Position numbers and translations under genes: made by a program
Shown: positions 1 to 64,000 of the stretch, in pieces
How positions within the stretch are numbered: position 1 is the stretch's first letter
Layout: every line of letters starts with the position of its first letter
Assembly: GCF_002752355.1 (NCBI RefSeq)
Contig: NZ_MRAV01000011.1
Location: forward strand, 1 to 64,000
Direction of reading: 5' to 3'
Source of the DNA: Leucobacter sp. OLIS6
Lineage (GTDB): Bacteria > Actinomycetota > Actinomycetes > Actinomycetales > Microbacteriaceae
Length of the DNA stretch: 64,000 nucleotides
The notes under the pieces: model-generated
What the model saw: only the letters and a program-made list of their open reading frames with translations
Databases searched by the model: none
What the model was told of the DNA's origin: nothing

Positions 1-130
1 CACTCGACCGGGGTAGGAGGGGAGACGGAGTGGGGTGGGCGGGGGACGGGGCGGGACGCAGCGAGGCAGCGGGTCGTAGGCTGGTGGGATCCGGCGGCCG
101 ACTCCGCCGCCCGACAACGAAGGGCCCGAG

Positions 131-715
131 ATGACCCACGAGCCGCAGAACGAGCTGCCCCCGGAGCTGCGCGAGTACCCCGCCGAGAGCCCCATCCCGA
201 CGGAGGCTCCGCGCCGCGGGCGCCGCGTCGGACCACTGGTCGCGATGACTCTCGCACTGCTGCTCGCCGTCGGCGGCGTCTTCGCGCTGCCGTTCAACGT
301 CGGCGGCGCCTGGACCCAGCCGACGGTCGACTTCGAGCAGGCGACGCTCGCCAAGGTCGCCGAACAGACGGAGGGACTGCAGCCGCTCTGCGGCGAGGGT
401 GTCGATCCGTCGAGCGTCCGCGTGGCCGGTCGACCCGCGAAGGACGTCCTCTTCGTCGTCGCGCGCACGCCGTCCGGCGCGCTCTGCGGCATGGCCGCCG
501 ACCCGAGCGGGACGGTCTCGTTGGCTTCCAGAACGCCGAATACTCCGGTCTCCGGAGTCGTCTCCCTCGGTCCGGATCAAGGCTATCTGGCGTTCTGGCT
601 CGCGCCGGCCGCAGCCGGCGCCTCGGGGTTCCGGTCCGACTTCAAGCTGTTCTCCTCCGAGGCCGAGTCCTCGACCTGGTCGGGCTTCGGCTCCGACGCA
701 GGGTCCCCCGCCTGA
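131..715 (+). CDS. Membrane-anchored hypothetical protein
   Basis: I do not recognise this 194-residue protein. It has a Pro/Glu-rich N-terminus (residues 1-25), an Arg-rich stretch (29-32) and one hydrophobic segment at about 33-54, which fits a signal anchor with the rest outside the cell. The outer domain has two cysteines (C87 and C119) that could form a disulfide. A TAGGCT hexamer at 77-82 could be the -10 box of its promoter. It reads toward the amidase gene 34 bases downstream, so co-transcription is possible. Its GC and codon use match its neighbours. The function is unknown. Confidence 0.7.
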   Translation: MTHEPQNELPPELREYPAESPIPTEAPRRGRRVGPLVAMTLALLLAVGGVFALPFNVGGAWTQPTVDFEQATLAKVAEQTEGLQPLCGEGVDPSSVRVAGRPAKDVLFVVARTPSGALCGMAADPSGTVSLASRTPNTPVSGVVSLGPDQGYLAFWLAPAAAGASGFRSDFKLFSSEAESSTWSGFGSDAGSPA

Positions 716-749
716 GCGCTGACGCACCCGCAAGTGACACACTCGGTGC

Positions 750-2177
750 GTGAGCGATTCCGCACCGACTCCCCCGCACGCACCGTCCGTTGCGCTCCCG
801 ACGGCGCTCGAGCTGCGTGATGCGCTGCGCCGCGGCGAGGTCTCGGCGGTGGAGCTCGTGCACGACGCCCTCGACCGGATCGCGGGCGACGAGCTCGGCG
901 CCTTCGTCAGTGTGCAGCCCGTGGCGGCCCTCGCCGAGGCGCACGACGGCGACGCGCGGGTCGCCGCGACGCCGCGCGAGGAGCGCGGATCCCTGCCGCC
1001 GCTGCTCGGCCTGCCGACCGCGCACAAGGACCTGATCGATGTGCGCGGCGCGGTGACGAGCCACGGCAGCCGCGCGGTGCCGCACGTCGCGGCACGGCAC
1101 GATTCGCCGGTCGCCGCGGCGGTCCGCGCCGCGGGGGCGATCTCGCTCGGCAAGACGCAGGTCCCCGAATTCGGCATCGCCGGGTACTCGGAGAATCTGG
1201 TCGCACCGCCAGCCCGCAACCCGCACGACCCAAGCCGCACCCCCGGCGGGTCCTCTGGCGGGTCAGCGGCTGCGGTCGCGGCGGACCTGATCCCGCTCGG
1301 GGTCGGCAGCGACGGGGGCGGCTCGATCCGGATCCCCTCGGCCGCGTGCGGTCTCGTCGGGCTGAAGCCGGGCCGAGGCGCGGTGCCGGCGGACCGCGGG
1401 AGCGGACTCGTCGACGAGATCGGCGCCCCACGGCTCACCGTGTCGGGACCGATCGCCCGGACGGCCGCCGACGCCGCGATGCTGTTCGACGCGATGCGCG
1501 GCCTCGCGTCCGAGCCGAGTCTCGCGGCGGTGCGGCGGGCGCACGAGCTGCGCGGCCTGCGTATCGGCGTGACGCTCCGCTCCCCGTTCGAGGGGGAGGT
1601 GCCGGTCGCGTACTCGCCCGACGCGCTCGCGGCGCTGGACACCGCCGTCACCCGGCTCGGCGAGACGGGGCACCGCATCGAGGAGGCGGACTGGGTACCG
1701 GATCCGCGCTATCCCGGGGCGTTCACGGACGTCTGGACGGCGGGCCTCGCCCGCATCGACTTCGGCCCCGATGCGGAGGCGCTGCTCGGCGAGCTGGCGG
1801 CAGCGTTCCTGGCGCGCGCCCGGCGGGCGTCGCCCGAGCGGCTGATGCGCGCGGCGCGCACGCTGCGCGAGTTCGCCGCGGATTGCGTGCGGCAGTGGGG
1901 CGCGTACGACGCGATCCTGACGCCCGCGCTCGCGTTCGCGGCGCCCCGGGTCGGCGCGTTCGTCGCGGCCGGGCCGGAGGACGACTACCGCCTGCAGTGC
2001 GAGTGGGCGCCGCAGACATCGATGGTGAACGTGGCGGGCCTGCCTGCGATCGTCGCGCCGACCCACCGGGACGCGGCGGGGCTTCCGTTCGGGGTGCAGC
2101 TGATCGGCCGAACCGGTGCGGAGACGACGCTGCTGCAGCTCGCGGAGCAGTTGGCACCCTCGGTTTCGACTCGCTAG
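750..2177 (+). CDS. Amidase-signature-family hydrolase
   Basis: This 475-residue enzyme hydrolyses a carboxamide or related bond. The amidase-signature triad is complete: Lys93 in the TAHKD motif, the cis-Ser168 in GGSSGGS, and the nucleophile Ser192 in SDGGGS, with the family's spacing of 24 residues between the two serines. The start is GTG, giving MSDSAPTP. No signal peptide is seen, so it is probably cytoplasmic. The substrate cannot be told from sequence; aryl or aliphatic amides, or Glu-tRNA-like substrates, are family options. No gatB or gatC lies nearby, so it is unlikely to be GatA. It converges on the SDR gene across a long inverted repeat (2222-2349). Confidence 0.88.
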   Translation: MSDSAPTPPHAPSVALPTALELRDALRRGEVSAVELVHDALDRIAGDELGAFVSVQPVAALAEAHDGDARVAATPREERGSLPPLLGLPTAHKDLIDVRGAVTSHGSRAVPHVAARHDSPVAAAVRAAGAISLGKTQVPEFGIAGYSENLVAPPARNPHDPSRTPGGSSGGSAAAVAADLIPLGVGSDGGGSIRIPSAACGLVGLKPGRGAVPADRGSGLVDEIGAPRLTVSGPIARTAADAAMLFDAMRGLASEPSLAAVRRAHELRGLRIGVTLRSPFEGEVPVAYSPDALAALDTAVTRLGETGHRIEEADWVPDPRYPGAFTDVWTAGLARIDFGPDAEALLGELAAAFLARARRASPERLMRAARTLREFAADCVRQWGAYDAILTPALAFAAPRVGAFVAAGPEDDYRLQCEWAPQTSMVNVAGLPAIVAPTHRDAAGLPFGVQLIGRTGAETTLLQLAEQLAPSVSTR

Positions 2178-2221
2178 CGCGCGCTCGACCACCGCAATCC
2201 CGGCGCCGAGCGAACGGCCTG

Positions 2222-2349
2222 CGGGGCGGGCGCGGTGTCTGGGATTGCCCGGCGGCGCATCGGGGTTGGCGTGGCGCGACGGAGGAGCGACATCGCCGGG
2301 GGATCCCCGCCTAAGCCGCGGGGCAATCCCAGACACCGCGCCCGCCCCG
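2222..2349. repeat. Perfect 29-bp inverted repeat with 70-nt spacer
   Basis: The arms 2222-2250 and 2321-2349 are exact reverse complements over 29 bases, separated by a 70-base GC-rich spacer. It lies between the convergent amidase and SDR genes. A bidirectional terminator is the simplest reading, but the spacer is far longer than a normal loop and no T-tract follows either arm. A small non-coding palindromic element is the alternative. Confidence 0.75.
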
Positions 2350-2363
2350 ACCGAGAGCGACCC

Positions 2364-3170
2364 CTACTCGTACGCCCCCACGACGGTCTGGTCCCAGTCG
2401 ATGATGGATCCGGTGACGACGCCGCTGCGGTCGCTGAGGAGGAAGACGACGGCGTCGGCGATCTCGTCGGGCTGGCCGAGCTTGCCCATGGGCATCGCGG
2501 CGGACGCCTGTTCGAGCCAGCCGTCCTCGGCGCCGTGGAACTTCTGCTGGGTGGCGTTCTCGCCGGGGGTCGCGGTCCAGCCGATGTTGAGGCCGTTGAT
2601 GCGGATCCGGTCGAAGCGGTGCGCGAAGGCGGCGTTCTTGGTGAGGCCCGCGAGTCCGGCCTTGGAGGCGACGTAGGGCGCGAGGTAGGGCTGCCCGCCG
2701 TGCGACGAGATGGTGATGATGTTGACGATCGTGCCGGGCGCTCCGCGCCGCTGCATGTCGGCGACGGCGCCCTGCATGGTCATGAAGGGGGCGACGAGGT
2801 TGACGGCGAGGTGTTCGCCGAGCAGTTCGCGTGTGGTGTCGGTGAGGCTGCCGCGGGTGGGCAGGGCGGCGGCGTTGACGAGGCTGTCGATGCGGCCGAA
2901 GCGTGCGACGGTCTCGGCGACGGCGCGTTCAGCTTCGCCGGGGACCGCGAGGTCGGCGACGACGGCGATCGCGTTCGCAGGTCCGTCGTCGCTCCGGAGC
3001 GCGGCTTCGTGGATCTCGGTGAGCGCGCGTTCGGCTTTCTCGGCGGAGCGTCCGACGATCGCGATGCCGGCGGCTCCTTCGCGGGCGGCGGCGCGTGCGA
3101 TGGCGAGGCCGAGGCCCTGGGTGCCGCCGGTGACGAGCAGGATCCTGCCGGCCATGAGGTGCTGCATCAT
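2364..3170 (-). CDS. SDR-family NAD(P)-dependent oxidoreductase
   Basis: This is a classical short-chain dehydrogenase of 268 residues. The dinucleotide motif TGGTQGLG is at 14-21. The catalytic set is Ser155/Ser156, Tyr166 and Lys170 (YVASK). The start is the ATG at 3170, whose ATGA overlaps the stop of the upstream Gfo/Idh/MocA gene, with GGAGG just before it; the ATG at 3167 has better SD spacing and is the alternative. It is the last gene of the sugar/inositol transporter operon, so it probably oxidises or reduces a polyol or keto-sugar made from the imported compound. The exact substrate is unknown. Confidence 0.85.
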   Translation of the reverse strand: MMQHLMAGRILLVTGGTQGLGLAIARAAAREGAAGIAIVGRSAEKAERALTEIHEAALRSDDGPANAIAVVADLAVPGEAERAVAETVARFGRIDSLVNAAALPTRGSLTDTTRELLGEHLAVNLVAPFMTMQGAVADMQRRGAPGTIVNIITISSHGGQPYLAPYVASKAGLAGLTKNAAFAHRFDRIRINGLNIGWTATPGENATQQKFHGAEDGWLEQASAAMPMGKLGQPDEIADAVVFLLSDRSGVVTGSIIDWDQTVVGAYE

Positions 3171-4402
3171 GCCTCCTGGGGTGCGGTGAGGGCCGCGGTC
3201 GTGCCGGGTTCGGTGGGGATCCGTTCCCAGCTGCGTTCGGCTGCGGAGCGTTCGGCTGCGGAGACGACCCGGGCGGCCGAGAGGGCGTCGTGGATGTTCG
3301 ACGCTGCGGCGTCGCGGCCGAGCACGGCGGAGAGGAACTTCTTGGCTTCGATGACTTTGAGGTCGTCGTAGCCCATGGAGGTGCCGGCGCCGGGTTGGAA
3401 GCGTCCGAATTCGCCCATGCCGGGGTGCGCCATGACGGTGGTGTAGCCGGGGTCTTCGGTGCCGAGCGGCGTGGAGACGCGCAGGAAGTTGAGCTGTTCG
3501 AAGTCCCAGATCGCGGATCCGCGCGTGCCGTAGACGGCGATCCCGTAGCTGGCGCGGGGGCCGACGGCGACGCGGGAGGCTTCGAGGGTGCCGACGGCGT
3601 CGGCCGCTACGGCGTCGCCGGAGAGCCGCACGAGCATGCCGGCGTAGTCCTCGTTCTCGACGGGTGCCATCTGGCCGCCTTCGATGAGGGCGAAGTGGGT
3701 GCCGGTGCCCATGGGCAGTTCGGGTCGTTCGGCGTAGACGGTGGAGGTGAGCGCGCTCACTTCGGCGACGGGCCCGAGCGTGTAGTGCACGAGGTCGACG
3801 AGGTGCCCCATGAGGTCGCCGAGCACGCCGGATCCTGCGAGTTCGCGCACGAAGCGCCAGGAGCGGGCGCCGCGCGGGTCGGCGGAGTAGTCGGCGAACA
3901 TGTGGCCGCGCACGTTGGTGACGCGGCCGAGGGCGCCCGAGGCCACGAGCGCGCGGAGGTGCTCGACGGCGGGGGCGTGCCGGTAGTTGAAGCCGATGGA
4001 GGTGATGACGCCGGCCGCGTCGGCGGCTTCGGCGACGGCCGCGGTCTCGGTTTCGCCGCGTCCGACGGGCTTCTCGATCCAGAAGTGCTTGCCGGCCCGG
4101 GCGGCGGCGATCCCCATCTCGGCGTGCAGGAAGTTGGGGGCGCAGATCGAGACGACGTCGACTTCGGGGTCTTCGAGCACGGCCCGGTAGTCGGCGGAGG
4201 CGCGCTCGTAGCCGAGCACGTCGACTGCTTCGCGGCGCCGATCCTCGGAGGTGTCGGCGGCGTGCACGAGCCGCGGACGGACCCCGAGGTCGGGATAGGC
4301 GTATGCCAGGTTTCGGTAGGCGCGGCTGTGGAGCTGCCCCATCCACCCGACGCTGATGAGGCCGACCCCGACCTCGGTGGTTCCGTTCGCGAGCGTGCGC
4401 AT
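3167..4402 (-). CDS. Gfo/Idh/MocA-family dehydrogenase
   Basis: This is a 411-residue NAD(P)-dependent sugar or inositol dehydrogenase. The N-terminal Rossmann glycine motif is slightly divergent (GLISVGWMG, about 14-22). The family Glu-Lys-Pro motif is at 110-112 (Lys111 probably catalytic), and the later GDLMGHLVD stretch carries the Asp/His region. It is encoded 7 bases downstream of the ABC transporter ATPase gene and overlaps the SDR gene. The pair probably feeds an inositol isomer or other polyol into the iol pathway. It differs clearly from the IolG encoded at 7480-8490, so it is a second, distinct dehydrogenase and not a duplicate. Confidence 0.85.
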   Translation of the reverse strand: MRTLANGTTEVGVGLISVGWMGQLHSRAYRNLAYAYPDLGVRPRLVHAADTSEDRRREAVDVLGYERASADYRAVLEDPEVDVVSICAPNFLHAEMGIAAARAGKHFWIEKPVGRGETETAAVAEAADAAGVITSIGFNYRHAPAVEHLRALVASGALGRVTNVRGHMFADYSADPRGARSWRFVRELAGSGVLGDLMGHLVDLVHYTLGPVAEVSALTSTVYAERPELPMGTGTHFALIEGGQMAPVENEDYAGMLVRLSGDAVAADAVGTLEASRVAVGPRASYGIAVYGTRGSAIWDFEQLNFLRVSTPLGTEDPGYTTVMAHPGMGEFGRFQPGAGTSMGYDDLKVIEAKKFLSAVLGRDAAASNIHDALSAARVVSAAERSAAERSWERIPTEPGTTAALTAPQEA

Positions 4403-4409
4403 GCGCCTC

Positions 4410-5204
4410 CTACTTCCGCGTCGCAGAGATCTCGTGGGCGAGCGATTCGAGCTCGGCGCCGCCGGCCATCGCCTGCACGAGTTCTTCGAGCTCGACCTTG
4501 CCGCGTTCGAAGTCGGCGATCATGCGTCCGCGGTTGAGCAGGTAGAAACGGTCGCCGACCATGAAGGCGTGGTGCGGGTTGTGGGTGATGAACACCACTG
4601 CGACGCCGCGTTCGCGGGCGGCGAGGATGTACTTCAGCACGATGCCGGACTGGCGCACGCCGAGGGCGCTCGTGGGCTCGTCGAGGATCAGCACCTTGGC
4701 TCCGAAGTGCACGGCGCGCGCGATGGCGACGGCCTGTCGTTCGCCGCCCGAGAGGGTGCCGATGGGCTGGTTGGTGTCGCGCAGGTCGATGCCCATCTCC
4801 ATGAGCGCCTGCTTGGTGATGTCCTGCGACTTCTTGACGGACATGAAGCCGAAGAGCTTCGGTCCCTTGACCGGCTCGTTGCCGAGGAAGAAGTTGCGCC
4901 AGATCGACATGAGCGGCACGGTCGCGAGGTCCTGGAACACGGTGGCGATCCCGCGTGCGAGGGCGTCGCGGGGCGACGAGAACTCGACTGCTTCGCCTTC
5001 GACGCGGAACGCGCCGCTGCTCGGCTTGTGGACGCCCGAGAGGGTCTTGATGAGCGTGGACTTGCCGGCGCCGTTGTCGCCGAGCACGCAGGTGACGGAT
5101 CCGGGGTCGACTTTGAGGCTGATGTCGCGCAGCGCGATGACGCTGCCGAAGCTCTTGCCGACGTTCTCGAGTTCGAGGGCCGGCGTCTTGGATTCCTGGG
5201 TCAT
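4410..5204 (-). CDS. Sugar ABC transporter ATP-binding protein (FrcA type)
   Basis: This 264-residue single-domain ATPase powers the adjacent RbsC-like permease. Walker A is GDNGAGKST (42-50), the ABC signature is LSGGERQ (151-157) and Walker B is VLILDE (171-176), followed by a switch histidine in FITHN. It is half the length of the two-domain RbsA/XylG/IatA ATPases but matches the short FrcA type, so it is not a truncation and presumably works as a homodimer. Its ATG at 5204 forms an ATGA overlap with the permease stop. With its neighbours it probably imports inositol or a related polyol. Confidence 0.92.
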
Positions 5205-6262
5205 TTCTTCCGACCTCCCTGTGCGCGACGCGAGATGGTGATGTTGATGAGCACTGCCGAGAAGAGGATCACGCCGAGGAACGTCGAGACCCAGTCCTGG
5301 TCCCACAGGGCGTAGGGGATGCCGACCGCGGCGAAGCCCATGATGAGCGCGCCGATGGATGCGCCGATCGCGGAGCCGGCGCCGCCGGTGAGGAGGCAGC
5401 CGCCGACGGCCGCGGCGATGATGTAGTAGAACTCCTGGCCGACGCCCTGGCCGGCCTGCATGCCCTTGAGTCGCAGCACGAACATGACGCCGACGAGCGC
5501 GGCGGCCATGGCGGTCATCATGAAGAGCAGGATCTTGGTGCGGTCGACGGGGACGCCCGCGTTGCGCGCGGCGTTGGCGTCGCCGCCGACGGCGAAGATC
5601 CAGTTGCCGAAGACGGTGCGGGTGAGCAGCAGCGTCGCGATGACGGTGAGCAGGATCCACCAGATCACGGAGATCTGGAAGGTGGTGCCGCCGATGGAGA
5701 CGGTGCTGGCGAAGAGCGCCTGGGCCGAGTCGTAGCCGTCGCCCTGGTCGACGCCCGAGACGCGGACGGTGCCGGTGATGCCCTTGGTGACGGCGAGGTT
5801 GACGCCCTTGAGCACGAAGAAGGTGCCGAGGGTGACGATGAACGAGGGCAGCTTCGTCTTGACGACGAGCATGCCGTTGATGAAGCCGACGACGGCCGCG
5901 AAGACGAGGGTGACGACGATCGCGAGCCAGACGTTCATGCCCCATTCGGTGATGAGGAGGCCCGCGAGGAGGCCCGCGGTGCCGACCATGACGCCGGTCG
6001 ACAGGTCGAACTCGCCGCCGATCATGAGGAGAGCCACGAACACGGCGACGATGCCGACGGGGGCCGCGAAGTCGGTCCAGCCGGCGGCGCCTTCGAGCGT
6101 CGCGAAGTTGCCGGTGGTGTCGGAGAAGGCGAACACCAGGAAGATGGCGACCGCTCCGATGAGTGCGCCGAGCTCGGGACGGCGCAGCACCTTGAGGTAC
6201 CACGGCGTCGTGCTCACGCGTTCGTCGAGCTTGATGTTGCTGGTTTCGGTGAGGAATGTCAT
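5201..6262 (-). CDS. Sugar ABC transporter permease (RbsC/FrcC family)
   Basis: This 353-residue integral membrane protein has about nine or ten hydrophobic segments. It is the membrane channel of the carbohydrate (CUT2) type. The family-typical segment [13 protein letters not shown] follows the third helix, and a conserved [10 protein letters not shown] loop precedes the EAA-like region. The start ATG at 6262 follows GGGAGAGA. The gene lies between the substrate-binding protein and the ATPase genes, the standard order for this class. Specificity is set by the binding protein; location in the iol block suggests inositol. Confidence 0.93.
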
Positions 6263-6318
6263 GGTCTCTCCCTGCGAGGGACGGGGCCGGCGGTGCGCCG
6301 CCGGCCCCGTCGTCCGCG

Positions 6319-7314
6319 TTAGCGCAGGCCTTCCTTCACGGATTCCTGCACGGCCTTCACGTTGTCCTTGGTCACGAATGCGGGACCGGTGTAGACGGGG
6401 AGCCCGCCGCCGATCTCGATCGCGTCCTTCACGGCGAAGTACAGCAGCTGCACGGCCATGTAGCCCTGCGCGTACTGCTGCTGGTCGATACCGAACTGCA
6501 GGGTGCCTGCGTCGATCGCCTTGAGGGCGTCGGCGGAGAGGTCGACGGTGCCGACCTTGATGTCGCGGCCGACGGTCTTGACGGCGGGGAGGACGGCGCC
6601 GGTGGCGACGTCGGCGTTCAGCGCGAACACGGCGTCGATCGACGAGTCGGCCTGGAGTGCGGCGAGGATCTTGGCCTGCGCGCCGTTCAGGTCGGCGAGC
6701 GCGCCGTCGGCGTTGAACTCCTGGACCTTGCCCTTGAAGGTCTCTGCGGCGCCCTTGCAGCGATCGGTGAGGCCGGAGTTGGCGGCTTCCTGGATCGGGC
6801 AGAGGATCTTCTTGACGCCGAGCTCGTTGAACTTCTCGCCCGCCTGGCGGCCGGCGACGATCTCGTCCTGGCCGACGTGGGTGAAGGCGCCGAGGTCCTT
6901 GTAGACGCTGGATCCCGAGTTGATGGTGACGGTGGGGATCTTGGCGTCGCTCGCCGCCTTCATCGCGGACTGGATCGCGCCGGGGTCGGGTGCGGAGGCG
7001 GCGATGCCGCTGCAGCCGCCCTTGACGCCGGCTTCGATGGTGGACGCCTGCTTGGCGGCGTCGTTGGTCGAGCCCTGGTAGTCGAGGGTGACGCCGAGCG
7101 TCTTGGCCGCGTCTTCGGCGCCCTTCTGCGCGACGGCCCAGAAGGTGCCGCCGTCGCCGTGGGTGTAGACGCAGATCTTGATGTTCTTGTTGTCGGGGGC
7201 GGCGCTTCCGCCGCCGCCTCCGCCCTTCGCGCCGGTGCCGGAGCAGCCGGCGAGCGCCAGGGTCAGGGCCGCAGCGGTGGCCACTGCGGCAGTGATGAGC
7301 TTCTTCTTCACCAT
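6319..7314 (-). CDS. Sugar ABC transporter substrate-binding lipoprotein
   Basis: This 331-residue binding protein belongs to the periplasmic-binding-protein type 1 group (RbsB/IbpA-like). It has a lipoprotein signal peptide with lipobox LAGC, lipidated at Cys24, then a Gly/Ser linker. It opens a five-gene operon (binding protein, permease, ATPase, Gfo/Idh/MocA, SDR). The promoter region (7315-7479) carries a copy of the putative GntR operator fused to a -10 box, which ties the transporter to the iol regulon. myo-Inositol or an isomer is the likely ligand by context, though ligand residues cannot be assigned from sequence alone. Confidence 0.92.
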
Positions 7315-7424
7315 GATGACGGTGCCTCATTTCCTCTTCATTGAGCTTTGCGAGGTGGGACGTGAACGGCCCTGTTCGCCAGTATCTTCCATCCCCGGAT
7401 CAGGATCCAGCGATTCGGGGATAT

Positions 7425-7436
7425 TTGTTATGACAT
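7425..7436 (-). promoter_or_regulatory. Putative GntR (iol) operator upstream of the transporter operon
   Basis: Read on the minus strand, the site is ATGTCATAACAA. It directly overlaps a TAATGT -10-like hexamer, 111 bases before the binding-protein start. It matches three other sites in this window (9509, 16935 and 17037). Confidence 0.6.
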
Positions 7437-7479
7437 TAGGGCATTTGAGACCAGATTGTTGCAAACTCCGCGCAAAGCT

Positions 7480-8490
7480 TCAGTTGAACGGCATCGCAAC
7501 GACGCTACCGGTCTCGGCGGACCTCTGGGCGGCATCGGCGAGCAGCAGCGCGGCGCGGCCGTCGTCGAAGGTCGGGCTGTCGGACGGTTCGCCGCGCATG
7601 AGGCGCAGGAACGCGTCGAGCTCCGCTGAATACGACACGGCATAGCGATGCAGGAACTGCGGTTCGTAGGGCGCGCGCGCATCCACCGCCGTCGCATTCG
7701 ACGCACTCACCAGGCTGAGCGACGGATTGTTCGCCTGCAGGGAGCCGAGCGACCCGAACGCCTCGATCCGCTGGTCGTAGCCGACGGCGCTGTGCCGCGA
7801 GTTGATGATCGTGACGATCGCACCCGACGAGGACTTCAGGGTCACGACGGCCGTGTCGAAGTCGCCGTGCTCGCGCGCGCCGTCGTCGAAGAGCGTGCTG
7901 CCCGTCGCGCTCACCTCGACGATGTCGGGCAGGAAGAACCGGGCCATGTCGAAGTCGTGGATCGTCATGTCGCGGAAGATGCCGCCCGAGACCCCGATGT
8001 AGGCGGCGGGCGGCGCCGCGGGATCCCGGCTGATGATGGTCAGCTGCTCGAGCGGCCCGATCTCGCCGGCCGCGACGCGGGCGCGCACCTCGGCGAACGC
8101 CGGATCGAAACGGCGGTTGAAGCCGAGCGCCACCGGCACCCCCGACGCCGCCACCTTCGGCCGCAGCGCTTCGACGCGCGCGATGTCGAGGTCGATCGGT
8201 TTCTCGCACAGCACCGGGATCCCGCGATCCACCGCCGCCTCGATGAGCGGGACGTGCGTGGGCGTCGGCGCGGCGACGAGGATCGCGTCGACCTCGCCCG
8301 AGTCGAGCAGTTCGTCGCTCGAATCGGTCACGCGACCGCCGAAGCGCGCCGCGAGCGCGTGCGCGCCGTCGACGAACGGATCGGCGATCCAGCTGAGCTC
8401 GGTCTCGGGATGCGCCGAGATGCTCGTCGCGTGCACCAGGCCGATGCGGCCCGTGCCGATGAGCCCCATGCGCACTCGGTTCTGCGTCAT
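7480..8490 (-). CDS. iolG: myo-Inositol 2-dehydrogenase
   Basis: It oxidises myo-inositol to scyllo-inosose with NAD+, the first step of the iol pathway. The 336-residue protein has the Rossmann motif GTGRIG at 12-17 and Glu-Lys-Pro at 96-98 (Lys97). The catalytic DMTIH motif has Asp174 and His178, close to the Lys97/Asp172/His176 triad known for Bacillus IolG. Phrases such as GFNRRFDP and FRDMTIHDFDMARF are typical of this subgroup. It is encoded just downstream of the iolE-like gene, with which it shares a promoter, and upstream of the transporter operon. All are on the minus strand. Confidence 0.9.
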   Translation of the reverse strand: MTQNRVRMGLIGTGRIGLVHATSISAHPETELSWIADPFVDGAHALAARFGGRVTDSSDELLDSGEVDAILVAAPTPTHVPLIEAAVDRGIPVLCEKPIDLDIARVEALRPKVAASGVPVALGFNRRFDPAFAEVRARVAAGEIGPLEQLTIISRDPAAPPAAYIGVSGGIFRDMTIHDFDMARFFLPDIVEVSATGSTLFDDGAREHGDFDTAVVTLKSSSGAIVTIINSRHSAVGYDQRIEAFGSLGSLQANNPSLSLVSASNATAVDARAPYEPQFLHRYAVSYSAELDAFLRLMRGEPSDSPTFDDGRAALLLADAAQRSAETGSVVAMPFN

Positions 8491-8536
8491 TGCTTCGGTT
8501 CCTTCTGCTCGTGGTGCGGTTCGGGAGCGCGTCCGC

Positions 8537-9457
8537 TCAGGCCCAGGGCCGGAGCGCCTCGCGGTTGGTGCGGTGATCGGCCAGGCGCCGCTCGGCGAAG
8601 GTCGCGAGGTCGATGCCGGCCTCGGGCAGCACGTCCTGTTCGACGACGACCCAGCCGGCGTAGCCCGCCCGATCCATGGCGTTCATGATGGTCGCGAGGT
8701 CGATGTCGCCGTCGCCGAACGCCGCGAAGGCGCCCGAGCTCCAGACCTCGACCATGCCGCCGCCCGCTTCGATGACCCGGGCGAGCTCGGCGCGGTCGAC
8801 GTCCTTCAGGTGGAGGTGGTTGATGCGGGGCGCCCAGCGCTCCACCACGGCGGCGGGATCGCCGCCGCCGAGCAGCAGGTGCCCGGTGTCGAAGGTGAGG
8901 CCGACGTCGACCCGCTCGAGGAACCGCTCGACCTCGTCGGGCGACTCGACGAAGGTGCCCGCGTGGTGATGGAAGGTCGGCTCGAGCCCGGCCGCGCGCA
9001 CCCGGTCGGCCGCGCGGGCGGCGTTCGCGGCGAGGCGGTCCCAGCCCGCGGCGTCGAGCGGGTCGACGGCGAGGCCGGGCCGCGCCTGGCGCGCTTCGGA
9101 CCCGGAGTCCGCGAGCGTCGGCTTGGGCCGGAACGCGTCGGGTCCGCCGAGCGCGGCGGCCGCGTCGGCGAACACCGCGAGCGCCGCGTCGAGCTCGGGC
9201 AGTGCGGCCTCGAACGCGTCGTCGTCGCTCATGGGCAGTTGCACCCAGCCTCCGGCGAGCCCGAAGTCGTGCGCACGCAGGCGCGAGATCAACGTCTCCC
9301 CTTCGCCGAGGTAGCCCGCCGGCCCGAGATCGATCCCGGCGTACCCGGTCTCGTCGAGGATCTCGAGCATCTGCTCGGGGGCGATCGTGTCGGCTCCCTC
9401 GGGGGTGAGCTCGAACACTCCGAAGCTCACCGGGGCACCGGCGACTCGTGCGTCCAT
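8537..9457 (-). CDS. iolE: Sugar-phosphate isomerase/epimerase-type TIM barrel, inosose dehydratase-like
   Basis: It probably dehydrates scyllo-inosose to the trihydroxycyclohexane dione, the step before IolD. The 306-residue protein is an AP-endonuclease-2-like TIM barrel. Candidate metal ligands are visible in FHHHAGTF, FDTGHLL, INHLHLKD and VVEQD, which is the IolE pattern. The start ATG at 9457 is preceded by AGGAGG at good spacing. It heads the iolE-iolG unit, whose promoter region holds a GntR-type operator at 9509-9520. IolI/IolH-type isomerases share the fold and remain possible. Confidence 0.78.
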   Translation of the reverse strand: MDARVAGAPVSFGVFELTPEGADTIAPEQMLEILDETGYAGIDLGPAGYLGEGETLISRLRAHDFGLAGGWVQLPMSDDDAFEAALPELDAALAVFADAAAALGGPDAFRPKPTLADSGSEARQARPGLAVDPLDAAGWDRLAANAARAADRVRAAGLEPTFHHHAGTFVESPDEVERFLERVDVGLTFDTGHLLLGGGDPAAVVERWAPRINHLHLKDVDRAELARVIEAGGGMVEVWSSGAFAAFGDGDIDLATIMNAMDRAGYAGWVVVEQDVLPEAGIDLATFAERRLADHRTNREALRPWA

Positions 9458-9508
9458 GCGTGCGCCTCCTTGCGCTGTTCGATCGCTCGGGCGGCTCCGC
9501 CCGAGGCT

Positions 9509-9520
9509 TTGATAAGACAA
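9509..9520 (-). promoter_or_regulatory. Putative GntR (iol) operator upstream of iolE-iolG
   Basis: On the minus strand the site is TTGTCTTATCAA, overlapping a TATTGT -10-like hexamer. The wider 24-base context shares 19 identities with the site at 7425, including a common AAATGC upstream of the -10. Confidence 0.6.
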
Positions 9521-9593
9521 TAGAGCATTTCTGGGGCGCCCGCTATCCGCCCGGACCCCGATTCCAACGATCGTCTCGTTTGCTAAAAATATG

Positions 9594-9605
9594 TAGACCG
9601 GTCTA
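9594..9605. promoter_or_regulatory. TetR-type operator, perfect palindrome TAGACCGGTCTA
   Basis: This is a perfect 12-base palindrome ending 11 bases before the start of the TetR gene. It lies just downstream of an AT-rich -10-like stretch (9584-9590), with TTCCAA at 9562-9567 as a possible -35. The sequence resembles the operator half-sites known for LmrA/YxaF-type TetR proteins, which fits the C-terminal domain of the adjacent regulator. Autoregulation is the expected role. Confidence 0.7.
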
Positions 9606-9616
9606 TTCTTCTGATC

Positions 9617-10216
9617 ATGACATCCAAGGGAGATCTGACCCGAGCGCGGCTCGCGGCATCCATGCTCGAACTCATCCAGACGAGCGGTTACGCCGGCACC
9701 GGCTTGAACGCCGTGATCGAGCACGCCGCCGCCCCGAAGGGGTCCGTCTACTTCCACTTCCCCGACGGCAAGGAGGGCCTCGGAGTCGCCGCCGTCGAGC
9801 TGGCTGAGGCCCAGTTCGCGGCGCTGATCGCCGAGGCCGCCGCTCAGGCCGGAAGCGCCGCCGGTGCCGCGCGGGCCGCGATCGAGGCGTTGGCCACCCT
9901 CGTCGGCGAGAGCGACTTCCGCCTCGGCTGCCCGGTGTCCGTCGTCACCCTCGAGATGGGCGCGGAGAGCGAGCGGCTGCGCGAGGCCTGTGCGACGGCC
10001 TTCGAGTCGTGGATCACCCCGACGGCGGGGCTGCTCGTGGCGGACGGACTCACCGAGACCGAGGCCCGGTCGCTGGCGACCGTCATCGTCTCGATGATCG
10101 AGGGCGCGGTCATCGTCTCCCGCGCGACCCGGAGCACCCAGCCGCTGCACGCGGCCGCCGACGTCGTGGTCGAGCTCATCGAGGGGCGCATCGCGCAGGC
10201 GGGCGGCGCCCGATGA
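9617..10216 (+). CDS. TetR/AcrR-family repressor (YxaF/LmrA-like)
   Basis: This 199-residue DNA-binding regulator has an N-terminal helix-turn-helix around 28-52, with the signature AAAPKGSVYFHF. Its C-terminal half, with the LGCPVSVVTLEMG segment, resembles the YxaF/LmrA ligand-binding domain. A perfect palindrome lies 11 bases before its ATG, so it probably represses itself. Its TGA overlaps the ATG of the SDR-hydrolase fusion gene (ATGA), so the two are co-expressed and the ligand is probably a substrate of that enzyme. The pair interrupts the minus-strand iol block and looks like a separate module. Confidence 0.9.
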   Translation: MTSKGDLTRARLAASMLELIQTSGYAGTGLNAVIEHAAAPKGSVYFHFPDGKEGLGVAAVELAEAQFAALIAEAAAQAGSAAGAARAAIEALATLVGESDFRLGCPVSVVTLEMGAESERLREACATAFESWITPTAGLLVADGLTETEARSLATVIVSMIEGAVIVSRATRSTQPLHAAADVVVELIEGRIAQAGGAR

Positions 10217-11994
10217 GCGCCGAGCAGACTCCGCGCAACGCCCTGGTCTTCGGGGCCTCCGGCCTCGTCGGCCGCACCCTCATCCGCTCCCTCGTCGAAG
10301 CGGGGGCGAACGTCACCGCCGCGGTGCGCAGCGTCGATTCCGGAACCGGGCTCGTGCGCTGGCTGCGAGAGCGCGGCGTGACGCAGAGCATCTCGGTGGC
10401 GATCGTCGACTTCGAGACACCCGATCTGCTGCCGGGCGGGCCGGCGGCCTTCAGCCGCATCACCGAGATCCACAACTGCGCCGGCTCCTTCCGATTCGGC
10501 ATGCCGGCGGACGAAGCGCGCCGCGCGAACGTCGGCATCGTCGAGAAGGTCGTCGACTTCGCCGCCGGGCTCCCCCGGCTGCAGCGACTGCTGCACATCT
10601 CCGGCTACCGTGTCGGGGGCCAGGATCCCGCCGCGGTGCCGTGGTCGGACGCGCACCGAGCCGCGGTCTACGCGGAGCTCGGCGGCTACGAGGCATCGAA
10701 GGTGGAGTCCGACGCGATCTTCCAGGCCCGCGCGACCGAACGCGGGGTCCCCTGGACGATCGTCAATCCGGCGACCGTGATCGGCGACAGCGTCACCGGC
10801 GAGTCCGACCAGCACATCGGGATCGCGAACACGATCGAGCAGATGTGGCAGGGCACGGCGACCGCGCTGCCCGCGGGGAACTCCACGTTCGTGCCCGTGC
10901 TCACCGTCGATTACATGACCGCGTTCATGACCGCGGCGGCGATCGATCCCGACGCGAACGGGAAGGCCTATTGGCTCCTGGACGACGCCACCCCGCCGCT
11001 CGCCGAGCTGCTCGCGCACGCTGGCCGGCACCTCGGGGCGAAGGTCCCGAAGCTGCGGATCCCGGTCGGCGTGATCAAGCGGCTCCCGCAGGGGATCACG
11101 GGGGCGGATCCCGAAACCCTCGGCTTCCTGTCCTCCGAGCGCTACCCGACCGGACCCGCCGTCGCGCTCGCCGCGCGGCACGGACTCGCCATGTCCGACG
11201 TGCGCGCCTCGCTCGAGCGCTGGGTCGACTACATGGCCGCGCACCGGTTCGGCGCCGCGAAGGGCGGCGACCGACGCTTCGTCGATGCCGGCGGCGTGCG
11301 GACCTTCACGCTGGGCGCGCCCGACGCGCGGCGACTGATCCTGCCCGGGCTGCCGGTCAACGCCGACACCTGGGCCGACGTCGCGGCGGGCATCGAGGCG
11401 CGAGCGGTCGATCTGCCCGGGCTCGGGCTGAGCGGCGGCATGGGCATCCGCGACTGGGGACGCTGGCTGCCCGCGCTCCTGGGCGAGGAGCCCGTCGAGC
11501 TCGTCGGGCACTCGATCGGCGCGGCCGCGGCGGTCACCGCCGCCGATCGATTCCCCGAGCGTGTGGGGGCGCTCACGCTGATCGCCCCGTTCTTCCTGCA
11601 GGCTCCTGCGGGCGCGGGGACCCGCCTGCAACCGGTCGTGCGCGGCGTGCTGCGCCGCACGAGCGCGAGCGCGCTGTCGCGCCGCCTCACCGGCTCGGAG
11701 GCGAGCGCCGCGCAGCTCGCGAGCAGCGCCCAGGATCTGGGGCGCGGTCGCGCCAGGGCCGTCGCCGAGCACCTCGCGCAGGCCGGCTCGGAGCGCTGGC
11801 GCGCCGAGCTCCGCGAAGCGCTCGCACGGTTCCGCGGCCCGGTCCGCATCGTCACCGGAAGCGACGACCCGCTCGATCCGGCCTTCGCGGAATCGCTCGC
11901 GGCGCAGCCGAACGTCGAGCTGCACGAGGTGCGGGGCGCCGGGCACCACCCGCAGCTCACCCACCGCGACGCGCTCGTCGACCTCCTCGCCTGA
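10213..11994 (+). CDS. Fusion of an extended SDR (NAD-epimerase type) and an alpha/beta hydrolase
   Basis: This 593-residue protein has two catalytic domains. The N-terminal part (about 8-345) is an extended short-chain dehydrogenase: the nucleotide motif GASGLVG is at 14-20, with Ser130 and Tyr159-x3-Lys163. The C-terminal part (about 355-593) is an alpha/beta hydrolase: Ser434 in GHSIG, an acid at Asp551/Asp552 and His578 in GAGHHP. Both sets of catalytic residues are intact. It is translationally coupled to the TetR gene. The natural reading is sequential oxidation/reduction and ester or lactone cleavage of one xenobiotic-like substrate. No substrate can be assigned. Confidence 0.88.
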   Translation: MSAEQTPRNALVFGASGLVGRTLIRSLVEAGANVTAAVRSVDSGTGLVRWLRERGVTQSISVAIVDFETPDLLPGGPAAFSRITEIHNCAGSFRFGMPADEARRANVGIVEKVVDFAAGLPRLQRLLHISGYRVGGQDPAAVPWSDAHRAAVYAELGGYEASKVESDAIFQARATERGVPWTIVNPATVIGDSVTGESDQHIGIANTIEQMWQGTATALPAGNSTFVPVLTVDYMTAFMTAAAIDPDANGKAYWLLDDATPPLAELLAHAGRHLGAKVPKLRIPVGVIKRLPQGITGADPETLGFLSSERYPTGPAVALAARHGLAMSDVRASLERWVDYMAAHRFGAAKGGDRRFVDAGGVRTFTLGAPDARRLILPGLPVNADTWADVAAGIEARAVDLPGLGLSGGMGIRDWGRWLPALLGEEPVELVGHSIGAAAAVTAADRFPERVGALTLIAPFFLQAPAGAGTRLQPVVRGVLRRTSASALSRRLTGSEASAAQLASSAQDLGRGRARAVAEHLAQAGSERWRAELREALARFRGPVRIVTGSDDPLDPAFAESLAAQPNVELHEVRGAGHHPQLTHRDALVDLLA

Positions 11995-12028
11995 GCGGAT
12001 CGGGAGCGGGAGCGGCGGTCCCGCCGGG

Positions 12029-13954
12029 CTACCCCAGCAGGGGCCGCTGCGCCCGTACCTGCTCCTCGTACTCGGCGCGGGCCCGCTGCGTGGACGCGAG
12101 CTCCGAGACCTCGGCCACCGGCACGTCCCACCAGCCCTCGCCGTCGGGCGCGTAGACGAGCGGGTCGCTGTTGATGTGGATCACGGTCGACCGCGGCGAC
12201 GCCTTCGCCGCGACCACGGCCTCGCGCAGCACCTCGGCGGCGCCGGCGGCGACCGGGATCTCGACCACATCGACGCCGTAGCTGCGGGCGTTCATCGCGA
12301 GATCGACGGGGAGCACCTCGTCGCCCTGGAAGTTGCGGGCCTCGGGGTCGTAGCGCCGGTACTTCGTTCCGAACCGCCCCGAGCCGACCGTCTCCGACAG
12401 GTGCCCGATCGAGGCGTAGCCGTGGTTCTGCACGATCACCACGACGAGCTTGATCCCCTCGGCGACGGCCGTCGCGAGCTCGGTGCTGAGCATCAGGTAC
12501 GAGCCGTCGCCGACCATCACGATCACATCGCGATCGTCGCCGTCCGCTTCGAGCCCGCGCTTCGCGCCGAGCCCGCCCGCGATCTCGTAGCCCATGCACG
12601 AGTACGCGTACTCGACGTGGTACCCGAGCGGATCCCGCACCCGCCACAGCTTGTGCAGGTCGCCCGGCAGCGATCCCGCGGCCTGCACGATGACGTCGCG
12701 CGGATCGCTCGCGGCGTGCACGGCGCCGATGATCTCGGACTGGCCGGGCAGCGCGGCACCGGTCGGCGCGAGGGCCGTGTCGACGACGCCGTCCCACTCG
12801 CCCTTCTCGCGAGCGATGCGCTCGGCGGATTCGGCACCGAGGCGCCATCCGTCGAGCGCCGCGCCCAGTTCGAGCAGGGTCTCGCGGGCGTCGGCGACGA
12901 CGGGCAGCTGCGATCCGTGCTTGATGGCGTCGAACGGCGCCACGTTGATGTTCACGAAGCGCACGCCCGGGTGCTGGAACGCGGTGCGGGAGGCCGTCGT
13001 GAAGTCGCTGTAGCGCGTGCCGATGCCGATCACGAGGTCCGCCTCGGCGGCGATGCGGTTGGCGGCGGTGGTGCCCGTGGCCCCCACTCCGCCGAGGTAC
13101 TGCGGGTGGTCCCACGGCAGGGCGCCTCCGCCGGCCTGCGTGGTGCCGACCGGGATCCCCGTCGCCTCGACGAACGCGCGCAGCGCGTCCTCGGCACCCG
13201 AATAGATGACGCCGCCGCCGGCGACGACGATCGGGCGCTTCGCGGAGCGGATCGCCTCGGCCGCCGCCATCAGCACATCGCGCTCGGGGCGCGGGCGCCG
13301 GATCCGCCACTCGCGCGGCTCCAGGAACTCGACGGGCACGTCGAGCGCCTCGGCCTGCACGTCCTCGGGCAGCGCGATGGTCACGGCCCCGGTCTCGGCC
13401 GGATCGGTGAGCACGCGCATGGCGCCGAGCGCGATCGAGAACAGCTGCTCGGGGCGCTGCACGCGGTCGAAGAACCGGGACAGCGGGCGGAACGCGTCGT
13501 TGACGGTCAGCCCGATATCGTGCGGCTGCTCGAGCTGCTGCAGCACCGGATCGGCGACGCGGGTCGCGAAGGTGTCGCTCGGCAGCAGCAGGGCGGGCAG
13601 GCGGTTGGTCGTCGCGAGCGCTGCGCCCGTCAGCAGGTTGGTGGCGCCCGGACCGACCGAGGCGGCCGCGGCGAACGTGCCGCGGCGCCGGTGCATGCGC
13701 GCGTAGCCCACGGCCTGGTGCACCATCGCCTGCTCGTTGCGGGCCTGGTAGTAGGGCATCAGCGCCGGATCCTGCGCGTTGAGCTGCTGCAGCGCCTGGC
13801 CGACGCCGGCCACGTTGCCGTGACCGAAGATCCCGAAGACGCCGGGCACGGTGCGCTCGCGGATCTCGGCTCCCGACGCGTCGCGGTCGACGGTCCACTG
13901 GTGGGCCAGGAACTCGACCAGCGCCTGGGCGACGGTCATGCGGCGGGTGCTCAT
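12029..13954 (-). CDS. iolD: 3D-(3,5/4)-trihydroxycyclohexane-1,2-dione acylhydrolase
   Basis: This ThDP-dependent enzyme opens the inositol ring to give 5-deoxy-glucuronate. The 641-residue protein has the usual three domains. An N-terminal pyrimidine-binding domain carries the catalytic Glu in QARNEQAMVHQAVGYAR, a central domain follows, and the C-terminal domain has the ThDP motif beginning GDGSYLM and ending in QNHGY. The ATG at 13954 forms an ATGA overlap with the end of iolB. It is the last gene of the iolC-aldolase-iolB-iolD operon, whose four genes are all coupled this way. Confidence 0.95.
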   Translation of the reverse strand: MSTRRMTVAQALVEFLAHQWTVDRDASGAEIRERTVPGVFGIFGHGNVAGVGQALQQLNAQDPALMPYYQARNEQAMVHQAVGYARMHRRRGTFAAAASVGPGATNLLTGAALATTNRLPALLLPSDTFATRVADPVLQQLEQPHDIGLTVNDAFRPLSRFFDRVQRPEQLFSIALGAMRVLTDPAETGAVTIALPEDVQAEALDVPVEFLEPREWRIRRPRPERDVLMAAAEAIRSAKRPIVVAGGGVIYSGAEDALRAFVEATGIPVGTTQAGGGALPWDHPQYLGGVGATGTTAANRIAAEADLVIGIGTRYSDFTTASRTAFQHPGVRFVNINVAPFDAIKHGSQLPVVADARETLLELGAALDGWRLGAESAERIAREKGEWDGVVDTALAPTGAALPGQSEIIGAVHAASDPRDVIVQAAGSLPGDLHKLWRVRDPLGYHVEYAYSCMGYEIAGGLGAKRGLEADGDDRDVIVMVGDGSYLMLSTELATAVAEGIKLVVVIVQNHGYASIGHLSETVGSGRFGTKYRRYDPEARNFQGDEVLPVDLAMNARSYGVDVVEIPVAAGAAEVLREAVVAAKASPRSTVIHINSDPLVYAPDGEGWWDVPVAEVSELASTQRARAEYEEQVRAQRPLLG

Positions 13955-14919
13955 CGTGCGGTCTCCTCGGTGTCGGTGGCGGGCGCGGTGTGCGGAGCGA
14001 ACGGCAGGCGGTCGTCGATGCCGAGCCCGTCCCAGGTGCTGCGCACCCAGCCGTGCGCGGGATCGTCGCTGATCAGCCAGACCCGCTCGGGGTCGGGGCC
14101 GGCCATGACGTTCAGATAGTAGAGGTCGTAGCCCGGTGCCGCGACGGCGGGGCCGTGGTAGCCGAAGGGGATCAGCGCGACGTCGCCCGTGCGCACCATC
14201 GCATCGATCTCGATGTCGCCCGCGGGCGACGAGTAGGTGCTGAACATGCCGAAGGCGTGCGCCTCGCTCGCCTCGGGCGCCGCGCCGCGCGCCGGAGCCG
14301 ACTCGAAGTAGTAGATCTCCTCGAGCCGCGACTCGTGGCCGGGCACGTGCTCGTCGTGCTTGTGCGGCGGGTACGACGACCAGTTCTCGGCCGGGGTGAT
14401 CACCTCGCACACGATGAAGCGAGCCGCGTCGAGCGCCTGCGGCGTGCCGAAGTTGTGCACCTGGCGGCTCGATGCTCCGCCGCCGCGCAGCTCGACGGGC
14501 ACCTCGTCGGTGCCGATGCGCCGGGTGGGCAGCACGCGGTCGGTGGGTGACGTCGCGATCGCGAACCGCCCCGGTCCGCCGACGGCCGCGATCTCGGCCG
14601 AGGCGGTCGCCGCCGACAGGTAGAGCACATCCGTCGGCCCGTCGAAGACGGAGGCCCGGCCGACGAGCTCGGTCGTCGTGGCATCGCCGTCCGCCTCCGA
14701 GTGGGTCACCGCGAAGGATCCCGCGAGCGGCACGACGAGCCGTTCGACACCCGTGCCGTCGAGCGCGATCCGTTCGCCGGCCTCGAGCCGCGCGACCCGG
14801 AGGCCGGTGTGCGCCCAGCCCGGCGTCCGCTCGTCGACGACCGTCTCCCAGCCGCCGTCGGCCAGCGCTCCGCGCCGGTGGAACCAGCGCTCCCCGCCGC
14901 CGTTCGCCCGCTCGCTCAT
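13951..14919 (-). CDS. iolB: 5-Deoxy-glucuronate isomerase
   Basis: It converts 5-deoxy-D-glucuronate to 2-deoxy-5-keto-D-gluconate. The 322-residue bicupin shows the metal-binding pattern PHKHDEH...EEIYYFE in its second half, as in known IolB proteins. The length is slightly longer than the Bacillus protein (about 270 residues), owing to the extended N-terminus. The start at 14919 overlaps the stop of the aldolase-like gene and its own stop overlaps the iolD start, so stoichiometric expression is likely. Confidence 0.94.
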   Translation of the reverse strand: MSERANGGGERWFHRRGALADGGWETVVDERTPGWAHTGLRVARLEAGERIALDGTGVERLVVPLAGSFAVTHSEADGDATTTELVGRASVFDGPTDVLYLSAATASAEIAAVGGPGRFAIATSPTDRVLPTRRIGTDEVPVELRGGGASSRQVHNFGTPQALDAARFIVCEVITPAENWSSYPPHKHDEHVPGHESRLEEIYYFESAPARGAAPEASEAHAFGMFSTYSSPAGDIEIDAMVRTGDVALIPFGYHGPAVAAPGYDLYYLNVMAGPDPERVWLISDDPAHGWVRSTWDGLGIDDRLPFAPHTAPATDTEETAR

Positions 14920-15866
14920 GCCGCCCCCTCCGTCGCCGTGCCTGCCGTGGACGCCGTGGAGGTCGTCAGATCACCGTGCACCAGTCGCGCGGCCGTGTCG
15001 ACCGCGGCGGTCACATCGCCGTCCTGCGGGTAGAGCAGAGTGCGCCCGACCGTGAGACCGCGCACGCCGGGCAGCGCGAGGGCGCGTTCCCACGCGGCGA
15101 ACGCCGCATCGGGGTCCCCGCCGCCCTCGCCGCCGAGCAGCAGGGTCGGCATCGTCGTCGCCTCCATCACCCGCTCCATCTCGTCCACGACGGGCAGCTT
15201 CATCCAGGTGTAGGCGCTCGACCGGCCCAGCCCCGATGCGATGGCGATCGAGAGGATCACCGCCTCGGGGCTCAGGTCGTTGACGACCCGACCGGTCCCG
15301 GCATCGCGTCCCGAGACGAACGGCTCGAGCATGATCGGCAGCCGGGCGTCGGCCGCGGCGTCGACCGCGCGCGCGGTCGCCTCGAGGGTGGGCGCGGTGC
15401 CGGGATCGTCGAGGTCGATGCGGATCAGCGTCTTCGCGAAGTCGAGCCGCTGCGCGACCATCGCGGGCACGTCGTAGGCGGTGTAGCGGTCGTCGAGCTC
15501 GAACGATGCCCCGCGCAGGCCGCCCCGGTTCATCGATCCGACGACGATCTTGCCGTCGAGCAGGCCGAGCGCCGCGAGGTCGTCGATGACATCGGGGGTG
15601 CCGAGCACCCCGTCGACGCCGGGGCGGCTGAGCGCGTGGGCGAGGCGGTCGATGAGCTCGCCCCGGTCGCCCATCGCGGTCGGATCCCCGCCGGCCGCGA
15701 GCGCGCCGCGCGCCGGATGGTCGGCGGCGACGATGAAGAGGCGTCCATCGCCCGCGAGCAGGTCGCGGCGTTGGCGGGTGGCCAGGTAGTCGCCGATGGC
15801 CTCGGGGCGTTCGGCGCGCGTCGCGCGCAGGCGCGCCAGGTCGGCGTCGCTGAGGTGCAGGTTCAT
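14916..15866 (-). CDS. Cgl0159-type (beta/alpha)8 aldolase-like protein of the iol cluster
   Basis: This 316-residue TIM-barrel protein resembles the Cgl0159 family found in actinobacterial inositol clusters. Visible signature stretches are FIVAADHPARG, the GSMNRGG loop, LEPFVSG and the WMKLPVVDEM segment, where the Lys could act as a Schiff-base residue. No IolJ-type class II aldolase gene is present in the window, so by position this protein probably performs the cleavage of 2-deoxy-5-keto-gluconate 6-phosphate, or a linked step. That role is an inference. It overlaps both iolC and iolB by ATGA. Confidence 0.85.
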   Translation of the reverse strand: MNLHLSDADLARLRATRAERPEAIGDYLATRQRRDLLAGDGRLFIVAADHPARGALAAGGDPTAMGDRGELIDRLAHALSRPGVDGVLGTPDVIDDLAALGLLDGKIVVGSMNRGGLRGASFELDDRYTAYDVPAMVAQRLDFAKTLIRIDLDDPGTAPTLEATARAVDAAADARLPIMLEPFVSGRDAGTGRVVNDLSPEAVILSIAIASGLGRSSAYTWMKLPVVDEMERVMEATTMPTLLLGGEGGGDPDAAFAAWERALALPGVRGLTVGRTLLYPQDGDVTAAVDTAARLVHGDLTTSTASTAGTATEGAA

Positions 15867-16900
15867 CGTCGGACCGCGCCTTCCGCTGCGAGGCGGGCTA
15901 TGTCCCGCGCCTCGGTGTCGCGCACCGCGTCGGCGGATCCGCCGGCGAGCACCGCCTCGACCTCGGCGGAGCTCGGCATGGCCGTGGAGCACTCGCGGCG
16001 GGTGGCGACGATCGCCCCGGCCGCGTTCGCGTACTGCAGGATCCGTTCGAGGCCCCAGCCCTCGAGCAGGCCGTGGCAGAGCGCCCCGCCGAACGCGTCG
16101 CCCGATCCGAGGCCGTTCACGACCTCGACGAGGTGGGGCGGCACCTCGACCGTCTCGTCCGCGGTCTTCGCCAGCACGCCCTTGGGCCCCTGCTTGACGA
16201 TGGCGAGCCGCACCCCGCTCTCGAGCAGCGCGTCGGCGGCGCGCAGCGGCTCGGTCTCGCCGACGGCGACCTCGCACTCCTCGCGGTTGCCGACGGCGAC
16301 CGTCGCGTGCGGGAGCGCGCGGGCGACCTGCGCGCTCGCTTCCGCGGGATCCGGCCAGAACATCGGCCGGTAGTCGAGATCGAGCACCGTGTGCTGCGCG
16401 GTCGGCACGGGGCTCGCGCTGCGCGCTTCGAGAGCGGCGTGGTGGGCGGCTCGGCTCGGCTCCTGACTCAGCCCGGTGACGGTGAGCCAGAGGATCCGTG
16501 CGGCGCGGATCGCGTCGATGTCGAGGTCCTGCGGGGCGATCTCCAGGTCGGGCGCCTTGGGCTCGCGGTAGAAGTAGAGCGGGAAGTCATCGGGCGGGAA
16601 GATCTCGCAGAAGGTGACGGGCGTCGGGTAGCGCGGGTCGACGCGCACCTCTCGCGGGTCGACGCCGAGGCGTGCGAGCTCGGCGAGGAGGTACCGGCCG
16701 AACGGGTCGTCGCCGACGCGCGACACGAGGGCGCTCGCGTGGCCGTAGCGCGCGGTCGCCACGGCGACGTTGGCCGCGGAGCCCCCGAGGTACTTGCCGA
16801 AGCTCGTGACCTCCTCGAGCCCCACACCGTCCTGCAGCGGATACACATCGACGCCGAGGCGGCCCATCACCAGCGCGTCGTCGGGATCCCGGTCAGCCAT
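15863..16900 (-). CDS. iolC: 5-Dehydro-2-deoxygluconokinase (PfkB family)
   Basis: It phosphorylates 2-deoxy-5-keto-D-gluconate. The 345-residue ribokinase-type protein has the first PfkB signature in GGSAANVAVATARYG and the second with the catalytic Asp in GSGDAFGG. I chose the ATG at 16900 because AGGAGG lies 7 bases upstream; the upstream ATGs at 16921 and 16924 would add eight residues but have no ribosome-binding site. It heads the iolC-aldolase-iolB-iolD operon. The promoter carries a GntR-type operator at 16935-16946. Confidence 0.92.
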   Translation of the reverse strand: MADRDPDDALVMGRLGVDVYPLQDGVGLEEVTSFGKYLGGSAANVAVATARYGHASALVSRVGDDPFGRYLLAELARLGVDPREVRVDPRYPTPVTFCEIFPPDDFPLYFYREPKAPDLEIAPQDLDIDAIRAARILWLTVTGLSQEPSRAAHHAALEARSASPVPTAQHTVLDLDYRPMFWPDPAEASAQVARALPHATVAVGNREECEVAVGETEPLRAADALLESGVRLAIVKQGPKGVLAKTADETVEVPPHLVEVVNGLGSGDAFGGALCHGLLEGWGLERILQYANAAGAIVATRRECSTAMPSSAEVEAVLAGGSADAVRDTEARDIARLAAEGAVRR

Positions 16901-16934
16901 CGCCGACCTCCTCTCGGGCATCATTGCCGATCAT

Positions 16935-16970
16935 TTGTCCTAACAATATCACTTTCTCGGAGTCCGTCCA
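16935..16970 (-). promoter_or_regulatory. iolC promoter with overlapping GntR operator
   Basis: On the minus strand there is TGGACG (16970-16965), a 16-base spacer and TATTGT (16948-16943). The palindrome TTGTTAGGACAA (16946-16935) overlaps the -10 box. Repressor binding there would block RNA polymerase directly. Confidence 0.6.
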
Positions 16971-17036
16971 GCGGTCGGCCCCCGCGAAGCCGCCGCAGGG
17001 CTCGCCCGAATCGGCGTAGGGTGGACTCACGTCTGG

Positions 17037-17048
17037 TTGTCCGCACAA
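17037..17048 (+). promoter_or_regulatory. Putative autoregulatory GntR operator
   Basis: TTGTCCGCACAA lies 24 bases before the GntR start, downstream of a TAGGGT -10-like box (17017-17022). It is the fourth copy of the iol operator and shares TTGTCC and ACAA with the iolC site. Confidence 0.6.
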
Positions 17049-17072
17049 AGTGCGGAAGGGGAGGAGGGCGAG

Positions 17073-17831
17073 ATGAGCGCAGAACCGGTGTGGCCCGAAG
17101 AGCTGTTCGTCGATCTCGACCGCAACGGCCCCGTGCCCCTCTACTACCAGGTGTCCTCGCGCTTGGAGGAGGCGATCCGCTCGGGCCGCATCCCCGCCGG
17201 CGCCCGACTCGAGAACGAGATCTCGATCGGCGAGCGCCTCGGGCTCTCGCGCCCGACCGTGCGCCGCGCGATCCAGGAGCTCGTCGACAAGGGCATGCTG
17301 GTGCGCCGCCGCGGGATCGGCACCCAGGTCGTGCAGGGCCGCGTCAGCCGCCCCGTCGAGCTCACGAGCCTGAACGAAGACCTGAGCCGCACCGGCCACG
17401 CCCCCACCACCGAGGTGCTCGAGGTCGAGCGCGAGCCCGCGAGCGACGAGATCGCCGCGCAGCTCGGCGTCGAACCCGGCACCGAGGTGACCCGGATCCG
17501 CCGCCTGCGCCGTGCCGACGGCACCCCCATGGCGATCCTCGTGAACTACCTGCCGCCCGAGTTCTCCGACCTCACGGCAGAGCAGCTCTCGGAGCGCGGC
17601 CTCTACGAGATCCTGCGCGCCCGCGGCATCGCGATCCGCATCGCCAATCAGACGATCGGCGCACGCCGCACGCACGGCGACGAGGCCGAGCTGCTCGACA
17701 TCGCGAAGGGAAGCCCGCTGCTCACCATGGACCGGGTGGCGTTCGACCACTCGGGTCGCGCGATCGAGGCCGGCCACCACTGCTACCGCCCCGACCTCTA
17801 CTCGTTCGAGACCACGGTCGTCGCGCGCTAG
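17073..17831 (+). CDS. GntR-family regulator with UTRA domain, probable iol repressor
   Basis: This 252-residue regulator has an N-terminal winged helix (about 20-88, with LSRPTVRRAIQELVDKGMLV) and a C-terminal UTRA ligand-binding domain (about 100-245). The HutC subfamily normally senses small sugar- or acid-like ligands. I chose ATG 17073 because GGAGGAGGG precedes it; an earlier TTG at 17037 falls inside the putative operator and lacks a ribosome-binding site. It is divergent from the iolC operon. Matching palindromes at all three catabolic promoters and in its own leader support an iol-specific repressor. An inositol breakdown intermediate is the likely inducer. Confidence 0.9.
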   Translation: MSAEPVWPEELFVDLDRNGPVPLYYQVSSRLEEAIRSGRIPAGARLENEISIGERLGLSRPTVRRAIQELVDKGMLVRRRGIGTQVVQGRVSRPVELTSLNEDLSRTGHAPTTEVLEVEREPASDEIAAQLGVEPGTEVTRIRRLRRADGTPMAILVNYLPPEFSDLTAEQLSERGLYEILRARGIAIRIANQTIGARRTHGDEAELLDIAKGSPLLTMDRVAFDHSGRAIEAGHHCYRPDLYSFETTVVAR

Positions 17832-17864
17832 CTCGGTCGACCGGCTCCACGGAAGGATCCTCCG

Positions 17865-18635
17865 ATGAGCACCACCGACCCCGTCGCCGAGCGCCGTCGC
17901 CGCGAGGCCGCGCGCCGGGGCTCCCCGACCACCGCCGTCGGCCTCGTCGTCACCGGTGCGCTGACCGCCATCGGCGCGGGACTGGTCGCGGCGTCCCTGC
18001 TCGCCTTCGCCTCGATCGGCGACTTCACCGAGGCGCCGTTGTTCCCGTGGCCCGCGCTCGGCCTGGCCCTCGGTATCCCCGCCCTCGTCGCCGGCTCGAT
18101 CGTGCACTCGGGTCTCGCCCGCCGATTCACCGGCCGGGCGCTCGAGTACCCCGTCGTCGGCCCGCTCACGACCCAACTGCTCGGCGCCGCGGTCGGCGCC
18201 TGGGTCGGCTGGCTCGCACCCGTCGCGGGGCCGCCGGGAGGCGTCTGGTGGCTCGTCCCCGTCGGACTCACCGTGCTGGCGCTGCTCGCCCTCGTCACCG
18301 GGATCCGCGGCCGTCTCGGGAAGCGCGCGGCGCGCGCGTCGCTCGCGGCCCAGCTCGCGACCGGCCGCGTCACCGCGGGCGAGGTCACCGCGATCCCCGA
18401 GATCGGCCCCGATTCCGGCGGGCTGCTCGGCGAGATCGTCGTGCGATTCGTCGACGACGCCGGGACGGATCGCTGGGTGCAGCGGCTCGGCCAGTGGAGG
18501 CGGCACGAGCTGCCGAAGACGGGCGACACCGTCGCCGTGCTCTTCGACCCCGCGGCGCCCGGCGACACGAAGCGGATCTGGATCGGCCCCGCAGACTCCC
18601 GCACCGTCGAGGACTTCTCGCGCTGGACCCTGTAG
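17865..18635 (+). CDS. Membrane protein, DUF3592-like
   Basis: This 256-residue protein is of unknown function. About four hydrophobic segments lie between residues 22 and 150, followed by a soluble C-terminal domain (about 160-256) with a beta-rich pattern like DUF3592 proteins (VVRFVDDAGTDRW...GDTVAVLFDPAAPGDTKR). The start ATG follows GGAAGGATC. It lies 33 bases after the GntR gene and may share its transcript, but no functional link is evident. A strong hairpin follows it. Confidence 0.75.
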   Translation: MSTTDPVAERRRREAARRGSPTTAVGLVVTGALTAIGAGLVAASLLAFASIGDFTEAPLFPWPALGLALGIPALVAGSIVHSGLARRFTGRALEYPVVGPLTTQLLGAAVGAWVGWLAPVAGPPGGVWWLVPVGLTVLALLALVTGIRGRLGKRAARASLAAQLATGRVTAGEVTAIPEIGPDSGGLLGEIVVRFVDDAGTDRWVQRLGQWRRHELPKTGDTVAVLFDPAAPGDTKRIWIGPADSRTVEDFSRWTL

Positions 18636-18702
18636 CGCTCCGGCGCCCGCGCGACGCACTGACGACCGAGGTGCATGGCGCCGCTCGAGGCACCGCGAAC
18701 GC

Positions 18703-18740
18703 CGAACGGGCGGGCGGTCCGAGGACCGCCCGCCCGTTCG
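18703..18740. terminator. Bidirectional hairpin terminator
   Basis: The perfect 18-base arms 18703-18720 and 18723-18740 have a 2-base centre (in practice a 4-base loop). It lies between the convergent DUF3592-like and mmsA genes. There is no T-tract, as for the other hairpins in this window. Confidence 0.75.
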
Positions 18741-18775
18741 CGGAGCTCGCCGGCGCGGAGCCGGCGGACGCAGGA

Positions 18776-20284
18776 CTAGTCGTTCTGCGGGAACCCGAGG
18801 TTGATGCCGCCGTGGGTGGCGGGATCGAGCCAGCGGCTGGTGACGGCCTTCTCGCGGGTGAAGAACTCGAAGCCGTGCACGCCGTACGCCTTCGCGTCGC
18901 CGAACAGCGAGGCCTTCCAGCCGCCGAAGGAGTGGTACGCGACCGGCACGGGGATCGGCACGTTGATGCCGATCATGCCGACCTGGATCTCGCGCTGGAA
19001 GCGGCGGGCCGCCCCGCCGTCGTTCGTGAAGATCGCGGTGCCGTTGCCGAACTGGCCCGAGTTGATGAGCTCGACGCCCTCATCGAACGACTTCACGCGC
19101 ACGACCTCGAGCACCGGTCCGAAGATCTCCTCGGTGTAGGCGCGCGACGTCGTCGGAATGTTGTCGATCAGGGTGGGTCCGACGAAGAAGCCCTCCTCGT
19201 GGCCGTCGACCGAGAAGTTGCGGCCATCGACCACGATGGTCGCGCCGTCCGCCTCGGCGATGTCGATGTAGCCCGTGATCTTGTCGCGGTGCACGTCGGT
19301 GATGACCGGGCCCATGTCGGGCTCGGGGCTCGACGCGCCGTTGCCGATGTTGAGCTTGCCGATGCGCTCGACGATCTTCGCGATCAGCTCGTCGGCGACG
19401 GGCTCGACGGCGAGCACGACCGAGATGGCCATGCAGCGCTCGCCCGCGGCGCCGTAGCCCGCGTTGATCGCCTGGTCGGCGACGAGGTCGAGATCGGCGT
19501 CGGGCAGCACGAGCATGTGGTTCTTGGCGCCGCCGAGCGCCTGGACGCGCTTGCCGTTCTTCGACGCGGTCTCGTAGATGTACTGCGCGATGGGGGTGGA
19601 GCCGACGAACGAGATCGACTGGACCTCGGGGGCGTTCAGCAGGCCGTCGACGGCGAGCTTGTCGCCGTTGAGCACGGTGAAGACGCCGTCGGGGAGACCG
19701 GCTTCCTTCCAGAGCTCGGCCATCCAGAGCGCGGCCGAGGGGTCCTTCTCGCTCGGCTTCACGACGACCGAGTTGCCCGCGGCGATCGCGATGGGGAAGA
19801 ACCACATCGGCACCATGGCGGGGAAGTTGAAGGGCGAGATGATGCCGACGACGCCGAGGGGCTGCTTGATCGAGTAGACGTCGATGCCGGTCGAGGCGTT
19901 CTCCGAGAACGCGCCCTTGATGAGGTGCGGGAACCCGGTCGCGAGCTCGACGACCTCTTGGCCGCGGAGGATCTCGCCCATGGCGTCGGACACGACCTTG
20001 CCGTGCTCGGCGGTGATGATCTTCGCGAGCTCGGGCTTGCGCGCGTTGAGCAGCTCTCGGAAGTTGAAGAGCACGGTCTGGCGCTTCGCGATGGAGTACT
20101 CGCTCCAGATCTCGTAGCCGCGCTGCGCCGAGGCGATGGCCTCGTCGATCTCGGCCTGGTCGGCGAGAGCGACCTGCGCCTGCACCTGTCCGGTGGCGGG
20201 GTTGTAGACGGGGGCGGTGCGGCCGCTGGTCGAGGGGCGGCGTGCGCCATCGATCCAGTGCGGGATCACGGTGGTCTCGGTCAT
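18776..20284 (-). CDS. mmsA: Methylmalonate/malonate semialdehyde dehydrogenase (CoA-acylating)
   Basis: It converts malonate semialdehyde, the three-carbon product of inositol breakdown, or methylmalonate semialdehyde from valine, to acetyl-CoA or propionyl-CoA. The 502-residue aldehyde dehydrogenase has nucleophile Cys284 in GERCMA. The GGAKNH motif at 251-256 replaces the usual general-base Glu, which is typical of CoA-acylating MmsA/IolA. It is the terminal enzyme for the iol genes nearby, but its upstream region shows no copy of the GntR operator. It may therefore be regulated separately. Confidence 0.93.
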   Translation of the reverse strand: MTETTVIPHWIDGARRPSTSGRTAPVYNPATGQVQAQVALADQAEIDEAIASAQRGYEIWSEYSIAKRQTVLFNFRELLNARKPELAKIITAEHGKVVSDAMGEILRGQEVVELATGFPHLIKGAFSENASTGIDVYSIKQPLGVVGIISPFNFPAMVPMWFFPIAIAAGNSVVVKPSEKDPSAALWMAELWKEAGLPDGVFTVLNGDKLAVDGLLNAPEVQSISFVGSTPIAQYIYETASKNGKRVQALGGAKNHMLVLPDADLDLVADQAINAGYGAAGERCMAISVVLAVEPVADELIAKIVERIGKLNIGNGASSPEPDMGPVITDVHRDKITGYIDIAEADGATIVVDGRNFSVDGHEEGFFVGPTLIDNIPTTSRAYTEEIFGPVLEVVRVKSFDEGVELINSGQFGNGTAIFTNDGGAARRFQREIQVGMIGINVPIPVPVAYHSFGGWKASLFGDAKAYGVHGFEFFTREKAVTSRWLDPATHGGINLGFPQND

Positions 20285-20542
20285 CGCTGTGCTTCCTTCG
20301 CGTGCATCGTTGGGTGCGGCTGTTCGTGCGTCGCGCGGCCGGCGCGGCGCATCGTGGGTCGCGGGCGAACCGCGAGCTCCGACGAGTTCGAGCGTAGATC
20401 AGTCGGCCCGCCCGCGCAGGGGGCGCGGGGCGGTCTCACGGGGTTTCGCGCCGACTTCCTGACACGGTGTCCGGTGGCTTCGGAGTGGCCGAACACTCTG
20501 GCGCGGATCGCTTACCAGGAGAGGGATCGACGCGAGCTGACG

Positions 20543-21793
20543 TCAGGGACAGTTTGTCCGGTCGAGCAGCGTCCGGTACGCGGCGAGCAGGTGCTCGGCC
20601 GAGCGGTCCCAGCCGTGCGCGAGGGCGAATCGGCGAGCCTCCTCGCCCATCCGCTCCAGACGCACGCGATCCCGCAGCAGCACCTCGATCTCGTCGGCCC
20701 AGGCCTCCGCGCTCGCGCCGTCGGGCAGCAGCACGCCCGTCACGCCATCGCGCACGGCCTCGCGCAGTCCACCCACCTCGCGGGCGATCACGGGGACCCC
20801 CGATGCGGCGGCTTCGAGCGCCACGAGCCCGAAGGTCTCGGTGTGCGAGGGCACGAGCATCAGGTCGGCCTGCCGGATCCGCTCGGCCAGCTCGGTGCGG
20901 CGCAGCGCGCCGTCGAACGCGGTCGTCGAGACCATGCCCGCGTCGACCACGGCGGCGTGCAGGGCGCGCGCATAGTCGTCGCCGTCGGGCGGCGGGGCGC
21001 CGACGATGCGCAGCACGGGACGGCGCTCGGCGGCGATGAGCGAGATCGCGGCGACGGCGAGGTCGAAACCCTTGAGCGGGTGCAGCCGGCCGACCACGAT
21101 CACCTCGGGGCGTCCGCCCCGCTCGATCCAGTCGCGCTGTTCGGCGCACTCCGCCGTCTCGCAGGGATGGAAGCGCTCGGTGTCGACGCCGAGCGGCACG
21201 ACGGCGATGCGTTCGGGGTCGCCGCCGAGGCGCCGCTCGATGGTGCGGCGCTCGGCCTCGCTGACGGCGAGCAGCAGGTCGGCCTCGCGGGCGAGCCGCT
21301 GCTCCCCCGCCTCGCGACCCGGTGATTCGGCCCGCTCGCCGTCGCCGAGCGGGCTCTCGGCAGGTGCGGCGATCGAATGGTAGCTCTGCACGAGCGGGAT
21401 GCTCAGCGCGTGCGCGACGGGCAGCGCGGCGATGCCCGAGAACCAATGCTCGGCGTGCAGCAGGTCGGCGGGGTACGCCTCGAGCTCGGCGGCGAGCGCG
21501 CGGCCGAAGTCGTCCATCACGGACTCGTGGTCGCCCTTCGCGAGCAGCCGCGCCGGGCCGGCGTCGAGGTGGACGACCGTCAGGTTCTGACGGGTTTCGA
21601 CGCGGACGGGCGACTCGGGGTCGGCACGGCGTGTCAGGATCCGGACCTCGTGGCCCGCATCGGCGAGGGCTTCGGCCTGGGCGCGGACCGCGACGTTCAT
21701 ACCCCCCGCGTCCTTCGTCCCGGGGACGTCGAGGGGCGAGGTGTGGAGCATCACGAACGCGATGCGGAGCGCGGGCTGGCGTGAGGTCACCAT
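20543..21793 (-). CDS. GT4 glycosyltransferase, MshA-like
   Basis: This 416-residue GT-B retaining glycosyltransferase closely resembles MshA in its N-terminus (HTSPLDVPGTKDAGGMN, about 17-33). MshA joins GlcNAc to inositol 1-phosphate in mycothiol synthesis. The C-terminal donor-site motif is SHTETFGLVALEAAASGVPV, with the EX7E glutamates. The length fits MshA (about 420-480). Sucrose-phosphate-synthase-like GT4 enzymes share part of this pattern, so the substrate is not certain. Its ATG at 21793 begins only 14 bases after a perfect 27-base inverted repeat. Confidence 0.82.
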   Translation of the reverse strand: MVTSRQPALRIAFVMLHTSPLDVPGTKDAGGMNVAVRAQAEALADAGHEVRILTRRADPESPVRVETRQNLTVVHLDAGPARLLAKGDHESVMDDFGRALAAELEAYPADLLHAEHWFSGIAALPVAHALSIPLVQSYHSIAAPAESPLGDGERAESPGREAGEQRLAREADLLLAVSEAERRTIERRLGGDPERIAVVPLGVDTERFHPCETAECAEQRDWIERGGRPEVIVVGRLHPLKGFDLAVAAISLIAAERRPVLRIVGAPPPDGDDYARALHAAVVDAGMVSTTAFDGALRRTELAERIRQADLMLVPSHTETFGLVALEAAASGVPVIAREVGGLREAVRDGVTGVLLPDGASAEAWADEIEVLLRDRVRLERMGEEARRFALAHGWDRSAEHLLAAYRTLLDRTNCP

Positions 21794-21807
21794 CCGAGGG
21801 TATCGGG

Positions 21808-21864
21808 CGGGTGAACGCGTCGAACCCCCATCCGGATCGGATGGGGGTTCGACGCGTTCACCCG
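21808..21864. terminator. Long perfect hairpin (27-bp stem, 3-nt loop)
   Basis: Arms 21808-21834 and 21838-21864 are exact reverse complements. It lies 22 bases after the stop of the ABC-2 permease and 14 bases before the ATG of the glycosyltransferase gene, both on the minus strand. It should terminate the exporter operon, and any read-through mRNA would carry it in the leader of the glycosyltransferase. Confidence 0.75.
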
Positions 21865-21886
21865 CGCGGGCCGGTCGACGACCGCG

Positions 21887-22651
21887 CTACGAGATCTTCT
21901 TGCGGTAGATGACGTTCGCCACGACGTAGGCGACGATGAGGATCCCGACCAGCCAGGCGAGCGCGATCCAGATGCTTCCGCCGGCCGGCTGGCCTGCGAA
22001 CAGCGCCCGGATCGTGTCGACGATCGAGGTGACGGGCTGGTTCTCGGCGAACCAGGCGACGGGGCCCGGCATCGAGGAGGTCGGCACGAACGCCGAGCTG
22101 ATGAACGGCAGGAAGATCAGCGGGTAGCTGAACGCGCTCGCCCCGTCGACGGTCTTCGCCGACAGGCCCGCGATCACGGCGAGCCAGGTGAGCGACAGCG
22201 TGAACAGCACCAGAATCCCGAGGACCGCCAGCCACGCGCCGGGCGAGGCCCCGGTGCGGAACCCCATCGCGAACGCGACGCCGACGACGAGCGCCACCGA
22301 GACGATGTTGGCCACGAGCGAGGTCAGCACGTGCGCCCAGAGCACGCTCGACCGCGCGATCGGCATGGACTGGAAGCGTTCGAAGATGCCGCCCTGCAGG
22401 TCGAGGAACAGCCGGTACGACGTGTAGGCGATGCCCGACGCGATCGTGATGAGCAGGATCCCGGGCAGCATGTAATTGATGTACGACTCGGAGGATCCGG
22501 TGCGGATCGCACCGCCGAGCACGAATACGAAGAGCAGCATGAGCGCGATCGGCGTCACCGCGGTGGTGATGATCGTGTCGGGACTGCGCAGGATGTGGCG
22601 CAGCGAGCGCCCGGTGAGCACGCGGGTGTCGCTGAGGGCATGGGCGGTCAT
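21887..22651 (-). CDS. ABC-2 type exporter permease (DrrB-like)
   Basis: This 254-residue membrane protein has six hydrophobic segments and is of the daunorubicin-resistance DrrB type. The start at 22651 overlaps the ATPase stop (ATGA). It pairs with the DrrA-like ATPase encoded immediately upstream. The pair probably exports a hydrophobic drug or lipid. Both genes follow the PadR and pentapeptide-repeat genes in one operon ending at the 27-bp hairpin. Confidence 0.9.
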   Translation of the reverse strand: MTAHALSDTRVLTGRSLRHILRSPDTIITTAVTPIALMLLFVFVLGGAIRTGSSESYINYMLPGILLITIASGIAYTSYRLFLDLQGGIFERFQSMPIARSSVLWAHVLTSLVANIVSVALVVGVAFAMGFRTGASPGAWLAVLGILVLFTLSLTWLAVIAGLSAKTVDGASAFSYPLIFLPFISSAFVPTSSMPGPVAWFAENQPVTSIVDTIRALFAGQPAGGSIWIALAWLVGILIVAYVVANVIYRKKIS

Positions 22652-23445
22652 TTCGTCGCCTCCTTCTCGGCGTCGGTCGCGGTCGCGGCCGTGGGTCCGA
22701 CGAGCGCGAGGAAGACTTCCTCGAGCGTCGGCTGCTTCTCGACGTACTCGACCTTCGCCTGCGGCAGCAGCCGCTTCAGCTCGTCGAGCGTGCCGTTCTG
22801 GATGATGGTGCCCTCGTGCAGGATCGCGATGCGGTCGGCGAGCTGCTCGGCCTCGTCGAGGTACTGCGTGGTGAGGAGCACGGTCGTACCGCCGTCGGCG
22901 AGCGCCTGGACGGTCCGCCACACCTCGATCCGGGCCTGCGGGTCGAGCCCCGTGGTGGGCTCGTCGAGGAAGATGACGGGCGGATCCCCGATGAGGCTCA
23001 TCGCGAGGTCGAGCCGGCGGCGCATGCCGCCCGAGTACGCGCCGACCCGCTTACCGGCCGCGTCGGCGAGGCCGAAGCGGTCGAGCAGCCGGTCGGCGGT
23101 TCCCATCGGGTCGTCGACGCCGCGGAGCCGCGCGATCATGACGAGGTTCTCCCGGCCCGAGAGGATCTCGTCGACCGCGGCGAACTGCCCGGTGAGGCTG
23201 ATCGCTTCGCGCACGCGGGCCGAGTCGCGGACCGCGTCGAATCCGCCGACGGTCGCGGTGCCCGCGTCCGGCTTCATGAGGGTGCTGAGGATCCGCACGG
23301 TCGTCGTCTTGCCGGCACCGTTCGATCCGAGGAGGGCGAAGATGCTGCCGCGGGCGACCTCGAAGTCGACGCCGCACAGCACCTCCTGCTCCTTGAACGA
23401 TTTGCGCAGTCCGCTGACGCGGATCGCGGGTTCGGTCGCGGTCAT
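22648..23445 (-). CDS. ABC exporter ATP-binding protein (DrrA-like)
   Basis: This 265-residue ATPase has Walker A GSNGAGKTT (about 39-47), signature YSGGMRRRLDLAMS, Walker B VIFLDEPTTGLDP and a DrrA-type C-terminal extension (about 210-265). It energises the DrrB-like permease, whose gene it overlaps. It lies 28 bases downstream of the pentapeptide-repeat gene. Substrate unknown; drug or antibiotic export is the usual role of this subfamily. Confidence 0.92.
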   Translation of the reverse strand: MTATEPAIRVSGLRKSFKEQEVLCGVDFEVARGSIFALLGSNGAGKTTTVRILSTLMKPDAGTATVGGFDAVRDSARVREAISLTGQFAAVDEILSGRENLVMIARLRGVDDPMGTADRLLDRFGLADAAGKRVGAYSGGMRRRLDLAMSLIGDPPVIFLDEPTTGLDPQARIEVWRTVQALADGGTTVLLTTQYLDEAEQLADRIAILHEGTIIQNGTLDELKRLLPQAKVEYVEKQPTLEEVFLALVGPTAATATDAEKEATK

Positions 23446-23473
23446 GATCCTGTTCCTTTCGACTGCGCCCGGT

Positions 23474-24337
23474 CTAGTCGACCGTGACGCCGGTGAGATC
23501 GGCGCCGAAGCTCTTGAGCCCGGCGTAGGTGAGCTTGTCCATGCGCGCCCCGGTGAAGTCGACCTTGCGGAAGCCGGTGCGGTACTTGCGGCTCCAGCCG
23601 CGGAAGGAGACGTCGCGCAGCGTGGCGCCGGCGAACGACGCGCCGGCGAGGCCGGCGTTGTCGAAGCGCACGCTCGTGAGGCGTGCGCCGCTGAAGTCGA
23701 GGCCGCTCACGTTGGAGTAGGCGAAGTCGACCCCGACGAAGCTGCAGCCGTCGAACTCGACGTTCGTGAGGTCAGCCCGCTTGAAGCGCACGTCGGTGAG
23801 TTCGGACGCGCCGAACCGGGCATTCTTGAGGGCCGAGGTGCTGAAGTCGGTGCGCACGAGGATCGCGCCGACGAAGCTCGCGCCGGTGAGGTCGCTCGTG
23901 GTGAGCACCGCATCGGTCAGGTTCGCCCGATCGAAGTTCGCACCGGCCATGTCGCTGCTCTTGAAGGTGCTGCCGGCCAGATCGGCCCCGGTGAAGTCGG
24001 AGCCCTTCATGGCGCTGGCCGAGAAGGTGCCCTTGCGCACGGTCACGCCGGCGAAGTCGCTGCCGGTCAGTTCGCTCGCGTTGAATCGGGTCGCCATCTG
24101 GCGCTCCAGGGTGACGGTCATGTCGCTCATCTCTCTCACGGTCTCTTCGATATCGCCGATGCTGTCGAAGGTGGCTTCGAGCGCTTCGGCTTCGCTCGTG
24201 CCCGATGCGACGAGCTCGCGGTAGCGATCCTGGAGGTCGGCGTGGAGGTCCGACTTCAGTTCGTCGATGCTCTTCGCGCCCTCGTGGGCGGCGAAGAGGG
24301 CGTTCACATGCTCGGTGATCTTGTCGTTGGTGCTCAT
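23474..24337 (-). CDS. Pentapeptide-repeat protein with N-terminal HAAS-like helical domain
   Basis: The N-terminal 75 residues of this 287-residue protein are helical and resemble the short domain often found in membrane proteins regulated by PadR. Residues about 80-265 form a pentapeptide-repeat stretch (many A/S-x-[LF]-x-x units such as LTGSDF, MAGANF, LTDAVL), expected to fold as a right-handed quadrilateral beta-helix. Some such proteins mimic DNA and protect gyrase, but no such role can be assumed. It sits between the padR gene and an ABC exporter, so a role in sensing or resisting the same compound is plausible. Confidence 0.85.
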   Translation of the reverse strand: MSTNDKITEHVNALFAAHEGAKSIDELKSDLHADLQDRYRELVASGTSEAEALEATFDSIGDIEETVREMSDMTVTLERQMATRFNASELTGSDFAGVTVRKGTFSASAMKGSDFTGADLAGSTFKSSDMAGANFDRANLTDAVLTTSDLTGASFVGAILVRTDFSTSALKNARFGASELTDVRFKRADLTNVEFDGCSFVGVDFAYSNVSGLDFSGARLTSVRFDNAGLAGASFAGATLRDVSFRGWSRKYRTGFRKVDFTGARMDKLTYAGLKSFGADLTGVTVD

Positions 24338-24363
24338 GGGTGATCCGTTCCGATCTCGTTCGT

Positions 24364-24693
24364 TCACAGCAGCCGGTCGAGCACGCGCTTCGCGTGCTCC
24401 CAGTTGCTCTTGTTCTGTTCGTAGGTGCCGCGTCCCTTGTCGGTGATGCGGAAGTACTTGCGACGTCCGCCCTGCGACTCGTCGCCCCAGTACCAGGTGA
24501 TGTCCCCGTCGTGCTCGAGGCGGCGCACGCTGGAGTACATGGTCGCCTCCTTCAGTTCGTACTGCCCATCGGACTGCTCGGCGATCAACTTGACGATCTC
24601 GTAGCCGTACCGATCGGCGCCCAGGAGCTGACGCAGGATCATCGTGTCCGCGTGCCCCCGCAGCAGGTCCGAGGTGACTGTGCTCGTTGCCAT
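24364..24693 (-). CDS. PadR-family transcriptional regulator
   Basis: This 109-residue winged-helix protein is of the short PadR subfamily (PadR-s2). The recognition region is around ATMYSSVRRLEHDGDITWYW, with a C-terminal dimerisation helix. It is the first gene of the operon padR - pentapeptide-repeat gene - drrA-like - drrB-like. Its promoter shows repeated GTAC half-sites and so is probably autoregulated. Aromatic or antibiotic ligands are typical for the family. Confidence 0.92.
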   Translation of the reverse strand: MATSTVTSDLLRGHADTMILRQLLGADRYGYEIVKLIAEQSDGQYELKEATMYSSVRRLEHDGDITWYWGDESQGGRRKYFRITDKGRGTYEQNKSNWEHAKRVLDRLL

Positions 24694-24716
24694 GGCCTCT
24701 CCTTCCGGTCATGAAG

Positions 24717-24768
24717 AATGTACGTCCAAGTACTGTGCCTGTCAAGGTACTCGTTTGGCAAAGGTACT
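24717..24768 (-). promoter_or_regulatory. padR operon promoter with repeated GTAC sites
   Basis: On the minus strand TTGACA (24745-24740), a 17-base spacer and TACATT (24722-24717) form a near-consensus promoter, about 24 bases before the padR ATG. GTAC occurs at 24720, 24730, 24747 and 24764; the last three are spaced exactly 17 bases apart. The sites lie in the -10, the spacer and upstream of the -35, as expected for PadR repression. Confidence 0.7.
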
Positions 24769-24831
24769 TCGGCGGGTCCGGATCCCTGACGCCGCCTCGA
24801 TCTCGGCGCGGAGAATTCTTCGTCGACCGGG

Positions 24832-24889
24832 TTGCGCCATATACCCCTCAGGGGTATGGTTGCGTTCAGATACCCCCACTGGGTATTGC
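24832..24889 (+). promoter_or_regulatory. Tandem copper promoters, each with a CsoR-type palindrome
   Basis: P1 is TTGCGC (24832-24837), a 17-base spacer and TATGGT (24855-24860); the operator ATACCCCTCAGGGGTAT covers 24841-24857. P2 is TTGCGT (24860-24865), an 18-base spacer and TATTGC (24884-24889); the operator ATACCCCCACTGGGTAT covers 24870-24886. The palindromes match the CsoR consensus of TACCC and GGGTA half-sites. The P2 -35 abuts the P1 -10. Confidence 0.7.
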
Positions 24890-24980
24890 GGCGACACGGA
24901 CGGGGTTCCACGTGAAACACGCGTCCGTCCCGCCGGAAGTTCTCCGACCGAACGGTCGACGCACTCCGAGGAGCATCCCG

Positions 24981-25214
24981 ATGAGCACCCCCACCGACAC
25001 CGCCGCCACCCGCACCGAGTTCACCGTCACCGGCATGACCTGCGGGCACTGCGAGGGCGCGATCACGCGCGAGGTGAGCGGGATCCCCGGCGTCACGGAC
25101 GTCGAGGTCAGCGCTCAGACCGGCCGCCTCGCCGTGACCGCGCAGGGCCCCGTCGACGCCGCAGCCGTGCTGGCCGCCGTCGACGAGGCCGGATACTCGG
25201 CCACCGCGGCCTGA
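24981..25214 (+). CDS. copZ: Copper chaperone (CopZ-like)
   Basis: This 77-residue heavy-metal-associated domain protein has the Cu(I)-binding motif MTCGHC at 19-24 and the ferredoxin-like fold expected for CopZ. The ATG at 24981 follows GAGGAG. It carries Cu(I) to the CopA ATPase encoded 80 bases downstream. Two CsoR-type operators lie upstream, so copper should derepress it. No csoR gene is in the window. Confidence 0.92.
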   Translation: MSTPTDTAATRTEFTVTGMTCGHCEGAITREVSGIPGVTDVEVSAQTGRLAVTAQGPVDAAAVLAAVDEAGYSATAA

Positions 25215-25294
25215 CCGATCCGAATCGTCGCGGGGCGCCGTAGTCGACGTCCCGCGACCCCGGCACAGCATCAGAGCAGAAAGCGAGCAGCAGC

Positions 25295-27736
<2,442 letters not shown>

Positions 27737-27766
27737 GCGGCCCGGCCACCCGTCCGTCCCCCGTCT

Positions 27767-27830
27767 GCGTCGAGGTGCCCCGTGTTGCGGTTCTGATCAC
27801 GCAGCACCGCGGCGCGGGGCACCTCGACGC
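27767..27830. terminator. Composite hairpin between copA and the kinase gene
   Basis: The outer arms 27767-27782 and 27815-27830 are perfect over 16 bases. The 32-base interior can form a second, imperfect stem (GTGTTGCG with CGCAGCAC). It separates the convergent copA and FGGY kinase genes. Confidence 0.65.
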
Positions 27831-27853
27831 ACGACGATGCGGCGCGAACCCGC

Positions 27854-29269
27854 TCAGGCGAAGAGCTCGCGCACGCGCGGGATCACGCGTTCGTAGTCGG
27901 CGCGCACGGTGCGATACGCCTCGACGAGCTCGGGCTCCGGTTCGACCAGTTGCCCGGGCCGCACCATGGCCGCCACCGCCGCGTCCCAATCCGGGTGCAG
28001 CCCGATCGCGACCGCCGCCGAGACCGCGGCTCCGACGCCCGCGGCGTCGGCGATCCCGGGCCGTCGCACCGGCCGGTCGAACACGGCGGCCAGGATCCGG
28101 AGCATCAGCTCGGAAGCTGCCCCGCCCCCGGTCACGACGACCTCGCGCAGCTCGCGGCCCTGGGCCTCGACGAGCGCGCGACAGCTGCCCCCGACCGTCA
28201 CCGCGAGGGCCTCGAGGATCGCACGGAACACGTGTCCGCGGCCCTGGGTCCCGTCGAAACCGACGATGGCCCCGCGGCGTTCGGGCGCATCGCTGGGCGC
28301 GAGCCAGTCGAGGGAGACGATCAGTCCGCCGCTGCCGGGAGGCACCGACTCCGCCTCGCGACCGAGCTCCGCCTCGCTCGGCGCAGCCCCCGGCTCGCGC
28401 CCCGCCCCGAGAAGCTCGCGGAACCAGCTCACCGTCCACATGCCGCGGCGGACCCCGGCGCACTCCACCAGGTAGCTGCCGGGCTCCGCCCCGAAATTGA
28501 CCCAGGCCTCGGAGAGCGGCGGTTCCGCCCGCTCGCTGAGCGTCATGCCCGAGACGTAGGTGCCGAGCGAGATGAGCGCCCGGTCGGGCTCTCGGAGCCC
28601 CGCGCCCAGGGCCTCTACCGCCTTGTCGTTCGAGGTCGCGACGACGGGCAGCCCCTCGGGCAGGCCGGTCGCGGCCGCCGCCGCCGCCGTCACACCGCCG
28701 AGGATCGTGCCCGGAGCGACGAGGTCGAACAGCATCTCGCGCGGCATCCCGGTACGCACGAACGCCTCCGGGTCCGCGCTCCACGTCCAACGCTCCGGGT
28801 CCACGGGCCAGACCCCCTGCGCGTTGCCGGCGGTGTCCCGGCGCTCTCCCGTCAGCCGGAAGCCGAGGTAGCCCGACGAGGTCGTGAGGTACCGCGCATC
28901 GACGGGCGATTCCGCAGCCGAGTGCGGGCGGGACAGGCGTTCGTCCATCCAGCTCATGACCGGCTGCGCGAGCGACCCGTCCTCCCGCAGCACAGCGCGG
29001 CAGAAGCGGATCGTGCAGAGCCCGACGCCGACGATCTCGGCTGCGTCTCCCCCGGCATCCGCGAACGCCGTCAGCACCGCCCGCACGGTCGCCGCGAGCG
29101 AATCCCAGAGATCATCGTCCGGGTGCTCCCAGCGCCCCGGCCCCGGCGACGCGTACGGGCGGAGCGCCCGCTGCGCGCTCGCGCGCAGGACCCCGCGCGC
29201 GTCGAACACCGACACCTTGGTGCTCTGCGAGCCGCCGTCGATAGCGATCACGCAGGGTCCCGAACCCAC
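27854..29269 (-). CDS. FGGY-family carbohydrate kinase
   Basis: This kinase has an actin-like fold, with the phosphate-1 motif AIDGGSQSTKVSVFD near the N-terminus, the SLGTYVSGM segment and the C-terminal VVTGGGAASELMLRILAAVF motif of the FGGY group. The substrate is a sugar, polyol or related alcohol and cannot be fixed. Two in-frame GTG starts are possible: 29269 (471 residues, used here) and 29251 (465 residues, beginning MIAIDGG, which fits the family well). It is the last gene of the Fae-type cluster, 8 bases after the FAD oxidase gene. Confidence 0.85.
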   Translation of the reverse strand: MGSGPCVIAIDGGSQSTKVSVFDARGVLRASAQRALRPYASPGPGRWEHPDDDLWDSLAATVRAVLTAFADAGGDAAEIVGVGLCTIRFCRAVLREDGSLAQPVMSWMDERLSRPHSAAESPVDARYLTTSSGYLGFRLTGERRDTAGNAQGVWPVDPERWTWSADPEAFVRTGMPREMLFDLVAPGTILGGVTAAAAAATGLPEGLPVVATSNDKAVEALGAGLREPDRALISLGTYVSGMTLSERAEPPLSEAWVNFGAEPGSYLVECAGVRRGMWTVSWFRELLGAGREPGAAPSEAELGREAESVPPGSGGLIVSLDWLAPSDAPERRGAIVGFDGTQGRGHVFRAILEALAVTVGGSCRALVEAQGRELREVVVTGGGAASELMLRILAAVFDRPVRRPGIADAAGVGAAVSAAVAIGLHPDWDAAVAAMVRPGQLVEPEPELVEAYRTVRADYERVIPRVRELFA

Positions 29270-29277
29270 GCCCGGCC

Positions 29278-30738
29278 CTACGCGATCGGGAAGACGGTGC
29301 CGAGGTTCATGATCCCGTTGGGATCGAACTGGCGTTTGAGGCCCGCGAGCAGCGGGTAGGCCGTGCCGTGCTCCTCCAGGGTCCACGGGGTGCGGTACTT
29401 GCCGATGCCGTGGTGGTGCACCATGGAGCCGCCCAGTCGCAGCGCCTCCTCGACGATGATCGCGTTGAGCGGCACGTGGTACTCGGCGATCTCCTCGCGC
29501 GGCTCGCAGTCGATCCGATAGTCGTAGACGAAGTAGAGGTTGGTCCCCGTCTGGTAACTGTGCGAGGAGTGCGCGCCGAGCATGGTGAGGTCGGCCTCGC
29601 GCAGGAACTCGGTGCGGACGCGGTGCATCACGGACTCGAACAGCTCGCGGACCCCCAACCAGCCGATGGAGACCTCGGTCGTGTACCCGAGGTGCGCGGT
29701 CTCGAGCATGGTGCGCTTCTCGGCGTCGATCTTGTCCTGCCCCCAGTTGAGCCCGTCGAACCAGGCCTCGACGAGCGCCGGGTCCACCGGCTCGTGCGGG
29801 ATCCCGGCGAAGATCCGTTCCACGCCCTCGGCCGTGGCATCGGCGATCGCCTGCGGTCCCTCGGCCACGACCACCACCACGGCCCGGCCGCCCGCGAAGT
29901 GGGCGAAGTGCTGGGCCGCGTCCTCCTCCGAGTAGGCGCGAGCGACCGAGGGCCGATAGCCCTCGACGATGATCTCTCGGAGGCCCTCGACGCCCGCAGG
30001 CAGGGACTCGACGAGGAATCCGAGGAATCGCAGGTGCTCCGGCCGGTGCCGGAAGATCTTCACGGTGACCTCGGTGATGAAGCAGAGCGCCCCCTCGTTG
30101 CCGATCACGATGTGGCGGATGTCGGGCCCGGCCGCGCGCCGCGGCACGTTCTTGATGCGCCGCACCGCGCCGCCGGGAAACACCGCCTCGAGCCCCATTG
30201 TGAGGTCCTCGATGCCGCCGTAGAGGGTCGAGAACTGACCGATCGAGCGCGTCGCCACGAGCCCGCCCATCTGCGCGATGGGCTTCGACTGGGGCGAGTG
30301 CCCCGTCGTCAGCCCGCGCGCGCGCAGTTCGTCCTCGAGGCGCTGCAGCGGCACGCCGCACTGCGCGGTCGCCGTCATGTTCACCGGATCGATGTCGAGG
30401 ATCGCGTCCATCTGCGAGCCGTCGAGCACGATCGTGTCGTCGACGATCGTCTCGAGTCCGCCCTCCGTCGCGGTGCGGCCGGTGCGCGGCACCACGTTGA
30501 TGAGGTGCTCGTCGGCGAAGGCGAGCACGCGCGCGACGTCCTCGGTCGAGCGCGCCAGCACGATCGCGGCCGGGATCGGGCCGTCGAAGATGCCGTGCAC
30601 CGCCGTGTACTTCTTGAAGCGGTCGACGCTCGCCTCGCGCAATTCCTGTTCGTCGGTGACGATCTGCTCGGGCGTGAGGAGCCGCTCCAGACGGGCGACG
30701 ATCTCGGAGCGTTCGAGCGGCGATCGGGATGCAACCAT
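29278..30738 (-). CDS. FAD-linked oxidase (alkyl-DHAP synthase / D-lactate dehydrogenase-like)
   Basis: The N-terminal FAD_binding_4 domain (about 50-230) of this 486-residue flavoprotein includes PRTGRTATEGGLE and QSKPIAQMGGLVATRS. The C-terminal FAD-oxidase domain has the SMVHHHGIGKYR motif, which is like the HHHG motif of alkyldihydroxyacetone-phosphate synthase. Bacterial members usually oxidise 2-hydroxy acids, so that is the likelier role. It is encoded downstream of the SDR gene in the minus-strand cluster. Oxidation of a hydroxy acid or hydroxy compound produced there is inferred. Confidence 0.85.
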   Translation of the reverse strand: MVASRSPLERSEIVARLERLLTPEQIVTDEQELREASVDRFKKYTAVHGIFDGPIPAAIVLARSTEDVARVLAFADEHLINVVPRTGRTATEGGLETIVDDTIVLDGSQMDAILDIDPVNMTATAQCGVPLQRLEDELRARGLTTGHSPQSKPIAQMGGLVATRSIGQFSTLYGGIEDLTMGLEAVFPGGAVRRIKNVPRRAAGPDIRHIVIGNEGALCFITEVTVKIFRHRPEHLRFLGFLVESLPAGVEGLREIIVEGYRPSVARAYSEEDAAQHFAHFAGGRAVVVVVAEGPQAIADATAEGVERIFAGIPHEPVDPALVEAWFDGLNWGQDKIDAEKRTMLETAHLGYTTEVSIGWLGVRELFESVMHRVRTEFLREADLTMLGAHSSHSYQTGTNLYFVYDYRIDCEPREEIAEYHVPLNAIIVEEALRLGGSMVHHHGIGKYRTPWTLEEHGTAYPLLAGLKRQFDPNGIMNLGTVFPIA

Positions 30739-30794
30739 GGCGTTCGGGATCCTGTTCTCTCGGGTGTGGTCGGTTCGAATCGGGCGGGCGCGGG

Positions 30795-31571
30795 TCAGCG
30801 CACGAGGTAGCCGCCGTCGACGGTCAGCACGTGGCCGTTCACGAAGTCGGAGGCGCGGCTGGCGAGGAAGACGGTGGCGCCCATGAGGTCGGCGATGTCG
30901 CCCCAGCGCGCGGCCGGGGTGTGGTCGATGATCCGCCGGTTGCGCTCGGGGTCCGAGCGGGTCTCCTCGGTGATGGAGGTCTTGAAGTAGCCGGGAGCGA
31001 TGGCGTTCACCTGGATCCCGTACCCGCCGAGCTCGTCGGCGTAGGCCCGGGTGAGCCCCGCGATCCCGTGCTTCGTCGCCGCGTAGGCCGGCGAGCCGAG
31101 GCCGCCGAGGAACGCGAACAGCGACGCGATGTTGATGATCTTGCCCGAGCCCTGCGGGATCATGGCTTTCGCGGCCTCGTGGCTCATCTCGAACGCGCCG
31201 GTCAGATTGACGGCCATCATTGGGTCCCACAACTCACGGCCGAACTCGACGACGTCGGCAATGCGGCTGATCCCGGCGGAGTTCACCAGGATGTCGACGC
31301 CGCCGAGCTCTTCGACGCACCGGGCGACCGCGGTGCGGGGCGCCCCGGGAACGGTGATGTCGACCGCGAGCTCCGCGTACCGCACGCCCTCGGCCCGCAC
31401 GAGCTCGGCGGTCTCGCCGTCGTCGTCGTGCAGCCCGGGCACGAAGACATCCGCGCCGGCCTTCGCAAGCGCCAGGGCGAAGCCTTGGCCGAGCCCGCGA
31501 TTGCCGCCGGTGACGATCGCGCGACGCCCCGCGAGCGAGAACAGGTCGAGCGAGAAGTCGGTGATGTTCAC
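30795..31571 (-). CDS. SDR-family oxidoreductase (KduD/gluconate 5-dehydrogenase-like)
   Basis: This 258-residue classical SDR has TGGNRGLG around 21-28, the NSAG motif, Ser in INIASLFAF and the YAATK catalytic pair. The N-terminal FSLDLFSLAGRRAIVTGG is typical of KduD and gluconate 5-dehydrogenases. The start is GTG at 31571, overlapping the stop of the hydroxyacid dehydrogenase gene (GTGA). It sits in a coupled operon with the Fae homologue gene, so it probably oxidises a polyol or hydroxy-keto intermediate. Substrate unknown. Confidence 0.88.
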   Translation of the reverse strand: MNITDFSLDLFSLAGRRAIVTGGNRGLGQGFALALAKAGADVFVPGLHDDDGETAELVRAEGVRYAELAVDITVPGAPRTAVARCVEELGGVDILVNSAGISRIADVVEFGRELWDPMMAVNLTGAFEMSHEAAKAMIPQGSGKIINIASLFAFLGGLGSPAYAATKHGIAGLTRAYADELGGYGIQVNAIAPGYFKTSITEETRSDPERNRRIIDHTPAARWGDIADLMGATVFLASRASDFVNGHVLTVDGGYLVR

Positions 31572-32512
31572 GCCGCGGCCCCGATTCCCTCGGCCGCGCC
31601 CTCGAGCCGCAGCTCGCGCCCCAGCAGCTGTTCGTAGAGCCGGAACGGCGTCATCTCGCCGGCACGGTCGCCGTAGCTGGCCCGCGCCCGGCGGAACACC
31701 TGCTCGACGAGCGAGGACAGCTCGACGGGGACGCCGACCGAGCGCGACAGGTCGACCGACAGGCCGAGATCCTTGCAGGCCAGGGCGATCGCGAAGCCCT
31801 CGTCGTAGTCGCCGTGCGCGAGGATCGAGAGCACATCGCGCTCCACGAACGCGCTGTTCGCCGGGCTCGCGATGAGCGATTCCCGCAGCACTCCGAGGTC
31901 CACGCCGGCGGCGACGCCGGTCGCGAGCACCTCGGCGGTGGCGACGAGGTGCGAGAACCAGAGCTGGTTGATCATGAGCTTGACCGCGTAGCCCGCACCA
32001 GCGCCGCCCACGTGCAGGATCCGCTCGGGGTCCCCCATCGCCTCGAGCACCGGGCGCACCCGCTCGACGTCGGCGGCCTCGCCTCCGACGAAGATCTGCA
32101 GCATCCCGTTCGCCGCCCCGACCGACATCCCGCTGACGGGGGCGTCGAGGATCCGCAGCCCGCGTTCGGCCGTGGCCGTGCGGATCCGTTCGACGACGTC
32201 GGGCACGGAGGTCGACATGTCGATCCAGGTGCCCCCGTCGGCGATCCCGGCGAGGATCCCGTCGGGCCCTTCGGCGGCGTCCGCCACGTGCCGCGGGGTC
32301 GGCAGCATCGTGATCACGAGGTCGCTCGACCGGGCGACCTCGGCGGCGGTATCGGCCCAGACCGCACCGCCGGCGACCAGCTCGGCCGCGGCCTCGCGGC
32401 GCAGATCGCTGACGACGAGCGGGAACCCGGCGGCCTGCAGGTTGCGGGTCATGCCCGAGCCCATGCTGCCGAGCCCGATGAACCCGACGGTGGGCAGTGG
32501 AGTGTCGTTCAT
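31568..32512 (-). CDS. Beta-hydroxyacid dehydrogenase (3-hydroxyisobutyrate dehydrogenase family)
   Basis: This 314-residue NAD(P)-dependent enzyme has the Rossmann motif GFIGLGSMGSGM near the N-terminus, the substrate-binding DAPVSGMSVGA and the catalytic Lys in GAGYAVKLMINQ. The family reduces or oxidises small beta-hydroxy acids (3-hydroxyisobutyrate, tartronate semialdehyde, others). ATGA overlap with the Fae-like gene and GTGA overlap with the SDR gene show coupled translation. Valine degradation is possible but no valine genes adjoin it. Confidence 0.9.
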   Translation of the reverse strand: MNDTPLPTVGFIGLGSMGSGMTRNLQAAGFPLVVSDLRREAAAELVAGGAVWADTAAEVARSSDLVITMLPTPRHVADAAEGPDGILAGIADGGTWIDMSTSVPDVVERIRTATAERGLRILDAPVSGMSVGAANGMLQIFVGGEAADVERVRPVLEAMGDPERILHVGGAGAGYAVKLMINQLWFSHLVATAEVLATGVAAGVDLGVLRESLIASPANSAFVERDVLSILAHGDYDEGFAIALACKDLGLSVDLSRSVGVPVELSSLVEQVFRRARASYGDRAGEMTPFRLYEQLLGRELRLEGAAEGIGAAA

Positions 32513-33045
32513 GCTGAGAGCGCGTCCTTCGGCGTGTAGAAGGGGTTGGAGGGGGTGTCGCGGGCAGCCAGCACCTCGTCGAGCGCGGGCAGGCCCGCGG
32601 CTCCGTTCGCCAGTGCGGTGCGGGTCGCCTCGCGGTTGTTGCGGTAGATCTGCTCGGCGTCGTCGGCACCCGGGTTCACCCAGACGGCGGCGATCAGCGC
32701 GTGCGTGTCGGCGTGCCGGGCCGGGATCGTGCCGGCTGCCACGGCGTCAGCCACCCCGGCAGCGACCCCCGCCTGCGCCGGTCCCCAGATGTGCGTGCCG
32801 TGGGCATCGGTCTCGGGGGCGGCCTTCGTCACGAAGAGCGTGAGCGGCTTCACGGGGAGCGAGGGGCGGAGCACCGCGACGAAGGGCACGTGGCCCTGGC
32901 TCGGCGAGGCGAGGGCCGTGGCCCACGCCGCGCCCGTCGGCCCGTCTCGGTGGCCGAGCACGGTGTTGATGTGCGCGGCGTTCACGCCGGATCCGACGAA
33001 GCTCTCGCCGATCTGCACGGCTGCGGACTCGGACTCGGTGCTCAC
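32509..33045 (-). CDS. Formaldehyde-activating enzyme (Fae) homologue
   Basis: This 178-residue protein shows the Fae family pattern along most of its length: GESFVGSGVNAAHINTVLG, PVKPLTLFVTK, HIWGPAQAGVAAGVADAV and a C-terminal VLAARDTPSNPF. His25 aligns with the catalytic histidine of Fae. Known Fae condenses formaldehyde with tetrahydromethanopterin in methylotrophs. Most actinobacteria are not known to make that cofactor, so the real reaction here may use another acceptor or none. The GTG start at 33045 overlaps the transporter binding-protein stop (GTGA), which ties it to uptake. Its presence here is unexpected. Confidence 0.82.
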   Translation of the reverse strand: MSTESESAAVQIGESFVGSGVNAAHINTVLGHRDGPTGAAWATALASPSQGHVPFVAVLRPSLPVKPLTLFVTKAAPETDAHGTHIWGPAQAGVAAGVADAVAAGTIPARHADTHALIAAVWVNPGADDAEQIYRNNREATRTALANGAAGLPALDEVLAARDTPSNPFYTPKDALSA

Positions 33046-33983
33046 TTGATCAGCCCCTCGTCCTCGAGCCACTCGATGGCGACGTCCTGCGGGTCCTCGC
33101 CGTCGACGTCGACCTTCGCGTTGAGCTTCTGCATCACCTCGGTGGTGAGCTTGGGGCTGACCTGGCCGAGCACGTCCGCGATCTTCGGGTACTTCTTCAG
33201 CGTCGACTCCTTGAGGGTGAAGCCGCCCTGATAGCTCGGGAAGAACTGCTTGTCGTCCTCCATCACGGTCAGCTTCAGGGCCGGGATCCGGCCGTCGGTC
33301 TGGAACACCTCGCCGAAGTTGCAGTCGGTGCCCTTCTGCGTCGCGGTATAGATCACGCCGGTGTCGAGCATCTTCACGTTCGAAGCCGGTGCATCGAAGC
33401 CGTAGGCCTTGGTGAGCCCGGGCCAGCCGTCGTCGCGCGTCGAGAACTCGCTCTCGATGCAGAAGGTCTGGTCGGCCTGCGGCAGCTTCGCGACGTCGCT
33501 GAGCGTCTTCACGCCGAGCTTCTCGGCCTCGCTCGAGCGGATCGCGAACGCGTAGGTGTTGTTGAACGGCGCCGGCTTCAGCCATGCGATGCCCTTCTTC
33601 GCGTCCGCTTCCTTCACCGCGGTGAACTGCTCGTCGACGCCCTTCACCGGCGACGTGTTGCCGTTGTAGGTGATCCACGAGGTGCCCGTGTACTCCCAGT
33701 AGCCGAGGAACTGGTCGTTCTCGAGCGCCTGCCGAACGTTGGCGGACCCGACGAGCTTGGTGTTCGCCTTCACGTCCGCACCGTGCGCGTTGAGCAGCTC
33801 CGTGGTGATGTGGGCGAGGATGTACTGCTCCGAGAAGTCCTTGGAGCCGATCTCGCCGGTCAGCCCGGCCAGCTCCTGGTCTCCTCCGCCGGATCCTCCG
33901 GAGGATGAGGAGCATCCGGTGAGGGCGAGGGCGCCCGCGGCGAGCAGCGCCGCCGCGGCGAATCCGATTCTGCGAGTGTGCAT
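33042..33983 (-). CDS. Osmoprotectant ABC transporter substrate-binding lipoprotein (OpuCC/ProX-like)
   Basis: The lipoprotein signal of this 313-residue binding protein ends in LTGCSSS. The start of the mature domain, GSKDFSEQYILAHITTELL, is the hallmark of quaternary-amine-binding OpuCC/ProX proteins. Family ligands are glycine betaine, choline and carnitine, but Gly/Ala substitutions around the aromatic cage would change that. ATG 33983 follows AAGGA. It is encoded after two permease genes and an ATPase gene and before the Fae-like gene, so import and metabolism are linked. Confidence 0.9.
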   Translation of the reverse strand: MHTRRIGFAAAALLAAGALALTGCSSSSGGSGGGDQELAGLTGEIGSKDFSEQYILAHITTELLNAHGADVKANTKLVGSANVRQALENDQFLGYWEYTGTSWITYNGNTSPVKGVDEQFTAVKEADAKKGIAWLKPAPFNNTYAFAIRSSEAEKLGVKTLSDVAKLPQADQTFCIESEFSTRDDGWPGLTKAYGFDAPASNVKMLDTGVIYTATQKGTDCNFGEVFQTDGRIPALKLTVMEDDKQFFPSYQGGFTLKESTLKKYPKIADVLGQVSPKLTTEVMQKLNAKVDVDGEDPQDVAIEWLEDEGLIK

Positions 33984-34015
33984 GGGTGGTTCCTTTCGGG
34001 TGACGGGATCGGGCC

Positions 34016-34810
34016 TCAGAGGCCCTTCGGACGGACGACGTCTTCGATGACGCCGGCGACCCAATCGATGAGGATGGCGATGCAGGCGACCAGCACGGCG
34101 CCCACGAGGAGGACGGGATAGCGCTGCAGCTTCAGGCCGTTGACGATCATGTCGCCGAGGCCGCCCGCGTTGATGAAGGTCGCGACGGTCGCGACGCCGA
34201 CCGCGAAGACGAGCGCGGTGCGCAGGCCGGCGAGGATCACGGGAGAGGCCAGCGGCAGCTCGATGCGGCGCAGCACCTGCCCCGAGGTCATGCCCATGCC
34301 GCGGGCGGACTCGCGTACGCTCGGATCGACCTGGGCGAGGCCCGTGATCGTGTTGCGCAGCACCGGCAGGAACGAATAGATCACGAGCGCGAGCAGCGCC
34401 GTCGCGAACCCGGTCTGCCAGACGATCGCGAGCAGGATCACGACGCCGATGGCCGGGGTCGCCTGGCCGATGTTCGCGAGCCCGATCACGATCCCGCGGA
34501 ACACCCGCGAACGCGATCGGCTGACGGCGATGCCCGCCGGGATCGCGAGCACGGCGACGAGGACGGCGGCCAGCACCGAGAGGACGAGGTGCTCGCCGAT
34601 CCGGGCGACGATGTAGCCGGGGTTCAGCGTGCGGGACTCGATCGAATCGAGCTGCAGGCTGCCGACCCAGAGGAACAGCGCGAGCAGCACGCCGACCACA
34701 ACGAGGAGCGGGACGCAGCGGCGCAGGATCCTGCGCCCGCGACCGCTCGGTGCCGCGGGGATCGTGCCGATCAGCGCGGTCGGCGACGGAGTGATCTGCG
34801 GGGCGGACAC
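34016..34810 (-). CDS. Osmoprotectant ABC transporter permease (OpuCD-like)
   Basis: This 264-residue membrane protein has about six hydrophobic segments and the binding-protein-dependent EAA-type loop (ESARGMGMTSGQVLRRIELPLASPVI). The start is GTG at 34810, one base after the ATPase stop codon. It is one of the two permeases of the OpuC-like importer. It has a longer N-terminus than the other permease (residues 1-60, one extra helix). Confidence 0.9.
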   Translation of the reverse strand: MSAPQITPSPTALIGTIPAAPSGRGRRILRRCVPLLVVVGVLLALFLWVGSLQLDSIESRTLNPGYIVARIGEHLVLSVLAAVLVAVLAIPAGIAVSRSRSRVFRGIVIGLANIGQATPAIGVVILLAIVWQTGFATALLALVIYSFLPVLRNTITGLAQVDPSVRESARGMGMTSGQVLRRIELPLASPVILAGLRTALVFAVGVATVATFINAGGLGDMIVNGLKLQRYPVLLVGAVLVACIAILIDWVAGVIEDVVRPKGL

Positions 34811-34811
34811 G

Positions 34812-35849
34812 TCACGCCCTCCCGCGCGCGGCCCCGGGTGCGCTCGCGCCGAGCACGTCCGAGATGGCCGCGTGATCGATCGAGCCGACGATCCGATCCC
34901 CGTCGAGGACGTTGATGCGCGGAGCCCCAGTGACGACCAGCCGGTCGAGCGCCTCGCGCAGGGAGTCCCGCACGCCGATCGTCTGCGGCGGGGCGTCTCC
35001 CGCCGCAGCGCCGAGCGCAGCCTCCGACACCGGCATGAGCGCGAGCCGCTTGAGGGCGGCGCCCTGGCCGATGAACGAGCTCACGTACTCGCTGGCGGGG
35101 TTCGCCAGGATGTTCGCAGGGGTGTCGAACTGCTCGATCCGGCTGCGCTCGCCGAGCACCGCGATGCGGTCGCCCATGCGGATCGCCTCCTCGAAGTCGT
35201 GCGTGACGAAGATGATCGTCTTGCCGATGTCCTCCTGCAGGCGCAGGAACTCGGCCTGCAGCTTCTCGCGCGTGATCGGGTCCGTCGCGCCGAACGGCTC
35301 GTCCATGAGCATCACCGGCGGGTCGGCGGCGAGCGCCCGGGCGACGCCGACGCGCTGCTGCTGGCCGCCGGAGAGCTGGCGGGGGTAGCGGTTCGCGAAG
35401 ACGCCGGGGTCGAGCTGCACGGTCGTCAGGAGCTCCTCCACCCGCTCCGCGATGCGGGCCTTCGACCAGCCGAGGAGCTTCGGCACGGTCGCGATGTTCT
35501 CGGCGATGGTGAAGTGCGGGAACAGGCCGATCTGCTGGATCACGTAGCCGATGTGCCGTCGCAGTTCGTTGCCGTCGAGCGAAAGCACGTCGTTGCCGCC
35601 GATCCGGATCGATCCGGAGGTGGGCTCGATGATCCGGTTGATCATTTTCATCGTGGTGGTCTTGCCGCAGCCGCTGGGGCCGACGAACATGATCAGCTCG
35701 CCGGGGTCGATTCGCATCGAGAACTCCTCGACCGCGGCGACCTGCTGCCCGGGGTACTGCTTGCTGACTCGGTCGAGTTCGAGGTCGACGCCGCCCTGAT
35801 GCGAGGCGAGCGCCGAGAGGATTCCGGTGTTCGTGGTGGGTTCAGGCAC
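34812..35849 (-). CDS. Osmoprotectant ABC transporter ATPase (OpuCA-like)
   Basis: This 345-residue ATPase has Walker A GPSGCGKTT (about 57-65), the Q-loop in VIQQIGLFPH, signature LSGGQQQRVGVARAL, and Walker B VMLMDEPFGATDP. A C-terminal tail (about 285-340) resembles a single CBS motif (INVLDGDRIVGSI). In OpuCA, CBS domains sense ionic strength; here the region is short and may be degenerate. It overlaps the first permease gene by 8 bases. Confidence 0.92.
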   Translation of the reverse strand: MPEPTTNTGILSALASHQGGVDLELDRVSKQYPGQQVAAVEEFSMRIDPGELIMFVGPSGCGKTTTMKMINRIIEPTSGSIRIGGNDVLSLDGNELRRHIGYVIQQIGLFPHFTIAENIATVPKLLGWSKARIAERVEELLTTVQLDPGVFANRYPRQLSGGQQQRVGVARALAADPPVMLMDEPFGATDPITREKLQAEFLRLQEDIGKTIIFVTHDFEEAIRMGDRIAVLGERSRIEQFDTPANILANPASEYVSSFIGQGAALKRLALMPVSEAALGAAAGDAPPQTIGVRDSLREALDRLVVTGAPRINVLDGDRIVGSIDHAAISDVLGASAPGAARGRA

Positions 35850-36531
35850 GGAGCCCCCTTGAGGTCGTGAAGCGGGAGATGAGGACGAAGAGACCGTCGA
35901 GCGCGAGCGCGAGCAGGATCACGACGACGGTTCCGGTGAGCGCGTAGTTGAGCGCGTTCTTGGACCCCAGCGAGGAGAGGCCCTTGAAGATGTACTCGCC
36001 GAGACCGGGTCCGGCGACGTAGGCGGCGATCGCGGCGATGCCGACCGTGAGCTGCGCGGCCACGCGCACTCCGGTGAGGATCACCGGCCAGGCGATCGGC
36101 AGCTGCACGGTGAGGAGCACCCGCGAGGATCCCATTCCGACGCCCCGCGCCGCTTCGAGCACCGAGACGGGCACTTCCCGGAGCCCGACGACGGTGTTGC
36201 GCACGATGGGCAGCAGCGAGTAGAAGACGAGCGCGACGACGGTGGGGAGCCAGCCGAGGCCGAGCACGGGGCTCAGCAGTGCCAGCAGCGCGAGCGAGGG
36301 GATCGTGATCGCGACTGCCGAGGCGGTGAGTACGGCGGAGCGCGCGAACCGGCGATCGCGCACGGCGATGCCGAGTGCGATGCCGATGATCATCGCGAGC
36401 ACGAGCGAGATCAGCACGACGACCAGGTGGTCGATCGTGAGCTGCACGATGTCTTCGCCGCGTCGGCGGAGGAAGGTCATGAGGCCTTCCCAACTGAATC
36501 CGGTCAATGGAATCCACTCCTGTCTCGTCAT
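35842..36531 (-). CDS. Osmoprotectant ABC transporter permease (OpuCB-like)
   Basis: This 229-residue permease has five or six hydrophobic segments and the EAA loop (EAARGVGMGSSRVLLTVQLPIAWPVI). The first ATG is 36531, but it has no ribosome-binding site. ATG 36480 (MTFLRRRGED) follows GGGAAGG and may be the true start, giving 212 residues. It is the first gene of the OpuC/Fae cluster, divergent from the IclR gene. Confidence 0.85.
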   Translation of the reverse strand: MTRQEWIPLTGFSWEGLMTFLRRRGEDIVQLTIDHLVVVLISLVLAMIIGIALGIAVRDRRFARSAVLTASAVAITIPSLALLALLSPVLGLGWLPTVVALVFYSLLPIVRNTVVGLREVPVSVLEAARGVGMGSSRVLLTVQLPIAWPVILTGVRVAAQLTVGIAAIAAYVAGPGLGEYIFKGLSSLGSKNALNYALTGTVVVILLALALDGLFVLISRFTTSRGLRA

Positions 36532-36560
36532 TGAGGCGGGCGCCAGGGTCCGTGAAAGCC

Positions 36561-36588
36561 ACGGTACTGGTGGTGATCATTTGGTCAA
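36561..36588 (-). promoter_or_regulatory. Candidate promoter of the OpuC/Fae cluster
   Basis: On the minus strand TTGACC (36588-36583), a 16-base spacer and TACCGT (36566-36561). It lies in the 71-base divergent region. An imperfect GGTTG/CAACC inverted repeat (36590-36611) adjoins it and reaches the IclR start, so it is a candidate IclR operator. Confidence 0.4.
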
Positions 36589-36602
36589 AGGTTGTTGATG
36601 AT

Positions 36603-37487
36603 ATGGCAACCGAAGAGTACGCTGCCCGCATGAGCAGCACTGCAGCCGGCCCGCGCCGCAATACCTCGGGTCTGAGTCGGGACATCGAGATCCTCGAGCT
36701 GCTGGGCGGGGACGCGTCCTTCGCGAGCGGCGGGCTGGGCGTCACCCAGATCGCCCAGCGCACCGGACGCGACAAGGCGGTCGTCTCGCGGGCGCTCTCC
36801 ACACTCGCCGACGCCGGTCTCGTCGATCGCGACGACGAGACGCTGCGCTACCTGCCGGGATCGCGCCTCTACGCGCTGGCCGCGCACTCGGCGCACGCGG
36901 CCCTGATCGCCGCCGCGCGGGGTGCGCTGCGGCACCTCGTGCAGACGACGCGGGAGACCAGCCATCTCTGCGTGCTCAGTGGCGGCAACGTGCTGACCCT
37001 GCTCAGCGAGCTGAGCCCCCACGAGGTGCGCACCACCGGCTGGGCCGGTACCACGACCGCGGCCTGGCGGACCCCGTCCGGGCGGGCGCTGCTGAGCGAC
37101 TGGGACGAGGGATCGCTGGGCCGCTGGTACGCGGAGCACGGCAACGATCTCCCGCTCATGGGACCCGTCGATCCCGGCCGTTCGCGCAGCGGCTTCCCGG
37201 TTCCGGACGCGCCGCTGCCGGGCACCGCGCCCGCGGCCGACCTCGAGAGTCTGATCCTGGAGCTGCGGGGCGTGCGGGAACGCGGGTACGCGCTCTCGGC
37301 CGAGGAGCTCGAGATCGGCGTGGTGGCGGCATCGGCGCCCGTGACCGACTTCACCGGCCGGGTGGTCGCCGCGATCAACGTCAGCGCGCCCAAGGATCGG
37401 ATCGGCGACCGGCTGCCGACGCTCGGCGCGCACGTGGCGAGCACCGCCCGCGAGCTCTCGGCGCGCCTCGGCGCGGCCCCGCAGTAG
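36603..37487 (+). CDS. IclR-family transcriptional regulator
   Basis: This protein of 294 residues has an N-terminal winged helix (about 32-95, IAQRTGRDKAVVSRALSTLADAGLV) and a C-terminal IclR effector domain. It is divergent from the OpuC/Fae cluster and is its likely regulator. The ATG at 36603 has no ribosome-binding site and might be leaderless; ATG 36630 (MSSTAAG) is the alternative. The effector domain is slightly unusual, with a proline-rich insert around 190-210. Confidence 0.82.
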   Translation: MATEEYAARMSSTAAGPRRNTSGLSRDIEILELLGGDASFASGGLGVTQIAQRTGRDKAVVSRALSTLADAGLVDRDDETLRYLPGSRLYALAAHSAHAALIAAARGALRHLVQTTRETSHLCVLSGGNVLTLLSELSPHEVRTTGWAGTTTAAWRTPSGRALLSDWDEGSLGRWYAEHGNDLPLMGPVDPGRSRSGFPVPDAPLPGTAPAADLESLILELRGVRERGYALSAEELEIGVVAASAPVTDFTGRVVAAINVSAPKDRIGDRLPTLGAHVASTARELSARLGAAPQ

Positions 37488-37529
37488 GCCGTCCGGGCTC
37501 CCGGACGCTCGGCGCGCCCGGGTCCCGCA

Positions 37530-37563
37530 CCCGGCTTCCTTACGCCTCCGTAAGGAAGCCGGG
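37530..37563. terminator. Hairpin terminator after the IclR gene
   Basis: Perfect 14-base arms (37530-37543 and 37550-37563) with a 6-base loop. It is 42 bases after the IclR stop and upstream of katG. Confidence 0.65.
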
Positions 37564-37627
37564 CGGGTGTCAGACCCCCGTGCAAGACTGCGCACGACCC
37601 CGGTAGACACCCTCGAAAGGATCCGAA

Positions 37628-39829
37628 ATGACCGACACCGCCGGCCAGTGCCCCGTCCCCCACGGCGCCCCCTCCGCCTCGCGCACGGCACCCACCAACG
37701 CTTCCTGGTGGCCCGACCGCCTGAACCTCAAGATCCTGGCGAAGAACCCGGTGGTCGCGAATCCGCAGGGCGCCGACTTCGACTACCGCGCGGCATTCGA
37801 GACCCTCGATCTGGCCGAGGTGAAGGCCGACATCGCCCGCCTGCTCACCGAATCGCAGCCCTGGTGGCCCGCCGATTTCGGCAATTACGGCCCGCTGATG
37901 ATCCGCATGGCCTGGCACTCCGCCGGCACCTACCGCGTGTTCGACGGCCGCGGCGGCGGCGGAACCGGACAGCAGCGCTTCGCTCCGCTCAACAGCTGGC
38001 CCGACAACGTCGGCCTCGACAAGGCGCGCCGTCTGCTCTGGCCGGTCAAGAAGAAGTACGGCCGCTCGCTGTCGTGGGGCGACCTGATGATCCTGGCCGG
38101 CAACGTCGCGCACGAGCAGATGGGCATGCCCGTCTTCGGCTTCGCCGGCGGCCGCCCCGACGTGTGGGAGCCCGACGACGACGTCTACTGGGGCTCGGAA
38201 TCGACCTGGCTGGGCGACGAGGGCCGTCTCGGCGCGGACGGCGCGCAGGAGCTCTCGAAGCCCCTCGGCGCGACCATGATGGGCCTCATCTATGTGAACC
38301 CCGAGGGCCCGCGCGGCAGCGGCGACCCGATCGCAGCGGCCCACCAGATCCGTGAGACCTTCGGGCGCATGGCCATGGACGACGAGGAGACCGTCGCGCT
38401 GATCGCGGGCGGTCACACCTTCGGCAAGACCCACGGCGCCGCCCCCGAGGAGGGCAGTGTCGGCGAGTCGCCCGAGGGTGCCCCGATGGAGCAGCTGGGC
38501 CTCGGTTGGAAGAGCAGCCACGGCTCCGGCAGCGGCAACGACACCATCGGCTCGGGCATCGAGGTCACCTGGACCTACCACCCCACCCGCTGGGACAACG
38601 AGTTCTTCCACATCCTCTTCGCCTACGAATGGGAGCTCGTGACGGGCGAGGGCGGCCACACCCACTGGCGGCCGAAGGACGGCGCCGGATCCGACATGGT
38701 GCCCATGGCGCAGGGCGAGGGACGCCGCGAGCCCCGCATGCTCACGACCGACATATCGCTGCGCGAGGATCCGATCTACCGCGAGATCTCGCTACGCTTC
38801 AAGAACGACCAGGAGGCCTTCACCGAGGCCTACCGCCGCGCCTGGTTCAAGCTGACCCACCGCGACCTCGGACCGAAGTCCCGCTACCTGGGCGCGGAGG
38901 TCCCGGCGGAGGACCTGCTCTGGCAGGATCCGATCCCCGCGCCGACGGGCCCGGCCCTCGGCGACGCCGACGTGGCCGATCTCGCTCGCCGCATCGGTGA
39001 GCTCGATCTCCCCGCGGCCGAGCTGGTGCGGGCCGCGTGGGCGGCGAGCTCGTCGTTCCGCGGCAGCGACAAGCGCGGCGGCGCGAACGGCGGACGGATC
39101 CGCCTCGAGCCGCAGCGCAGCTGGGAGGTCAACCGGCCCGCGCAGCTCGCCCGCGTGCTCGACGCACTCGACGCGATCAAGGCCGAGTTCGATGCCCAGG
39201 GCGGCCCGACGGTCTCGATCGCCGACCTGGTGGTGCTCGCGGGCAACGTCGGCGTGCAGCAGGCCGCCCGCGCGGCCGGGCACGAGGTCGAGATCCCGTT
39301 CACCCCGGGCCGCACCGACGCCTCGCAGGCGCAGACGGACGTCGAGTCCTTCGGGTTCCTCGAGCCCGCGGCGGACGGCTTCCGCAACTACGAGAGCGCA
39401 CGGACCCTCGGCATCCCGGCTGAGCACCTGCTGCTCGACCGCGCCAATCTGCTGACCCTCTCGGCACCCGAGATGACCGTGCTGCTCGGCGGCCTCCGCG
39501 TCATCGGCACCAACTGGGACGACTCGCAGCACGGCGTGCTCACCGACCGCCCGGGCGCACTGACGAACGACTTCTTCGTCAACCTGCTCGACCTCGACAC
39601 GCAGTGGCGCGCGCTCGACCCGCAGCAGCGCGCGTTCGAGGGCGTCGACGAGTCGAGCGGAGAGCGGCGCTGGACGGGCACCCGCGCCGACCTGGTCTTC
39701 GGCTCGAACTCCGAGCTGCGCGCCATCGCCGAGGTCTACGCGAGCGACGACGCCCAGACGCAGTTCGTGCGCGACTTCGTCGATGCTTGGGTCAAGGTCT
39801 CGAACCTCGACCGCTTCGACGCACGCTGA
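37628..39829 (+). CDS. katG: Catalase-peroxidase
   Basis: This 733-residue bifunctional haem enzyme removes H2O2. The distal site is in [11 protein letters not shown] (Arg, Trp, His). The Trp-Tyr-Met crosslink partners are Trp in AWHS, Tyr in YVNPEGP and Met in RMAMDDEET. The proximal His is in [10 protein letters not shown]. The second, non-haem half follows from about 420. The ATG follows AAAGGATC. No furA gene is adjacent, unlike in many actinobacteria. Confidence 0.97.
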
Positions 39830-39846
39830 CCCGCGACCGACCCGCA

Positions 39847-39877
39847 GTCGAAGCGTGGTCGAAGCGTGGTCGAAGCG
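39847..39877. repeat. Short tandem repeat (11-bp unit, 2.8 copies)
   Basis: The unit GTCGAAGCGTG is repeated perfectly at 39847 and 39858, with a partial third copy. It lies 18 bases after the katG stop. No function is apparent. Confidence 0.7.
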
Positions 39878-39961
39878 CCTGACCAGGGGCCGTTTCCGAG
39901 CATTCGGAGGCGGCCCTCGGTCATGGGTGACGGTTCTGCGTCGATTTCGCCTCGGAATGCT

Positions 39962-39990
39962 CAGGTTTTGCCATAATGAACACAAACCTG
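39962..39990 (+). promoter_or_regulatory. Candidate -10 region inside an inverted repeat upstream of the aquaporin gene
   Basis: CATAAT (39972-39977) is a good -10 candidate. It lies between inverted arms CAGGTTT (39962-39968) and AAACCTG (39984-39990). I find no convincing -35. The arms could be an operator. Confidence 0.45.
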
Positions 39991-40024
39991 GGGGAAACCT
40001 CTCGATTCCATGAAAGAGAGCACA

Positions 40025-40669
40025 ATGACTGGCGTCCTTCGCAACGCAGTTTCTGAAGCACTCGCGACCCTGCTGTTCGTATTCACGATCATCGGCGCGA
40101 TCAACAACGGCGGCGATTTCACGCCGCTCATCATCGGATTCACCCTGATGGTGCTGGTCTACGCGACCGGCCACATCTCAGGTGCGCACCTGAACCCCGC
40201 CGTCTCGCTCGGCGCGCTGATCCGCGGCGCCCTGAGCGTCGGCGACTTCGTCGTCTACATCGTCGCCCAGTTCGTCGGCGGCGTGCTCGGCGCCCTGCTC
40301 GCCTCCGCCCTGTGGAAGCGCCCGGACGCCGCGGTCAAGATCGAGACCGGCCCGGCATTCATCGCCGAGCTCGTCTTCACCTTCGTGCTCGTCTTCGTCG
40401 TGCTCAACGTGGCCACCTCGAAGGATAACGAGGGCAATTCGTTCTACGGCCTCGCCATCGGCACCACCGTGTTCCTCGGCGCCTCCACCGTCGGCCCCAT
40501 CTCGGGCGGCGGCTTCAACCCCGCGGTGGCCCTCGGCCTCGCGGTGAATGGCAACTTCGATTGGGCCAACATCTGGCTCTACCTCCTCGCGCCGGCCGTC
40601 GGTGCGGTGCTCGCGGGCCTCGCGTTCCGCCTGCTCAACGCGCACGACCTCAAGAAGGTCGACGCCTAA
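40025..40669 (+). CDS. MIP/aquaporin-family channel
   Basis: This 214-residue membrane channel has six helices and two NPA boxes: HLNPAVSLGAL in the first half and GFNPAVALGLA in the second. In most aquaporins the second box is followed by Arg (NPAR), which forms the selectivity filter; here it is Val, so the pore should be wider or less selective. I chose ATG 40025 because AAAGAGAG lies 4 bases upstream; ATG 40010 would add five residues. Water, small solutes or gas are possible substrates. Confidence 0.88.
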   Translation: MTGVLRNAVSEALATLLFVFTIIGAINNGGDFTPLIIGFTLMVLVYATGHISGAHLNPAVSLGALIRGALSVGDFVVYIVAQFVGGVLGALLASALWKRPDAAVKIETGPAFIAELVFTFVLVFVVLNVATSKDNEGNSFYGLAIGTTVFLGASTVGPISGGGFNPAVALGLAVNGNFDWANIWLYLLAPAVGAVLAGLAFRLLNAHDLKKVDA

Positions 40670-40704
40670 GCACGACGCACCGCACCGCTCGCAGCGGTAC
40701 GCAG

Positions 40705-40736
40705 AGGGCCCGCTCCGGTTCGCCGGGGCGGGCCCT
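40705..40736. terminator. Hairpin terminator with TTCG tetraloop
   Basis: 14-base stem (40705-40718 and 40723-40736, one G-T pair) closed by TTCG. It lies 35 bases after the aquaporin stop. The following 165 bases up to mtnBC are very GC-rich and partly self-complementary, with no other feature I recognise. Confidence 0.7.
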
Positions 40737-40905
40737 TCGTCGAGCGCTGCGGCGCTGCAGCGTTGCGGCGCCGCGGCCCGCGCGGCCGCACGGCCCGCGC
40801 TGCCGCAATGCAACGTAATCCGGCGATCCCGTCCGGCGCGGCGCGCTTAGCATTGGCGGAAGTTCCGGACCCGGCCACGACGGCCACCGATCCCCAGGAG
40901 AGCGC

Positions 40906-42300
40906 ATGACCGCCCCCACCCCGGTGACCGCCGACGCCGTCGTCGTCGACCTCGAGGGCACGACGAGCGCCGCGGGGTTCATCCTCGGCGACCTCTACGA
41001 CTACGCCAGGCCCCGGCTCGACGCCGTGCTCGGCCGCGACGACCGCACGGTGCGCGAGGCGCGCGCGCAGGCGATCGCCGACGCCGGCCTCCGCACGGAC
41101 GCGTCCGACACCGAGGTCGCGGACGCCCTGCGTACCCTGATGGACGCCGACGTGAAATCGACGCCGCTCAAGACGATCCAGGGCGTGATCTGGGCCGAGG
41201 GCTTCGCCGCGGGCGAGATCACCTCGCACTTCTTCGACGACGTGCCCCCGCGACTGCGCCACTGGCACGAACGGGGGATCCGCATCGCGGTCTACTCCTC
41301 GGGTTCCGTGGCCTCGCAGCAGCCCTGGTTCCGCAACGCCCCGCAGGGCGATCTCTCGGGTCTCGTCGAGGCCTGGTTCGACACGGTGAACGCCGGCCCC
41401 AAGAAGGATCCGGCCTCGTACGCGCGGATCGCCGACGCCCTCGGCACCGATCCTGCGCGGACCCTGTTCCTCACCGACCACCCCGAGGAGGTCGACGCGG
41501 CCCTCGACGCCGGCTGGCGGGTCGTCGCGCTCGACCGCGCGGGCGAGCCGTGGGCGGGTGCGGATTTCTCCGCCCCCGCGGTACCGCACTTCGACCGCAT
41601 CGAGGTCGTCCCGGCGGACGCGTCCGCCGACGCCGACGCCGCTCCCACGGCGGGCGCAGGCGCCCCGTTCGTCCCAGCCGAGCGCCTGCGCGAGGCGGGC
41701 CGCGTCCTTGCCGCGGAGGCCGCGCGATTCTCGGACTTCGGCTGGATGCGCGGCACGGCGGGCAACCTCTCGGCGGTGGTGCACCGCGATCCCCTGCTGC
41801 TCGCGGTGACCGCGTCGGGCCTCGACAAGTCCGAGCTCACGGAGCGCGACGTCGTGCTCGTCGACGCCGCCGGCCGCAGCGCCGACCCCGCGGACGCGCG
41901 CAAGCCCTCCGCCGAGTCCGGCCTGCACGCCCACATCGCCGCGCGCACCGGCGCCGAGGCCGTGTTCCACGTGCACGCGCTCGACGCCGTGCTCGCCGCT
42001 CAGCTCTGGCCCGCGGGCGTCGAGATCAGCGACCTCGAGATGCTGAAGGGGATCGGGCACCCGGCCCACGACACGACCGTGCGGATCCCCGTCATCGCGA
42101 ACCACCAGGACATGGCCGTCGAGGCCGCGCGCTTCGACGAGGTGTACGCGCCCGCGACCGACGGAATCCCCGAGGTGCCCGCGCTCATCGTGGCGGGACA
42201 CGGCATGTACGCCTGGGGGCGCACGGCGACCGCCGCACGGCACCACCTCGAGATCGTCGAGTGGCTGCTGCGCCACGCGGTCGCCGCCCGAGGCCTGTGA
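40906..42300 (+). CDS. mtnBC: Fused MtnC phosphatase / MtnB dehydratase of methionine salvage
   Basis: This 464-residue protein joins two steps of methionine salvage. Residues 1-230 form a HAD-type enolase-phosphatase (MtnC/E1: nucleophile in VVVDLEGT, SSGS motif, Lys-Lys-Asp-Pro and LTDHPEEV). Residues about 250-464 form methylthioribulose-1-phosphate dehydratase (MtnB; class II aldolase fold with HAH, HVHAL and a late His as zinc ligands). An Ala/Asp-rich linker (about 230-250) separates them. The order on the chain is MtnC then MtnB, while MtnB acts first. mtnD follows 58 bases downstream. mtnA and mtnK are not in the window. Confidence 0.93.
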   Translation: MTAPTPVTADAVVVDLEGTTSAAGFILGDLYDYARPRLDAVLGRDDRTVREARAQAIADAGLRTDASDTEVADALRTLMDADVKSTPLKTIQGVIWAEGFAAGEITSHFFDDVPPRLRHWHERGIRIAVYSSGSVASQQPWFRNAPQGDLSGLVEAWFDTVNAGPKKDPASYARIADALGTDPARTLFLTDHPEEVDAALDAGWRVVALDRAGEPWAGADFSAPAVPHFDRIEVVPADASADADAAPTAGAGAPFVPAERLREAGRVLAAEAARFSDFGWMRGTAGNLSAVVHRDPLLLAVTASGLDKSELTERDVVLVDAAGRSADPADARKPSAESGLHAHIAARTGAEAVFHVHALDAVLAAQLWPAGVEISDLEMLKGIGHPAHDTTVRIPVIANHQDMAVEAARFDEVYAPATDGIPEVPALIVAGHGMYAWGRTATAARHHLEIVEWLLRHAVAARGL

Positions 42301-42358
42301 CGGCGCCCCGCCCGGGACGCCGCAGAACCCCAGACACCCGAACCCCGAGGAGGGACCG

Positions 42359-42946
42359 ATGACGCTGCTCACGATCTGGAACGAGACCGATCCCGCGAAC
42401 CCCGTGGTCGAGACCACCGACGAAACCGAGATCCGCGCGGCGCTGAACGCGCTCGGCGCGCGCTTCTTCCGCTGGGAGGTGAAGGACTTCGCCGACGACG
42501 CGAGCCTCGACGAGATCCTCGCGCTCTACGCCGACGAGGTCGAGCAGGTGAAGCAGTCGGAGGGCTACACGCTCGTCGACATCGTCGGCCTCAGCCCGGC
42601 GCAGGAGAACTACGACGAGGTCAAGGGTCCGTCGCGCGAGAAGTTCCTGTCGGAGCACCGGCACGACGACGACGAGGACCGCTTCTTCGCCAAGGGCGCG
42701 GGCGTGTTCTACCTGCACACGGGCGGGAAGGTGCACGCCCTCTACTGCGAGCCGGGCGACCTCGTCTCGGTGCCGGCGAACACCACGCACTGGTTCGACA
42801 TGGGCACCGCACCCGAGTTCACCTCGATCCGCTTCTTCCACGACGAGGACGGCTGGGTCGGCCACTTCACGGGCAACCCGATCGCCGAGACCTTCGCGAC
42901 CTTCGACCAGTTGCACGCCCGCCGGGCGGAGCTCGCCGCGGTCTGA
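42359..42946 (+). CDS. mtnD: Acireductone dioxygenase
   Basis: This 195-residue cupin converts the acireductone from MtnC to the 2-oxoacid precursor of methionine (Fe form) or off-pathway products (Ni form). The metal motif HRHDDDEDRFF supplies two His and a Glu, and a later His (NTTHWFDMG) completes the site. ATG 42359 follows GAGGAGG. It shares a transcript with mtnBC and ends at a strong hairpin. Confidence 0.94.
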   Translation: MTLLTIWNETDPANPVVETTDETEIRAALNALGARFFRWEVKDFADDASLDEILALYADEVEQVKQSEGYTLVDIVGLSPAQENYDEVKGPSREKFLSEHRHDDDEDRFFAKGAGVFYLHTGGKVHALYCEPGDLVSVPANTTHWFDMGTAPEFTSIRFFHDEDGWVGHFTGNPIAETFATFDQLHARRAELAAV

Positions 42947-42993
42947 TCCGGCGGATCGCCGCACGGCACCGCGGTCCCGAGGACCGTCGCCGA

Positions 42994-43031
42994 AACGGGT
43001 CCGTCTCCGGCGCACCGGAGACGGACCCGTT
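42994..43031. terminator. Bidirectional hairpin terminator
   Basis: Perfect 17-base arms (42994-43010 and 43015-43031) around a 4-base loop. It separates mtnD from the convergent membrane-protein gene. Confidence 0.8.
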
Positions 43032-43046
43032 CGCGTTCCGAGAGGG

Positions 43047-43445
43047 TCAGAGGATCATCGAGAACAGCACCGAGAACCCGAGCACGAATCCGGGCAGGCA
43101 GAGCACGGCGGCGACGATCCCCCACCACATGGCGCCCCATCGGCGCACCATTCCGGCCCAGATCGCCCCGAGCAGCGCGGACGGGAACAGCAGCAGGCAG
43201 GCGAGCCACATTCCGGCGAGCCAGCCGAGCCCGGCCCAGTTGTCGACGTTCACGAGGGCGCCGATCCAGCAAATCGCGAGCACCGCGTAGGGCAGGCCCA
43301 CCATCCAGGCGGCCGCGGCACCTCGACGCAGCCGGCCTTCCGTCGCGTCGCGGGGAGGTTCCCACGACCCGTTCCAGCGCGCCTTCCGCCCGCGGCTCAA
43401 CTGCTCGCGGTACTCGGGCGGCAGCGGCGGCTGCTCCCAGGTCAC
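43047..43445 (-). CDS. Small membrane protein
   Basis: This 132-residue protein has three hydrophobic segments (about 45-66, 68-90 and 103-130) and a charged N-terminus. The GTG start at 43445 has only a weak ribosome-binding site. It lies 32 bases downstream of the 2-oxoacid dehydrogenase E2 gene. I do not recognise the family. Confidence 0.6.
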   Translation of the reverse strand: MTWEQPPLPPEYREQLSRGRKARWNGSWEPPRDATEGRLRRGAAAAWMVGLPYAVLAICWIGALVNVDNWAGLGWLAGMWLACLLLFPSALLGAIWAGMVRRWGAMWWGIVAAVLCLPGFVLGFSVLFSMIL

Positions 43446-43477
43446 GAGTCCCGCCCCGCCCGTTCCGAATCCGCCGC

Positions 43478-44845
43478 TCAGTCCAGCAGCAGCGCGGGCT
43501 CTTCGAGCACCGAGGCGACGTCGGCGACGAAACGCGAGATGACATCGCCGTCGACGATGCGGTGGTCGAAGGATCCGCCGACCGTGGTGACCATGCGCGG
43601 ACGCACTTCGCCGTCGACCACCCACGGCTTCTCGCGGATGGTGCCCATCGCCATGATCCCGCACTCGCCCGGGTTGAGGATCGGGGTGCCGAAGTCCATG
43701 CCGAACACTCCGATGTTCGTGATGGTGATGGTGCCGTTCTGCATCTCGGCGGGCTGGGTGCGCCCGTCGCGCGCGGTGATCGTGAGCTGCTCGATGGCCT
43801 TGGCCAGGTCGAGCAGGCTGAGGTCCTGCGCGTCCTTGATGTTCGGCACGACGAGACCGCGGGGCGTCGCCGCGGCGATGCCGAGGTTCACGAAGTGGTG
43901 GCGGATGATCTCGGTCTCGGTGAAGGTCGAGTTGACCTGCGGATTGCGGCGGATCGCCCACAGCATCGCCTTCGCGAAGATGAGCAGCGGCGAGACCTTG
44001 ACCCCGGCGAAGTCGGGCGACGTCTTGAGCCGCTTCACGAACTCCATGGTGCGCGTCGCGTCGACATCGGTGAAGACGCTCACGTGCGGCGCCTCGAACG
44101 CGCTCTCGACCATCGCCTTCGCGATCTGCTTGCGCATGCCCTTCAGCGGGATCCGCTCCTCGCGGGCCTCGGCGGGCTCCGGCGTGGAGAGGTTGCGGAA
44201 CAGGCTCGCCTGCGAGGCCTGGCGAACGACGTCGTCGCGCAGGATCTCGCCCGCGATCCCCGTGCCGTGCACCTCGGCGAGGTCGACGCCGAGATCCTTC
44301 GCGAGCTTCCGGATCGGCGGTTTCGCGATCACCGGGGCCGCGGCGGCGACCGGGATCGGAGCGGCGTTCACCGGAGCGGCGCCGGCGAGCAACGGCTCGC
44401 CGCCGCGGCGACGGCGCGACTTCACTGTGCCGGCGGTGCCGTAGCCGACGAGCACGGCTCCCCCGGCGTCCTCCTCGTGCTGCACGCTCGCGGCGGCGTC
44501 GGCCACCGCATCGCGGGTCTCGTCCGAGTCAGCGGGCGCGGCGGGAGCGGCCGCGGCGGCCGGGGCCGCAGCAGGAGCGGACGGCGCGGCCGGATCCGCT
44601 GCGTCGCCCGAGCGCACGCGTAGGATCGGATCGCCGACGGGCACCGTCTGGCCGACCTCGGCCAGCAGTTCGGTGACCTCACCGGCGAACGGCGACGGGA
44701 GCTCGACGAGCGACTTCGCCGTCTCGATCTCGCAGATCACCTGGTTCAGCTCGACGCGGTCGCCCGGGGCGACGTGCCACGTCACGATCTCGGCCTCGGT
44801 GAGGCCCTCGCCGACGTCGGGAAGGGGGAAGATCTGCTCGCTCAT
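43478..44845 (-). CDS. bkdC: Branched-chain 2-oxoacid dehydrogenase E2 (dihydrolipoyl acyltransferase)
   Basis: The lipoyl domain (about 1-80) of this 455-residue protein has Lys44 in the lipoylation motif ETAKS, followed by an Ala/Pro-rich linker (about 82-165). A peripheral subunit-binding domain (about 170-205, [18 protein letters not shown]) precedes the catalytic domain, which has HRIVDGD near the C-terminus. It forms the core of the complex with E1 alpha and beta encoded just upstream. One lipoyl domain only, as in BCKDH. No E3 gene is nearby, so it must be shared. Confidence 0.92.
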
Positions 44846-44854
44846 CGGGCTCTC

Positions 44855-45856
44855 CTAGTAGTGCATCGTGCGATCGACGGCTTCGAGCACGCGATCGGCA
44901 TCCGGCAGATAGATTCCTTCGAGGCGCGCGGGCGGGAACGGCACGTCGTATCCCGAGACGCGGAGCACGGGCGCCTGCAGCGAGTAGAAGCACTGTTCGG
45001 CCACGTGCGCAGCGATCTCGCTCCCGACGCTCGCGTTGCCCGGAGCCTCCTGCGCGACGACGAGGCGGCCGGTCTTGCGCACCGAGGCGAGCAGCGGCGC
45101 GTAGTCGATGGGCGACACGGTGCGCAGGTCGACGACCTCGAGGCTCGTCCCCTCGGCCGCGGCCACGTCGGCGGCCTGCAGCAGCGTGGTCACCATCGCG
45201 CCGAAGCCGACCACGGTGCAGTCGGTGCCGGTTCGGGCGACACGGGTGCGGTGCAGTTCGCCCGGAGCGCCGGTCGGATCGACCTCGCCCTTCTGCCAGT
45301 ACTTCGCCTTGGGCTCGAAGAACAGCACCGGGTCGTTCGACGCGATCGCCTGCTGGATCATCCAGTAGGCGTCGTTCGGGGTGGAGGGCGCGACCACGCG
45401 CAGGCCCGGGGTGTGCGCGAAGTACGCCTCGGGGCTCTCCTGGTGGTGCTCGACCGCACCGATGTGCCCGCCGTAGGGCACGCGGATCACGACGGGCATC
45501 GGCACGGTGCCGTCGTGCCGGCTCGTGATCTTGGCGAGCTGCGTGACGATCTGGTTGAAGGCCGGGAAGATGAAGCCCTCGAACTGGATCTCGATCACGG
45601 GGCGGTACCCGCGCATGGCCAGGCCAATCGCACTGCCCACGATCCCGGCCTCGGCGAGCGGGGTGTCGAGCACGCGAGCCGAGCCGAACTCGGCCTGCAG
45701 CTTGTCGGTGACGCGGAACACGCCGCCGAGCGGGCCGATGTCCTCGCCCATCAGCAGCACGCGCTCGTCGGCGGCCATCGCGGCGCGCAGCCCCTCGTTG
45801 ATGGCGCGCGCCATCGGCAGCGTCTGCCGCTCGGTCAGCGTCTGAACGGCGCTCAT
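44855..45856 (-). CDS. bkdB: Branched-chain 2-oxoacid dehydrogenase E1 beta
   Basis: This 333-residue transketolase-like subunit binds thiamine diphosphate together with E1 alpha. The N-terminal half has MGEDIGPLGGVF and the EIQFEGF motif, and the C-terminal transketolase_C domain begins near 195. Its ATG overlaps the E1 alpha stop (ATGA), ensuring equal amounts. The complex degrades oxoacids of leucine, isoleucine and valine and provides starters for branched fatty acids, a family-level role. Confidence 0.93.
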   Translation of the reverse strand: MSAVQTLTERQTLPMARAINEGLRAAMAADERVLLMGEDIGPLGGVFRVTDKLQAEFGSARVLDTPLAEAGIVGSAIGLAMRGYRPVIEIQFEGFIFPAFNQIVTQLAKITSRHDGTVPMPVVIRVPYGGHIGAVEHHQESPEAYFAHTPGLRVVAPSTPNDAYWMIQQAIASNDPVLFFEPKAKYWQKGEVDPTGAPGELHRTRVARTGTDCTVVGFGAMVTTLLQAADVAAAEGTSLEVVDLRTVSPIDYAPLLASVRKTGRLVVAQEAPGNASVGSEIAAHVAEQCFYSLQAPVLRVSGYDVPFPPARLEGIYLPDADRVLEAVDRTMHY

Positions 45857-47040
45857 GCGGTGCCCTCCTCGAACGATGCCTCGTAGCGCGCGAGCCAGTC
45901 GCGCTGCTCCTCGATCCGCGGGTGCGGCTCGGAGTAGACGTGGGCGAACATGTCGTCGGCGTCGGGCGCCGGCAGGGTCAGGATCGCGTCGCGCACCCGC
46001 TTCGCCTCGGCGTCCGCCTCGGCCGCGGTCTGCGCGACGAACGCGTCGTCGATCAGCCCGCGGTCGCGCAGGTAGCGCTCGAAGCGCTCGATCGGGTCGC
46101 GCTGCTGCCAGGCGGCGAGCTCCGCGTCCTCGCGGTACCGGGTCGGGTCGTCGCTCGTGGTGTGCGCGCCGATGCGGTAGGTGAGCGCCTCGATGTAACC
46201 GGGGCCGCCGCCCGTGCGCGCCTCGCGCAGGTAGCGGCGCCCGACCGCGTAGGCGGCGAGCGGGTCGTTGCCGTCGATCTGCACGGCGCGCAGGCCGAAG
46301 CCGAGCGCGCGACGGTACAGCGGCGTGCGCGACTGGCGCTCAACCGGTACCGAGATGGCCCAGCGGTTGTTCTGCACGACGAACACCTCGGGGGTCTGGT
46401 AGCTCGCGGCGAAGATCATCGCCTCGTTCGCGTCGCCCTGGCTGGTGGTGCCGTCGCCGTAGAACACGAGCGTCGCCTCGCCCGTCTCGGTGGCCTCCTC
46501 GCCGGCGTCCATCGAGGTGACGCCCGCGCGGCGCTTCGCGTCGAGCAGCTGGCCGAGCGCGTTGCCCGTCGCGTGCTGGGTCTGGGCGCCGAGCACGAGC
46601 GTGTAGAGGTGGAAGTTGCCGTTCGCCGGGTCGGTGACGTCCCAGCCGCCGTGGGTCAGGCCGCGGAACTGTGCCGCGACCTGGAGGAATCCGACACCGC
46701 GGATGCGCGCGATGGCGTGCTCGCGGTAGGCGGGGAAGATGTGGTCCTGCGGCTCCGAAGCGCGGGCGATGCCCACCTGGCAGCCCTCCTGCCCGACGCT
46801 CGGCACCCAGAGCGCGAGCTGCCCCTGGCGCTGCAGGTGCGTGCACTCGGTGTCGAAGGCGCGGGTCGCGACCATGTCGGTGTACCACTGCCGCAGCTCG
46901 TCGTCGGAGACGCTCTCGAGCTCGGCGGCGTACTCCGCGGCGGTTTCGGACGGCGCGAACCGTCCGTCCTCGTCGAGGAATCGGATCGGTTCGGGGTCGG
47001 CTCCGCTGTGCAGCGGGCTCGCGCTGATCTGTTCGGCCAT
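45853..47040 (-). CDS. bkdA: Branched-chain 2-oxoacid dehydrogenase E1 alpha
   Basis: This 395-residue E1 subunit has the ThDP motif GDGTTSQGDANEAM...VVQNN. The regulatory loop carries IGAHTTSDDPTRYR, the segment phosphorylated in eukaryotic BCKDH but not known to be modified in bacteria. It is the first gene of the bkd unit (E1 alpha, E1 beta, E2). A HisC-like aminotransferase gene lies 69 bases upstream on the same strand and may supply oxoacids. Confidence 0.93.
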   Translation of the reverse strand: MAEQISASPLHSGADPEPIRFLDEDGRFAPSETAAEYAAELESVSDDELRQWYTDMVATRAFDTECTHLQRQGQLALWVPSVGQEGCQVGIARASEPQDHIFPAYREHAIARIRGVGFLQVAAQFRGLTHGGWDVTDPANGNFHLYTLVLGAQTQHATGNALGQLLDAKRRAGVTSMDAGEEATETGEATLVFYGDGTTSQGDANEAMIFAASYQTPEVFVVQNNRWAISVPVERQSRTPLYRRALGFGLRAVQIDGNDPLAAYAVGRRYLREARTGGGPGYIEALTYRIGAHTTSDDPTRYREDAELAAWQQRDPIERFERYLRDRGLIDDAFVAQTAAEADAEAKRVRDAILTLPAPDADDMFAHVYSEPHPRIEEQRDWLARYEASFEEGTA

Positions 47041-47109
47041 CGTTCCGAGTGTAACGAGGCCGCATCGCGAATCGCGGATATGTTCGGGGCGTCCCGCCAG
47101 CCCCGCGCA

Positions 47110-48216
47110 CTACCGGGCCGCGAGGGACTCCCGCACGATCCGGATCACGACGGGCAGGCTCTCGGCCTCCGCGACCGTGATCCGCACGCCAGCACCCGGG
47201 AACGGACGCACCAGCGTGCCCTCGGCGGCGAAGGCGGCGGCGAGCTCGGCCGCGCTCTCGACACCACCGGGCCCCTCGGGGATCCAGACGAAGTTGCCCT
47301 GCGCGTCCGGGATCGCGAGCCCCAGCTCGCGCAGACCCGAGACGAGCTCGGCGCGACGGGCGACGAGCACCTCGATGCGGGCGGCGAGTTCGGCTCGGGC
47401 GTCCGGCTGCAGCGACGCGAGCGCGGCCGCCTCCGCGACGCCCGTGACCGAGAGCGGGATCGCGGTGACCTGCGCGGCGGCGAGGATCGCCGGGGCGCCG
47501 ACGGCGTAGCCGATGCGCAGGCCGGCGAGCCCGTACGCCTTGGAGAAGGTGCGCAGCACGACCAGGTTGGGATGGTTCGCGAGCACCTCTTCGCCGCGAA
47601 CGGCCTCCGGGTCGGTGACGAACTCGCGGTAGGCCTCGTCGAGCACCACGAGGGTGTCGGCGGGCACGCGCTGCATGAAGCGCTCGAAGTCGGCGCGGCG
47701 GATCGTCGGACCGGTCGGGTTGTTGGGCGTGCAGAGCAGCACGATGCGGGTGCGCTCGGTGATCGCGTCCGCCATCGCGTCGAGGTCGTGCTCGGCGTTC
47801 TCGGTGAGCGGCACGGGCACCGAGACGGCGCCCGAGTTCAGGCCGAGCGAGGGGTACGCCTCGAAGCTGGGCCAGGCGTGCAGCACCTCGTCTCCCGGCG
47901 CCGCGGCCGCGGCGACGAGCTGGAACAGGATCGCGACGGACCCGGCCGCGAGGTGCACCCCGTCGAGCGAGACGCCGAACTCCGCAGCGAGCGCGGCACG
48001 CAGCTCGGGCATCGCGGCGGCGGCGTAACGGTTGACCGCGGCGGGGTCGGAGAGCACGTCGATGACGGCCTGCAGCGGCGGGAAGGGGTTCTCGTTGCTC
48101 GACAGCTTGAATCCCGGTCGGGTGGGCGCCGCGCCCTGCCGGTAGGGCGGCACGGTGAGCACGTCGGCCCGCAGGCGGACCGGAGGACGGGGGGCTGCGG
48201 ACGCGGCTTCGCTCAT
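47110..48216 (-). CDS. HisC-like aminotransferase (class I/II)
   Basis: This 368-residue PLP enzyme has the Schiff-base Lys in RTFSKAYGLAGLRIG, NNPTGP and the phosphate-binding Arg region. It belongs to the histidinol-phosphate aminotransferase group. Next to a branched-chain oxoacid dehydrogenase it may act instead as an aromatic or broad-range aminotransferase (Pat). The other his genes are absent. It starts 4 bases after the TPR gene stop, so the two are co-transcribed. Confidence 0.88.
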   Translation of the reverse strand: MSEAASAAPRPPVRLRADVLTVPPYRQGAAPTRPGFKLSSNENPFPPLQAVIDVLSDPAAVNRYAAAAMPELRAALAAEFGVSLDGVHLAAGSVAILFQLVAAAAAPGDEVLHAWPSFEAYPSLGLNSGAVSVPVPLTENAEHDLDAMADAITERTRIVLLCTPNNPTGPTIRRADFERFMQRVPADTLVVLDEAYREFVTDPEAVRGEEVLANHPNLVVLRTFSKAYGLAGLRIGYAVGAPAILAAAQVTAIPLSVTGVAEAAALASLQPDARAELAARIEVLVARRAELVSGLRELGLAIPDAQGNFVWIPEGPGGVESAAELAAAFAAEGTLVRPFPGAGVRITVAEAESLPVVIRIVRESLAAR

Positions 48217-48220
48217 CCCC

Positions 48221-49630
48221 TCAGTTTAGTGAGAGCCCCAGGCCGACCCCGGCGACGATCGCGCCAACCGCGGCGATCCCGATGGAGGCCGCAGCGATGC
48301 GGCGGGCGGTGCGGACCGCCTCGGCCGAAGGGAGCCGATCGGCGACCAGTCGGCGTTCCTTCGCCTGCGCGAGCGCGACGAGCGGCGGGCCGGCGAACAC
48401 GGCCATGATCCCGAATGCGGCGCAGGCGCCGATCACCGAGTCGACATGCCACTCCTGCGCGTGCCCGAGGACGCCTCCGCCTACCGAGAGGGTGAGCACG
48501 ACCCCGAACAGTGCGGCGAACACCCCGACGCCGAGCCGCCCCCATCCGGTGTTCGCCTCCTTCTGCTTGGTCCTCGCGATCATGCGCAGCGTCGAGGCGG
48601 AGTGCAGGCCTTCGAGCCGGCGCTCGTCGGCTCGGGAACCGAACAGGATCGCGAGTTCGGCGACGAGCAGCCCGAACAGCGGCACCCCGATCGCGAACCA
48701 GTGCGTGGCGACGCCCCACAGCGGCCACGGGAGGCAGACGAGGGCGAGCGGTACGGCGAACCGCAGCCTCGGCGCCCGCTCCCAGGTCCTGCGGAACTCG
48801 ACCCGCGAGGCCGCGCGCATGCTGCCGAGCAGGATCACGAAGTTCTTGATCATCAGGACCACGAGGAAGAGGAGGGCGAGCGGGAGCGCGAGCGCGACGG
48901 TGCTCCAGATCGCGAACGCCGGGATCCAACGGCGTCGTACCCAGATGGTCTCGCGGAACGCCCACGCGGCGGCCGAATCGGTCGGGTCGGCCGCGAGCGC
49001 CGACCGGATCAGCCGGGTCGCACCGATGTCGGTCCGAGCTCCGAACGCGGCCTGCTGGAGCAGGAGCACGGGGTCGCCCGGGTCGATCGCGAGGCCCGCC
49101 CGCACCAGGCGAGCGGCCTCCGCGCGATCCTTGATCTCGCCCATGACCGCGGCAGCAGCGCTGAGCGCACCCGGATCGCTCGGCGAGAGCGACACCGCGG
49201 TCTGCGCATGCTGACGGGCCAGGTGGAAGGCGCCGGGCTGCCGCCGGCCCACGCCGGCCTCGGCGCGCGCGAGCAGCAGGTGCGCCCCGGCGTTCCAGGA
49301 GTATCGCGCCACCACTCCGCGTGCGAGGTCCCGGGCCTCCTCGAAGCGCTCCTGGTCGAGCAGGATCCGGACGAGGGTCACGGGCAGCAGGCCGTTCTCG
49401 GGGTCGAGCCGGATCGCGGTGCGCGCCGCGTGCTCGGCCGCACCGAGGCGCTTGCGCGCCAGCTCGATCTCGGAGAGCAGGTCCCAGAGCCGCGGGTCCT
49501 CGGGGAAGCTCGCGAGACCGGTCCCGCACTCCTCGGCGGCCTCGTCGAGGCGACGGAACTCCTGCAGCATCTCGACGCGCTTCGCGACGTCGCTCGCGGT
49601 CGTCCCGCGCTCGCTCATCGGGTCCTGCAT
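48221..49630 (-). CDS. TPR-containing membrane protein
   Basis: The N-terminal 210 residues of this 469-residue protein hold several tetratricopeptide-like helical repeats (for example the stretch with AARTAIRLDPENGLLPV and ARQHAQTAVSLSPSDPGAL). The C-terminal half has about six hydrophobic segments between 235 and 465. I chose ATG 49630, which has AGAGGA upstream; ATG 49618 is also possible. Function unknown; TPRs suggest protein binding at the membrane. Confidence 0.75.
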   Translation of the reverse strand: MQDPMSERGTTASDVAKRVEMLQEFRRLDEAAEECGTGLASFPEDPRLWDLLSEIELARKRLGAAEHAARTAIRLDPENGLLPVTLVRILLDQERFEEARDLARGVVARYSWNAGAHLLLARAEAGVGRRQPGAFHLARQHAQTAVSLSPSDPGALSAAAAVMGEIKDRAEAARLVRAGLAIDPGDPVLLLQQAAFGARTDIGATRLIRSALAADPTDSAAAWAFRETIWVRRRWIPAFAIWSTVALALPLALLFLVVLMIKNFVILLGSMRAASRVEFRRTWERAPRLRFAVPLALVCLPWPLWGVATHWFAIGVPLFGLLVAELAILFGSRADERRLEGLHSASTLRMIARTKQKEANTGWGRLGVGVFAALFGVVLTLSVGGGVLGHAQEWHVDSVIGACAAFGIMAVFAGPPLVALAQAKERRLVADRLPSAEAVRTARRIAAASIGIAAVGAIVAGVGLGLSLN

Positions 49631-49722
49631 GCGGCGGCGATCCTCTCGTGGTCCTCGGGCCAAGGATAGGAGGCTCGCGTGGTTCCCGGGCGGATCCGGG
49701 GCCAGGGTGCGAGAATCGTCCC

Positions 49723-50136
49723 ATGAGGATCATCGCCCGCATCATCGTCTGCGCGTTCGCGCTGTGGCTCACCACGCTGATCGTGGGCGGCAGCGGGGAT
49801 CACGGCGTCTGGGTCGAGCCCTACGCCGACGATTCGAGCGCCCGGGTCATGAGCTTCCTGCTCGTCGCCCTCATCTTCGGCATCGTGAACGCGACGCTCG
49901 GCACCGTCATCCGCATCGTGTCGATCCCGCTCCGGATCCTGACCCTGGGCCTGTTCGGCCTGATCATCAACGGATTCCTGCTGCTCGTGGTGGCCTGGTT
50001 CGCGAACGCGATCGGCTGGGGCCTGCACGTCGACACCTTCTGGTGGGGCGTGCTCGGTGCGCTGGTGCTCTCGATCCTGTCAGGCATCATGAACGGGATC
50101 CTCGGCACCGGCAAGCGCGCGGACCGGGATCGCTGA
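49723..50136 (+). CDS. Mycobacterial-type four-TM phage-holin-superfamily membrane protein
   Basis: This 137-residue protein has four hydrophobic segments (about 3-20, 42-60, 70-95 and 105-130) and the pattern ILTLGLFGLIINGFLLLVVAW typical of the superfamily. In chromosomal actinobacterial context these are small housekeeping-like membrane proteins, not lysis genes. No phage genes surround it. It precedes a phosphatase gene by 4 bases. Confidence 0.82.
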   Translation: MRIIARIIVCAFALWLTTLIVGGSGDHGVWVEPYADDSSARVMSFLLVALIFGIVNATLGTVIRIVSIPLRILTLGLFGLIINGFLLLVVAWFANAIGWGLHVDTFWWGVLGALVLSILSGIMNGILGTGKRADRDR

Positions 50137-50140
50137 GCCG

Positions 50141-50653
50141 ATGGCCGGGTCGACGACCGGGGCGGCCGTCACCGCTCCCCTGCGCGTCTGCTTCGTCTGC
50201 ACGGGCAACATCTGCCGTTCGCCCATGGCCGATGTGGTGTTCCGCGCCCTCGCCGAGCGGGCGGGATCGGGCGACCGCTTCGCCGTGACCTCGCGAGGAA
50301 CGGGCGACTGGCACGTCGGCCAGCAGGCCGATGCGCGCGGACGCGACGCCATGCGGCGGGCCGGCTACGACGGTGAGGCGCACCGGGCCGCGCAGCTCGC
50401 GGCCGCCGATGTCGCGGGGAACGACCTGCTCGTCGCGCTCGACCGGGGGCACGCGGAGGCGATGCTCCGGCTCGGTGCGGACCCGGATCGCGTCGTGCTG
50501 CTCACCGAGTTCGATCCCGAGCACCCCGAGGATCCCGACGTGTTCGACCCCTATTACTCCGAGCAGCCCGTGTACGACCGGGTGCTCGCCCAGGTGGAGC
50601 GCTCCTGCGCGGTGCTGCTCGAACGGCTCGACGGCGGGCGCGCCGGCGCATAG
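50141..50653 (+). CDS. Low-molecular-weight protein-tyrosine phosphatase
   Basis: This 170-residue phosphatase has the P-loop CTGNICRS at 20-27 (nucleophile Cys20, Arg26) and the general acid Asp in DPYYSEQPVYD near the C-terminus. It may dephosphorylate a tyrosine kinase or arsenate-like compounds, though no kinase gene adjoins it. It is encoded directly after the holin-like gene. Confidence 0.92.
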   Translation: MAGSTTGAAVTAPLRVCFVCTGNICRSPMADVVFRALAERAGSGDRFAVTSRGTGDWHVGQQADARGRDAMRRAGYDGEAHRAAQLAAADVAGNDLLVALDRGHAEAMLRLGADPDRVVLLTEFDPEHPEDPDVFDPYYSEQPVYDRVLAQVERSCAVLLERLDGGRAGA

Positions 50654-50665
50654 GGCGTCGACGGC

Positions 50666-51322
50666 TCAGGCCGCGCAGCCCGAGGTGTCGCCCGGTGCGG
50701 CGCCCGCTTCGGCCCCTCCGGTCCCGGCGTAGCTCGCGACCGGCAGCAGGTCGGCCCAGCCGAGGCGCAGGTAGAGCGCTCGGCCCTCGGGCGACGCGAT
50801 GAGCGCACCGGCGTCGGCCCCGCGCGACACCGCCCAGTCGCCGAGCGCGTCGACGACCCGCCGTCCGAGCCCCCGGCGGCGGAACCGCTCGTCGGTCGAG
50901 ATGCGGTCGAGCACCGCGAAGTCGCCCGCCAGGCCTGCCGTGCCGCGAGCGGCCTCGACCCCGTCCACCATGAGCGAAACGGTCGCGACGTCGCCCCGCT
51001 CCTCGAGGATCGCGTCGCGGTCGCGCGGCATCGCAGTGAGCCGCGCGGTCATCATGGTCTCGACGCGGGACACGCTCCGCAGTCCGCCGAGCTCGGCGGC
51101 GACCTCCGCGTCCGGCTCGCCGAGCACGGTCAGCCAGCGGCGCGGGCCGTCGGAGCGCGCGACGAGGCGACGCGCCTCCTCGGGCGACGGGGACTCGACG
51201 ACGCGCTCGACCTCGCGGTGCTCATCGCCGATCCGCACCAGCCAGGCGGCTCCGTCGCGCTCCAGCGGCTTCTCGCGGCACGCGGCCCAGCCCTCGGCCC
51301 ACCGGTCGACCATCAGCGACAT
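50666..51322 (-). CDS. GNAT-family N-acetyltransferase
   Basis: The C-terminal half (about 85-200) of this 218-residue protein is a GNAT domain with the acetyl-CoA motif RRRGLGRRVVDAL around 149-161 and RISTDERF just before. The N-terminal half has no recognised motif. Substrate unknown. It converges with the phosphatase gene. Confidence 0.82.
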   Translation of the reverse strand: MSLMVDRWAEGWAACREKPLERDGAAWLVRIGDEHREVERVVESPSPEEARRLVARSDGPRRWLTVLGEPDAEVAAELGGLRSVSRVETMMTARLTAMPRDRDAILEERGDVATVSLMVDGVEAARGTAGLAGDFAVLDRISTDERFRRRGLGRRVVDALGDWAVSRGADAGALIASPEGRALYLRLGWADLLPVASYAGTGGAEAGAAPGDTSGCAA

Positions 51323-51381
51323 CGCTGCTCCCCTCGCTCGTCTGCAGCGAGCCTACGCTCCGCGGCATCCGACGGCACGGC

Positions 51382-53433
51382 TCAGAGGATCCCGCCGACC
51401 GCCCCGCACCAGCCCGCCTGCCCGGCGCCCGCGCGGCTCCCGATCACCGAGACCAGCGAGCCGTAGGGCTCCCGCCATTCGCTGTGCCGGTGCGCGTGCT
51501 GATCGGCGGCGATCGCGTGCCCGCCGATCCAGCCGTCGGCCGTGCGCTCGACGGGAACGAGGGCACCGTCGACGGCGACCTCGATCCACTCGGCGTCGCT
51601 CCGCACGCGGACCTCCACCGCGGGCGCGCGACCCTGCTCGTCGGCCTCCGATCCGTCGCCCACCAGGCGCAGCGCGACATCGAGGGTCGGCGCGGCGGCG
51701 AGCGCACCGCCTCCGGGCCGGGTTCCGGTCGGGATCGGTCCCGTACCCGGTTCCCCCGTGAGCGCCGGGGTGCGCTCGGGCGCCGCGCGCAGCGACGTCC
51801 CCGTCTCGAAGGCCCCCGCGAACGCGATGAGCCGCCAGTCGTCGTACGCTCGGCCCGCGAACGTGAGCCCCACCGGCATGCCGGTGCTCGCCATGCGCCC
51901 CATGGGGACGGTGGCGGTCGGGATCCCGTAGTGCCGCGGGACGAGGCCCCCGTTCGAGACGCCGACGCCGTTCGTCCAGGCCTTCCGGTGCTCGTCGTGA
52001 TCCCGCTCGGCGTCCTCGCGGCTCACGTCGGCGGCCGCGGGGAACACGAGGGCGTCGAGGCCCTGCGCGGTCATCCATTCCTCGAGGTCGATGCGGCGCG
52101 CCGCTTCGAGCCCGCGCACCCCCGCTTCGAGGTGCGCGAAGTCCTCCAGGCGCTCGGGGAGCCCGCGCCGCGCGATCTCGACGTACTCGGCCATGTCGAT
52201 GTCGTAGACGGGATCGTAGACCTCGAGCACGTCGGCGACCGTTCCGGTCGGCACGGGGTAGATCCGCGGCCCGTCGGCGTCGACCAGGCGGTGCAGCCCG
52301 GGATCGCCGTTCGCTCGGAGGAAGTCGTCGAAGCCCCACGCCTGCAGGTCGTGCACCTCCTCGCGCAGGTACTCCTCGGGCCACAGGCCGCGCTCGACCG
52401 GGGTCCGGGCACCCGGGCGATCCCGTTCGTAGTTCGACACCGCGGGGAAGTCGCACTCCACCACCTCGGCGCCGAGACCTTCGAGCGCGCGTCGCGCGCG
52501 CTCCCACAGCGCGAGCACGTCGGGGTGCGTCTCGATCGGCACGTCGGCGCCCGCGTCGCGACCGATGTACATGCGCGGCACCCCGAGTCGCACGCCGCGC
52601 AGGGCGCCGTCGTCCCTCAGCCGCGCGAAGCGTTCGGGCCGCAGCTCCGACGGCCGGGGCAGCGCGATCCAGCGCTGGCTGCGCCAGAAGTCGCCGCGCG
52701 TCTCGGAGTCGTCGACCACGAGCAGGTCGAGCACCTCGAGCAGGTCGGCCACGGTGCGCGTCTGCGGCACCACGACGTCCATCGTCGGGGTGAGCGGCCA
52801 GTTGCCGCGGGTCGAGATGACCCCGCGCGATGGAGTGTAGGCGACGAGGGCGTTGTTCGATGCGGGGGCGCGGCCCGACGACCAGGTCTCCTCGCCGAGG
52901 CCGAAGGCGGCCATGCTCGTCGCGGTCGAGACGCCCGATCCGTTCGAGGATCCCGACACGTAGGCTGCGGCGAGGTAGTCGGGGTTGTAGGGACTCTCGG
53001 CTCGGCCGTACACGCCGCGCTGCATGCCGCCGTTCGCCATCGGCGGCATGTTGGTGAGGCCGAGCAGCACGGCACCGCCCGCGCGGAGCCGTTCGACCGC
53101 GAAGGCGTCGTGCTGCGCGATGAGACGGGCGAAGGCCGGGGATCCCGCGGCGACGGGCAGGCCGCGAGCGAGGTAGCTGTCCTTCGCGGTGTAGGGGATC
53201 CCGTCGAGCGGACCGAGCAGCTCCCCCGCGGCGCGGCGCTCGTCGGATGCGCGGGCGGCGGCGAACGCGCCGGGATCCAGCACGGGGATCGCGTTGAGCC
53301 GCAGCCCGTGCCGGTCGTAGCCCCCGATGCGCCGCAGATACTCGTGCACGAGGCCGACGCTCGTCACCTCGCCGCCGTCCAGCGCGCTCCGCAGCTGCTC
53401 GATCCCGGCCTCGACCACATCGATCCGCTCCAC
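51382..53433 (-). CDS. Long amidase-signature protein with C-terminal extension
   Basis: This 683-residue amidase-signature enzyme has Lys84 (YTAKDSY), cis-Ser162 in SGSSNGSG and nucleophile Ser186 in EETWSSGR. The 24-residue serine spacing is kept, but the usual GGSIR after the nucleophile is replaced by SSGRAPASNN. About 100 residues beyond the catalytic domain (about 590-683) form an extra domain. The GTG at 53433 follows GAGGAGG. It is controlled by the divergent TetR gene. Substrate unknown; allophanate hydrolase or an amide of a xenobiotic are possible. Confidence 0.85.
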   Translation of the reverse strand: MERIDVVEAGIEQLRSALDGGEVTSVGLVHEYLRRIGGYDRHGLRLNAIPVLDPGAFAAARASDERRAAGELLGPLDGIPYTAKDSYLARGLPVAAGSPAFARLIAQHDAFAVERLRAGGAVLLGLTNMPPMANGGMQRGVYGRAESPYNPDYLAAAYVSGSSNGSGVSTATSMAAFGLGEETWSSGRAPASNNALVAYTPSRGVISTRGNWPLTPTMDVVVPQTRTVADLLEVLDLLVVDDSETRGDFWRSQRWIALPRPSELRPERFARLRDDGALRGVRLGVPRMYIGRDAGADVPIETHPDVLALWERARRALEGLGAEVVECDFPAVSNYERDRPGARTPVERGLWPEEYLREEVHDLQAWGFDDFLRANGDPGLHRLVDADGPRIYPVPTGTVADVLEVYDPVYDIDMAEYVEIARRGLPERLEDFAHLEAGVRGLEAARRIDLEEWMTAQGLDALVFPAAADVSREDAERDHDEHRKAWTNGVGVSNGGLVPRHYGIPTATVPMGRMASTGMPVGLTFAGRAYDDWRLIAFAGAFETGTSLRAAPERTPALTGEPGTGPIPTGTRPGGGALAAAPTLDVALRLVGDGSEADEQGRAPAVEVRVRSDAEWIEVAVDGALVPVERTADGWIGGHAIAADQHAHRHSEWREPYGSLVSVIGSRAGAGQAGWCGAVGGIL

Positions 53434-53455
53434 ACCGGCCTCCTCGCCCGCCCGA

Positions 53456-53501
53456 CGTTATTGTCACCCCTCACAATAACGACTGCGCGGCTCGAGTCCA
53501 A
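53456..53501 (-). promoter_or_regulatory. Amidase promoter with TetR operator
   Basis: On the minus strand TTGGAC (53501-53496), a 17-base spacer and TATTGT (53478-53473) form a good promoter. A perfect inverted repeat (CGTTATTGT, 8-base gap, ACAATAACG; 53456-53481) overlaps the -10 and start site, the expected place for repression by the divergent TetR protein. Confidence 0.7.
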
Positions 53502-53531
53502 CACCGATCCCGCCCGGCTAGGCTGACCGCC

Positions 53532-54185
53532 ATGGCCGTCGATCCCTCCCAGCCCCGCGCACGGCGCATGCGTCCGGAGGATCGCCGCGAGCAGATCGTC
53601 GCAGCCGCACGCGCGCTCGCCCTCGAGGAGGGGCTCGACGCGATCTCCCGGCGCACCCTCGCAGCGCGGATCGGGGTCGCCGCCGCGCTCATCGGCCACT
53701 ACACGACCTCGATGGAGGAACTGGTCGCCGAGACCTTCACCGCCATCAGCGCCCGCGAACTCGCCGAGGTGCGCGAACTCGCCACCGCTCGCCCCACACC
53801 GACCGCGGCCCTCGCGGCGACCCTCGCCACCCTGCTCGGCGGCGAGCGCGACGACGTCACGGCCGTGTGGGCCGATGGTTGGAGCCTCGGTCGGCGATCG
53901 GCGCCCCTCGCCGGGGCCGTGCTCGAGCAGCTGATCGCCTGGGAGCGCCTCATGAGCGGAATCCTGCGCGACGGCGTCGCGGCCGGCGAGTTCCGCTGCG
54001 CCGCCCCCGAGGCGCTCGCCCGCGAGGTGATGGGCATGATCGACGGCCTGAACGCGCAGGCGCTCGTCCGGCGCCGGGCGGGCGGCGATCCCGGCGAATC
54101 GGAACCGCGCATCGATCTCGTCGCGGCCGTGCTCGCGACCGAGCTCGGGATCCCCCGGGAGGCGCTCGGACCGCGGCCCGCCTGA
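53532..54185 (+). CDS. TetR-family regulator divergent from the amidase gene
   Basis: This 217-residue regulator has an N-terminal HTH (about 15-60, with LAARIGVAAALIGHYTTSMEEL) and a C-terminal ligand domain. It is related to BetI-type TetR proteins (TetR_C_6-like pattern). It is divergent from the amidase gene, and the palindrome between them overlaps the amidase -10. TAGGCT at 53519-53524 lies only 7 bases before the ATG, suggesting a leaderless mRNA. Confidence 0.88.
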   Translation: MAVDPSQPRARRMRPEDRREQIVAAARALALEEGLDAISRRTLAARIGVAAALIGHYTTSMEELVAETFTAISARELAEVRELATARPTPTAALAATLATLLGGERDDVTAVWADGWSLGRRSAPLAGAVLEQLIAWERLMSGILRDGVAAGEFRCAAPEALAREVMGMIDGLNAQALVRRRAGGDPGESEPRIDLVAAVLATELGIPREALGPRPA

Positions 54186-54294
54186 CCTTCGGCCCCGGCC
54201 CCGGCCGCACGCGCGCGAATCGGGGCGGGGCCGGAATCGGACATGGGAGAATGGTCGGAGCAGCGCACGCCACCGACTCGGGAGAACGCCGAAC

Positions 54295-55680
54295 ATGACC
54301 TCGCTTCCCACGCAGCCCATCAGCCCGCTCGACGGCCGCTACCGCTCCGCGGTCGCCGGTCTCGGCGACTTCCTCTCGGAGGCGGGCCTGAACAAGGCCC
54401 GCGTGCACGTCGAGGTCGAGTGGCTCGTCTACCTGACCGAGCACTCGCTGCTCGGCGCGACTCCGCTGAACGCTGACGAGGTCGCCGAGCTGCGCGCCTG
54501 GGCCGCGGACTTCGGCCAGGCCGAGATCGACCAGCTCGCCGAGACCGAGCGCACCACCCAGCACGACGTCAAGGCCGTCGAGTACCTCGTGCGGGGCAAG
54601 CTCGACGAGATGGACCTGGGCCGCCTGGCCGAGCTCACCCACGTCTGCTGCACGAGCGAGGACATCAACAACCTGTCCTACGCCATCACGGTCAAGCAGG
54701 CGGTCGCCGAGGTGTGGCGTCCGAAGCTCGAGTCGGTCCTCGTGGAGCTGGCTCGCCAGGCCGAGCAGTACCGCGAGCTCCCGATGATGAGCCGCACCCA
54801 CGGCCAGCCCGCCACCCCGACCACGCTCGGAAAAGAGATCGCGGTGTTCGTGCACCGCCTCTCGCGCCAGGTCGCGCAGCTCGACCAGATCGAGTACCTG
54901 GGCAAGTTCTCGGGCGCCACGGGCACCTGGGCCGCGCACCTCGCCGCCGATCCCGACGCCGACTGGCTCGCGATCTCGCGCGAGTTCGTCGAGGGCCTCG
55001 ACCTCGACTGGAACCCGATCACCACCCAGATCGAGTCGCACGACTGGCAGGCCGAGCTCTACAGCCGGATCGCCCACGTCAACCGGATCCTGCACAACCT
55101 GGCGACCGACATCTGGAGCTACATCTCCATCGGCTACTTCCGCCAGATCCCCGTCGAGGGCGCCACGGGCTCCTCGACCATGCCGCACAAGGTCAACCCG
55201 ATCCGTTTCGAGAACGCCGAGGCGAACCTCGAGCTCTCGAACGCGATCCTCGACTCGCTCGCCGAGACCCTCGTGACGAGCCGCTGGCAGCGCGACCTCA
55301 CCGATTCGTCGGCGCAGCGCAACATCGGCGTCGGCCTCGGCCACTCGGTGCTCGCGCTCGACAACATCCTCAAGGGCCTCGGCCAGATCGACGCGGCGCC
55401 CGAAGCGCTGGCCGCCGACCTCGACGCCAACTGGGAGGTGCTCGGCGAGGCGATCCAGACCGTGATCCGCGCCGAGGTCACCGCCGGCCGCTCCACCATC
55501 AAGGATCCCTACGCGGCGCTCAAGGAGCTGACCCGCGGCCGCCGCATCGGCCAGGCCGAGCTCATCGAGTTCGTCGAGGGTCTCGAGATCGGCGACGCGG
55601 CCAAGCAGCGCCTGCTCGCCCTGACCCCCGCGACCTACACGGGCGCGGCAGCGCAACTGCTCGACCTGCTCCGCGGGTGA
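54295..55680 (+). CDS. purB: Adenylosuccinate lyase
   Basis: This 461-residue enzyme of the fumarase/aspartase superfamily cleaves SAICAR and adenylosuccinate in purine synthesis. It has the signature GSSTMPHKVNPIRFEN with the catalytic Ser loop, His in SRTHGQPATPT, and the TSEDINN motif. It lies 4 bases before the LssY-C gene. The short upstream region (54186-54294) shows no clear regulatory site. Confidence 0.96.
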   Translation: MTSLPTQPISPLDGRYRSAVAGLGDFLSEAGLNKARVHVEVEWLVYLTEHSLLGATPLNADEVAELRAWAADFGQAEIDQLAETERTTQHDVKAVEYLVRGKLDEMDLGRLAELTHVCCTSEDINNLSYAITVKQAVAEVWRPKLESVLVELARQAEQYRELPMMSRTHGQPATPTTLGKEIAVFVHRLSRQVAQLDQIEYLGKFSGATGTWAAHLAADPDADWLAISREFVEGLDLDWNPITTQIESHDWQAELYSRIAHVNRILHNLATDIWSYISIGYFRQIPVEGATGSSTMPHKVNPIRFENAEANLELSNAILDSLAETLVTSRWQRDLTDSSAQRNIGVGLGHSVLALDNILKGLGQIDAAPEALAADLDANWEVLGEAIQTVIRAEVTAGRSTIKDPYAALKELTRGRRIGQAELIEFVEGLEIGDAAKQRLLALTPATYTGAAAQLLDLLRG

Positions 55681-55684
55681 CGCC

Positions 55685-56551
55685 ATGACGGCGGGCACGG
55701 AGAACGGGGCGCCCCGGCGCCGCAGGTTCTCCCTGCTCGCCGTCGCCGACGAGTTCTTCTTCATCTTCGCCGGGATCGCGGCGATCTGGCTCGCCTGGCT
55801 GCTGCTCTCCGAGAGCTTCCACCTGGGCTGGTGGGGGATCCTCGTCTTCGTCGTGTTCTGGGGCATGCTCGCCTACCTGGTGCTCCCCCGGATCCACCGC
55901 GTGCTCACGACGATCTACGTGCCCGACTACTTCATCGGCCGCACGCGCACGAGCGACGGCCTGCTGGGCGATCCCGTCAACCTCGCGCTGCAGGGCGAGG
56001 AGGCGCAGCTGCACGCCGCGATGCTCGCGGCGGGCTGGACCCGCGCCGATCCCGTCACCGCACGCAGTTCGCTGCGCATCGTCACCTCGACGCTGAGCCG
56101 GCGGAGCTACCACGAAGCCCCGGTCAGCCCGCTGTTCCTGTTCGGACGGATCCAGGACTTCGCGTATCAGCAGGAGGTCGCGGGCAACCCGGCCAAGCGG
56201 CACCACGTGCGGTTCTGGCGCACACCCGACGACTGGCTGCTGCCGGGCGGCGCCCGCGTCGAATGGCTCGCCGCGGGCACCTTCGACCGCGCGGTCGGGC
56301 TGTCGCTGTTCACCCTCCAGGTGACCCACCGCATCGACGCCGACATCGACATCGAGCGCGACTTCATCGTGGGCTCGCTGCGCGGCGTCTCCCCCGGGGT
56401 CGAGCTCGAGATCCTGCGCGACTTCTCGACCGGCTACCACTCGCGCAACGGCGGCGGCGACAGCGTACGCACCGACGGACACCTTCCCGTGGTGGATCTG
56501 CGCGGGCTGCCCGCCGACGGCGAAGGAGGTGCGACCGATGCACCGCGATGA
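55685..56551 (+). CDS. Membrane protein with LssY C-terminal domain
   Basis: Two hydrophobic segments (about 27-45 and 50-70) of this 288-residue protein precede an LssY-C-type domain (about 90-230, with DPVNLALQGEEAQL, AGWTRADPVTARSSLRI, APVSPLFLFGRIQD and HHVRFWRTP). The domain occurs in PAP2-like and DedA-like membrane proteins; its function is not known. It is cotranscribed with purB and overlaps the next gene by 14 bases. Confidence 0.85.
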   Translation: MTAGTENGAPRRRRFSLLAVADEFFFIFAGIAAIWLAWLLLSESFHLGWWGILVFVVFWGMLAYLVLPRIHRVLTTIYVPDYFIGRTRTSDGLLGDPVNLALQGEEAQLHAAMLAAGWTRADPVTARSSLRIVTSTLSRRSYHEAPVSPLFLFGRIQDFAYQQEVAGNPAKRHHVRFWRTPDDWLLPGGARVEWLAAGTFDRAVGLSLFTLQVTHRIDADIDIERDFIVGSLRGVSPGVELEILRDFSTGYHSRNGGGDSVRTDGHLPVVDLRGLPADGEGGATDAPR

Positions 56552-57104
56552 GCCCCGCAAGCGCGCCTCCGTCGAGTCCCCCGCGCCGCTCATCGCGCGC
56601 GAGGTCGCCATAGCGCCGCAGTCGCGGCGACCGGGCACCACGGCGCTCGGCGCCGGCCTCACCTTCGCCCGAGCACTCGTCGGGGCGTCCTGGCTCGGCG
56701 CGTACGCGCTCGTCTGGCGCGAGATGGGCGCCGAGTTCGACCTCGATACGGACGAGTCGCGGATCCTGCTCTGGCTCGTCCTCGGCTTCGGCGGCATCGG
56801 TGTGCTGGTGCTCCTCGTGCTCGCCGTGCTGATCTGGCGGGGCAGCAACTTCGCCCGGGTCGTAACGATGGCGGGGCTCACGGCGAGCATCATCACCGCG
56901 GCCGTCGACTACTTCCGCGCCGGCCAGGAGATCACGATCAACACCTCCCTGCTGACGGTCGCGCTCGACATCCTGGTGCTGCTCGCGCTGTCCGGCCGCG
57001 ACGCGCGCGCGTGGGCGCGCGGCTCGCGCGTCCGGAGGCGGCTCCGGCGCGAGGCGAAGCGCGATGCTCGGAACAGCCCGCAGTCGGCGGCGTCCGAAGC
57101 CTGA
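56538..57104 (+). CDS. Membrane protein of unknown family
   Basis: This 188-residue protein has four hydrophobic segments (about 45-62, 80-105, 115-130 and 140-155) and a basic C-terminus (about 158-180). The ATG at 56538 lies inside the previous gene after AAGGAGG. Overlap suggests coupling. I cannot assign a family. Confidence 0.75.
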   Translation: MHRDEPRKRASVESPAPLIAREVAIAPQSRRPGTTALGAGLTFARALVGASWLGAYALVWREMGAEFDLDTDESRILLWLVLGFGGIGVLVLLVLAVLIWRGSNFARVVTMAGLTASIITAAVDYFRAGQEITINTSLLTVALDILVLLALSGRDARAWARGSRVRRRLRREAKRDARNSPQSAASEA

Positions 57105-57191
57105 GAGCCTTCGATCAACTTCATCAGATGATTGCTTCCCGGGTGCGCCTGGGCCAAGCTGGTAGGACACCGCCGAAAGGATCTGCTGCAC

Positions 57192-58055
57192 ATGTCGGAG
57201 TCCCAGGACACCACCGCTCCCGCCCGATTCGCCCGCGAGGGGAAGCGGCACCGCTTCACCGCACGCACGGGCACCGTCTCGGCCGTCAGCCGCCCGGTCG
57301 ACGCCTTCGTGCGGGTGACGCTCACCGGCCCCGACTTCGCCGACTTCGTCTCCACCGGCCCGGGCGATCACGCCCGCGTGTTCTTCCCGAACCCCGCGAC
57401 GGGCGAGTACCTCGCGCCGAGCCCGGCCGGACCGGACGCGGACGGCATCGTGCGGCCCGATGGTCCGATGTTCGCGCGCGATTTCACGCCGCTGAACGTG
57501 CGCCGCGACCCCGAGACGGGTGAAGTCTCGGTCGACCTCGATTTCCTGCGGCACCAGGATCCCGGCCCCGCAGCCGCCTGGGCCGAGACCGCCGGGGTCG
57601 GCGACACGATCGTCGTGGTCGGCCCGCGCGGTTCGCACGGGATCCCCCACGGCGTGCGCCGCGTCGTGATCGTGGCCGACGGCTCGGCCCTGCCGGCCGC
57701 GGCCCGCTGGGTCGCCGAGCTGCCCGCCGACGTCGAGATCGAGGTGATCGCCGACGTGCCGCCGGCCGATCTCGAGTGGGTCGACGAGTACCTGCGCCTG
57801 CAGGGCGGCCGCGAGGTGCTCGTCTCCGAGGTGTTCGGCGGCCTCGACGATGCCGTGCGCGACACCGGCGTCGACGCCGAGACCTTCGTGTTCGGCGCCG
57901 GCGAGGCATCGCGCCTCGTCCCGCTGCGCCGCTTCCTCAAGTACGAGCTGCAGCTGCCGCGCGAGCAGTACGGGCTCAGCGGCTACTGGAAGCGCGGCAT
58001 GGTCGCGTTCGACCACCACGCCCCCATCGATCCCGAGGATCCCGACGAGGAGTAG
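57192..58055 (+). CDS. Siderophore-interacting protein (flavin-dependent ferric reductase)
   Basis: This 287-residue SIP/ViuB-family protein has an FAD_binding_9 domain (about 15-140, with the flavin motif in FTPLNVRRD) and a SIP C-terminal domain (about 145-270, VVIVADGSALPAAARW and FVFGAGEASRLVPLRRFLKYE). It reduces ferric siderophores to release iron. ATG 57192 follows AAAGGA. A TAGGAC hexamer at 57163-57168 may be the -10; no clear DtxR/IdeR site is visible. Confidence 0.92.
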   Translation: MSESQDTTAPARFAREGKRHRFTARTGTVSAVSRPVDAFVRVTLTGPDFADFVSTGPGDHARVFFPNPATGEYLAPSPAGPDADGIVRPDGPMFARDFTPLNVRRDPETGEVSVDLDFLRHQDPGPAAAWAETAGVGDTIVVVGPRGSHGIPHGVRRVVIVADGSALPAAARWVAELPADVEIEVIADVPPADLEWVDEYLRLQGGREVLVSEVFGGLDDAVRDTGVDAETFVFGAGEASRLVPLRRFLKYELQLPREQYGLSGYWKRGMVAFDHHAPIDPEDPDEE

Positions 58056-58065
58056 GCGCGAGCGG

Positions 58066-58083
58066 GGCGGCCTTCGGGCCGCC
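58066..58083. terminator. Hairpin terminator with TTCG loop
   Basis: 7-base stem (58066-58072 and 58077-58083) closed by TTCG. It lies between the convergent SIP gene and the small membrane-protein gene. Confidence 0.6.
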
Positions 58084-58094
58084 GCGCGTACGCC

Positions 58095-58376
58095 CTAGTG
58101 CCAGACGTCGTCGGGGTGCTGCAGGTCCTTGCGCGCGGCCTCGTCCTCTGCACTCGGCTTGCCGCCCAGGCCGACGAGCGCCACGACCATCACGGTCACG
58201 ATGAACGCCGCGCCGGCGAAGATGCCCGCCAGGGCGATCTCGCGCGTCGCCATGAGGACCACGAGTCCGGCGAACACCGCGAGCACCACGGCGAAGCCGA
58301 TGAGCTCGAGCGGCTTCAGCCGGTCGCGACGCGAGGGATCGACGGGCTGCTTCGAGGAGGATTCGGGCTGGGTCAT
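58095..58376 (-). CDS. Small two-TM membrane protein
   Basis: This 93-residue protein has two hydrophobic helices (about 26-42 and 47-70) and a charged C-terminus ending LQHPDDVWH. It overlaps the preceding gene (ATGA), so the two probably form one operon. No known family. Confidence 0.7.
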   Translation of the reverse strand: MTQPESSSKQPVDPSRRDRLKPLELIGFAVVLAVFAGLVVLMATREIALAGIFAGAAFIVTVMVVALVGLGGKPSAEDEAARKDLQHPDDVWH

Positions 58377-58981
58377 GCTGTGGGTCCTTGCGTGAGGGCG
58401 TCCGCGGGTGCTCCGTCTGCTGCGGCCCCGCGCGAGTCGAATGCCGAGATGCCGAGGAACACGCCGCAGACGACGGCGTACCCCCCGAAGAAGCCGATCA
58501 CCGCGACCGCATCGTCACGAGAGAGGAAGACGAGAACCGCCAGGAGCGTCGAGAGCAGGACGGCGGGGAGGCCCGCGGCCGGCGTCTGCGTGGCCCGGAG
58601 CACGGTGGTGAGCTGGAGCAGCGCCACGAGGATCGCCCACGCGGCGACGACGAGCGCCATCGCGAGCGCCTGATCCGCGAACGGGAGCACCGCGAGGAGC
58701 AGGCCCGCGGCGAACGTCACGCCGAACTGCAGCACGGCGGTGCGCGCGAGGGCGGGATTCGTCCGCGATGCGCCGGCCTCGCACGCCCACGCCAGGCCGA
58801 GCACGATGAGTGCGGCGACGACGAGCCAGCGGTCGAATGCCGCCTGCTCGTGCAGGGTCGCGCTGAACGCGATCGCGAAGCCGATGACGAGCAGCACGCC
58901 CGCGCGGACGAACCGCGCGGCGCGAAGGCTTCGATCGGCCGTCTCCGCTTGGAGGTCTCCCTCGTTCACCGCAGCTGCCAC
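58373..58981 (-). CDS. Polytopic membrane protein
   Basis: This 202-residue protein has six or seven hydrophobic segments. The GTG at 58981 follows GGCGGGAAGA; upstream in-frame ATGs lack a ribosome-binding site. Loops are short, suggesting a channel-like or accessory membrane protein. Function unknown. Confidence 0.68.
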   Translation of the reverse strand: MAAAVNEGDLQAETADRSLRAARFVRAGVLLVIGFAIAFSATLHEQAAFDRWLVVAALIVLGLAWACEAGASRTNPALARTAVLQFGVTFAAGLLLAVLPFADQALAMALVVAAWAILVALLQLTTVLRATQTPAAGLPAVLLSTLLAVLVFLSRDDAVAVIGFFGGYAVVCGVFLGISAFDSRGAAADGAPADALTQGPTA

Positions 58982-59102
58982 GCGTTCTTCCCGCCTTTCA
59001 GGTCCGATCCAGTCTACCGCCCGGTGCTGGGAGCCGAGCACGCGGGCACGGACTCCCGCAGGAAACGCCGATGCGTGCGCGACTCGAGCTGCGGGGCGCG
59101 CG

Positions 59103-60482
59103 CTACATGCCGCTGGGCATGTCCTGGAAGCGCGAGTAGTGGCCCTGGAACGCGACCGTGACGGTACCGGTGGGGCCGTTTCGCTGCTTGGCCAGAATGA
59201 GGTCGGCCTCGCCGGCGCGCGGATTGTCCTTCTCGTAGCTGGACTCGCGGTGCAGCAGGATCACCATGTCGGCGTCCTGCTCGAGCGAACCCGATTCGCG
59301 CAGGTCGCTGATGGCGGGCATCTTGTCGGCGCGCTGCTCGGACGCACGGTTCAGCTGCGACAGCGCGATGACCGGCACATCGAGCTCCTTCGAGAGCAGT
59401 TTGAGGGCACGGGAGAACTCACTGACCTCCTGCTGACGGCTCTCGGACTTCTTTCCGCTCGAGAGCAGCTGGAGGTAGTCGATCACGACCATGCGGAGCC
59501 CGTGCCGCTGCTTCAGACGCCGGCACTTCGCCCGGATCTCGACCAGCGTGAGGTTGGGGCTGTCGTCGATGAACAGCGGGGCGTCGTTGATGCGCGCCTG
59601 CGTGGCGGCGAGCTTCTGGAAGTCACGGCTGTCGAGCGCACCCTTGCGCAGGGTCTGCATGGGGATCGTGGCCTCGGCCGAGAGCAGACGCATGGCGATC
59701 TCGGCGCGGCCCATCTCGAGCGAGAAGAAGACGGTGCAGGCATTGGCGTGCACGGACGCCGAGCGCGCGACGTCGAGTGCGAGGGTCGACTTACCCATGG
59801 CGGGACGCGCGGCGATGATGATCATCTGGCCGCCCGCGAAGCCGTTGGTCTTCTCGTCGAGCTCGGAGAACCCGGTCGGCACGCCCATCATGCCGCCCTC
59901 CTGGTTCTGCGCCTTCTCGATCTCCTCGACGGCGGCGAGCACGGCGTCCGAGAGCGGGACGTAGTCGTCGGCCTGGGCCGCACCGGTCACCGAGTAGATC
60001 TCGGACTGCGCCTGGTTGACCAGGTCGACCGCTTCGCCCTCGGCTGCGTACCCCATCTGAGCGATGCGGGTGCCCGCCTCGACGAGTCGGCGCAGCAGCG
60101 CCTTCTCGGAGACGATGTCGGCGTAGAAGCTCGCGTTGGCAGCCGTCGGCACGATGCTCGTGACGGTGTGCAGATACTCGGCACCGCCGGCGCGCTGCAG
60201 GTCGCCCGTCTTGGTGAGCTGGTCGGTGACGGTGATCGCGTCCGTGGGCTCGCCGTGGGAGTAGAGCGCGAGGATCGCCTCGTAGATGACCTCGTGCTTG
60301 GGGACGTAGAAGTCCTTGCCCGTGAGCAGACCGGTGACGTCCGCGACCGCATCCTTCGACAGCAGCATGCCGCCCAGCACGCTCTGCTCGGCGAGCAGGT
60401 CGTAGGGCGGGGTGCGCTCAGTACCGCGACCCCCCTCGTCGTCCATGAGGGGATCGGGGATGCCGAGGTGGGCGATCGACAC
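59103..60482 (-). CDS. dnaB: Replicative DNA helicase
   Basis: This 459-residue hexameric helicase opens the replication fork. The N-terminal DnaG-binding domain (about 20-125) is followed by the RecA-like domain with Walker A AARPAMGKST (about 210-220), Walker B VVIDYLQLL and the QLNRASEQR motif. The GTG at 60482 is chosen over an ATG upstream because AAGGAG precedes it. No intein is present. It is encoded downstream of rplI across a 521-base gap that holds DnaA boxes and two hairpins. Confidence 0.95.
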   Translation of the reverse strand: MSIAHLGIPDPLMDDEGGRGTERTPPYDLLAEQSVLGGMLLSKDAVADVTGLLTGKDFYVPKHEVIYEAILALYSHGEPTDAITVTDQLTKTGDLQRAGGAEYLHTVTSIVPTAANASFYADIVSEKALLRRLVEAGTRIAQMGYAAEGEAVDLVNQAQSEIYSVTGAAQADDYVPLSDAVLAAVEEIEKAQNQEGGMMGVPTGFSELDEKTNGFAGGQMIIIAARPAMGKSTLALDVARSASVHANACTVFFSLEMGRAEIAMRLLSAEATIPMQTLRKGALDSRDFQKLAATQARINDAPLFIDDSPNLTLVEIRAKCRRLKQRHGLRMVVIDYLQLLSSGKKSESRQQEVSEFSRALKLLSKELDVPVIALSQLNRASEQRADKMPAISDLRESGSLEQDADMVILLHRESSYEKDNPRAGEADLILAKQRNGPTGTVTVAFQGHYSRFQDMPSGM

Positions 60483-60594
60483 TCGTGTGCTCCTTCGTGC
60501 TGGCCGGGGAGGGTGTTCACCCATCAGACACCGGGCCACCGACATTCACGGTAGAGGGGTGCTGCGAAGCCCACAAGCCGAACGGTTTCAAGCC

Positions 60595-60669
60595 TGTGGA
60601 TAACTCGGTGGAGAAGTCACGGAAACCTCCCGCGTGTTATCCCCAAGCTTGTGGATAAGGTGTGGATGA
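60595..60669. promoter_or_regulatory. Cluster of four DnaA-box-like sequences
   Basis: TGTGGATAA (60595-60603 and 60650-60658) is an exact reverse DnaA box. TTATCCCCA (60637-60645) and TGTGGATGA (60661-60669) each differ by one base. The cluster lies about 110 bases upstream of dnaB, in its probable promoter. No dnaA or dnaN is in the window. Confidence 0.65.
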
Positions 60670-60812
60670 ATGGTGGAATCCTGTTCGCCGCAAGCCACTG
60701 ACCAGGAGTTTTCAAGAAGCCGGCCTGTGTAATGCGAGAACTTTCATCCGAGACTTGAACGTTGCCGATCCTGCCTCCATTGTGGAGAGCAGGCTCTCCC
60801 GCCGAGGCCACG

Positions 60813-60834
60813 CGGTCCCGTTTCAACGGGACCG
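60813..60834. other. Small hairpin downstream of the rplI operon
   Basis: Ten-base arms (60813-60822 and 60825-60834) with a 2-base centre. It lies 87 bases beyond the larger terminator hairpin, between rplI and dnaB. Role unclear; a backup terminator is possible. Confidence 0.5.
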
Positions 60835-60920
60835 AGCAGGCGGACCCTCCGCTCGGGCCGGTTCGCACGAACGGCCCCCGGGTGCCGTCCCGGTGAACGA
60901 TCGGCGAACGCGCGGCAGAA

Positions 60921-60962
60921 CGCACTGGGGCGGCGGTTCCGAAGAACCGCCGCCCCAGTGCG
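60921..60962 (-). terminator. Terminator of the rpsF-ssb-rpsR-rplI operon
   Basis: Perfect 19-base arms (60921-60939 and 60944-60962) with a CGAA loop, 41 bases after the rplI stop. No T-tract follows. Confidence 0.85.
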
Positions 60963-61003
60963 TGCTCCCGCCGCTCGGCGAGCGAGCGGCGGCGCGTCAG
61001 CGA

Positions 61004-61453
61004 CTAGCGCTGCGCGATGACCTGCAGCGTCACGTCCGCGTCGACACCCTCGAAGAGGTGGATCGTCGCGCGGTACTCGCCGGTCGCCTTGATGGTCGGG
61101 AGCGTGATCTTGCGCTTGTCGATCTGGCCGATGCCGGCCTCGGCGACCGCGTCTGCCACGTTCGCGGGCTTGATCGAGCCGAAGAGACGGCCCTCAGCAC
61201 CGGTCTTCGCGTACAGGCGGATCTTGCCCTCCTGGAGCTTCGCCTTGAGCGCCTGAGCGTCCTCGGCGGAAGCGTGCGCGCGCGCCTCGCGGGCAGCGCG
61301 GATCTGCGCGACCTGGGCCTCGCCACCGCGGGACCAGTTCACCGCGTAGCCCTGGGGCACGAGGTAGTTGCGCGCGTAGCCGTTCTTGACCTCGACCACG
61401 TCACCCGCGGACCCGAGACCCTGAACCTCGTTCGTGAGAATCACCTTTGCCAT
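61004..61453 (-). CDS. rplI: 50S ribosomal protein L9
   Basis: This 149-residue protein starts [31 protein letters not shown] in the normal L9 way, with an N-terminal domain, a helix connector (about 42-75) and a C-terminal domain. It is the last gene of the rpsF-ssb-rpsR-rplI unit and starts 11 bases after rpsR ends. Confidence 0.97.
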
Positions 61454-61464
61454 GATTCGCCTCC

Positions 61465-61725
61465 TTAGCGGCCGGAGCCGGAGTAGGGGAGGAGCGCCAT
61501 CTCGCGGGCGTTCTTCACGGCCTTCGCGATGAGACGCTGCTCCTGAACCGACACACCGGTGATGCGGCGGGCGCGGATCTTGCCGCGCTCAGAAATGAAC
61601 TTGCGGAGGGTAGCGACATCCTTGTAGTCGATGACGCCGACCGTCTGCTTCTTCGCGGGCGCGGCGGCCTTCGCGTTCTTGCCGCGGCCCGGCTTGCGGC
61701 CTGCGCCGCTTGACTTGCCAGCCAT
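61465..61725 (-). CDS. rpsR: 30S ribosomal protein S18
   Basis: This 86-residue protein has a basic N-terminal extension (residues 1-28, Lys/Gly/Ala-rich) and the conserved core [19 protein letters not shown]...RITG. No Cys ligands, so a zinc-free type. It binds S6 in the ribosome and lies in the same operon. Confidence 0.97.
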
Positions 61726-61746
61726 ATTGATCTCTTTTCGTGATCC

Positions 61747-61797
61747 GCCCCCGAGGGGGCAAAAGTGTAGTGAGAGGGTGTTCGCCCGAGGGCGAAC
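61747..61797 (-). other. Two small hairpins between ssb and rpsR
   Basis: GCCCCC/GGGGGC (61747-61760) and GTTCGCCC/GGGCGAAC (61780-61797), each with a 2-base centre. They fill the 84-base gap and could modulate rpsR-rplI expression relative to ssb. Confidence 0.5.
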
Positions 61798-61809
61798 GTC
61801 CGAGCCCTG

Positions 61810-62358
61810 TTAGAAGGGCTGCTCGTCGTCGAAGCCGGAGCCGAAGTCGCCTGCCGACCCGCTCTGACCGCCGTTGCCCGAGTTCGCCCACGGGTTGTCC
61901 CCGCCGCGCTGGGCCGGCGCCGGAGCGGCCGACTGACCCCAACCGGGCTGCCCGGCGGGCTGTCCGCCGCCGAAGCCGCCGCCCTGACCGCGCGACTGAC
62001 CGCGGGTCACCTGGGTCGAGGCCCAGCGGAGCGTGGGGCCGACCTCTTCGACCTCGAGGTCGAGCGAGGTGCGCTGCTGCCCCTGGTTGTCGGTGTAGCT
62101 GCGCTGGGTGAGACGGCCCTGGACGATCACTCGCGTGCCCTTGGTGAGCGACGCGGCGATGTTGTCCGCGTACTCGCCGAAGGCGCGGCAACCGAGGAAC
62201 AGCGCCTCGCCGTCCGACCAGTCGCCCGACTGACGGTCGCGCACGCGCGGCGTCGAGGCGATCCGGAACGTCACCCAGGACTTACCGGCCTGGCTGACGC
62301 GCGGTTCGGGGTCGGCAACCAGGTTCCCGACGACGGTGATCAGCGGCTCGCCGGCCAT
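61810..62358 (-). CDS. ssb: Single-stranded DNA-binding protein
   Basis: This 182-residue SSB has an OB-fold (about 1-115), a Gly/Gln/Pro-rich linker (about 115-172) and the acidic partner-binding tip DDEQPF at the C-terminus. It lies 3 bases after rpsF and is therefore translationally coupled to it. Confidence 0.97.
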   Translation of the reverse strand: MAGEPLITVVGNLVADPEPRVSQAGKSWVTFRIASTPRVRDRQSGDWSDGEALFLGCRAFGEYADNIAASLTKGTRVIVQGRLTQRSYTDNQGQQRTSLDLEVEEVGPTLRWASTQVTRGQSRGQGGGFGGGQPAGQPGWGQSAAPAPAQRGGDNPWANSGNGGQSGSAGDFGSGFDDEQPF

Positions 62359-62361
62359 GGC

Positions 62362-62721
62362 TTATGCGCCCTGCTTCGCGGCGCGAGCGGCCTTGGCCTG
62401 GTCGCGCTTCGACTGAGCGGCACGCTGAGCGATGAGCTCGTCGGCGCGGAGGACCTTGGTGCGCAGCACGGCCTCGCTGAGGCCCAGCTGACGATCCAGC
62501 TCGTTCGTGGCCTCGGGCGTAGCGGTGAAGTTCACCACGACGTAGATGCCCTCGGACTGCTTCTTGATCTCGTAGGCGAGACGGCGCTTGCCCCAGATGT
62601 CGACGTTCTCGATCTCGCCGCCCGCGTTGCGGATGACCCCGAGGAACTTGTCCATGCTGGGGGCCACGGTGCGCTCGTCGATACCGGGATCGAGGATCAC
62701 CATCAGTTCGTACGGATGCAT
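62362..62721 (-). CDS. rpsF: 30S ribosomal protein S6
   Basis: This 119-residue protein starts [19 protein letters not shown] as in actinobacterial S6, with a basic C-terminal tail (about 95-119). AAGGAGG precedes the ATG, but a leader hairpin can mask it. It is the first gene of the rpsF-ssb-rpsR-rplI unit. Confidence 0.97.
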
Positions 62722-62729
62722 TACTGACC

Positions 62730-62777
62730 CACCTCCTTCGGACTTCACGGCCACAGGATTTCTGTGACAGGAGGGTG
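62730..62777 (-). promoter_or_regulatory. rpsF leader resembling the S6:S18-binding RNA motif
   Basis: On the transcript, the segment CACCCTCCT (62777-62769) can pair with AGGAGGTG (62737-62730), which contains the rpsF SD, with one bulged C. Inside are the hairpin CACAG/CTGTG (62766-62752) and two CCG triplets (62750-62748 and 62741-62739). This fits the known autoregulatory S6:S18 motif, which has a conserved CCG. Confidence 0.55.
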
Positions 62778-62865
62778 TTTGTGCATTGTGTCCGTGGGCA
62801 GCGCGGATCGCGACGCGCACAGACAACCGTCACAGCCTATCAGTTCGAACGATTTCGCGCAGGCC

Positions 62866-63726
62866 TCACCGCTCGGTGATCGAAAGCCCCGCGAGCGCCG
62901 GATCCCCGAAGGTCCGCGCCGCCCAGCTCGGGCAATCGACCTGCGCCATCAGCGCGCTGTTCGCGGGGGTGAACGCGCGCAGCAGGATCGTGCGCTCCCG
63001 TTCGCCGTCGGCCGTCCGGTACCGGCTCGTGAGCCGCAGCATCTCGACGCTGCCGCCGCCGTCCAACGGCACGGAGACCGTGCTGTCCGGCTGCACCTCC
63101 GGACTCCCGATAGCGCCGGTCCACGGCAGCCCGATCTTCAGAGCAGCCTCGATGGTGTCGTCCGTGGCGGCCCGGTCGCTCTCCATCGACGCCTTCGGAT
63201 CCCCAGAGCCCTGGAAGGTCATGAGCACGCAGCTCGTCCGCTCGTTGCGGATCCGGTTGACCCCCTGCTGATCGACGATCTCGGCCGTCCAGCCGTTGGC
63301 GGAGTCGATCGTCATCGACCAGAAGGGGCCCGCAGCGAAGTCGATCCGGGTGTCGAGCGAGTTCCCGGATCCCGCGCCGCCGTCGGACGGAGCGGTCTCG
63401 CTCGGCGCGGGGGAGGACGAGGATCCCGCCGTCGACGATCGCGGCTGCGCACCGAGCACCCCGGCGACGAGGAACACCCCGAGGGCGATCACCAGCAGGA
63501 GCGCGAGCGCGCCCGCGCCGATCCCGATCCAGGCGCCGACGGGCAGCCGGCGGACGGCGGAGGGAGGCGGTCCGTAGGGGGAGGCGGCCGGTGCGACCTG
63601 CGGGGCGGCGTACTGCGGCGGCGCGTACCGCGGGGGAGGCGCGTAGCGGGGCGCGTCCGCAGGCGCGGGGCCCGCCGGGGTGCCGCTCTGCGGGTCCGGT
63701 GCCCCGGAGAACTGCTGATCGGACAT
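62866..63726 (-). CDS. Membrane-anchored protein with Pro-rich N-terminus
   Basis: The N-terminal region (about 8-58) of this 286-residue protein is rich in Pro/Ala/Tyr. One TM segment follows (about 66-92), then a Ser/Gly/Pro linker (about 95-125) and an extracytoplasmic domain with two Cys (one in RTSCVLM, one in QVDCPSW). The ATG at 63726 follows CGGAGCC. Unknown function; the layout is common in actinobacterial surface proteins. Confidence 0.75.
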   Translation of the reverse strand: MSDQQFSGAPDPQSGTPAGPAPADAPRYAPPPRYAPPQYAAPQVAPAASPYGPPPSAVRRLPVGAWIGIGAGALALLLVIALGVFLVAGVLGAQPRSSTAGSSSSPAPSETAPSDGGAGSGNSLDTRIDFAAGPFWSMTIDSANGWTAEIVDQQGVNRIRNERTSCVLMTFQGSGDPKASMESDRAATDDTIEAALKIGLPWTGAIGSPEVQPDSTVSVPLDGGGSVEMLRLTSRYRTADGERERTILLRAFTPANSALMAQVDCPSWAARTFGDPALAGLSITER

Positions 63727-63801
63727 GGCGGCTCCGTTCGCTGCGAATCGCTTGCGCCTCACGATACCCGGCGCGGGAACGCGCGGATGGAATACCCGGG
63801 G

Positions 63802-64000
63802 TCAGCCCTCGAGGGGCACGTGCGGGACCCGTCGGAAACGCTCGATCCGCGCGATCGGCTCCCGCTGGCCGCCGACGTGCACGATGTCGTCGCCGTCGAC
63901 CGTCAGCTGCGTGCCGTGGGCGCGCAGCGCGGCGACCTTGCGCTCCATCCAGTCCGAGACGTCGTGCGCCTCGACCTGCTCCTCGTCGGCGTCGGCGGTG
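63802..64000 (-). CDS. Partial PIG-L-type deacetylase C-terminus (possible MshB)
   Basis: The window ends inside this gene; only the last 66 codons (C-terminus ...HVPLEG) are present. The segment WMERKVAALRAHGTQLTV matches the C-terminal helix of PIG-L/MshB-type deacetylases, which includes the conserved K-x-x-ALRAH pattern. MshB removes an acetyl group from GlcNAc-inositol in mycothiol synthesis. Catalytic residues lie outside the window, so this is tentative. Confidence 0.55.
   Translation of the reverse strand, partial: TADADEEQVEAHDVSDWMERKVAALRAHGTQLTVDGDDIVHVGGQREPIARIERFRRVPHVPLEG

Follow-up and report, generated by a model that had tools for sequence, protein, structure and literature searches.

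A Fae-family clade coupled to an OpuC-type importer in Leucobacter and its relatives suggests a so far undescribed degradation route for betaine-like molecules

Introduction

Betaine lipids stand in for phospholipids in many algae and fungi and in phosphate-starved bacteria. Homoserine betaine occurs both as a free osmolyte and as an exometabolite, and its microbial uptake was 'not directly tested' in one study (PMC13403184). Homologues of the formaldehyde-activating enzyme (Fae) that have no established function are described among methylotrophs, namely the Fae2 and Fae3 paralogues of Methyloversatilis and Methylosinus (PMC5023235, PMC3615186), and Methyloversatilis mutated in fae2 or in fae3 alone showed wild-type growth (PMC5023235). 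In regard to formaldehyde itself, two actinobacteria oxidise it via mycothiol, as stated in a review (PMC8879981). Here we describe an actinobacterial operon in which a Fae homologue is found in different company.

Results and Discussion

Organisation of the operon and its recurrence in relatives

The window analysed is a stretch of 64,000 nucleotides of Leucobacter sp. OLIS6 (contig NZ_MRAV01000011.1), in which positions 27854-36531 hold, on the minus strand, one operon encoding an OpuC-type importer, a Fae homologue, a HIBADH-type dehydrogenase, an SDR, a FAD enzyme and an FGGY kinase (Table 1). Every gene named in the original prediction was found on that strand and within the predicted limits, and the overlaps are real: GTGA at 33042-33045 (stop of the binding-protein gene and start of fae), ATGA at 32509-32512 (fae and the dehydrogenase gene) and GTGA at 31568-31571 (dehydrogenase and SDR genes). 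An 8-nt overlap (35842-35849) joins the genes for permease 1 and the ATPase. A gap of 56 nt precedes the FAD enzyme gene, which starts with ATG at 30738, and the start of the kinase gene (GTG at 29269) lies 8 nt past the FAD enzyme stop. A divergent IclR regulator gene, absent from the prediction, is counted here as part of the operon unit.

Table 1. Genes of the operon unit in the Leucobacter sp. OLIS6 window
Feature	Position	Strand	Domains and model matches
IclR-family regulator gene, divergent from operon	36630..37487	+	PF01614, PF09339
OpuC-type importer permease 1	35842..36531	-	BPD_transp_1; nearest NCBIfam ProW/choline permease, under cut-off
OpuC-type importer ATPase	34812..35849	-	ABC_tran; proV subfamily TIGR01186 304.8 bits, slightly under cut-off 326.6
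OpuC-type importer permease 2	34016..34810	-	BPD_transp_1
OpuAC-domain substrate-binding lipoprotein	33042..33983	-	PF04069 3.7e-59; aromatic-cage-type motifs
Fae-family protein, separate clade	32509..33045	-	PF08714; model matches 1y60
Beta-hydroxyacid dehydrogenase, 3-hydroxyisobutyrate / tartronate-semialdehyde reductase type	31568..32512	-	PF03446, PF14833 (NAD_binding_2 + NAD_binding_11)
SDR, KduD-like, type A trio part 1	30795..31571	-	adh_short_C2; NF005390 315.4 bits, under cut-off 369
Flavoenzyme, alkyl-dihydroxyacetonephosphate synthase homologue, type A trio part 2	29278..30738	-	FAD_binding_4 + FAD-oxidase_C; 4bby 161.4 bits
FGGY-family kinase, type A trio part 3	27854..29269	-	PF00370, PF02782 (FGGY_N/C); below every NCBIfam cut-off

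One scan returned 507 matching stretches, and the locus counts rest on the best 80 of these; gene presence was scored by fixed identity thresholds within a reach of 9.5 kb, and setting aside thirteen loci with a contig or stretch end within 7 kb of fae left 67 untruncated loci. The counts are not independent, since near relatives (Microbacteriaceae) dominate the best 80 of the 507. Among the 67 untruncated loci from these best 80, an IclR gene and a HIBADH gene lie near fae in all 67, ALDH2, an aldehyde dehydrogenase of the succinate-semialdehyde type, in 65, and the OpuC importer in 63, so that the predicted tie to an osmoprotectant-like importer is indeed conserved. The importer or catabolic genes are sometimes on the other strand (e.g. 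L010, L013, L067 and L080). The gene set of the Fae operon is more than chance, because it recurs in most of the 80 relatives (best 80 of 507 stretches), which span many genera. This is the co-occurrence that the original prediction had proposed to look for, and neither Fae beside unrelated genes nor loss of the catalytic His, both of which it had named in advance as observations that would speak against it, was seen at the 80 loci (best 80 of 507).

A separate Fae clade in genomes lacking two H4MPT markers

The operon Fae matches PF08714 (2.1e-52; 177.8 bits, cut-off 27) and also exceeds the cut-off of the NCBIfam Fae equivalog-domain model TIGR03126 (157.7 against 118.05 bits). In a quick Fae tree, 48 of whose 89 inner branches are open, a supported long branch (SH-aLRT 100) sets these proteins apart, and, judged by their sequences, the Fae proteins of these loci are a clade of their own. 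His25, which aligns with the His of the AHID stretch of M. extorquens Fae and which we take to be the general acid, is kept in 90 of 90 clade sequences, in line with the original prediction, as are Lys74 and Gln91, and this invariance suggests kept catalysis. Asn27, His82, Trp87 and Trp122 are likewise present in 90/90, with D, Q, F and F in their places in six sequences from five non-clade records; one idea, drawn from the sequence, is that Trp87 and Trp122 may form an aromatic cage in Fae. As to the residues that we take to be pterin contacts (H17, D19, L48, K66, T68 and Q83 in the archaeal numbering of UniProt/HAMAP), H, K and Q are kept in the 90 clade sequences and the other three of the six are changed in every one, D to N, L to V, M or Q, and T to another residue (A in 81). 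Compared with an H4MPT-dependent Fae (EC 4.2.1.147), the general-acid His is thus in place and the set of pterin-contact residues is not. A non-catalytic Fae homologue, acting as an aldehyde-binding carrier or sensor that shields the cell from a reactive pathway intermediate, would agree with the small size of the protein, with its regular company of alcohol and aldehyde dehydrogenases and with the unaltered growth of the Methyloversatilis single mutants (PMC5023235), but the invariance of His25, Lys74 and Gln91 (90/90) speaks against it, and we consider it highly improbable.

Each of the 38 genomes tested carries exactly one Fae, and none of the 38 has methenyl-H4MPT cyclohydrolase (MCH, PF02289) or the H4MPT formyltransferase (FTR, PF01913), so that the rest of the H4MPT C1 pathway, as far as these two enzymes represent it, is missing. 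In 14 control genomes the MCH search was positive in three and the FTR search in two, all of them archaeal. By contrast, mch lies within a few kb of fae in four of six plasmid stretches with a non-clade Fae; the two without mch nearby are from Methylocystis and Thiodictyon. Given the separate clade and the single Fae without MCH or FTR in 38/38 genomes, an H4MPT reaction is very unlikely for the clade Fae, which upholds the original doubt about an H4MPT partner pathway. The candidate reading of formaldehyde together with H4MPT was rejected because these two markers are absent from the 38 genomes.

The core: an alcohol dehydrogenase, Fae and ALDH2

The core of these loci combines Fae with the succinate-semialdehyde-type ALDH and with an alcohol dehydrogenase, which may be HIBADH, AKR or MDR. 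AKR, Fae and ALDH2 occur together in six of six proteobacterial records, and in two further Leucobacter genomes (variant C) an MDR alcohol dehydrogenase takes the place of HIBADH; three unrelated alcohol dehydrogenases thus occur beside the same Fae-ALDH pair. An aldehyde-handling role for Fae, as first proposed, fits, since genes for an alcohol dehydrogenase and for an aldehyde dehydrogenase lie near its own (67/67 and 65/67 untruncated loci from the best 80 of 507). ALDH2 is nearest to succinate-semialdehyde dehydrogenases (SSADH; 3jz4, 488.5 bits) and keeps the TRK and KxRN stretches, with the Arg of TRK present in 78 of 78 sequences; in SSADH this Arg pattern presumably binds the substrate carboxylate. 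Three ALDH2 proteins were scanned against the NCBIfam SSADH cut-off of 646.35 bits, of which that of Ensifer is above (681.4) and those of L019 (538.6) and L085 (552.8) are below. The OLIS6 operon has no ALDH2 of its own; a GabD-like copy with 60% identity, encoded on another contig next to a GabT-like gene, could stand in for it.

The variant C dehydrogenase is similar both to NDMA-dependent and to mycothiol-dependent formaldehyde dehydrogenases, at 388 and 310 bits, each score lying under its cut-off, so that a role in formaldehyde metabolism keeps some likelihood. Methyl groups could, after all, be freed as formaldehyde by enzymes encoded elsewhere, with Fae accelerating the reaction of this formaldehyde with a carrier such as tetrahydrofolate or mycothiol, and besides variant C this would suit the kept Fae fold and general-acid His, the score above the NCBIfam Fae cut-off and the mycothiol route of two actinobacteria described in the review (PMC8879981). 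However, the recurrent partner is a succinate-semialdehyde-type ALDH, MCH and FTR are absent from the 38 genomes, three of the presumed contact positions differ (D to N, L to V, T to A), and no demethylase or formaldehyde-oxidising enzyme is among the ten genes of the operon unit, the relatives having been searched for named families only; we consider it unlikely. Formaldehyde as an intermediate, which the original prediction had named beside another aldehyde, is not supported, with three of the six presumed pterin contacts changed and nothing resembling a demethylase, a monooxygenase or a formaldehyde-oxidising enzyme in the ten genes.

The importer and its binding protein

The layout of permease, ATPase, permease and OpuAC binding protein is complete, as in OpuC-type quaternary-amine ABC importers. 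The binding protein carries the motifs GYWEYTGT, FNNTY, SEFSTRDDG, GVIYTA and EVFQTDGRI, and in a motif alignment with choline/acetylcholine sensor precursors the putative aromatic-cage positions match; the aromatic and Arg positions, which we take to form the trimethylammonium cage, recur in 75-76 of the 76 binding proteins compared. Against the OsmF equivalog model the score is 155.7 bits (cut-off 400). Choline- or betaine-like substrates, which had been among the hypotheses of the original prediction, would fit these cage motifs. Aromatic-cage proteins bind many cations, a point against the pathway proposed below. O-methyl-inositol, also proposed at first, was rejected, as the ten genes of the operon unit include no inositol gene.

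Two alternating trios

Around the Fae core, two non-homologous trios alternate: type A comprises the SDR, the FGGY kinase and the alkyl-DHAP synthase homologue, and type B an enolase-superfamily enzyme, an ALDH and an Fe-ADH. Trio A is present in 34, trio B in 29 and neither in four of the 67 untruncated loci (from the best 80 of 507 stretches), and the quick Fae tree implies three A/B changes, a soft number because of its open inner branches. Six type A loci show one or two trio genes within reach, the kinase being further out in five; L017, one of these six incomplete loci, ends there. The original prediction had overlooked that the SDR, FAD enzyme and kinase are a detachable unit, whose place another trio takes in relatives, and also that the FAD enzyme resembles an ether-lipid enzyme. 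Among solved structures this enzyme scores best with alkyl-DHAP synthase (AGPS; 4bby, 161.4 bits) and at most 96.9 bits with other oxidoreductases, and a plain FAD oxidase (GlcD) was therefore rejected as its nearest relative (161 against at most 97 bits in the PDB). NCBIfam ranks GlcD first (125.5 bits, cut-off 567.9) and returned no AGPS model. The motifs SHSYxxGxxLYF and HHHGxGKxR, kept in 38 of 39 sequences with the remaining one having no letters there, contain the His triplet and catalytic Tyr that we take to be hallmarks of alkyl-DHAP synthases. The SDR, the kinase and the enolase-type protein stay under every NCBIfam cut-off shown, and the enolase catalytic residues are kept in 35-36 of 36 sequences.

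The trios also occur apart from Fae. Trio A adjoins an OpuC importer at L117 and stands directly behind MttB (PF06253, 2e-177) at L118 and L119, where a DAO+FAO_M+GCV_T protein (dimethylglycine-dehydrogenase-like) lies next to MttB; these two contexts are about 99% identical and are one event in effect. In three genomes (L116, L126 and L127) trio A is found without any queried importer or betaine genes. At L125 the enolase-type gene occurs with the importer and IclR only, without trio partners or Fae, as would be more natural if this enzyme worked on the imported substrate itself than if it came third in the pathway. At the Fae loci, too, importer and trio are not strictly tied: the importer is present but a trio is missing at L040 and in S. 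clavuligerus (L005), and at L084 trio A comes with an MFS transporter in place of the importer.

Catabolism of a polyol or sugar acid, with the kinase, SDR, FAD enzyme, enolase-type dehydratase and importer serving a carbohydrate and Fae acting as an aldehyde lyase, would account for the KduD-like SDR, the FGGY kinase, the enolase resembling sugar-acid dehydratases and the trios that have neither importer nor betaine genes close by. Against it speak the cage motifs in the binding protein, the similarity of the FAD enzyme to AGPS rather than to a sugar oxidase and the trio adjoining MttB and the dimethylglycine-dehydrogenase-like gene, and we hold it improbable. A sulfoquinovose-type logic, with HIBADH and ALDH as sulfolactaldehyde enzymes, was considered and dropped, as it leaves the importer and the AGPS homologue unexplained.

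Proposed pathway and its meaning

Catabolism of a quaternary-ammonium compound with an H4MPT-independent Fae is the probable function of these loci. Trio A and trio B each make sense as a route to break a glyceryl ether, and the presence of such an ether in the imported compound is almost evenly balanced. We tentatively prefer, for the operon as a whole, the import and breakdown of a glyceryl-ether quaternary-ammonium compound, most likely a deacylated DGTS head group; substrate, order of steps and Fae reaction we infer from homology and context. The importer would bring in glyceryl-N,N,N-trimethylhomoserine, which is what remains of the betaine lipid DGTS after deacylation. The SDR would turn the middle hydroxyl of the glyceryl group into a ketone, the FGGY kinase would phosphorylate the end hydroxyl, and the alkyl-DHAP-synthase homologue, by flavin chemistry with water replacing the fatty alcohol, would yield dihydroxyacetone phosphate and free homoserine betaine. 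The HIBADH-type enzyme would then convert the terminal alcohol to an aldehyde, the Fae homologue would act without H4MPT on this multi-carbon aldehyde, most plausibly by releasing trimethylamine so that a C4 semialdehyde remains, and the succinate-semialdehyde-type dehydrogenase would make a C4 dicarboxylate of the latter. Of the particular parts, the trimethylhomoserine head group as substrate is doubtful and Fae as an amine lyase decidedly so. A dedicated bacterial pathway for betaine-lipid head groups, in which Fae would serve as a lyase that frees an amine from a C4 aldehyde without a cofactor, the AGPS relative would cleave and the unrelated enolase trio would perform the same cleavage in sister lineages, seems fairly unlikely.

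The same operon logic could serve a different glyceryl-ether cation, for instance the head group of DGTA, the betaine lipid built on hydroxymethyl-trimethyl-beta-alanine. The substrate of the HIBADH-type enzyme would then be closely analogous to 3-hydroxyisobutyrate, and the enolase-type enzyme could carry out a direct elimination of glycerol or trimethylamine. The dehydrogenase does belong to the HIBADH family, and at L125 the enolase-superfamily gene lies directly beside the OpuC importer with the other partners missing, but the succinate-semialdehyde-type ALDH and the possible GabD-like stand-in suit a linear C4 semialdehyde better, and we regard this alternative as quite unlikely.

Because an importer for choline-like compounds is coupled to a Fae family without an apparent cofactor pathway, and this is kept in many relatives (best 80 of 507), our data point to a so far undescribed route for breaking down betaine-like molecules, perhaps betaine-lipid head groups. 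Among the matches listed from the open-licence PMC literature, no title or abstract beginning described the cluster, the Fae clade or betaine-lipid head-group catabolism. Such a head-group degradation route, if true, would supply a missing piece in the cycling of carbon and nitrogen. Many proteins now annotated as formaldehyde-activating enzyme (e.g. in S. clavuligerus and Caballeronia), whose hosts may lack the H4MPT cofactor, would moreover gain a function, the group amounting to 507 matching stretches in one scan and the markers having been checked in 38 genomes only.

Comparison with known systems

The clade Fae shares with M. extorquens Fae (1y5y/1y60) the fold (TM 0.81-0.86 for the predicted model; 0.86 with 1y60), 35-37% identity and the active-site His, Lys and Gln, and differs in having Asn27 for Asp, His82 for Gln, and Trp87 and Trp122 for Phe; it keeps company not with mch but with the OpuC importer and the aldehyde dehydrogenase of the succinate-semialdehyde type. 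The Fae2/Fae3 paralogues of Methyloversatilis and Methylosinus, likened here by description and not by sequence, differ in that their hosts have the H4MPT pathway. The four-gene layout, the OpuAC domain and the cage-type motifs are those of OpuC/OsmF osmoprotectant importers, whereas here the importer shares its operon with catabolic genes, under an IclR gene. Finally, the operon flavoenzyme has in common with AGPS (4bby, 2uuu) the FAD domain, the C-terminal domain and the SHSY/LYF-type and HHHGxGKxR motifs; it falls about 170 residues short of 4bby, a chain of 658 residues, it is encoded in a bacterial operon with a kinase and an SDR, and, as the context looks catabolic, it would cleave the ether rather than make it.

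Organisation and conservation of the operon

The genes form a single compact operon on the minus strand of the window (27854-36531), whose coordinates bear out the gene overlaps of the original prediction that an osmoprotectant-like importer is coupled to a formaldehyde-activating enzyme (Fae) homologue. A KatG-like catalase-peroxidase gene, named by eye, lies directly past the divergent IclR gene; it is apparently not a member of the unit, since among 80 compared loci a katG match was found at L026 only.

Coordinates of the operon and of compared features
Feature	Location	Coordinates	Strand	Basis
Permease 1	window	36531-35842	-	family search
ATPase	window	35849-34812	-	family search
Permease 2	window	34810-34016	-	family search
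OpuAC-type binding lipoprotein	window	33983-33042	-	family search
Fae homologue	window	33045-32509	-	family search
HIBADH-type dehydrogenase	window	32512-31568	-	family search
SDR	window	31571-30795	-	family search
Flavoenzyme	window	30738-29278	-	family search
FGGY kinase	window	29269-27854	-	family search
IclR regulator gene	window	36630-37487	+	family search
KatG-like gene	window	37628-39829	+	by eye
Genes for an MttB-family methyltransferase and a dimethylglycine-dehydrogenase-like protein, immediately upstream of SDR-FGGY-AGPS trio, no Fae	L118	1047-6512
Same arrangement	L119	12457-17919
Enolase-superfamily gene, OpuC importer, IclR; no Fae core	L125	5897-11438
Variant C: importer, MDR alcohol dehydrogenase, Fae (46-47%), ALDH2	L141	5080-11525
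Variant C, same genes	L142	8055-14489
Third kind of Fae homologue	L004	1501-1962
Fae homologue	L099	2498-3052
Aldehyde-dehydrogenase-like site	L106 (G000:C6)	45198-46580

A scan of genome contigs gave 507 stretches encoding Fae-clade relatives, of which the best 80, with actinobacterial titles throughout, were taken; gene counts use the 67 of these 80 with at least 7 kb on either side of fae. In this set from the best 80 of 507, IclR and the 3-hydroxyisobutyrate-type dehydrogenase (HIBADH) are present in 67/67 and a succinate-semialdehyde-type aldehyde dehydrogenase (ALDH2) in 65/67. Near fae there is an OpuC-type importer in 63 loci, an MFS transporter instead in three and neither in one, so that the importer-Fae coupling is, within the 67 loci, a rule with exceptions. 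Six proteobacterial plasmid records (Ensifer, Burkholderia and four Caballeronia) combine Fae (48-54% identity to that of the window) with an aldo/keto reductase (AKR) and ALDH2, and all except Ensifer (5/6) have an MFS match.

The distribution of the trait is patchy, with Fae in 11/54 same-genus genomes, the host's own counted (including L041 Leucobacter celer, L066 L. ruminantium, L071 L. coleopterorum and L082 L. musarum), and in 4/396 genomes of the order. The genus shows every form: the type A trio described below (L137, L041), type B (L138), the core with MFS (L139, L140, L071, L082), the core with no transporter recognised nearby (L066), and also a variant C (L141, L142) with an MDR alcohol dehydrogenase at the HIBADH position and a more distant OpuC-type importer.

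A Fae clade apparently without tetrahydromethanopterin

Fae occurs exactly once in each of 38 marker genomes (37 genomes behind 37 of the 80 loci, plus the window's own). Judged by two markers, methenyl-tetrahydromethanopterin (H4MPT) cyclohydrolase and H4MPT formyltransferase (each 0/38), the H4MPT pathway appears to be absent from these genomes; the control genomes with matches were archaeal, and mch lies close to fae in 4/6 non-clade plasmid stretches. Across 90 clade sequences (six proteobacterial and 84 actinobacterial, two of the latter being second copies of loci counted under another id), His25, Lys74 and Gln91 are invariant, as are Asn27, His82, Trp87 and Trp122, where the non-clade group (six sequences, five records) has Asp, Gln, Phe and Phe. 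Both variant C proteins carry the same clade residues by eye. A long, supported branch divides clade from non-clade sequences in the Fae tree, and the AlphaFold model of the window Fae (pLDDT 89.3) reaches a TM of 0.86 against M. extorquens Fae, the protein behind each of the five PDB matches found at E <= 0.001.

Two other homologues were excluded from both residue groups. That of L004 (G372, of the window's order), 31% identical, keeps His25, Asn27 and Trp122 and has Ser in place of Trp87; that of L099 (Thiodictyon plasmid NZ_CP020372.1) has Met aligned at the catalytic His and Glu at Asp/Asn, and its neighbourhood includes ABC transporter genes as well as an IS66 element.

The binding protein of the importer aligned with choline and acetylcholine sensor precursors, and its Tyr/Trp/Tyr/Tyr/Arg/Tyr/Phe positions, putative cage positions by analogy with ProX/OpuCC structures, are retained in 75-76/76.

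Two alternating trios and the core enzymes

Type A (SDR, a flavoenzyme like alkyl-dihydroxyacetonephosphate synthase (AGPS), and FGGY kinase) occurs in 34 of the 67 loci from the best 80 of 507, type B (enolase superfamily, PuuC/BADH-like ALDH1 and Fe-ADH) in 29 and neither in four, with three A/B changes counted on a quick Fae tree; L080, of type A, has an extra enolase match on the opposite strand. The flavoenzyme aligned over both domains with AGPS structures, presumably mammalian and Dictyostelium by their entry codes, including the SHSY/LYF and HHHGxGKxR motifs, which are retained in 38/39 compared. AGPS builds the ether bond of alkyl-DHAP via a flavin adduct. The type A trio reads as an ether-cleaving module, since the kinase and a ketone-producing SDR would yield a DHAP-type substrate for the AGPS homologue. 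In type B, Fe-ADH and ALDH1 could turn the glyceryl end into a glycerate ether by oxidation, and the enolase-superfamily enzyme could then eliminate the remainder to give pyruvate. We infer that both trios converge on one glyceryl ether, and this convergence is the strongest reason for that reading.

AGPS homologues at E <= 1e-90 are found in 6/347 order genomes and 3/396 phylum genomes, the window's own in both, and four order genomes with the trio (L116-L119) gave no Fae match in the order-wide search. At L117 the trio adjoins an OpuC importer; at L118 and L119 (~99% identical in these proteins) it lies directly behind MttB (PF06253), which a DAO+FAO_M+GCV_T protein adjoins in turn; here the same pathway may run in a demethylating form. 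L116 has the trio without importer, MttB or DAO+FAO_M+GCV_T neighbours, and in two distant genomes (L126, L127) the queried importer, Fae and betaine genes are all absent from 19-kb stretches around it. The enolase occurs in 2/347 order genomes, with Fae in G125 and without it at L125, beside an OpuC importer and IclR; judged by eye, the surroundings of L125 also include a sulfatase-like gene and ABC permease genes of the sugar type. Given L117, L118, L119 and L125, both modules can accompany quaternary-amine genes at loci that lack Fae, but they do not do so in every case. The reverse case, an importer without a trio, is seen at L040 and in Streptomyces clavuligerus, the latter also carrying Fae, HIBADH and ALDH2; at L084 an MFS transporter accompanies trio A.

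Three unrelated alcohol dehydrogenases (HIBADH, AKR, MDR) alternate beside one Fae and ALDH2 pair, which suggests that an alcohol is oxidised to an aldehyde, on which Fae acts before the acid is formed. ALDH2 aligned best with succinate-semialdehyde dehydrogenases (SSADH), retaining their TRK and KxRN stretches, whose Arg residues presumably bind the substrate carboxylate; one of three proteins scanned (Ensifer) passed the NCBIfam SSADH cut-off. The window operon lacks ALDH2 precisely between HIBADH and SDR, where L041 carries it. The nearest copy in the host genome (3.33 Mb, 22 contigs) has 60% identity and 622 bits (next best 312) and adjoins a GabT-like gene, named by eye; such a general SSADH may replace it. 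The aldehyde-dehydrogenase-like site L106, in the same genome, has one in-frame TAG.

A candidate substrate

Glyceryl-trimethylhomoserine is the deacylated head group of the betaine lipid DGTS. We propose this natural compound as candidate substrate because it combines a trimethylammonium, a carboxylate and a glyceryl ether and, once the ether is cleaved, leaves a C4 acid with a terminal alcohol. HIBADH would convert homoserine betaine to the aldehyde, from which trimethylamine would be lost on Fae, whose invariant Trp87 and Trp122 are a putative amine cage, and ALDH2 would carry out the subsequent oxidation. Homoserine betaine, known both as an osmolyte and as an exometabolite, was not tested for uptake by microbes in the cited part of one study (PMC13403184), and in the cited part of a study of marine phospholipid head-group catabolism DGTS is named as the cell's own membrane lipid only (PMC10132767).

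Loci where a trio has no betaine genes beside it, and L125, where the enolase stands with an importer alone, fit the proposal less well, and the lean of the variant C dehydrogenase (L141/L142) toward NDMA-/mycothiol-dependent enzymes counts against it. That a repurposed Fae takes part in the catabolism of quaternary-ammonium compounds is, as a general claim, much firmer than the choice of glyceryl-trimethylhomoserine as substrate. If trimethylamine is expelled, as proposed, from a position activated by the aldehyde, the step would resemble the known Fae reaction in acting on a C-N bond.
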